From: Candidatus Heimdallarchaeota archaeon
Lineage (GTDB): Archaea; Asgardarchaeota; Heimdallarchaeia; JABLTI01
Direction of reading: 5' to 3'
Assembly: GCA_023128635.1 (NCBI GenBank)
Contig: JAGMDP010000122.1
Span: forward strand, 1-24,315
Length of the DNA: 24,315 nucleotides
Made by a program: the position numbers and the translations under genes. The notes beneath the pieces were generated by a model. It had not been told where the DNA came from and made no database searches. It worked only from the letters and a program-made list of their open reading frames with translations. Positions 1-24,315 of the stretch are shown in pieces. Within the stretch, counting starts at the first letter, position 1. The number at the start of each line of letters is the position of its first letter.

Positions 1-109
1 CTTCAAGTAAGGTTGTTTTTCCCACCTTAGAATTACCTACTAATACTATTTTTACTGTGTGTGATTTCTCCTCTTGAGAATCAAATTTAGTTTCAATAGT
101 AGGTTCCAT
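1..109 (-). CDS. Ras-superfamily small GTPase, N-terminal part only
   Basis: This gene runs off the left edge, so only its first 36 codons are visible. They contain a beta strand (VKIVLVG) followed by the G1/P-loop G-N-S-K-V-G-K-T at residues 25-32, the nucleotide-phosphate binding site of Ras/Rab/Arf-type GTPases. About 18 polar residues precede the first strand. I chose ATG at 109 because a GGAG Shine-Dalgarno (complement of 119-122) sits nine bases upstream. A longer in-frame ATG at 142 has no such signal. Expanded Ras-like GTPase sets are known in Asgard archaea. The G3, G4 and G5 motifs lie outside the window, so the subfamily cannot be given. The gene is divergent from hypB. The GTPase class is well supported; the cellular role is unknown. 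Confidence 0.72.
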   Translation of the reverse strand, partial: MEPTIETKFDSQEEKSHTVKIVLVGNSKVGKTTLLE

Positions 110-429
110 ACTAATACTCTCCAAACAATCGGAAACAACCATTATTCATTATAGATGATTGTGTTTAGGAACAATGACTTCTAAATTTATTGGTTTAATT
201 CCACTTTTAGATATTCATCATTACAAGTGGTTTATTGTCTTTTTACTTTTAAAATGTAATTTAAAATTCTTTGACAACTATACTAACATCTCTAAAAATT
301 TGCTTTTCTAAAGTTTTGAGTATTACTTCTTTTAACATATAAGACAGAAGCTATTTAGTAGAATTCCATCTTAGAAATAACAGTAGATTAAATAACTGTT
401 TACTTAGTGAATGCAAGCGAGGATCCAAA
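110..429. promoter_or_regulatory. Divergent intergenic region between the GTPase and hypB
   Basis: This stretch of about 320 bases has no convincing gene. It is very AT-rich. A TATA-like CTATAAT on the minus strand (about 145-156) is correctly placed for the GTPase gene. A TATA-like ACATATAAG (about 336-344) precedes hypB by about 85 bases. A GAGG Shine-Dalgarno at 419-422 supports the TTG start of hypB. I see no repeats or structured RNA here. Confidence 0.35.
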
Positions 430-1101
430 TTGAATAAAGTAAAAAAAATCCCTGTACTAGAGCGTGTAGCTAAAGCTAATGAAATATTTGTAGAGGAAAT
501 CCGAGAAAATTTCAGAAGAAATAATATTATTTGTTTTAATATTATGGGATCACCTGGTTGTGGAAAAACAACCTTCATTGAAAATACTATTCTAAAATTA
601 AAAGGGAAGAAAAAAATTGCTGTTATTGAAGGGGATTTAGCTACAACAATTGATGCTGAAAGAATTCGTGATTTAGGAGTTGATGTGTTCCAAATTAATA
701 CCGGGTCAATGTGTCACCTTGATGCAAGACTTATTCGTACAGCATTAACCAAAATGGATCTTAGTAATGTCGATTTTTTGTTTATTGAAAATGTAGGAAA
801 TTTAGTGTGCCCTTCATCACATGATTTAGGGGAAGATTATAGAATAATTTTAGCTAGTGTTCCGGAAGGACCTCATAAACCGAAAAAATATCCGGTTATC
901 TATAAAGAAGCAGATGTTGTTGTAATAACAAAAGCAGATCTTTTAGAGCATTTTCCAGATTTTACTGTTGAGACTCTCTTTGGGCATGCAAAAGAAATCA
1001 AACCAGATATTATAACTTTCAAAGTGGCTCTCAAAGGAAATGAAATTATAATGGATGAATGGATTCAATGGTTAGAGAATGCCGAACAAAATAACCGTTG
1101 A
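430..1101 (+). CDS. hypB: HypB, GTPase for hydrogenase nickel insertion
   Basis: HypB is the SIMIBI-class GTPase that, with HypA, delivers nickel to the large subunit of [NiFe] hydrogenases. The 223 residues show the P-loop GSPGCGKT (40-47), the EGDLATTIDAERI segment after strand 2, and the metal-binding Cys95-His96 (SMCHLDA) and Cys127 (LVCP) that bridge the dimer in characterised HypB proteins. ENVGNL (120-125) is the G3 region and ITKAD (166-170) the G4 base-recognition motif. There is no histidine-rich nickel-storage tail and no N-terminal CXXCGC motif, as is common in archaeal forms. The start is TTG, supported by GAGG seven bases upstream. No hydrogenase or other hyp gene lies in the window, so the gene appears to stand alone. 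It converges with the next gene. Confidence 0.95.
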   Translation: MNKVKKIPVLERVAKANEIFVEEIRENFRRNNIICFNIMGSPGCGKTTFIENTILKLKGKKKIAVIEGDLATTIDAERIRDLGVDVFQINTGSMCHLDARLIRTALTKMDLSNVDFLFIENVGNLVCPSSHDLGEDYRIILASVPEGPHKPKKYPVIYKEADVVVITKADLLEHFPDFTVETLFGHAKEIKPDIITFKVALKGNEIIMDEWIQWLENAEQNNR

Positions 1102-1143
1102 ATACCGATTTACATTTCCTATTCGTTCACTTACCTTTGTCTA

Positions 1144-1428
1144 TTATTCGTCATCAAATATGAAGATTTTAACTAATTCTTCTCTTAAATCATCCTTCAC
1201 CATTTCAATTACTCGAGTAAAAGATTCATCTATGATGTTTTCTTCGATCTTAGCAATAAACTCAGTACTTTGGATGATTTTGTAAAACCTAGCCATTGCT
1301 TTATCCATTGCAGGGATTACAGCTTCAGCAAATGCAGATAAGAATAGATTGGATATTGCATTTTTATTTATCCAAGGTCGTTCAGCATAAATTTCCTTTA
1401 ATTCTTTTGCAGATAATTGTTTGAACAT
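1144..1428 (-). CDS. Small hypothetical protein
   Basis: I do not recognise this family. The product is about 94 residues, predicted mainly helical, with no membrane segment, cysteine motif or nucleotide-binding motif. The most distinctive part is a Trp/Pro/Asn patch (AERPWINKN) followed by an amphipathic region (LFLSAFAEAVIPAMDKAMARF) and an acidic C-terminus. The frame extends upstream to a TTG at 1488. I prefer ATG at 1428 because a TATA-like box (complement of 1497-1503) would place transcription start near 1475, downstream of that TTG. A GGTGGG stretch also precedes the ATG. The gene converges with hypB. HypB partners such as HypA have a zinc site; this protein has no cysteines, so it is not HypA. 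Confidence 0.6.
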   Translation of the reverse strand: MFKQLSAKELKEIYAERPWINKNAISNLFLSAFAEAVIPAMDKAMARFYKIIQSTEFIAKIEENIIDESFTRVIEMVKDDLREELVKIFIFDDE

Positions 1429-1600
1429 TTCTTCTTTCCCACCATTAATTGATGAATAAGGTGTTGACTCGTTTTTAATCTTTGACAAACTTATTGTTTT
1501 ATAGATTAAAAATTTTCACGTCTTTTTTCTAAAGATGTTAAAATGGGAATACTTTTTATCTATGTCTTTGAATTAAATCATAAGGTTTTAAGTTGAGTTA

Positions 1601-1613
1601 TGTTAAATTAACA
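1601..1613. promoter_or_regulatory. Perfect inverted repeat upstream of the actin-like gene
   Basis: TGTTAA-A-TTAACA is a 6-bp inverted repeat around a single base, about 43 bases before the actin-like start codon. The octamer ATGTTAAA also occurs at 1535-1542 and overlaps this site at 1600-1607. The site could be an operator for the adjacent ribbon-helix-helix protein, as plasmid ParR binds upstream of parM. There is no clear iteron array, and AT-rich palindromes arise easily by chance. Confidence 0.25.
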
Positions 1614-1655
1614 CCTACCCAAAACATGCAATTCATTGGGAGATTTGATTAAGGA

Positions 1656-2729
1656 ATGTCTTTACGTCCAACCTACAGAGCAATAGGTATTGATTTAGGT
1701 ACATCAACCATTAAGCTTTCATGTGCTACGCATCTTAAGAAAATTCCTTCAATTGTAGGAAACCCACTTGAAGGTTGGAGAGGATTCAGTGGAGATTCTT
1801 CTTTGGAAAAAAACCTCGTTATTAGTGATGGGACAAGAAGCCTCTATGTTGGGGAATTAGCACGATTACAAAGTGAAATTAAACGTGAAATCGCTAGTGA
1901 AGGAAAAGTGAAAAGCATTGATGATGCAGTGCTAGCGATAAAAGCAGTTTTAGCTTTAATTACTGAGAAGAATTATGATGAAATCATAATGGCAACTGGT
2001 GTTCCAGTAGCTTCTTCTAAAAAAGAAATGGTAAAACTGGCAAAGGGATTGAAGGGTGAACTAGATATCAATGTTGAAAACGAAGCAACTGGAGAAAAAA
2101 TAAAACGCTTGCTATCAATTAAGCATTGCATTGTTATGCCTGAGCCTTTTGGTACTTATTATCATACCTTGAAAACCCAGGGAGAATCAAGAGCTGTAGA
2201 TGCTATTGTAATTGATGTGGGCCATGGATCAACTGATATTTTAACACTTTATGAGGGTAGAGTGATGCGGCAAGCTTCTGGAAGTTTAGAAGAAGCTGCA
2301 GATACATTAACCAACAGAATTGCACAAGAATTACAAAATCAAACTGGAAAAATAGTTAGACCCTTTGACCTTATGACTTCCCTTTCACAAGGAAAGGATG
2401 TCTTAACTATTGCAGGTGAAAGATGGGATATTCTAAGTATGAAAGAATATCATATCGAAATTATTGCTGATGTAATTCTTGATGAAGTTAATAGATTAAT
2501 AGGAACCTTACCACCAGATGCTATTATTGAGAAGGTTATTCTCTGTGGTGGGGGAATACATATATTTGGTGATAGATTAAAACTAGGTTTTGAACAAGCA
2601 GGATTAGCAGAACATCCTGAAATGCTGATATTACCTGAAAATCCGGTGATGTCAAACGCAATGGGTTTTGAATTATTTGCCCGAAGATTCATATCAGGCT
2701 TAGGAGATGATGGATGCAATGAGCTCTAA
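1656..2729 (+). CDS. ParM/Alp-type actin-like ATPase
   Basis: This is a filament-forming actin-fold ATPase, most like the ParM/Alp and Ta0583 group. The 357 residues carry the phosphate-1 motif GIDLGTSTIK (Asp13, Lys20), a YVGELARLQS segment (64-73) typical of the N-terminal domain of actin-like segregation proteins, the phosphate-2 motif IDVGHGSTD (186-194), and the adenosine-contacting CGGG (307-310). Length fits ParM-like proteins and is shorter than eukaryotic actin. MreB and Hsp70 are less likely because the YxVGELA segment and the gene pairing point to ParM/Alp. The next gene, encoding a ribbon-helix-helix protein, overlaps its 3' end by about 10-23 bases, implying translational coupling. 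In plasmids this order is parM-parR. Identity as an actin-like ATPase is strong; a role in DNA segregation is inferred. Confidence 0.88.
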   Translation: MSLRPTYRAIGIDLGTSTIKLSCATHLKKIPSIVGNPLEGWRGFSGDSSLEKNLVISDGTRSLYVGELARLQSEIKREIASEGKVKSIDDAVLAIKAVLALITEKNYDEIIMATGVPVASSKKEMVKLAKGLKGELDINVENEATGEKIKRLLSIKHCIVMPEPFGTYYHTLKTQGESRAVDAIVIDVGHGSTDILTLYEGRVMRQASGSLEEAADTLTNRIAQELQNQTGKIVRPFDLMTSLSQGKDVLTIAGERWDILSMKEYHIEIIADVILDEVNRLIGTLPPDAIIEKVILCGGGIHIFGDRLKLGFEQAGLAEHPEMLILPENPVMSNAMGFELFARRFISGLGDDGCNEL

Positions 2730-3393
2730 GAAACCACCAGAAAAGAAAACAGGAAGTAAGAGGACTAAAACTAAGCCTAAGTCTAGTGCTAGGAAGAAAA
2801 CTGAAAAATCAAAAAAACCAGCTCGAAAAGAAGGCAAAGTGACCCATGATGATCCTAATAAGGGAAAACGAAGAAGCTTAATCTCAGCCTTAAAGAGAGG
2901 AATTTCCACTAAAGGTGATAGGCCTGCATCGAAGGATCCTATGAATATTGTAATTACACTTAGTCCTGCTAAGCATGCAGATATTATTGAATACATTGAA
3001 GAAACAGTCCCTGCCGGTGGTAGAGCCGAATGGGTTCGTGACTCAATTAGACTGAAAATGAGAATCGAACGTGGTGTTTATGGTTTAAACACCTCAGGAC
3101 AAGATGAAACGCAAAAAGGAACAGATGAAACCCTTCAAACCGTTTTTGGACAATTCGCTGAAGTTATGACGAAAGTCATGTCAGATCTAAAATCAGAGCA
3201 ACCAACAACAAGACCAGTTCAAGCAGCTTCTGATACGGAACGAACAAGACCTCCCCCACGTGAAAGAGTAGATCGAGGTGGTCCTCCTCAGCTAAAGAAA
3301 GTTGAGATTAAGGATGAAAAGCTATTGGAAGAACTGAAACCGGATAGACCATCCTTAGATGATGCTATTGGTGCCATTGTTATAGTTGAATAA
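2707..3393 (+). CDS. Basic ribbon-helix-helix protein, ParR-like candidate
   Basis: Residues 1-75 are Lys/Arg/Ser/Thr-rich and probably disordered. Residues 80-123 fit a ribbon-helix-helix fold: a strand (IVITLSP), a first helix (KHADIIEYIEET), a Gly-rich turn, and a second helix beginning RAEWVRDSIR. A short helical segment (about 140-162), a proline/arginine-rich linker and an acidic tail follow. RHH proteins dimerise and bind DNA through the paired strands. ParR of type II plasmid partition is of this class and uses its C-terminus to cap ParM filaments. The gene overlaps the actin-like gene. Several ATGs are possible (2707, 2710, 2719), and the TAGGAG at 2701-2706 does not settle the choice. 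I see the fold and the linkage; ParR function is inferred. A chromosome-bound adaptor or repressor is also possible. Confidence 0.7.
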   Translation: MMDAMSSKKPPEKKTGSKRTKTKPKSSARKKTEKSKKPARKEGKVTHDDPNKGKRRSLISALKRGISTKGDRPASKDPMNIVITLSPAKHADIIEYIEETVPAGGRAEWVRDSIRLKMRIERGVYGLNTSGQDETQKGTDETLQTVFGQFAEVMTKVMSDLKSEQPTTRPVQAASDTERTRPPPRERVDRGGPPQLKKVEIKDEKLLEELKPDRPSLDDAIGAIVIVE

Positions 3394-3411
3394 TTGGAAT
3401 GAGGATTAACC

Positions 3412-4527
3412 ATGAATATTCTCTACAAAATACCTCTTGAAGCAAAAGATCTTACTCAGTTTCTAGAAGAAGAAAAGAATTTCCTAATAGGGTTCCTAAA
3501 ATTATTGGAAGAAGTAGATACAAGTGGGCTAAGTAAGAAAAATACAGACATTATTTCTCAGTTGAAAGACATACTTTTGGCAGAAGTTGATAAAATATTT
3601 CCCTCAAAGAATCCTCAAAATCAAATTCAAGCTCTACTCTCTTTAGCAAGAAATCTGGCAAAATCCTTTAGCAAGGCAAAAATAGAAGATCTTGGAATTG
3701 CTAATAGATGGGTTTTACTTACTGATGGTTATCTTGGTAGCTTTGTAGAAAAAGATTATGAGGTTGCTATATTACTTTATTTAATTTCAGCAATTTATCA
3801 AACTCGTGCTCTTGCACATGTTCAAACAAGTTCACAGTATCGTTACTATCATATCTCATCTTTGTCTGCATTGAAAGGAGCAATTTTGTTTATGGAGAGT
3901 ATAGCTCCGCAAGAAGAACATTATTCGTATCCGTTTTACAATTTACTCCTCCTAAGAAAATTGGAGGTTGAAGCTGAAGTCACTAAATCTGAAGCTTTTA
4001 TTGCTCGTAAACAAGGTGATTTCAATCGTGCATCTAAGCTTTTTGCAGGAGCAGCTTCATTTCGGTTTTCCATGATGAGTTATGATTTGCCAAGCGAATC
4101 TGATAATAGGGTGAAGATTTATGCGTCCACAGAATTAGGAATGGCTTGTTTCTATATTGCAGTTGGACACTCAAATCTTAATGAATCCCAACAAGCTTAC
4201 TCGTATCTATTAAAAGCAAAAAGTTACTTTGAAAATGCAGCGAAACTTTCAGAGGATAATACCGAACTCTTAGAAGCTGCAAATAAGCGATTAGAATTAG
4301 TTAATCCTTACATAAATAGAATTCAAGATACGATTGAAACCGAAGATGTAAGAATCGAAGATATTGCTGACCCGCAACCATTAATGATTCATCCTGATCC
4401 TGAACCACTCTTTACTCCGAATGATAAAACCGAAGGACCACTTAGAATTTGTTCCAATTGTGTTAAAAAAGTAGTTTGGGCTGATGTTTGCTCAGAATGT
4501 GGGGAAAGTATTATCCCATTTGAGTAA
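3412..4527 (+). CDS. Helical repeat-like protein with C-terminal zinc ribbon
   Basis: I do not recognise a named family. The 371-residue product is almost entirely helical up to about residue 310. Segments such as EAFIARKQGDFNRASKLFAGAA and QAYSYLLKAKSYFENAAKLS resemble TPR or MIT-like helical hairpins. A proline-rich acidic linker follows (about 318-342), and then a zinc ribbon with Cys347, Cys350, Cys360 and Cys363. There is no signal peptide or membrane segment. Translation starts at ATG with a GAGG Shine-Dalgarno seven bases upstream. The gene follows the RHH gene by 18 bases, so it very likely belongs to the same transcript as the actin-like pair. It may be a scaffold that links the filament system to another partner; this is a guess from context. 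Confidence 0.62.
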   Translation: MNILYKIPLEAKDLTQFLEEEKNFLIGFLKLLEEVDTSGLSKKNTDIISQLKDILLAEVDKIFPSKNPQNQIQALLSLARNLAKSFSKAKIEDLGIANRWVLLTDGYLGSFVEKDYEVAILLYLISAIYQTRALAHVQTSSQYRYYHISSLSALKGAILFMESIAPQEEHYSYPFYNLLLLRKLEVEAEVTKSEAFIARKQGDFNRASKLFAGAASFRFSMMSYDLPSESDNRVKIYASTELGMACFYIAVGHSNLNESQQAYSYLLKAKSYFENAAKLSEDNTELLEAANKRLELVNPYINRIQDTIETEDVRIEDIADPQPLMIHPDPEPLFTPNDKTEGPLRICSNCVKKVVWADVCSECGESIIPFE

Positions 4528-4594
4528 ATAACTAAAGCATAAATTTGTTAAGCAAATTATCCATAGTAAATCATGTTAAAGGAATGGACTAACA

Positions 4595-5326
4595 GTGTTG
4601 ATTCACAAATATCGAACCACAAGGTCTCTTAAAATTTGTTACTGGGGACCGAGTATGGCTGGGAAAACATTCACTGTAACTGCAATAAAAGTAATGAAGT
4701 CTTTAGAGAATCCGAAAAGTGTTTTCGATTTTGTAACAGTTCAAGATCAGGAAACTGGAAAAACAGTTTTCTTTGACCAAGCTGTTTTTGGTTTTGGATC
4801 AAAACCTGAATCGGACGAATTTTTATTTAAAATTCATGTTTTTACCACAGCAGGACAAAGAAGACTAAAAGAAACAAGGAAAGTTGTTCTGCAAGGCATT
4901 CATGGGTTAGTGCTTGTTATCGATGCTGATTTGGATAATTGGGATGAAAACATTTGGTCTTTAAGAGAGCTCAAAGAGCTAAAAGGGGAGGACATCAAAG
5001 AACAAAAAATCCCGTATACTATTTTTGTAAACAAACAAGATCTTCCTTGGGGTACAAAAATCTCACATAGACATATCAAACAACTATTTGATGCAGCAGA
5101 TGTTTCAGATCTTTTTCCCGATTTAGAAGGAAATATATTCAGTGGTTCTTGCCAACAAGCCAGAGCTGATTTGAAAAATCTTCTAAATACAACCCCAAAA
5201 GATGTTATTCTTAGTTCTAAAGGTCATTTTAAGAGAGAATTTAGACCTGATTCATTTAGTCCTTTGATGAAATCAATAGAAGACATTGTAAAACAGATCC
5301 TTAAGAAGGAGTTTCCCGGCAACTAA
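4595..5326 (+). CDS. MglA-like small GTPase
   Basis: This is a Ras-like GTPase of the MglA/Arf-like branch, 243 residues. Visible motifs are G1 GPSMAGKT (18-25), a switch region around the threonine in DFVTVQD, G3 TTAGQ (84-88), G4 NKQD (146-149), and a possible G5 SGSC (173-176). In G3 the usual Asp of DxxGQ is replaced by Thr, as in MglA proteins (TVPGQ), which separates it from Ras and Rab. A C-terminal extension of about 45 residues follows the core, with no lipidation cysteine. The start is GTG, with a purine-rich GGAATGG at 4581-4587. It lies 67 bases after the helical zinc-ribbon gene, in the same orientation. MglA GTPases set cell polarity in bacteria, so its position next to an actin-like gene is suggestive. 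No MglB/roadblock activator is visible here. Confidence 0.82.
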   Translation: MLIHKYRTTRSLKICYWGPSMAGKTFTVTAIKVMKSLENPKSVFDFVTVQDQETGKTVFFDQAVFGFGSKPESDEFLFKIHVFTTAGQRRLKETRKVVLQGIHGLVLVIDADLDNWDENIWSLRELKELKGEDIKEQKIPYTIFVNKQDLPWGTKISHRHIKQLFDAADVSDLFPDLEGNIFSGSCQQARADLKNLLNTTPKDVILSSKGHFKREFRPDSFSPLMKSIEDIVKQILKKEFPGN

Positions 5327-5444
5327 GACTTAGTATTTTGTATGGAAAATCAAGTTTTTCTGTAATAATAGGTAGTTATTTGTAGGTGTTTTGATATGAT
5401 TTTTGCTTAGAAAATACTATATTTATATTTAAAGTGGTCTAAAA

Positions 5445-5457
5445 AGTATATAAATAG
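5445..5457 (+). promoter_or_regulatory. TATA box of the helicase gene
   Basis: AGTATATAAATAG is a good archaeal TATA element, about 46-58 bases before the first possible start codon. Expected initiation near 5478 leaves a short leader. The 9-mer AAACGTTCG lies just downstream at 5459-5467. Confidence 0.5.
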
Positions 5458-5502
5458 AAAACGTTCGACAAGAAGCTGGACTCTTATTTGTTTAGTTAAA
5501 AG

Positions 5503-8500
5503 ATGGGGTGCGTTAGTGTGTTCAAGAGATTCTTCAATTGGTTAAGAAAGATTTTCGGCAGAAAAAAACAAGAAGTAGTTGTAGAAGAGGCACCAGTTGA
5601 ATCTGAAGTTGTGGACGAAGATGCTGTAGATATTATTGAATACAGCCCAGATATCTTCGAAATTGAAGAAGAGGAACTTTTCGAGGAACAACAAGAACTT
5701 GAACAACAAGTAAGAGAGCTTAAGAAAACAAAAGAAGAAGCCTTGTCTATTGGAGAGATTCTAGATCATTTGTCATCAGAAGAAGACATTTTCCAAGCTT
5801 TGGGTGCTGATGATTTCTGGAATGCCACTGGCTATTGTGATACTATTAGAGAGAAGTTCAATAAAGCTAGAGCTGACAAAGATGAAGAACAACAGCTTAA
5901 GCACTTTTGGCACACAAATAAAATGTATATGCGTTCAGTTGAAGCTTATAGGGATGCTATTGCGAGGAGTGATATGCTTCGGGCAAGAGTTATGCTGCTC
6001 AACATTCGTATGTTATATGATGTTTTAATTGAAATGCATCGCTTAAATCAAAAAGTCATACCAAAACCTCAGACATTAGATGTCGAAATGCGAAAAGAAT
6101 ATGTCAAAGACATTCTTGTTGAAATTTTAGAAAAAAATATGTTTCCATTAAGCATTAAAGAAATCCTTTCCGAAGTAATGAAAGGGGAACGAAAATCAGT
6201 TCTTGAGCTTTTAACTGAAGAATCAATTCAATTCTATATTCAATCTCTCGTTGATGATGAATTTATCAAAAGGGTTGAACGCATTATTGAATATGCTCCT
6301 CCTCCACTTCCAAATATATCCCCCGAAATGAGTGAACTCATTCCCGAAAAGTTTTACGAAGATTCATTCACACCGGACGTAAAGATGTATCGTAGAGAGG
6401 ATATTGGAAGAGAGGAACTTTCTGCTCTTTTTCCACCCGAAATTTACAAAGGATTACAGGAAAAAGGGTTTTATCGTATTGAAGATGTACAAGGTAAACT
6501 CGATGAATTACAAAGAATTCTTCTCGAAGAATTGCAATTTGAACCTGATATGACAACTATCTCTATCGGGATTCTCAGTGAAAGACTTGGTCGGCTTGAT
6601 GGTACACAGCAAACAGTGAGTAATGAGAGATCACTACTCGATAGAAGAAGACAAGAACTTGTAGCAGAAACTGTCACTGCTGTTGTCGAAGTAGATGAAG
6701 ATGTGAAAAAAGAGTCTGCTGTGAAGGGAGAAGAATTCCATCAGATTGTACACCAAGATATTATCAATTCTCCTATTCCGCGTCCTTATCAATTGGAAGC
6801 TTACTACATGTTCAAGGGAGAGCATTACAATGCAAGTATAATTGATTCACCAACTGGTTCTGGAAAAACTCTAATGGGTATGATGTGTATTCAAGATTTC
6901 TTAAGAACCTTGAGAAAGGGCGAATCAATTTTGATTGTTGTTCCCACTCAAAATTACCAGTCTCAATGGGTTGACTCTCTTTGTTTCAATGAAATTGGTT
7001 TGCAAATATCACCAACCTTTGTGTTTTCAGGAACAATAACTCAACTTGAAAATTTCATAACCAAAACCAGAGAAATACCTCCAATCATAATTTTAACCTA
7101 TACTTCTTTAGCACAAATTTTAGGGGCAAAAACAAAAAAAGAAAAGGAATTAAAGGTCCTAATTAATTGGTTAGGAATTCGAAGTGTTATTTTTGACGAA
7201 GCCCATAAAGTTGTGGAACAAGAATCGAGCGCAACTTATGAAGTTACCAAGCGTATTGTAAAATTGTACAAAGGTGCCCATATTGAAAATCTAATTGGGT
7301 TTTCAGGAACAGCAAAAGCCTATGAGAAAGCATTCAAGCGTTTAGGTCTGAAATTGATTTATGTTGTTCCTGAGAAAGAACTTGTTTTACATGGATTTGT
7401 TGCTCCTATTGCAGAACTTGGTGTAACCTTCGCGTATTCTGGAAGAGAGAAAGCGATTAGGGAAATTCATAATGAAATCAAAGTGAATATGAAACAAATC
7501 TGGAGTTACTTTGGATATAACAATATGCGAAGAGAATTCCAGAAAATACCGATGAATGATCGCTTGTTTATTTGTAAGGAACTTTTAGGTATGTATCAAA
7601 GTTATCGAAGTGATATGGTTACTGAAAAACTAAAAGCAAAATTTGCTGATTGGGCTCCAAGTAGGGAAAAAGGCCCTTTAACGCTTAGTGATGCAAATTT
7701 AGTTCAAGCGGTTCAAATTTACAATGGATGGTCTGATATTTCTATAGCGTATAATTCCACACATACTAATGCTGCTCGTGAAATTGTCGAAGAAACTGAG
7801 CAACTAATAATGAGATTAGAGCAGTTAATCCGAATTCCAAGTTTAAGAAAAATGATTACAAGTAAGAAATATGGAAAGCGAATGCCTAGACGTCAGACCT
7901 TCTACAATATGAGGAAGGAATCCAAAGATCGCAGAGAATCTAGGAAGAAAGTTAGAGATACAATGTGTTCGACAATGGTTGGGGTCTATAAAGCACTAGA
8001 TACTTGGGCACGAACAAAAATTGGTGAAGGCAGAGTTGGTACTTTACAATCAATAATTAACGCTGAAGAAGATATTAGAGATGTAAAGGGTGTAGTTATT
8101 TTTGATAGAGGCCGAACAATCAAAATAGAAGATGAAACCGGAATAGGATCGCCAGGATTTTCTGGTGTGGGAGGAAGTTTTGCTCAAAGCTTAGGAACTG
8201 ATATTATAAAATATAATCCAATTGCCGTGCAATCCTCTGAGATGTATATAAGCTATAATCCAGATCTTGAAAGACCATTACAATCCATGATGGCTGACTT
8301 TATTAGAAATGAGGTTATTGTTGATAAGCTTACAGAACGGCTTTTCCTGGAATTAATCTATGAACTTCCTTTCCAAGAACAATTGAGTAATTTCATTTAT
8401 CTTACATTTAGGAAATTAATGACAAAATATGCTTCTACCTTGAAGAAAGTCTTCAGAGCAAGATATGGAGAGTTCGCACGCAAAGTGTTCAACCCTATGA

Positions 8501-9693
8501 GTGAGTTCATAGATGAAATGGTTATTCTCGACGAAAACTTGGCTATGGCAGTTAATTTGTTAAAGGATCGAATTGATGATCCATCGATAAGAATAAACAA
8601 TATTGTTTTGATGTTATTTGATTACGCTATTATTGCTCGAAAAATCGAATATGCTAGTAAAAGAAAATTAGAAAGTGCAGCTGGTGAAATATTAAGTTAT
8701 TATTCTTTACCAATGCCTTCTGGAAGGCAAAAACAATTAATTTATGATTTAGTATCTGATTTTATTGATTCGGAATTACTTCCGATACAACTTGTCTTCG
8801 TTTCCTCATGGGCAAGAACTGGCTGGGATGTTAGAACACCAGATATCCTAATTGATGCAACAGCAACTCGTGATGTTACTGCTTGGCAACAACTCCGAGG
8901 AAGAGCTATGAGAGCTTTAGAAAGCTGGACAATTGATTGTTACAGAACTATTGCTATCCTCCTAGGAAAAAGAGGGAGTTCATCGAAAATCATTCAAAGA
9001 CTTCCTCCAGAGATACAAAAGAATTTTACGAAAATACAGAAAGAATTTGCTCCAAAAGAAGAATTCACACCTATTATGATTGAGTTATTAATAAAATCGA
9101 TTGATGAAGCAAAAATTCCTTCGGAAGACAAGATTCAATTGAAAACTAAACTCAATTTGGGGAATATCTCCAAATTTTCCACTACTGAACGAATGAAACT
9201 TATTATCTATTTAATGCTTTCTCAGAATAAAGTTGCACATATTTTTGAAATGGTAAAAGCATCTGGGTCCACAAGACAAGTAGAATATGATAAACGAACA
9301 GGAATTTGGCGGAGGAAAGCAGCCATTGCTAAAAAACACCGTGAAGAACCAATTCTCCCAGTTCCGGGTTCAAAACGTAGTAGAGGAAAATATATTGCAC
9401 CTTTGATTTATGCAAAGGATCCAACGGCAGATACTCCCACAGAAATTCGTTCAACTTTAAGCAATTTGCTTGATGGTTTAGATCAAGATCTCTTAGATGA
9501 TTGGGTACTATCATTAATTGAAGAAAGCGACACTCAGAAAAGTGTTACAGTGGAAACGGGTGATTCTAAAGATCGTGAAACTTTAGAAGCAATTGCACGA
9601 GAAGAAGCCCTCCCAACACGATATGAAATAGATGGTGTTACAGAAGAAGTCTTGAAAGATTTTCTAAGTGAAATTGATGAAGTTGAGTTTTAA
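5503..9693 (+). CDS. Large superfamily 2 helicase with N-terminal amphipathic helix
   Basis: This is a 1396-residue SF2 helicase/translocase. RecA1 has Walker A PTGSGKT (450-456), Walker B DEAH (565-568) and motif III SGT (601-603). RecA2 carries SSWARTGWD (about 1104-1112) and motif VI QLRGRAMR (1130-1137). The two cores are separated by roughly 500 residues, far more than in simple helicases such as XPB, so RecA2 has a long insertion or an inter-domain helical module. The N-terminal 440 residues are helical, with a possible winged helix around 200-260. The first 20 residues (KRFFNWLRKIFGRKK) form a basic amphipathic helix, followed by a strongly acidic stretch. I give ATG 5503. GTG 5518 is a serious alternative because GGTG at 5507-5510 is spaced seven bases from it. 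No nuclease domain is evident. Substrate and pathway are unknown. Confidence 0.85.
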   Translation: MGCVSVFKRFFNWLRKIFGRKKQEVVVEEAPVESEVVDEDAVDIIEYSPDIFEIEEEELFEEQQELEQQVRELKKTKEEALSIGEILDHLSSEEDIFQALGADDFWNATGYCDTIREKFNKARADKDEEQQLKHFWHTNKMYMRSVEAYRDAIARSDMLRARVMLLNIRMLYDVLIEMHRLNQKVIPKPQTLDVEMRKEYVKDILVEILEKNMFPLSIKEILSEVMKGERKSVLELLTEESIQFYIQSLVDDEFIKRVERIIEYAPPPLPNISPEMSELIPEKFYEDSFTPDVKMYRREDIGREELSALFPPEIYKGLQEKGFYRIEDVQGKLDELQRILLEELQFEPDMTTISIGILSERLGRLDGTQQTVSNERSLLDRRRQELVAETVTAVVEVDEDVKKESAVKGEEFHQIVHQDIINSPIPRPYQLEAYYMFKGEHYNASIIDSPTGSGKTLMGMMCIQDFLRTLRKGESILIVVPTQNYQSQWVDSLCFNEIGLQISPTFVFSGTITQLENFITKTREIPPIIILTYTSLAQILGAKTKKEKELKVLINWLGIRSVIFDEAHKVVEQESSATYEVTKRIVKLYKGAHIENLIGFSGTAKAYEKAFKRLGLKLIYVVPEKELVLHGFVAPIAELGVTFAYSGREKAIREIHNEIKVNMKQIWSYFGYNNMRREFQKIPMNDRLFICKELLGMYQSYRSDMVTEKLKAKFADWAPSREKGPLTLSDANLVQAVQIYNGWSDISIAYNSTHTNAAREIVEETEQLIMRLEQLIRIPSLRKMITSKKYGKRMPRRQTFYNMRKESKDRRESRKKVRDTMCSTMVGVYKALDTWARTKIGEGRVGTLQSIINAEEDIRDVKGVVIFDRGRTIKIEDETGIGSPGFSGVGGSFAQSLGTDIIKYNPIAVQSSEMYISYNPDLERPLQSMMADFIRNEVIVDKLTERLFLELIYELPFQEQLSNFIYLTFRKLMTKYASTLKKVFRARYGEFARKVFNPMSEFIDEMVILDENLAMAVNLLKDRIDDPSIRINNIVLMLFDYAIIARKIEYASKRKLESAAGEILSYYSLPMPSGRQKQLIYDLVSDFIDSELLPIQLVFVSSWARTGWDVRTPDILIDATATRDVTAWQQLRGRAMRALESWTIDCYRTIAILLGKRGSSSKIIQRLPPEIQKNFTKIQKEFAPKEEFTPIMIELLIKSIDEAKIPSEDKIQLKTKLNLGNISKFSTTERMKLIIYLMLSQNKVAHIFEMVKASGSTRQVEYDKRTGIWRRKAAIAKKHREEPILPVPGSKRSRGKYIAPLIYAKDPTADTPTEIRSTLSNLLDGLDQDLLDDWVLSLIEESDTQKSVTVETGDSKDRETLEAIAREEALPTRYEIDGVTEEVLKDFLSEIDEVEF

Positions 9694-9704
9694 GCAACTC
9701 AACT
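9681..9704. terminator. Hairpin at the helicase stop codon
   Basis: AGTTGAGTT (9681-9689) and AACTCAACT (9696-9704) form a perfect 9-bp stem with a 6-base loop that contains the helicase stop codon. AGTTTTAAG follows on the plus strand. It lies between two convergent genes, so it could act as a transcript end in either direction. Confidence 0.5.
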
Positions 9705-9716
9705 AGTTTTAAGTAT

Positions 9717-10070
9717 TTAATCAGAACTTTTTACGTAGAAGAGGATTTTAGGTCTGCCACGTTTCTTTGTTCTAACAGGTTTCTTATCTACTTGCCCTTT
9801 CATAATTAATTTAGCTAAAATATCATATAGAGTAGTTCTTGGGATATTTGTAAGTGAAGCCATAGTACTTCTTGTAATTGGTCCTTTATCAACTAGAATT
9901 TTAACTAAGAATTGTTCGATTGGCACCTTTTCCATGCCAGAACTTTCATTCCCATAAATAAAAGCTGTTCTTTGACTATACACTATCATATTATTTGATA
10001 GTTCAGTTTCTTCTAGATTTTTCCGTATAAGCTTATCAATATCTTCTGTTATTTGAATTTCTTCGCTCAT
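9717..10070 (-). CDS. Winged helix-turn-helix transcriptional regulator
   Basis: This is a 117-residue DNA-binding protein. The C-terminal half is a winged helix: helix 1 (IEQFLVKILVDKG), a helix-turn-helix (ITRSTMASLTNIPRTTLYDILAKLI) and a basic wing (KKPVRTKKRGRPKILFYV). The KKRGRP in the wing resembles an AT-hook that would contact the minor groove. The N-terminal 45 residues are polar and may dimerise or bind a ligand. The sequence resembles TrmB or MarR-type HTH proteins, but the exact family is uncertain. The ATG start has no strong Shine-Dalgarno. The gene converges with the helicase gene and diverges from the RING-like gene. Its upstream region carries CGAACGTTT (10135-10143), the reverse complement of a 9-mer in the helicase leader, hinting that it may control both. 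Confidence 0.75.
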   Translation of the reverse strand: MSEEIQITEDIDKLIRKNLEETELSNNMIVYSQRTAFIYGNESSGMEKVPIEQFLVKILVDKGPITRSTMASLTNIPRTTLYDILAKLIMKGQVDKKPVRTKKRGRPKILFYVKSSD

Positions 10071-10183
10071 TATACGAGTCCCTCTCGTTCTTTTTCCGTT
10101 TTTAACATATTTCTAGTTAGTAATAAACCTTATGCGAACGTTTCAAAATATAAGTTTTTTTCAGATAATATAGATTTGATATT

Positions 10184-10193
10184 ACATATAAAC
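10184..10193 (+). promoter_or_regulatory. TATA-like box for the RING-like gene
   Basis: ACATATAAAC sits about 75 bases before the GTG start of the RING-like gene. This predicts initiation near 10213 and a leader of about 55 bases. Confidence 0.3.
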
Positions 10194-10267
10194 GGTTCTT
10201 AATTAATGGCGGGATTCAAAAGTCTTTTAACTCATTTTGAATAATTGAAATTAGAGTAGTTCTGAGT

Positions 10268-10681
10268 GTGATAAATCTGAAGGGTAAGCATGTTGAATTC
10301 TCCACTAATCAACTAAAACGAAACGAAAAACAAACTAACGACAAGAAAAGCAAAGTAGTGGAAACGATCTCTGGTGGATTTGTTGAATTTAACACAACAG
10401 TTAGTAAAAAAGACACTCTGAAACAAACGACATTAATATCTGGATCAAATATAGAAACTAATATTTCTAATATCGGATCCTGGTCATGGGTAGCAAAAAA
10501 ACAAACAGTATGCATGATATGTAAGCTTCCTTTAAGATCAACTCAAACCGTTTCTCGATGTCCCATGTGTTTTTCACTATTCCATGCAGACCATATATTT
10601 GAATGGTTAAAAGTGAAAGGAAAATGTCCTGTTTGTTTACAAAATCTCCGACCAGGCGGAACAGAAGAAGTGAAACTTTAA
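10268..10681 (+). CDS. RING-like zinc-binding protein
   Basis: Residues 1-78 are polar, Thr/Ser/Lys-rich and probably disordered. Residues 82-123 hold eight potential zinc ligands in four pairs: Cys82/Cys85, Cys98/Cys101, His106/His109 and Cys120/Cys123. The segment FHADHIFEWLKVKGKCPVC closely follows the FHxxHIxxWL...CPxC pattern of RING-H2 ubiquitin ligases, but the second pair is Cys-x2-Cys where classical RING has Cys-x-His. RING E3 ligases recruit E2-ubiquitin, and archaeal ubiquitin-like systems with small RING proteins are known. No E1, E2, ubiquitin or Rpn11 gene is present here. The only upstream start in frame is GTG at 10268, and the true N-terminus is uncertain. The coiled-coil gene follows by 38 bases and is probably co-transcribed. 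RING-like fold likely; ligase activity unproven. Confidence 0.65.
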   Translation: MINLKGKHVEFSTNQLKRNEKQTNDKKSKVVETISGGFVEFNTTVSKKDTLKQTTLISGSNIETNISNIGSWSWVAKKQTVCMICKLPLRSTQTVSRCPMCFSLFHADHIFEWLKVKGKCPVCLQNLRPGGTEEVKL

Positions 10682-10719
10682 TAGGTATTGTTTAATGTTA
10701 AAAGTAGAGATGTGGAATA

Positions 10720-11358
10720 ATGAGTAAAGGTCCGAAATCAAAACAGAAATTTGATATTGATGTTATAAAAACACCAGAAGGACACGTTCCTACCGTAGAG
10801 AGTTTTCATAAAGTAATAGATGGGTTGTTTGGAGAGGTTCTAGATACCAGAAAGGATATTGTAAAACTAATTCCTAATTTGGAAAAAGAATTATCAAGTT
10901 TGCGAGAAATTATGGCACAGCAAATGATTATTTTTGAAGTTATTAATGATAATATCTCCAAATTAGAAGATGAACTTAAGGATCAATCAAGAAAAATTTC
11001 CAAGATACAAAAAATCACAACTGACACAAAAGACAAACAAATATCAGAAGCTGACCTAACAGCTGAATCAAAAAGAACAATAGCTAAACTAGTGAAAGAT
11101 GAACTAAGTAAAGGCACAAAACCTATCCATGAGGCTTTGAAACTTTTGGAAAAGGTTGTTGCAAAATCAGAAACAGAGACTTTGAAGAAAGTTGAGAAGC
11201 AGCTGACAAACCTCAGAGAACAAATAGATGATTTATCTTCAAAAAATGAATTACAAATGTTGGAAATTTTAGAAAGTGTTAATCAAGGCCCTGTGCGACG
11301 AACTACAAAATCTTCAGGTTCTACAACAAGGACTACAAAGAAGAAATTAATTTCCTAG
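10720..11358 (+). CDS. Coiled-coil protein, unknown function
   Basis: The 212-residue product is not recognised. After a basic N-terminus (SKGPKSKQK) it is almost wholly helical. Heptad-like segments lie at about 45-100 (ELSSLREIMAQQMIIFEVINDNISKLEDELKD) and 125-190, and it ends in a Thr/Ser/Arg/Lys-rich tail (RRTTKSSGSTTRTTKKK). There are no cysteines, membrane segments or enzyme motifs. It starts at ATG, 38 bases after the RING-like gene and on the same strand. It may dimerise and act with that protein, but nothing in the sequence proves it. The low-complexity tail could bind nucleic acid. Confidence 0.62.
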   Translation: MSKGPKSKQKFDIDVIKTPEGHVPTVESFHKVIDGLFGEVLDTRKDIVKLIPNLEKELSSLREIMAQQMIIFEVINDNISKLEDELKDQSRKISKIQKITTDTKDKQISEADLTAESKRTIAKLVKDELSKGTKPIHEALKLLEKVVAKSETETLKKVEKQLTNLREQIDDLSSKNELQMLEILESVNQGPVRRTTKSSGSTTRTTKKKLIS

Positions 11359-11478
11359 AAAAAAATTCATCTATGAACATTATTAACTTGGGTTTTAATA
11401 AACAAATAATAAAAAGAATAGATAAATGTAAATTAAAAAATTTAGAATAAAACATAGAGATAAAGGAAATTTAATAGG

Positions 11479-11495
11479 AGGGGCATATAACCCCT
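11479..11495. terminator. GC-rich hairpin between convergent genes
   Basis: AGGGG (11479-11483) and CCCCT (11491-11495) form a 5-bp stem with a 7-base loop, immediately next to the stop codon of the minus-strand AbrB/ACT-like gene. It stands out in very AT-rich DNA. No strong T-tract follows, so termination is only a possibility. Confidence 0.35.
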
Positions 11496-11918
11496 TTATG
11501 GAATTTCAAGAACTGAAATGTCGACCTTTGACACACCGTCAATATCTGCCAATTCTTCTTTGATTGTCTCCATGTTTACATTCTTAAACTCTTTTGAATC
11601 AATATATCCTTCATAGACACAGCTCTCTTGAGTAAAACACAGACCTGTAGAATAAAGAGTTTTTATACCCGCCTTCATAAATAATGAGCCCATCTTCTTC
11701 AAAAAGTCTGGACTAAGTTTTCCGATTTCAATGCCCACTTTGTAAACTTTTTCACTTGTAGTGGGGATTATTCTTATTATTTTTGTACTGGGTGCGAGTA
11801 TCATTACCGCATAATTTCCTTCTTCAGGTTTTAATGCGTCTAGAAAAGTTTGGGGTAATTGGATAGGTTGCCCTACTTCAAGCTTGCACATCTTTGCTAC
11901 TGTTACTTCGGTTGTCAT
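11496..11918 (-). CDS. SpoVT/AbrB-like and ACT-like two-domain protein
   Basis: The 140-residue product appears to have two parts. Residues about 8-52 (LEVGQPIQLPQTFLDALKP, then RIIP) follow the swapped-hairpin pattern of SpoVT/AbrB DNA-binding domains, which often begin with a strand and then I-x-L-P and a short helix. Residues about 58-138 (VYKVGIEIGKLSPDFLKKMG, then LYSTGLC, VYEGYID and VSKVDISVLEI) fit a beta-alpha-beta-beta-alpha-beta ACT-type domain, which usually binds amino acids or other small ligands. Together they suggest a ligand-responsive regulator. The ATG start has a strong Shine-Dalgarno (AAGGAGAG, complement of 11925-11932). A TATA box lies on the complement of 11980-11987, abutted by a tandem repeat. 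Family assignment comes from pattern only and needs a profile search. Confidence 0.65.
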   Translation of the reverse strand: MTTEVTVAKMCKLEVGQPIQLPQTFLDALKPEEGNYAVMILAPSTKIIRIIPTTSEKVYKVGIEIGKLSPDFLKKMGSLFMKAGIKTLYSTGLCFTQESCVYEGYIDSKEFKNVNMETIKEELADIDGVSKVDISVLEIP

Positions 11919-11979
11919 TACTGCCTCTCCTTGATTAAGGAATTTAATAATATCTTCATTAAATTAAATCCTTTGGTGT

Positions 11980-11987
11980 TTATATAA
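11980..11987 (-). promoter_or_regulatory. TATA box of the AbrB/ACT-like gene
   Basis: TTATATAA on the minus strand predicts initiation near 11957 and a leader of about 39 bases before the ATG at 11918. The tandem repeat begins at the very next base upstream (11988), where BRE or activator sites would lie. Confidence 0.5.
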
Positions 11988-12050
11988 TTTACTTTTTGAG
12001 ACTTTTTATGCTTATTTTACTTTTTGAGACTTTTTATGCTTATTTTACTT
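11988..12050. repeat. 28-bp tandem repeat, about 2.25 copies
   Basis: Two perfect 28-bp copies (11988-12015 and 12016-12043) are followed by the first 7 bases of a third. Each unit contains the 10-mers ACTTTTTGAG and ACTTTTTATG back to back, so T5 tracts recur at 10- and 18-base steps. The array directly abuts the TATA box of the gene to its left and lies about 110 bases before the promoter of the gene to its right. The rest of 11919-12265 contains no gene. Confidence 0.85.
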
Positions 12051-12160
12051 TATAGACAATTTACTTAAGAACTCTTCTGGTCTTTTTCCCTTGTTTTATG
12101 TTGAGAGAAGAAGTTTACTCATTTTTTTCCTTGAGAAAGATGACCTAAAAGTTAAAGTAG

Positions 12161-12170
12161 TATAGTATAA
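12161..12170 (+). promoter_or_regulatory. TATA box of the tandem winged-helix regulator
   Basis: TATAGTATAA predicts transcription start near 12192. That is downstream of the TTG at 12173 and upstream of the ATG at 12266, which argues for the ATG start. Confidence 0.4.
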
Positions 12171-12265
12171 TTTTGTTATCAATAGAACAAGAAGAACGCA
12201 TCATTATAACTAAAGAAATAAAACATATTAATTTGATAGTTCTTCAAAAGAATTGTAATAGGAGT

Positions 12266-12979
12266 ATGATTCCCCTGTCTAGTAATAAAAAGTATCGAGA
12301 GAAGCGACTATCCCTTTTAATGCATCCGATGCGCAGAGAAATTTATCAACTTGTTTGTGAAACTCCAGGATCATACTTTTACGAAATTGTTAGTGCACTT
12401 GCAAAACCACAAGGAACTCTTTCATGGCATTTACGCATGTTAGAAAAAGATGGTTTGATTAACTCACAAAAATTTGGCGGGAAACGATTATTTTACCCGA
12501 AGATGCTGCGTTCTGAATCTGCGGAAAGAGCGTTTGCTATTTTAAAGAATAATACTGCTGCCAAGGTGTTTGATCAAATAATGAACAATCCTGGTTGCTA
12601 CCAAACCGAAATTGCAGAGAAATTGTCTATTCATCATGATACTGTTCGTCATCATATTTTACGTTTATCTGAAGCTGAATTAATTGATATTATTCGAGAT
12701 GGCAGAACGGTAAAATACTTCCCAGGAGAATTAGGGAAAGAATTGATTAATGGAAGTCTTAATGTTCTCTCAGAACGGTATATTCGTTTTCTCATAGACA
12801 AATTAGAAGAAGGATGTATGTCTCCAGAAATTATTGAACGAGATTTGCATAGCATCTCCTTAAGAATAGAATGTCCCAATTCAGAAGATATCTCGCTAAA
12901 AATCCAATTAGGTCCTTGGGAAACAACTTTGGATGTTGAAGAGGAAGAAGAAGAAAAGGAAGAGAAAAAAGAAAGTTGA
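12266..12979 (+). CDS. Tandem winged-helix transcriptional regulator
   Basis: The 237-residue protein has two successive ArsR/MarR-like winged helices. The first, about residues 12-75, runs from HPMRREIYQLVCETPG through PQGTLSWHLRMLEKDGLI to the wing (GGKRLFYP). The second, about 87-145, contains GCYQTEIAEKLSIHHDTVRHHILRLSEAELI and the wing DGRTVKYFP. Paired winged helices of this kind are common in archaeal regulators and read extended operators. The C-terminus ends in a glutamate/lysine-rich tail. The open frame begins at a TTG (12173), but the first 31 codons show no family-like sequence. AGGAG at 12260-12264 precedes the ATG chosen here, although the spacing is very short. It converges with the zinc-ribbon coiled-coil gene. 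Its target is unknown. Confidence 0.8.
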   Translation: MIPLSSNKKYREKRLSLLMHPMRREIYQLVCETPGSYFYEIVSALAKPQGTLSWHLRMLEKDGLINSQKFGGKRLFYPKMLRSESAERAFAILKNNTAAKVFDQIMNNPGCYQTEIAEKLSIHHDTVRHHILRLSEAELIDIIRDGRTVKYFPGELGKELINGSLNVLSERYIRFLIDKLEEGCMSPEIIERDLHSISLRIECPNSEDISLKIQLGPWETTLDVEEEEEEKEEKKES

Positions 12980-13018
12980 AATAGATAAAAAAAAAAGAAA
13001 GGAATAAAGTGGAAAAAA

Positions 13019-13792
13019 TTATTTCAATTTTTTGAGCGTTTTCTTTAATTCCTCGTATGCTGCTTCCCAATCTTTAATTTCTTCAGATAAATCGTCTCTT
13101 TGTTGATTATATTCTTTGTCTGATAATTCGCCTGTAGATTTTCTGACAAATAACATTTCCAAAGTTTCTCTTTTCGTAGCTAATTCCTTTTTCAATTGAT
13201 CCTTCCAGTTTTCCATTTTGACTAATTCATGTGTTATTTGTCTCTCACAATCAGCTATTGATGATTTGTATTCGCGTTCCATTTTTTCGTATGTTTTTTG
13301 ACTAATGCTTTTCTCTTTCTTTAGGCCTTCAAGTTTTGACATTCGTTCCTTTGAGAGGTCTTTTTTCTCCATAAGCACAAAAATAGGGATAGGAGCACCT
13401 CGTTTGGACAATTTCTTCTTTTCAATTTTGATCTCTACAAATCGTTTGTTTAGTTCATCAACACGACCTATAGCATCTTCTTTTGGAACCAAACCTACTT
13501 TTACTCTCTCTTCTAAATTCTCAATTTCTTCCAAAATTTCATCCATTTCTTTACCAATAATAATCATTCTTCCTTTAACAGCAAGAGCTTGAACAATATC
13601 AGAATCTAAAGCTTCTGTTTCTTGAGATGCTGATGAGCTAAAATCATCTTTTATCGCTGAAGAATGAATATCTCGAGATGTTTCTCTCTTTTTCTTAAAC
13701 ATATCCTTGGGCAATCTAGCCCCACACGACTTACAGAATTTGAAATTCGGTAAAGCCGGTTTACCACATATAGGACAACGATATTCTACCAT
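13019..13792 (-). CDS. Zinc-ribbon and coiled-coil protein
   Basis: The 257-residue product opens with a zinc ribbon (Cys6, Cys9, Cys20, Cys23; CPICG and CKSCGARLP). A charged linker leads into a long helical region from about residue 65 to the end. Heptad-rich parts cover about 75-125 and 150-257. Two short SHOCT-like hairpins are suggested by KEKSISQKTYEKMEREY and STGELSDKEYNQQRDDL. There are no membrane or enzymatic motifs. The start is ATG with AGGAAG upstream, and a TATA-like element (AAGATATAA, complement of about 13830-13840) lies further up. Such ribbon-plus-coil proteins are frequent in Asgard genomes, but I cannot name a function. A scaffold or nucleic-acid-associated role is possible. 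Confidence 0.65.
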   Translation of the reverse strand: MVEYRCPICGKPALPNFKFCKSCGARLPKDMFKKKRETSRDIHSSAIKDDFSSSASQETEALDSDIVQALAVKGRMIIIGKEMDEILEEIENLEERVKVGLVPKEDAIGRVDELNKRFVEIKIEKKKLSKRGAPIPIFVLMEKKDLSKERMSKLEGLKKEKSISQKTYEKMEREYKSSIADCERQITHELVKMENWKDQLKKELATKRETLEMLFVRKSTGELSDKEYNQQRDDLSEEIKDWEAAYEELKKTLKKLK

Positions 13793-13968
13793 TTTACATT
13801 TACTTCCTAGTATTTTGTTTGCTTACAATTATATCTTATAGATTCTTTTGCCGTTTAAATAAAAAAAGAATTCTGTTCGGAATTTCTTTGATTATTTCGA
13901 ATTCTCAAGCAAAAAACGATGAGAAATTTCTATTTATTTTCATCAAAAAAGCAAGTAATTAGTCAATA

Positions 13969-13986
13969 TTTACCATATATAGTAAA
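13969..13986. promoter_or_regulatory. Inverted repeat upstream of the uL16 gene
   Basis: TTTAC (13969-13973) and GTAAA (13982-13986) flank an 8-base CATATATA spacer, about 40 bases before the uL16 TATA box. It could be an operator for either divergent gene. Chance occurrence in AT-rich DNA is quite possible. Confidence 0.2.
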
Positions 13987-14020
13987 GGTTTTGAAAATTA
14001 ATTTTTCACAAAATGACAAG

Positions 14021-14030
14021 ATTTAAATGA
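14021..14030 (+). promoter_or_regulatory. TATA-like box of the uL16 gene
   Basis: ATTTAAATGA is a TATA-like element 37-46 bases before the uL16 ATG. The predicted transcription start is near 14050, giving a leader of about 17 bases. Confidence 0.4.
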
Positions 14031-14066
14031 TATACATGTCCGTCGAATAGTAGCGAGTTGATTTAT

Positions 14067-14606
14067 ATGGCTAGACGCCCCGCCAGATGTTACACAAAAA
14101 TTGCTGGACCCCCTTATACACGAAAGAAATATGTTCGAAGTATTCCAGGATCAAAGATAACTAGCTTTGAAGCTGGTAATAAAAACACAAAATTCCCAGT
14201 GACAGTTTCCTTATTCTCTAAGGAAGCATGCCAAGTAAGACATTGTGCATTAGATGCCACTAGAATGATGACTAACAGACACATGCAACGAAATGCTGGT
14301 CCTGAAAACTATCATTTCATTATCAGAATCTATCCGCATCACATTTTGAGAGAAAACAAAATGATGGCATTTGCAGGAGCTGATAGATTACAAGATGGTA
14401 TGCGTCGTGCTTTTGGAAAACCGATGGACATTGCAGCTCGAATAAGAGCTAATCAACCATTAGTTACAATCCATACGCTACCCCAATTTGTTGAGTTTGC
14501 AAAACGAGCTTTGAAAATTGGTGGTGACAAACTTCCTACACCTTATTACATCCGTTTTGAGGCTGGGGAGAAAGTCTATCAAAAATTTAAGGCAAAAGCA
14601 GAATAG
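14067..14606 (+). CDS. rpl10e: Large-subunit ribosomal protein uL16 (L10e)
   Basis: This is the archaeal/eukaryotic L10e form of uL16, a large-subunit protein near the A-site finger and tRNA-binding region. The 179 residues begin with the expected MARRPARCYT and contain the family landmarks PYTRKKYVRSIPGSKI, RHCALDATRMMTNRHM, ENYHFIIRIYPHHILRENKMM, and the conserved AGADRLQDGMRRAFGKP. The frame extends nine bases upstream to a TTG, but the ATG at 14067 gives the canonical N-terminus. A TATA-like box lies at 14021-14030. A pyrimidine-rich tract at about 14630-14660 may end the transcript. The gene is not inside a ribosomal cluster here; its neighbours are a zinc-ribbon coiled-coil gene and a small zinc-ribbon gene. 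Confidence 0.97.
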   Translation: MARRPARCYTKIAGPPYTRKKYVRSIPGSKITSFEAGNKNTKFPVTVSLFSKEACQVRHCALDATRMMTNRHMQRNAGPENYHFIIRIYPHHILRENKMMAFAGADRLQDGMRRAFGKPMDIAARIRANQPLVTIHTLPQFVEFAKRALKIGGDKLPTPYYIRFEAGEKVYQKFKAKAE

Positions 14607-14629
14607 AAAAACTATTTCTGTTATACCCT

Positions 14630-14660
14630 ATTCTTTTTTTCTTTTATTTTCATCTTTTCT
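14630..14660 (+). terminator. T-rich tract after uL16
   Basis: A pyrimidine-rich run of T stretches broken by single C or A bases begins about 25 bases after the uL16 stop. Archaeal RNA polymerase often terminates at such T-tracts without a hairpin, and no stem is visible here. Confidence 0.4.
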
Positions 14661-14787
14661 TAAGAGATAATATCTGCGTATACCTTTGAATAATCTCAAG
14701 TTAAATTTATTGAAAACCAGTTATTCATTGTGAGGATGAGGTAAAGATTCTCAAAGATTAAAGATGCCATTCATCAGGAGAAATTAA

Positions 14788-15198
14788 ATGGAATTTATAT
14801 GCGCTAAATGCAATGCAAAACTAGAGAAAGATCATACACTTCTTACAAATGGATGTTACAAATGTGGCTCTAAGGTTTTCAAAACATTATCTACACCAGG
14901 TACAATAACTGCTAGTACAATAAAAGCTGCTTTAAAGATACAACGTGATAGAATTGAACAGTTTGATTCAACTGATTTTGGTTTTGTTCCTAGACTCATA
15001 AAAGAGGATGTTGAGGGGGAACGAATCAAGGATTTAGATGATGATAATATTCCTACTATCAAATTAAAGCAGAAAGGAGTATATGAAGTAAACATTAGCG
15101 GTCTTTTTAGAGATAAGAAATCAGACCCAATAATTCTCAGTGGAAAATCTGGCATCTATAAGGTGGAACTAGCTACTGGAAACAATAAAGAAGAGTGA
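14788..15198 (+). CDS. Archaeal zinc-ribbon protein, DUF2072-like
   Basis: The 136-residue protein starts with a zinc ribbon (Cys5, Cys8, Cys23, Cys26). A short linker and an acidic middle follow, and the C-terminus is beta-rich (KLKQKGVYEVNISGLF and DPIILSGKSGIYKVEL). This arrangement recalls a widespread archaeal family of small zinc-ribbon proteins (DUF2072), whose C-termini have a similar G-x-Y-x-(I/V)-x-(L/I) pattern twice. I make that assignment from memory of the pattern and it should be checked. A GGAG Shine-Dalgarno at 14777-14780 supports the ATG start. The gene ends in a perfect hairpin shared with the convergent PPC-domain gene. No function is known to me with confidence. Confidence 0.72.
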   Translation: MEFICAKCNAKLEKDHTLLTNGCYKCGSKVFKTLSTPGTITASTIKAALKIQRDRIEQFDSTDFGFVPRLIKEDVEGERIKDLDDDNIPTIKLKQKGVYEVNISGLFRDKKSDPIILSGKSGIYKVELATGNNKEE

Positions 15199-15223
15199 GT
15201 GGGACTATTTCCCTTACACTCAC
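15195..15223. terminator. Hairpin at the zinc-ribbon gene stop, between convergent genes
   Basis: GTGAGTG (15195-15201) and CACTCAC (15217-15223) form a perfect 7-bp stem overlapping the stop codon, with an inner GGA/TCC pairing. It sits in the 35-base gap between converging genes and could end both transcripts or stabilise their 3' ends. Confidence 0.45.
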
Positions 15224-15233
15224 AACTAATTAT

Positions 15234-15674
15234 CTAGTTTTTAGGATTCAGTAAATATAATCCATTCTCTTCATCTTTCGTTCTAAAAACACCTGGTTTT
15301 GTTTCTACAAGATAGATTTCTGCTGTAACGGATACGATGCCTTCGACTAAATGCCCTCCAAGGCTTTTACCATCTTTCTCTCCAATTAGAATATGTATAT
15401 GAGCGACAGGTTCTTGAGTGTCCTTATTTTTTGCAATGTTACCTGTACAAGCTAGAAGCTCTACTTCCTTGAATGGGATATGTAAATACTTCTTACTTTT
15501 AATGTCAAAATAACCAATTTTTCCTTTACCAAGTGCACCTATTCCAGTTAAATATCCAGCCAAGATATTTTTCTCTTTAACATATTCTAGGATGCTTGTA
15601 AGTAGTTCTTCGCCTTTCTCCAATCTTATTAGGTGAACTTTTTGCTGTTCCATTTCCATAGTTTTCATTTTCAA
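15234..15674 (-). CDS. PPC domain protein (DUF296)
   Basis: The 146 residues form one PPC domain (plant and prokaryote conserved, DUF296), known in plants fused to AT-hooks and in prokaryotes usually as a stand-alone trimer. Landmarks are the start of the sheet (VHLIRLEKGEELLTSI), GIGALGKGKIGYFD (44-57), and the signature AHIHILIGEKDGKSLGGHL (91-109). The histidines at 92, 94 and 108 match the conserved metal-binding positions. No AT-hook is present. Four ATGs lie within the first eight codons, and I keep the longest form. The gene converges with the zinc-ribbon gene. Biochemical function of prokaryotic members is poorly defined; DNA or small-ligand binding has been proposed. Confidence 0.88.
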   Translation of the reverse strand: MKMKTMEMEQQKVHLIRLEKGEELLTSILEYVKEKNILAGYLTGIGALGKGKIGYFDIKSKKYLHIPFKEVELLACTGNIAKNKDTQEPVAHIHILIGEKDGKSLGGHLVEGIVSVTAEIYLVETKPGVFRTKDEENGLYLLNPKN

Positions 15675-15720
15675 CTACCACTTTGGATTTTACTAAACAA
15701 TGAATTATTATCAATAACAA

Positions 15721-16950
15721 TTAAGAAGTTAACTGCTTTCTTAATCCCTCAATCTGTTCTCGAACAACAGTTAATTCGGAATTTATTCTTTGTATACTAT
15801 CATCGAATTCTTGCTTACTCTTCAAGCCTTCCTGGAAGTCAGTTTCATTCTTTTCTATTTCTTTCTCCAAACGATATTTTTCAGCTTCTAGAGTCAGAAG
15901 TTGCATATATGGATCTACTGCAGAGGTGGCGTATGGATCATGTGTTTCCTTTTGCTTCAATAGTTCTGATGGTTTTACCCAACTATCACCAGAGCTTTCT
16001 TTTGTTTGCTCTACAATTATTGTAGGTTCTTCTTCAACAATTGGAGGTGTAAGAACAGGTATTTCAGGTGTTTTTTCTAATGCTACAGTCTCTACAACCG
16101 GAGTTGTTGCTGCAGTTTCTTGTAATTTCTCTTTGAACTCAGTTAATTGTTTCTCAGTTTCTTCTTCAGCTTCATGAATTATGGATTTCATTTGACTTAA
16201 AACCCTGGATGGCTGTGCTTCAGGACTTACTGTTTCTGACAATTTTTGTATGGTAGAATCTGAAGCAATAATATCTGAATCTTCTACTTCGTCTTCAATA
16301 GGTTGTTCTAGCATCTGTTCGATTTGAGTTTCTTGTAAAGATGGTTTGCTTTCCTCTACTTCTGGTTCTTCAACTACAATTGGAAGAATTAAAGGCGGAT
16401 TCGATTCCGTTGGTTCTGGTTCCACTTGAGGTTCAGTTATGCTTACCAATGATTCATCTTCAAGTGGCAGAGAATCAGTTTCTTCTACTACCTCCTGAAC
16501 TTCTTCGGGAACTTCACTAGATTTCTCTTTAACTAAATTACTCATCAGAGATCTCAAATCATTTAATTCCGATTTTAATGAAGCTAATTCTTTCTTTAAC
16601 CTTGAAGCTTCTCCAGATGTTTCTTGACTTTGATTAAAAACAACATTTTTTCCCTTAACAATTATATCATAAATTTGGTCTACTAGCTCTTTATGCTGTC
16701 TAAACCATCGACCATATGGATCCCAAGTCAAAACAATTTCTCTAACTGCTTCAAGAAGTCCAATGAATTCTTTATTGGATTCTTCTTCTCCGATAATTGA
16801 TGCTTCTAAATTAGATATAGTATCAATTAGTTCAATTCGTAATTCAGCTTCCTGTTGTGGATTTGTTTCACCTTTGATAAAGGTAGAGTAAATCGTTTCA
16901 AGTCTATCTAAATTTTTAGCAAATACTTTTTCTGGCAAATGATTCGACAC
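15721..16950 (-). CDS. Acidic coiled-coil protein, unknown function
   Basis: The 409-residue product is not recognised. Residues 1-110 form a helical domain with a distinctive LTWDPYGRWFRQHKELVDQIYDII segment. A first coiled coil follows at about 115-145. Residues 150-340 are very rich in Glu, Pro, Val and Ser and probably disordered, and a second coiled coil spans about 343-409. There is no membrane segment. The start is GTG, directly after an in-frame stop. A TATA-like TTTAAATAG on the minus strand (about 16972-16985) would allow a nearly leaderless transcript. AGGTG may instead serve TTG at 16938. The domain plan (small head, long acidic linker, coiled tail) suggests a scaffold or cytoskeleton-associated protein; that is inference only. 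Confidence 0.68.
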   Translation of the reverse strand: MSNHLPEKVFAKNLDRLETIYSTFIKGETNPQQEAELRIELIDTISNLEASIIGEEESNKEFIGLLEAVREIVLTWDPYGRWFRQHKELVDQIYDIIVKGKNVVFNQSQETSGEASRLKKELASLKSELNDLRSLMSNLVKEKSSEVPEEVQEVVEETDSLPLEDESLVSITEPQVEPEPTESNPPLILPIVVEEPEVEESKPSLQETQIEQMLEQPIEDEVEDSDIIASDSTIQKLSETVSPEAQPSRVLSQMKSIIHEAEEETEKQLTEFKEKLQETAATTPVVETVALEKTPEIPVLTPPIVEEEPTIIVEQTKESSGDSWVKPSELLKQKETHDPYATSAVDPYMQLLTLEAEKYRLEKEIEKNETDFQEGLKSKQEFDDSIQRINSELTVVREQIEGLRKQLTS

Positions 16951-17083
16951 CTAGTTTTCTACCAGTTAATTCTACTATTTAAATAGAATTATTAGTTATT
17001 TCTAGCTTTTCATTGCGGTATTTTAATCTTTTATTTTAGAAAATAATAGAGAAAGGGGATAAAAACCACTGATTTTAAATTTT

Positions 17084-18076
17084 TTATGATAACCCCAAAT
17101 GTATTTCTCTGCGTTTTTGATAATCAATTGGAAAATGATTTTGAAGGAATACCTTTTTGATTGGTAATTCTTCTTTTAAAGCATCAATAATTGCTATGAG
17201 TGATTCATCTTCTACGCCCCAAATGAATAGGTTCAATTGAGATTGTACATTCTTCGCAAAAGATAAACTGTTTAACAATGATTGATATTCTGGAGTATCC
17301 ACTGCATTTGGGAAAGCAGTCCATGCAGATAAGTGAATTGTTGGATTACCGTATTTACTTATTACAGTAATATCTTGTCCGAAATGCTCTAAGGCACCTT
17401 TTGCGGCATTCATTGTAGGATCAATGTCTAGTGTTATATCTAAGTCTATTTCTTTTTGTGATTGAATGCTTTCAGACAAATCCCTTAAAATGGTTTCAAT
17501 TGCATCTTTTCGCCAAGTAATCCATTGATTCAATAGATTAGGATCTTTTTGCAAGTCACTTAGAGAAAAAATTCGTTCAATACCGTATCGCTCAGAGAAT
17601 TTTCTACAACAATTTTCGCAGAAACTATATTCCTCTCTTGGGAAACGAATGTTGTCAAGTACAATTCCTTTTACGGGGAAACCTATTATTTCTGTAGTTA
17701 TTGATTTCAGGTAATTAGTATATGAAGTTTTAAAGGGATCAACAAAATCATTGTTTGGATTTCCACCGTCTTTTATTGCGGAATAACCAGGATTCTTTGC
17801 AAGAAATGAATCGGCCAACCCATTTACAAAACCATAGACCTTTATGCCAATGGAATCAGCGATAGTTGAAAAGGTTGAAAAAAATTCTTTCGTTTCACGA
17901 TCAGTTGGAGCTGTTGCACTTCTATAATGGACAAAACCGGAACTGGATTTACCAACTACAGCAACCTCACTTAAAAAACCACCATTTTCCGCGAGGAATT
18001 CATCTGGGCTTTGTTTAAGAAAAACAGGATCGATTACAGGAATAAGATTATGACTTGATATTGTTCGGATATCCAT
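17084..18076 (-). CDS. Putative glycoside-hydrolase-like TIM-barrel protein
   Basis: The 330 residues look like a TIM barrel of the uncharacterised glycoside-hydrolase-like groups (GHL10 or DUF4015-type). Supporting features are KVYGFVNGL and the strand-4-like GIVLDNIRFPREEYSFC. There an Asp and an Arg-Phe-Pro follow a hydrophobic strand, and the next residues are a Cys-x2-Cys-Cys (FCENCCRKF) as often seen in these proteins. Later barrel strands include DLDITLDIDP, PTIHLSAWTAFP and LNLFIWGVED. There is no signal peptide, so it is probably cytoplasmic. ATG 18076 is preferred over GTG 18091 because GTGGGAAA sits about eight bases before it. Substrate is unknown and catalytic acids cannot be fixed by eye. 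It is on the same strand as the membrane-protein gene upstream. Confidence 0.62.
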   Translation of the reverse strand: MDIRTISSHNLIPVIDPVFLKQSPDEFLAENGGFLSEVAVVGKSSSGFVHYRSATAPTDRETKEFFSTFSTIADSIGIKVYGFVNGLADSFLAKNPGYSAIKDGGNPNNDFVDPFKTSYTNYLKSITTEIIGFPVKGIVLDNIRFPREEYSFCENCCRKFSERYGIERIFSLSDLQKDPNLLNQWITWRKDAIETILRDLSESIQSQKEIDLDITLDIDPTMNAAKGALEHFGQDITVISKYGNPTIHLSAWTAFPNAVDTPEYQSLLNSLSFAKNVQSQLNLFIWGVEDESLIAIIDALKEELPIKKVFLQNHFPIDYQKRREIHLGLS

Positions 18077-18230
18077 TGTCTTGTTTCCCACACAGAACTA
18101 CCATAATTCTAATCAAAAAATGGTGCTCATTGAATTTAATACTTGTTGTTGTGCAATAAACGAGATTTTTACAACAAAACTAACTTCAATTAAGAAAAAT
18201 AAGAAAAAAATAGAAGAAAATAATCTTGGA

Positions 18231-18524
18231 TTATTTCTTTTTCTCTTTTGTTTCTTCTACGCTTTCAAAATCCTCAAGATCAATTGGTGCTGGTGGTGGT
18301 GTTCGTGCCATTGTCCACCCAATCCAAGCTGCGATGAGTAAAACAACAACCATTCCCAATATAACAGGAGCAGCGATCAATATAGTTGTAATTTGATTAC
18401 TAACAAAGGGAGCAGAAACATTCCATTCAGCAAGACCCCATATAGTAAAGGTAGCCCAAGCGCCTAACGACAGGAGTGAAATTAAAAATATCGAGTATCC
18501 AGCAAGTTTGTCCTTCATAACCAT
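18231..18524 (-). CDS. Small two-helix membrane protein
   Basis: The 97-residue product has two clear transmembrane segments: about 10-30 (YSIFLISLLSLGAWATFTIWG) and about 47-69 (ILIAAPVILGMVVVLLIAAWIGW). A short loop joins them, and an acidic and lysine-rich cytoplasmic tail follows the second. Positive residues at both ends suggest both termini face the cytoplasm. I do not recognise a family. GGAAGG four bases upstream supports ATG 18524, with ATG 18518 also possible. A TATA-like AAATATAAAATG (complement of about 18571-18582) and a perfect inverted repeat just upstream of it form a likely regulated promoter. It probably leads a transcript into the glycoside-hydrolase-like gene. Confidence 0.7.
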   Translation of the reverse strand: MVMKDKLAGYSIFLISLLSLGAWATFTIWGLAEWNVSAPFVSNQITTILIAAPVILGMVVVLLIAAWIGWTMARTPPPAPIDLEDFESVEETKEKKK

Positions 18525-18592
18525 TTAACCTTCCATTTATACAAGTATTCAATGTGTGCATAAGAACTTTTCATTTTATATTTATTTCGTTC

Positions 18593-18613
18593 CACTGTTG
18601 AAATTAAACAGTG
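18593..18613. promoter_or_regulatory. Inverted repeat upstream of the membrane-protein promoter
   Basis: CACTGTT (18593-18599) and AACAGTG (18607-18613) are perfect inverted 7-mers around a 7-base spacer. They lie about 10 bases upstream of the TATA-like element (complement of 18571-18582) of the membrane-protein gene, the usual position for an archaeal activator or BRE-overlapping repressor. It could also be read as a hairpin in read-through RNA from the uL10 operon. Confidence 0.4.
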
Positions 18614-18646
18614 TTTCTTTAAACAAAAAAGGAAAAAGAAAAATTT

Positions 18647-18677
18647 TTCTCGAATTTCGTGATCAGAGATTCGAGAA
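18647..18677 (-). terminator. Hairpin and T-tract terminator after uL10
   Basis: TTCTCGAAT (18647-18655) and ATTCGAGAA (18669-18677) form a perfect 9-bp stem with a 13-base loop, starting 12 bases after the uL10 stop. On the minus strand it is followed by about 20 bases rich in T. This has the layout of a bacterial intrinsic terminator and fits the end of the minus-strand operon. Confidence 0.6.
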
Positions 18678-18688
18678 TTCTTTGTTTT

Positions 18689-19705
18689 TTACCCAAACAA
18701 TGAACCCATTCCAGAGTCTTCCTCATCCTCTTCTTCTTCAGCAGGAGTTGCAACCTCCTCTTTCTTTTCTTGTGGCTGGGTTTTTACAGCAGTTGTTTGT
18801 GCTGCTGATAGGATTTCTGGAGGAATAACACTTGGGTCTTTAGAAGCAATTAGTTTAGCTAATGTCATTGCTTCTAATTGTGTTTTAGCTAGAACATTAC
18901 TGGCAGTTTCAGGAGTAATAAAGCTTGATTCTACTGCTAAACTGAGAGCTGATCTTCTTGCACGGCTAATTAATTCAGTAAGATTATCTTTAGTTGGAAT
19001 TACAGCCTCTAATGAAAGAGAGTATGCGTTTTGATGTGCTTTTACTAAATCATTCATGATTCCATCAAAATCAACAATTAATTCATCATGAACTAAAAGT
19101 GAACCTCCACTATAGATAGCGTTTACTGATAAGCCAGCGTCAAATGGTTCAATACCGAGTCTGCCTAATACATTGGCAAGTGTTTTTGAAACTTTATCTC
19201 CGGATTGGCAAACAACAGAATCTTCAATGATTTTTATGGTACCACCATCTATTCTGGTTTTTAGACCGATAGATTGTAATTCACCAATTACAGGACCTGG
19301 TGCAAAACCAGTATCACGTGCGGTTATGGTGATTTCTTTAGGAGCGATTTGTCCTTCCTTTGCAGGGGTTGGGATTTTCTTTTTCTCGAGAAAATTAGCA
19401 ACTTTGAAGGGATTTCCATTTGTAAGAATAAAAGCGCAAGAACCATCTACGTATTTTACTAGTTTAGTTATACCTTTGTCTTTCTTAGCTATTTCTTCTA
19501 AAGCTAAAAGCATCAAGGTATTCTTCGCAAGTTTGAGTATCGCATCTTGTCTCATATCAGTTCTTAATCGTTGTATAGTTCTAGAAGTAATATTTTCAAC
19601 TTTAGTTATGCCTATGGTTTTGTATTGGTTGAGCAAATCTATCAGTTCAGTAAGTTGTTTCTTCTTTGAGTGATGTGGTTCGTGTTTATATGCTGATTTA
19701 CTCAT
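18689..19705 (-). CDS. rpl10: Large-subunit ribosomal protein uL10 (P0)
   Basis: This is the archaeal P0-type uL10, the base of the ribosomal stalk that binds the GTPase-associated region of 23S rRNA and carries L12 dimers. The 338 residues show the N-terminal rRNA-binding part (KKKQLTELIDLLNQYKTIGI, IQRLRTDMR, AKNTLMLLALEE) and the inserted second domain with GPVIGELQSIGLKTRI. Helical L12-binding segments follow (ARRSALSLAVESSFITPE), and the acidic tail ends in SGMGSLFG, which contacts translation factors. The ATG start has GAGGTG seven bases upstream, inside the end of the uL1 gene. The two genes are separated by one base, so translation is probably coupled. The usual downstream L12 (P1) gene is absent here; a terminator follows instead. 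Confidence 0.97.
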   Translation of the reverse strand: MSKSAYKHEPHHSKKKQLTELIDLLNQYKTIGITKVENITSRTIQRLRTDMRQDAILKLAKNTLMLLALEEIAKKDKGITKLVKYVDGSCAFILTNGNPFKVANFLEKKKIPTPAKEGQIAPKEITITARDTGFAPGPVIGELQSIGLKTRIDGGTIKIIEDSVVCQSGDKVSKTLANVLGRLGIEPFDAGLSVNAIYSGGSLLVHDELIVDFDGIMNDLVKAHQNAYSLSLEAVIPTKDNLTELISRARRSALSLAVESSFITPETASNVLAKTQLEAMTLAKLIASKDPSVIPPEILSAAQTTAVKTQPQEKKEEVATPAEEEEDEEDSGMGSLFG

Positions 19706-19706
19706 T

Positions 19707-20354
19707 TTAGTGCACCTCTATCTTCACAGATCCGCCCATGGTTGTTTTTATCGTAGCCGATCTGATGTTTTGAATTCCATGTTCAAGCCTACTTTCTAAA
19801 GCATGTACTACAGCTTCTATATTTTCTGCTACTGCTTTAGCATCCATTTTCACTGTACCAACTTTTGTTAAAACTACAGGATTTTCTTTAATCCTTAGCT
19901 TTGAAGTTCTTGTGAATCGTTCAAGCATGATTGGTATATCAGCATTAGGTACAAGTGGTTGTGGCATTTTTCCTCGAGGAGCTAGATATTTACCGAGAAA
20001 CCTAGCTATAAGAGGCATTAATGGTGGTTCAGCTAGAAAGAAGTCATGTTCTACTGCCATTTTTCTAATGTCTTTAGGTGATTTACCTAAAGCTTCTAAT
20101 TCAGTTCTCCCAAGGACAGTTTTTATCCCAGCATTTCTTGCTCTTACTGCGAGCTCACCGCCAGCAAAGATCGCAACGGTGGGTTTCTTCCTAAAAGGAT
20201 GAGGTAAAGTTGTTTGGAAGTTGAAACGGTTACTAGGTATTTTAAGATCTAAATCTTTGAAATTTATTGAGAGATCAATGCTCTCTACAAACTTTCGTTT
20301 TTTAGATGCTTTTTTGCACTTAGTAATCTGTTCGGTTAATTTATTTACATCCAT
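19707..20354 (-). CDS. rpl1: Large-subunit ribosomal protein uL1
   Basis: uL1 binds the L1 stalk of 23S rRNA near the E site and, in several archaea and bacteria, represses its own mRNA. The 215 residues match the family in length and pattern: an N-terminal half with SIDLSINFKDLDLKIP, the second domain with PTVAIFAGGELAVRAR, and the conserved region FLAEPPLMPLIARFLGKYLAPRGKMPQPL. The C-terminal return strand includes IRSATIKTTMGGSVKIEV. The ATG lies one base after a 26-codon micro-ORF in the leader, and the leader also holds a two-part hairpin. It directly precedes uL10. The uL11 gene that usually lies upstream in archaeal operons is not present. Confidence 0.97.
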   Translation of the reverse strand: MDVNKLTEQITKCKKASKKRKFVESIDLSINFKDLDLKIPSNRFNFQTTLPHPFRKKPTVAIFAGGELAVRARNAGIKTVLGRTELEALGKSPKDIRKMAVEHDFFLAEPPLMPLIARFLGKYLAPRGKMPQPLVPNADIPIMLERFTRTSKLRIKENPVVLTKVGTVKMDAKAVAENIEAVVHALESRLEHGIQNIRSATIKTTMGGSVKIEVH

Positions 20355-20355
20355 A

Positions 20356-20436
20356 TTATTCCGCTTCTGTCAATTTTAGTATTCCATCTATTTGTAAGCC
20401 ATGCACCAAAGAAATCATCTTTGTAATTATGGGCAT
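20356..20436 (-). CDS. Possible 26-codon leader micro-ORF before uL1
   Basis: An ATG at 20436 opens a frame of 26 codons whose TAA stop lies one base before the uL1 ATG. The peptide begins MPIITKMISLVHG and ends in acidic residues. The frame stays open further upstream without a start. The tight spacing suggests translational coupling with uL1, but no clear Shine-Dalgarno is present and the peptide resembles nothing I know. It may be chance. Confidence 0.22.
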   Translation of the reverse strand: MPIITKMISLVHGLQIDGILKLTEAE

Positions 20437-20438
20437 GG
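20399..20438 (-). promoter_or_regulatory. Two-part hairpin in the uL1 leader
   Basis: In the minus-strand RNA an outer stem pairs CCATGC with GCATGG (plus-strand 20399-20404 and 20433-20438). An inner stem pairs CAAAG with CTTTG (20407-20411 and 20419-20423). The asymmetric internal loop has two bases on one side and nine on the other. uL1 autoregulation sites in other archaea are two short helices around an asymmetric loop, so this could be one, but the known conserved loop bases are not obvious. Confidence 0.35.
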
Positions 20439-20521
20439 TGACAGTAATACGCGTTTTATGAGTAAGAAAGAAGAAAAATAATCTATTATTAAATATTACT
20501 ATCAATAATGGGATTAAATGG

Positions 20522-21379
20522 TTATTTGGTATCAATTAATAAATTAAAAAACGCAGAAAAATCCAGCAGATTATTGTGATCAGCTGTAAAATACTTTGAT
20601 CCTTGACCAACCATTATTTTTCCTAAATTAGCCATTAATTCAGAAGTGCTAAGAAACCAAAAATTTTTCTTATCTTCTTCAGACATATGATTGCTAAACA
20701 CTCTCAACAAGGAAGAGAGCTTCTTTTGAGCTGATTTAATCTCGTCCAATTTCTCGTTTTCTAGAACTACGGTTACAGATGCACTTGTTTGGTAATTTGA
20801 TTGTTTTTTCTTTGTTTTTTTCTGGATATCTATGTTCAGTCTCCCTTGAGATAAATGTGAATAGAAATCATTCAAAAAATAAATCAAATCTCCCTTATTA
20901 GAATCGTAAGTGAAAAACAATTTTGCTACGGAAAGAAAGGCGTTACTCTTTTCTAGAGATATTCGGTACAGTCCTGGAGCAACTGCATCAATAGAATTTG
21001 GCATACAATCAAGCATTTGCTGCAGTGTTTGTTTGGAATCCAGAATTTTCACTTTTAGCTTTAAATCAGCTAGAAATCTGACCAGGGTATTTATTGTACT
21101 TTTAACCTTGGTTAATAATTCTGTCTGGTTTATCCCAGTGAAGTAAATATACAGTAATAATTTCGGTTTATTCAATTCATTTCTATCAAAAAAGAAGGTA
21201 TATCTGGCAACGTTTTGTAGTAATAAACCATATATTGGTTGATTTATTTTTTGCGAGATTCTTATCTGGCTATTAAAATCAGCAGCTAGGTGTATTTGTA
21301 GTGGAACTATTAGGGTTAATTTATCTGAATCTTGTAACAAAATTCCACTTTTGTAAGTTCGCGCATTTCTCAGAGACAT
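20522..21379 (-). CDS. Hypothetical protein in the Nob1-uL1 operon
   Basis: The 285-residue product is not recognised. It is mixed alpha/beta. An N-terminal half with several strands (SGILLQDSDKLTLIVPLQIHLAAD, YGLLLQ, YTFFFDR, LLLYIYFTG) is followed by helical and Lys-rich segments (DIQKKTKKKQSN) and a helical C-terminus. No cysteine clusters, P-loop or membrane segments are present. The ATG lies three bases after the Nob1 stop, and AAGG is spaced about eight bases before it, so it is almost certainly co-transcribed with Nob1. A role in ribosome assembly or translation is plausible from context alone. A 167-base leader separates it from uL1, so uL1-uL10 could also have their own promoter. Confidence 0.65.
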   Translation of the reverse strand: MSLRNARTYKSGILLQDSDKLTLIVPLQIHLAADFNSQIRISQKINQPIYGLLLQNVARYTFFFDRNELNKPKLLLYIYFTGINQTELLTKVKSTINTLVRFLADLKLKVKILDSKQTLQQMLDCMPNSIDAVAPGLYRISLEKSNAFLSVAKLFFTYDSNKGDLIYFLNDFYSHLSQGRLNIDIQKKTKKKQSNYQTSASVTVVLENEKLDEIKSAQKKLSSLLRVFSNHMSEEDKKNFWFLSTSELMANLGKIMVGQGSKYFTADHNNLLDFSAFFNLLIDTK

Positions 21380-21382
21380 CGT

Positions 21383-21955
21383 TCAAGCCTTTTTCTTTCT
21401 AATTTTCTTTTTGTGTGTTTTACGTTTCATTTTTGTTCCGCATTCAATGCAATCATCTGTCTGTGTTTTACTTTTGTTACCACAACCAGGGCAAACCCAA
21501 AAATATTCATGAATTGAAGTTATGCCTTTCCAATGAATTCCCTTACAAACCAATCCAATATGAGTAGCTAAGTTTTGTATGTCGTAATCATCACTCAAGA
21601 TTATAACATCATGTTCTTTCAGGTGTAATGATTTTGCAACCGCTAGAACTGCAAGATCGCAATCAGAAAGCTCATGGATGTCACCTGTTACTCTTGCCTG
21701 TTTTTTGATTTCTAAGAGAATCACTTCATCTGGTACTATAGTCTGCAATTCTTCATATAATAAAGCCTCTTCGATGAGTGCTTCACCTCGCATCATTCCT
21801 CTCACTTCTTCTAATACGCATTGTGGGATATATTTTACCCCAGAAATATTATGGGTTAAAACTCCGTTGTAGATTGCTGATGCATCAAGTACATAGTTAT
21901 TGTTACTAGGTAATTGGGAGTTTTTTGGTCTATTCTTTTTAGTCACACAACCCAT
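21383..21955 (-). CDS. nob1: Nob1, endoribonuclease maturing 16S rRNA
   Basis: Nob1 is the PIN-domain endonuclease that cuts the 3' end of pre-16S rRNA (site D in eukaryotes). The 190 residues contain the PIN acidic set: Asp24 (VLDASA), Glu49/Glu50 (CVLEEVRG), Asp98/Asp100 (ELSDCD) and Asp122/Asp123 (LSDDYDI). These are followed by a C-terminal zinc ribbon (Cys155, Cys158, Cys169, Cys172) and a very basic tail that fits rRNA binding. I list ATG 21955, but its GAGG Shine-Dalgarno abuts the ATG with no spacer. GTG at 21946, giving MTKKNRPKNS, has nine bases of spacing and may be the true start. The gene lies eight bases after NAD kinase and three before an unknown gene. Confidence 0.93.
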   Translation of the reverse strand: MGCVTKKNRPKNSQLPSNNNYVLDASAIYNGVLTHNISGVKYIPQCVLEEVRGMMRGEALIEEALLYEELQTIVPDEVILLEIKKQARVTGDIHELSDCDLAVLAVAKSLHLKEHDVIILSDDYDIQNLATHIGLVCKGIHWKGITSIHEYFWVCPGCGNKSKTQTDDCIECGTKMKRKTHKKKIRKKKA

Positions 21956-21963
21956 CCTCTTGA

Positions 21964-22803
21964 TTAGAAGTCAAGTTTATCTTGTAAGCGATTGAAAAAT
22001 CCATAATCCGGAAAGCGCACGAAAACTGTTTCATTAGGTGCTTGAGTTATCTCTAAAATTGAGTTTTTCTTGAATTTCCCTTCTAAAAGTCCATCATTAA
22101 TAACTACTACATCATCCTCAAATGGTTCGGGAACAGTTATAGTAATTTTAGCTTCACCTGGAACAACAAATGGTCGTATTCGTCTTGATACACTATTTAC
22201 TGGGACAATCTGCATTGCTTTAATTCTGGGTTCGAGTATGGAACCTCCCGCAGATAAAGCATAAGCTGTGGATCCTACCGGAGTTGAGACCAATAACCCA
22301 TCTAGTAAATGGTCACCTAAATTGAAGCTGTTTACAGAAATATTTAGGTGGCAAATATGAGCATTTAGTTTGTTGGTTGCATAGGCTTCATTTAAAGCTG
22401 TAGGGAGTTCTTCTCCATCTAAAGTAACCTTAAGACGCATACAATGCTCAAGAATGTAATCCCCTTTCATTATACGGTTAAGACTTAATTCTGTGTCTTC
22501 TAGAGTTGCCGTTGTAAGAAAACCGAGATGACCAGCATTAATTCCAAACAAAGGAACTTCATTTGAATACCGAGCAGCCCAAAGAATAGTGCCATCCCCT
22601 CCTAATGCAACGATTAAATCAAAATCCTTTATTCGTTCTATTTTTACTGATTTATCATAATCAATTTGATTTGCAAAAGATTCACTGAGATAAACATCTA
22701 GTTTATATTTCTCGGTTAAAATGTCAATAATTTCTTGACACCTCTTTGTGTGTCGATCCTTTGGTAAACGTGATACTACTGCGATTTTATTGAACTGAGA
22801 CAT
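21964..22803 (-). CDS. nadK: NAD kinase
   Basis: NAD kinase phosphorylates NAD+ at the 2' hydroxyl of the adenosine ribose to make NADP+. The 279 residues have the signature GGDGT (68-72), the GINAGHLGFLT loop (87-97), the Asn-Glu pair (ALNEAY, 138-139) that binds nicotinamide ribose, and the STPVGSTAYALSAGG segment (173-187). The usual TPTGSTAY Thr is Val here, a mild variant. An N-terminal nucleotide-binding half and an all-beta C-terminal half fit the family length. The ATG lies at the head of the minus-strand operon leading to nob1 and the ribosomal protein genes. A perfect CTCTTAAGAG palindrome sits about 13 bases upstream. Confidence 0.95.
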   Translation of the reverse strand: MSQFNKIAVVSRLPKDRHTKRCQEIIDILTEKYKLDVYLSESFANQIDYDKSVKIERIKDFDLIVALGGDGTILWAARYSNEVPLFGINAGHLGFLTTATLEDTELSLNRIMKGDYILEHCMRLKVTLDGEELPTALNEAYATNKLNAHICHLNISVNSFNLGDHLLDGLLVSTPVGSTAYALSAGGSILEPRIKAMQIVPVNSVSRRIRPFVVPGEAKITITVPEPFEDDVVVINDGLLEGKFKKNSILEITQAPNETVFVRFPDYGFFNRLQDKLDF

Positions 22804-22816
22804 AAGTACACATCAA

Positions 22817-22826
22817 CTCTTAAGAG
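22817..22826. promoter_or_regulatory. Palindrome upstream of nadK
   Basis: CTCTTAAGAG is a perfect 10-bp palindrome located 13-23 bases before the nadK ATG, in the short region divergent from the tRNA gene. It could be an operator near the transcription start; no protein can be named. Confidence 0.25.
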
Positions 22827-22944
22827 ACATATACAGAAAAGAATAAAAAAATAACTAATAAACTTTCGTAGATAAAGGATAAAATAAACGTAAAATTGTG
22901 GAAATCCTTTTTATTTCAGGGAAAAACAAAAAATAAGTTAATAT

Positions 22945-23051
22945 GGGCAGGTAGTCTAGCACGGCATGATTCTTGGTTCGGGTTTAAATGAGGAGAACTC
23001 TTTTAACGGAAAATCAAGTGGTCGCGAGTTCGAATCTCGTCCTGCCCACCA
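22945..23051 (+). tRNA. tRNA-Pro (anticodon CGG) with an intron
   Basis: All four arms can be drawn. The acceptor stem is GGGCAGG (22945-22951) with CCTGCCC (23041-23047), and the D arm is around GTCTAGCACGG. The anticodon stem is CTTGG (22972-22976) with TCAAG (23014-23018), and the T arm is GCGAG-TTCGAAT-CTCGT (23024-23040). A73 and an encoded CCA (23049-23051) follow. The anticodon C34-G35-G36 is at 22979-22981, with U33 before it and G37 after it, so the tRNA reads proline CCG codons. The spliced loop UUCGGGA is a normal proline anticodon loop. A 30-base intron separates positions 37 and 38. One mismatch (13-22) and one G-U pair occur in the D stem. The gene is divergent from nadK and converges on the TPR gene. 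Confidence 0.93.
22983..23012 (+). other. tRNA intron with canonical bulge-helix-bulge
   Basis: The intron folds with its exons into the structure cut by archaeal tRNA splicing endonuclease. A 4-bp central helix (UUCG at 22977-22980 with CGGA at 23007-23010) is flanked by two 3-base bulges: GG/U (22981-22983) and AA/A (23011-23013). A terminal stem (22984-22988 with 23002-23006, then GAG with CTC) is closed by GAGAA. Cleavage after the second base of each bulge releases exactly 30 bases and leaves a 7-base anticodon loop. Confidence 0.88.
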
Positions 23052-23070
23052 CTTAAGAATAGCTATTTTA

Positions 23071-23895
23071 TTAGATCGGTTTTAGATGCTGTTCAATTTT
23101 TTGGACTGTATGTTCAACGGATTCTAAAAGCGGGTTGTCTTTGGATTTAAAAATAAAAGCAGCATTTTTCAGATACTTCAGTGCTTCTTCAAGATCCCCC
23201 TCATCATATCGTTTTAATCCGAGATTTAAGAGTAAATCACCAAATTCCTCGTCTCTTTCTTCTGAGAGTGGGATTGAATATTTTTTGCTGAATCTTCGAG
23301 CGATAATATATGCCTTCATTGCTTCCTCAAATTTCCCGAGTTTATTGAGGATTTTTGATTGATCAAGTGCAATATTAATTACTAATTGTGGTTCTTTGCT
23401 TTTCTGAGCAAACTCAATCGCATCATCCAAGATCTTAATTGCTTTTTCTCCATTGTCGTCTTTTTTGTAAATAATAACTGCTAGATTCTTCAAACCTCTT
23501 GCTCTTCCTTTCTTATCTGGAGTTCCTTTTCTTAGCTTAAGAGCGTTAATTTGGTATTCTTCTGCATACTTTAATTCATCTTGCAGCATGAAGCTTATGG
23601 CAATATTATCATAACAATCAGCCATGCCAATTTTATGACCATAATTTTTGAAGGCAAGATGGGCTCTTTTGTAATGATTTCTTGATTCGAGCATATTTCC
23701 TTTTTCAAAAAAAATCTCAGCTAAAATTCTATGAATGTCTGCTAAAATTGCGTGTTCAGTTGAATTTCTAAAATATTGAAGTGCTAATTCTAAAGCATTA
23801 AATGCTTTTTCTGCATTCCTTGCTTCATATGCTTTTTTTCCTTGCAAGTATTGCATAGATGCTTCTTCTTTTTGCTTTTTCTTAGACATCTTCAT
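23071..23895 (-). CDS. TPR repeat protein
   Basis: The 274-residue protein is made of about five to six tetratricopeptide repeats, helical hairpins that bind peptides or scaffold complexes. Recognisable repeats include YLQGKKAYEARNAEKAFNALELAL, a repeat with EKGNMLESRNHYKRAHLAF, one with QDELKYAEEYQINALKL, one with LGKFEEAMKAYIIARRF, and one with DEGDLEEALKYLKNAAFIF. A lysine-rich N-terminus precedes them. There is no signal peptide, membrane segment or fused enzyme domain, so it is probably a cytoplasmic adaptor. The start is ATG; ATG three codons in is an alternative. It converges with the tRNA gene and diverges from the gene at the right edge. No partner can be inferred from the neighbours. 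Confidence 0.82.
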   Translation of the reverse strand: MKMSKKKQKEEASMQYLQGKKAYEARNAEKAFNALELALQYFRNSTEHAILADIHRILAEIFFEKGNMLESRNHYKRAHLAFKNYGHKIGMADCYDNIAISFMLQDELKYAEEYQINALKLRKGTPDKKGRARGLKNLAVIIYKKDDNGEKAIKILDDAIEFAQKSKEPQLVINIALDQSKILNKLGKFEEAMKAYIIARRFSKKYSIPLSEERDEEFGDLLLNLGLKRYDEGDLEEALKYLKNAAFIFKSKDNPLLESVEHTVQKIEQHLKPI

Positions 23896-24040
23896 CCTCT
23901 AGCTCAGATAAGACTTGTTAAAATACGTTTTCAAGTTTAAATATTAACAATTACTATTATAAATAATTCATATACATTTCTTTTAACTAGTAAAATATCT
24001 TATATTTACATATCTGAAAAAATTAATGGTGACTTGAAAC

Positions 24041-24315
24041 TTGGCAACCCGAATTCCTCTTAAACGACCCTCTTTGCATCTAGATTATTTTAGGGATGAC
24101 AAGGATAGAATTTGTCAAGTTTTGACCTGGCACCATCCTACAGATAGAAGGTTATGTATTGTAAAATATGATCTTGGAGATAGTTATTGGACCTCTCGAG
24201 AGACCGGGATACAGTATAAACGTATCTTGAAAAGTTATAGTCTTGAAGGACATGAGGATAATTTAGAACTTGTGAAGGAAATAGAACCCAGTTATTTGTA
24301 TCATAGTATAATGTA
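24041..24315 (+). CDS. Probable archaeal nucleotidyltransferase-type protein, N-terminal part
   Basis: The gene runs off the right edge, leaving 91 codons. It begins at TTG, with GGTGA (24028-24032) eight bases upstream and an in-frame stop just before, so the start is well fixed. The visible sequence (RPSLHLDYFRDDKDRICQV, HHPTDRRLCIVKYDLGD, ETGIQYKRILKSYS, and EPSYLYHSIM) recalls the N-terminal domain of a conserved archaeal family annotated as predicted nucleotidyltransferase (COG1665 type), where a similar region precedes the catalytic domain. The GS...D-x-D catalytic motif would lie beyond the window, so this cannot be confirmed. It is divergent from the TPR gene. Confidence 0.6.
   Translation, partial: MATRIPLKRPSLHLDYFRDDKDRICQVLTWHHPTDRRLCIVKYDLGDSYWTSRETGIQYKRILKSYSLEGHEDNLELVKEIEPSYLYHSIM

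Follow-up and report, generated by a model that had tools for sequence, protein, structure and literature searches.

A chromosomal ParM-like actin and its tail-bearing partner point to a modular filament system in Asgard archaea

A 24,315-nucleotide stretch of the genome of a Candidatus Heimdallarchaeota archaeon (GenBank assembly GCA_023128635.1, contig JAGMDP010000122.1), analyzed as a whole and referred to here as the window, encodes a ParM-like actin followed by an overlapping gene for a probable ribbon-helix-helix (RHH) protein. The two genes are conserved as a pair throughout the genus, and the C-terminal tail of the RHH protein recurs in other proteins, some of them encoded beside actin genes; strong adaptors bearing this tail were found only in genomes that encode the actin. 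What is new here is that this tail, which comprises the final 15 residues of the protein, is reused on otherwise unrelated Asgard proteins. Literature searches found no published description of either the shared tail or a ParM-like actin paired with an RHH protein in Asgard archaea. The explanation we favor, with moderate confidence, is a chromosomal ParM-ParR-like filament module in which the adaptor binds the filament through its C-terminal tail and its head determines the cargo. Taken together, the observations point to a modular, previously unstudied Asgard filament system.

Results

The preliminary description of this DNA assigned the first gene to the ParM-type actins, and the assignment was borne out. 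The protein scores above the Pfam cut-offs for ALP_N (48.4 bits) and MreB-like_C (51.7 bits); PF17989 and PF21522, both of whose cut-offs are exceeded, are the pair by which Ta0583-type archaeal actins are recognized. An AlphaFold2 model of the actin (pLDDT 86, pTM 0.87) has as its nearest folds cParM1 at the top, CorM, and Ta0583, the Thermoplasma actin homologue for which we know of no adaptor. By sequence, the best solved relative is Dh-cParM1. A match to the PHROG 691 partition protein (1.6e-38) places the actin in the ParM class that characterizes ParMRC loci, as does the fold, but the NCBIfam ParM model gives 62 bits, well below its cut-off of 417. An MreB identity was rejected, as PF06723 is absent from the Pfam matches of the window actin to E 1; a precomputed PF06723 match is present on some of its homologues. 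We also rejected a eukaryote-like (Loki) actin identity, for which the PF00022 score is 29.4 bits, barely above the cut-off of 27. The window actin is ParM/Ta0583/CorM-like, and it is neither MreB nor a eukaryote-like actin. Five of the seven genus genomes searched encode a distinct eukaryote-like actin that scores 443–449 bits, in agreement with the earlier proposal that the system is separate from eukaryote-like actin. In G001 and G004–G007, an actin with these scores is found together with an ARP-like protein (99–110 bits), alongside the ParM-like actins.

Table 1 Features of the actin locus in the window
Feature	Position	Strand	Details
Promoter-like element, BRE/TATA-like by eye, 5′ of actin	1535..1559	+	Alignment of 10 upstream regions
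Actin ATPase, ParM/Ta0583/CorM-like, paralogue A of three in genus	1656..2729	+	357 aa
RHH adaptor ORF (RHH assignment probable)	2707..3393	+	228 aa; overlaps actin ORF by 23 nt
Lysine-rich N-terminal arm, residues 1–51	2707..2859	+	Net +12, 35% K+R
Conserved basic helix, residues 52–68	2860..2910	+	Pattern in 77/79 homologues; predicted helix 52–65
Probable RHH domain, residues 79–122	2941..3072	+	AlphaFold2 helices, hhalign; predicted DNA-facing N80, V82, T84
Amphipathic helix, residues 136–162	3112..3192	+	Predicted helix; possible dimer/oligomer contact
First part of shared tail, GGPPQLKKVE	3277..3306	+	Aligned with other tail adaptors
Shared C-terminal tail RPSLDDAIGAIVIVE (last 15 residues), predicted actin-binding motif	3346..3390	+	Tail hhalign, profile
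Helical protein, C-terminal zinc-ribbon-like cysteines	3412..4527	+	18 nt after RHH gene; 9/9 loci
Long-form MglA-like small GTPase, two genes after RHH gene	4595..5326	+	9/9 genus loci

The overlap reported for the two ORFs is present (Table 1). Many homologues of the second protein start at residue 5 (MSSKK...), so that the true start may lie at 2719 and the overlap would then be 11 nt. Overlapping copies of the pair occur in all nine genus genomes, with predicted starts that give an overlap of ~20 nt; its presence in all nine argues that the pairing is not due to chance. Public records with adjoining locus tags agree (ACFFDW_00445/00440 and GF308_13890/13885). Conservation of the pair, a point raised in the preliminary description, holds within the genus and ends there: the RHH protein is confined to 9 of the 227 genomes of the phylum, whereas the actin is found in 52. 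Three actin matches are present in seven of the nine genus genomes; one incomplete genome has two, and another has four, two of which are pieces. A quick tree recovered the paralogue clades A, B, and C with SH-aLRT values of 100, 99, and 100, respectively, and the union of the three with a value of only 83. No RHH partner lies just 3′ of actin at any of the 14 informative loci (of 17) for paralogues B or C, or at any of the 21 loci of families f4 and f5.

The genes that flank the pair are chromosomal and syntenic across the genus, as the chromosomal location first suggested for the locus would predict. A helicase gene follows in nine of nine genus loci (a contig end cuts two of them), and hypB lies 5′ of the pair in eight, the remaining locus being at a contig end. 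This synteny differs from the carriage on plasmids or mobile elements that characterizes ParMRC. Searches with the RHH protein returned only two chance-level matches (E 3) in plasmids and none in viral contigs. The helical protein encoded immediately after the RHH gene has no Pfam match above cut-off. Elsewhere in the window, a 140-residue protein (11496–11918, minus strand) is 98–100% identical among the seven genus loci that include its gene; identity is 85–97% for the actin and 80–93% for L10e. The product of 10268–10681 (plus strand) is RING-finger-like, with a PF13639 score of 26.9 bits against a cut-off of 27.3.

As first proposed, the second protein of the pair is probably an RHH protein, for which the evidence is moderate. 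No Pfam or NCBIfam model recognizes it, and structural searches with its predicted model returned nothing convincing. The AlphaFold2 monomer places helices at residues 87–100 and 106–122 in RHH spacing, with pLDDT values of 73–85 for blocks within residues 81–120; no structure is assigned where the RHH strand would fall, confidence is low outside this core, and the model as a whole is weak (mean pLDDT 57). When residues 76–124 were compared by hhalign with 29 RHH_1 (PF01402) proteins of kindred genomes, the alignment stayed in register across 45 columns, with a P value of 0.026 and a score of 11.6, which exceeds the maximum of 8.2 obtained in 100 column shuffles. The profile of the full-length protein scored 10.0 against the RHH_1 proteins. 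The second RHH helix (helix B) is conserved in 75 of 79 homologues.

The regions around this core have distinct properties. The N-terminus is basic, as had been noted, and its charge resides in the arm listed in Table 1. The DNA-facing residues of the strand, as predicted from the usual RHH pattern, are N-V-T in 71 of 80 homologues and are uncharged. These residues, together with the arm's net charge of +12, would be compatible with DNA binding. The hydrophobic moment of the basic helix is unexceptional (16.9% of shuffles are equally high), and that of residues 140–157 in the amphipathic helix of Table 1 is 0.52, a value reached by 0.1% of shuffles. The C-terminus had been described as an acidic tail; the last 20 residues do carry a net charge of −3, although they consist mainly of a conserved hydrophobic motif.

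A role in DNA segregation, which the preliminary description read from the gene order, should not be assumed. No parC-like repeats were detected at positions 1489–1655 or upstream of the actin gene in orthologues; a centromere at a distance from the locus may exist. The conserved element found upstream of the actin gene could instead suggest that the RHH protein chiefly regulates its own operon and plays no part at the filament, and RHH proteins are often repressors. However, the element resembles a core promoter devoid of operator repeats, and autoregulation leaves unexplained both the distribution of the C-terminal tail and its presence on 3′ partners of actin in other families. We regard this explanation as very improbable.

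The C-terminal motif lies at the very end of the protein in 73 of the 79 homologues; among the other six are three that terminate in H, two short fragments, and one whose end diverges. In families f14, f15, f16, and f19, the tail recurs in a helical protein of ~400 residues encoded just 3′ of actin. This protein bears a weak resemblance to TPR proteins (E 0.007 for the best TPR model, below cut-off) and ends, for example, in RPKLDDMLDSIIVSE, compared with RPSLDDAIGAIVIVE in the window; it is otherwise unrelated to the RHH protein. An hhalign comparison of the C-terminal ends gave an E value of 5.5e-7 and a score of 40.3, whereas 200 shuffles reached a maximum of 19.4. Removal of the last 20 columns abolished the similarity (28 of 200 shuffles were equally high). 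The loci fetched contain 4158 open frames (at least 60 residues, all six frames, overlapping loci and duplicates included), of which only those of these actin partners end in the motif. Because a neighbor encoded 3′ of this actin shares the tail despite being otherwise unrelated, the tail is likely to be the actin-binding part of these adaptors, a reading that also draws on the analogy with ParR. The earlier proposal of a C-terminus that contacts the filament gains support from this shared tail. At L091, L093, L094, L095, L096, and L110, two actin genes of this family lie head-to-head. Where the contig extends far enough, a separate partner gene follows each of them; in the five cases listed, no tail motif is present in the partner of the divergent actin.

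We searched the 227 phylum genomes with a tail profile of 35 positions built from 13 sequences. At E ≤ 1e-5, it returned 26 matches in 17 genomes, all of which encode actin; 12 of the matches are rows of the profile itself and the other 14 are not. They comprise the RHH protein and a second protein of ~240 residues, each in all nine genus genomes, and the ~400-residue adaptors of f14, f15, f16, f19 (two genomes), and f20 (three genomes). A profile of the ~400-residue adaptor matches in 12 of the 227 genomes, including those of f20 and one genus (g1) genome with tail-bearing proteins; it also matches a protein of the actin-less genome G043 (E 3.4e-4), outside the tail. In f20, at L183 and L188, the gene next to that of the tail adaptor encodes a protein with a RING-like pattern of cysteines (by eye). 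At E values up to 0.1, the tail profile gave weaker matches in six f4 genomes, in f5, and in five actin-less genomes (G041, G057, G114, G166, and G183). Three of these five were inspected: those in G057 and G166 resemble ABC-transporter ATPases, and in that of G114 the motif lies near the start of the protein. The profile is insensitive to distant tails, detecting those of f4 in 6 of 23 genomes and only at E 0.002–0.1, so its failure to match elsewhere is no proof of absence.

The second tail-bearing protein of the genus (L217–L225) has an RHH-like head with an acidic strand, a coiled-coil-like middle, and a tail that lies 4–7 residues from the end in the five proteins listed. Its central strand position is E or D in nine of nine sequences (register by eye). 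Its gene was not found on the actin loci fetched, and the protein may serve paralogue B or C as an adaptor. The weak f4 matches led to a protein family present in all 23 f4 genomes; a search with this family gave weak matches in G001, G003, G023, G165, and the actin-less G119 as well. The f4 tail, [DE]RPxL[DE]x[VM]LD[SG][VMI]L, occurs in 23 of 23 proteins and is followed by 16–28 further residues. Its E value of about 1e-5 is biased because the f4 proteins were selected by tail similarity, a bias that does not extend to their conservation or their RHH-like heads. In profile alignments of the f4 head, 38 columns matched RHH_1 proteins (E 0.00075) and 21 columns, which cover the second helix only, matched the second genus protein (E 0.0018); 0 of 100 shuffles scored as high in either case. 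The corresponding strand position of the f4 adaptor is E in all 20 of the 23 sequences that are readable. With an acidic strand in both proteins, these heads need not bind DNA; they probably serve dimerization or another partner. That heads of other kinds, certain of them with an acidic strand, bear this tail is a further reason why DNA segregation cannot be assumed. A weaker form of the tail, DRPDLEEVLDDILISG, ends a further coiled-coil-like protein of ~305 residues that is encoded in some f4 genomes (L210, L213, and L215).

The distribution of the tail follows that of the actin. When strong tail adaptors were defined by a tail-profile match at E ≤ 1e-5 or an f4-family match at E ≤ 1e-40, they were found in 40 of the 52 genomes with the actin and in none of the 175 without it; genome counts of this kind are not independent, and the independent units are seven families. 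Twelve actin genomes have no strong tail adaptor: G023 and G165, which have weak tail-like ends; G105, G106, and G158, whose contigs are, by our reading, cut; and G163 and G167–G172. It could be argued that the tail binds some other conserved partner and that its link to actin is indirect, since tail proteins of g1, f4, and f20 are encoded away from actin. Such an arrangement appears unlikely, given that the tail adaptor lies directly 3′ of actin in g1 and four other families and that no strong adaptor was found in the 175 actin-less genomes.

The GTPase encoded two genes after the RHH gene has MglA as its best solved relative (E 1e-15). Its place in the gene cluster is one reason to consider that the system might be a repurposed cytoskeleton, in which the adaptor would tie the filament to the membrane or to a polarity complex and thereby control cell shape or polarity, comparable to cyanobacterial CorM-CorR. 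CorR has a membrane role. CorM is among the three nearest folds to the window actin, and the acidic RHH-like and helical heads of other tail adaptors would fit such a function. So would the conserved basic helix of the RHH protein (Table 1), although this helix is not exceptionally amphipathic and the lysine-rich arm and uncharged strand suit DNA. By our reading, 19 of 21 f4 genomes have a gene for a long-form MglA-like GTPase 5′ of actin, no more than 1.6 kb away; in the other two, the contig ends first. However, this GTPase is not orthologous to that of g1, an opposite-strand gene separates it from actin in four of the five f4 loci listed with both, and no GTPase match was found near paralogues B and C (10 loci), on the f5 contig, or within four genes of actin at 20 other Asgard loci. 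Because the GTPases are not orthologous, other loci have none, and several gene families were compared, the link to polarity is suggestive at most. We consider a repurposed cytoskeleton possible but rather doubtful. At L069–L075 and in the window, non-orthologous long-form MglA-like GTPases are encoded near actin in two families.

Discussion

The window locus resembles plasmid ParMRC in that an actin gene is followed by the gene for a probable RHH adaptor in one operon, and the adaptor has a conserved, flexible C-terminal tail (PMC5016525 for ParR). As described there, the RHH at the N-terminus of ParR is followed by a helical cap and then by a disordered, strongly conserved C-terminal tail, which at the growing end binds ParM in a hydrophobic pocket. 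The window protein shows a like order of RHH, amphipathic helix, flexible linker, and conserved tail; the tail conservation meant here is that within its own family and not a comparison with ParR tails. Differences from ParMRC include the chromosomal setting, the lack of parC-like repeats at the locus, the number of components in the genus (three actins, two tail adaptors), and the reuse of the tail on other heads. Plasmid ParMs are less than 27% identical to the window actin among the matches listed (15 of 43 records). The window locus would work like ParM-ParR; with two defining features not seen, namely parC beside the operon and carriage on a plasmid, it is not a ParMRC partition locus.

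Other relatives share some of these features. Bacterial chromosomal ParMs with ParR-like partners, whose role is unknown, are described in part of PMC12270681 and are similar to the window pair in both respects. They differ in being bacterial, and a tail shared across unrelated heads is not mentioned in that part of the paper; Cb-cParMR, moreover, has a functional parC according to the same part, whereas none was seen at the window locus. CorM-CorR of Anabaena (PDB 9rmi) belongs to a different domain of life. Salactin is, like the window actin, archaeal, and is compared with it here by description rather than by sequence; part of PMC10746226 places it nearest to MamK and proposes a possible role in DNA partitioning.

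For the favored ParM-ParR-like module, we envision the following mechanism. The actin would polymerize with nucleotide, as its family and fold suggest, and the RHH protein would dimerize through its RHH domain. Its flexible, conserved tail would grip the actin, probably at the filament end, a step suggested by the reuse of the tail beside actin and by the analogy with ParR. The least certain steps concern the cargo. DNA is the likeliest cargo of the window protein judging from its sequence, and would most likely be held by the lysine-rich arm and the RHH strand; the filament may thus push, pull, or anchor part of the nucleoid. Elsewhere in Asgard archaea, the tail would serve as a constant filament plug and the head, whether RHH-like with an acidic strand or helical and weakly TPR-like, would select the cargo.

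Beyond the preliminary description, the analysis adds the extra actin paralogues, the MglA-like GTPase, and the shared tail. We think it somewhat probable that these proteins reflect a widespread chromosomal actin system of Asgard archaea with an adaptor code, in which one conserved C-terminal actin-binding tail is placed on interchangeable heads (DNA-competent RHH, acidic RHH-like, and helical TPR-like) so that one filament family serves both DNA and non-DNA cargoes beside eukaryote-like actin. The module provides material for immediate tests in vitro, namely one well-defined actin, a short tail peptide, and several heads. The system bears on a basic question about archaea close to the eukaryotic root, namely by what means their chromosomes are moved or anchored. 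Such a chromosomal ParMR-like system, if real, would also show that archaea domesticated partition-type actins, turning them into a modular cytoskeleton that exists next to eukaryote-like actin.
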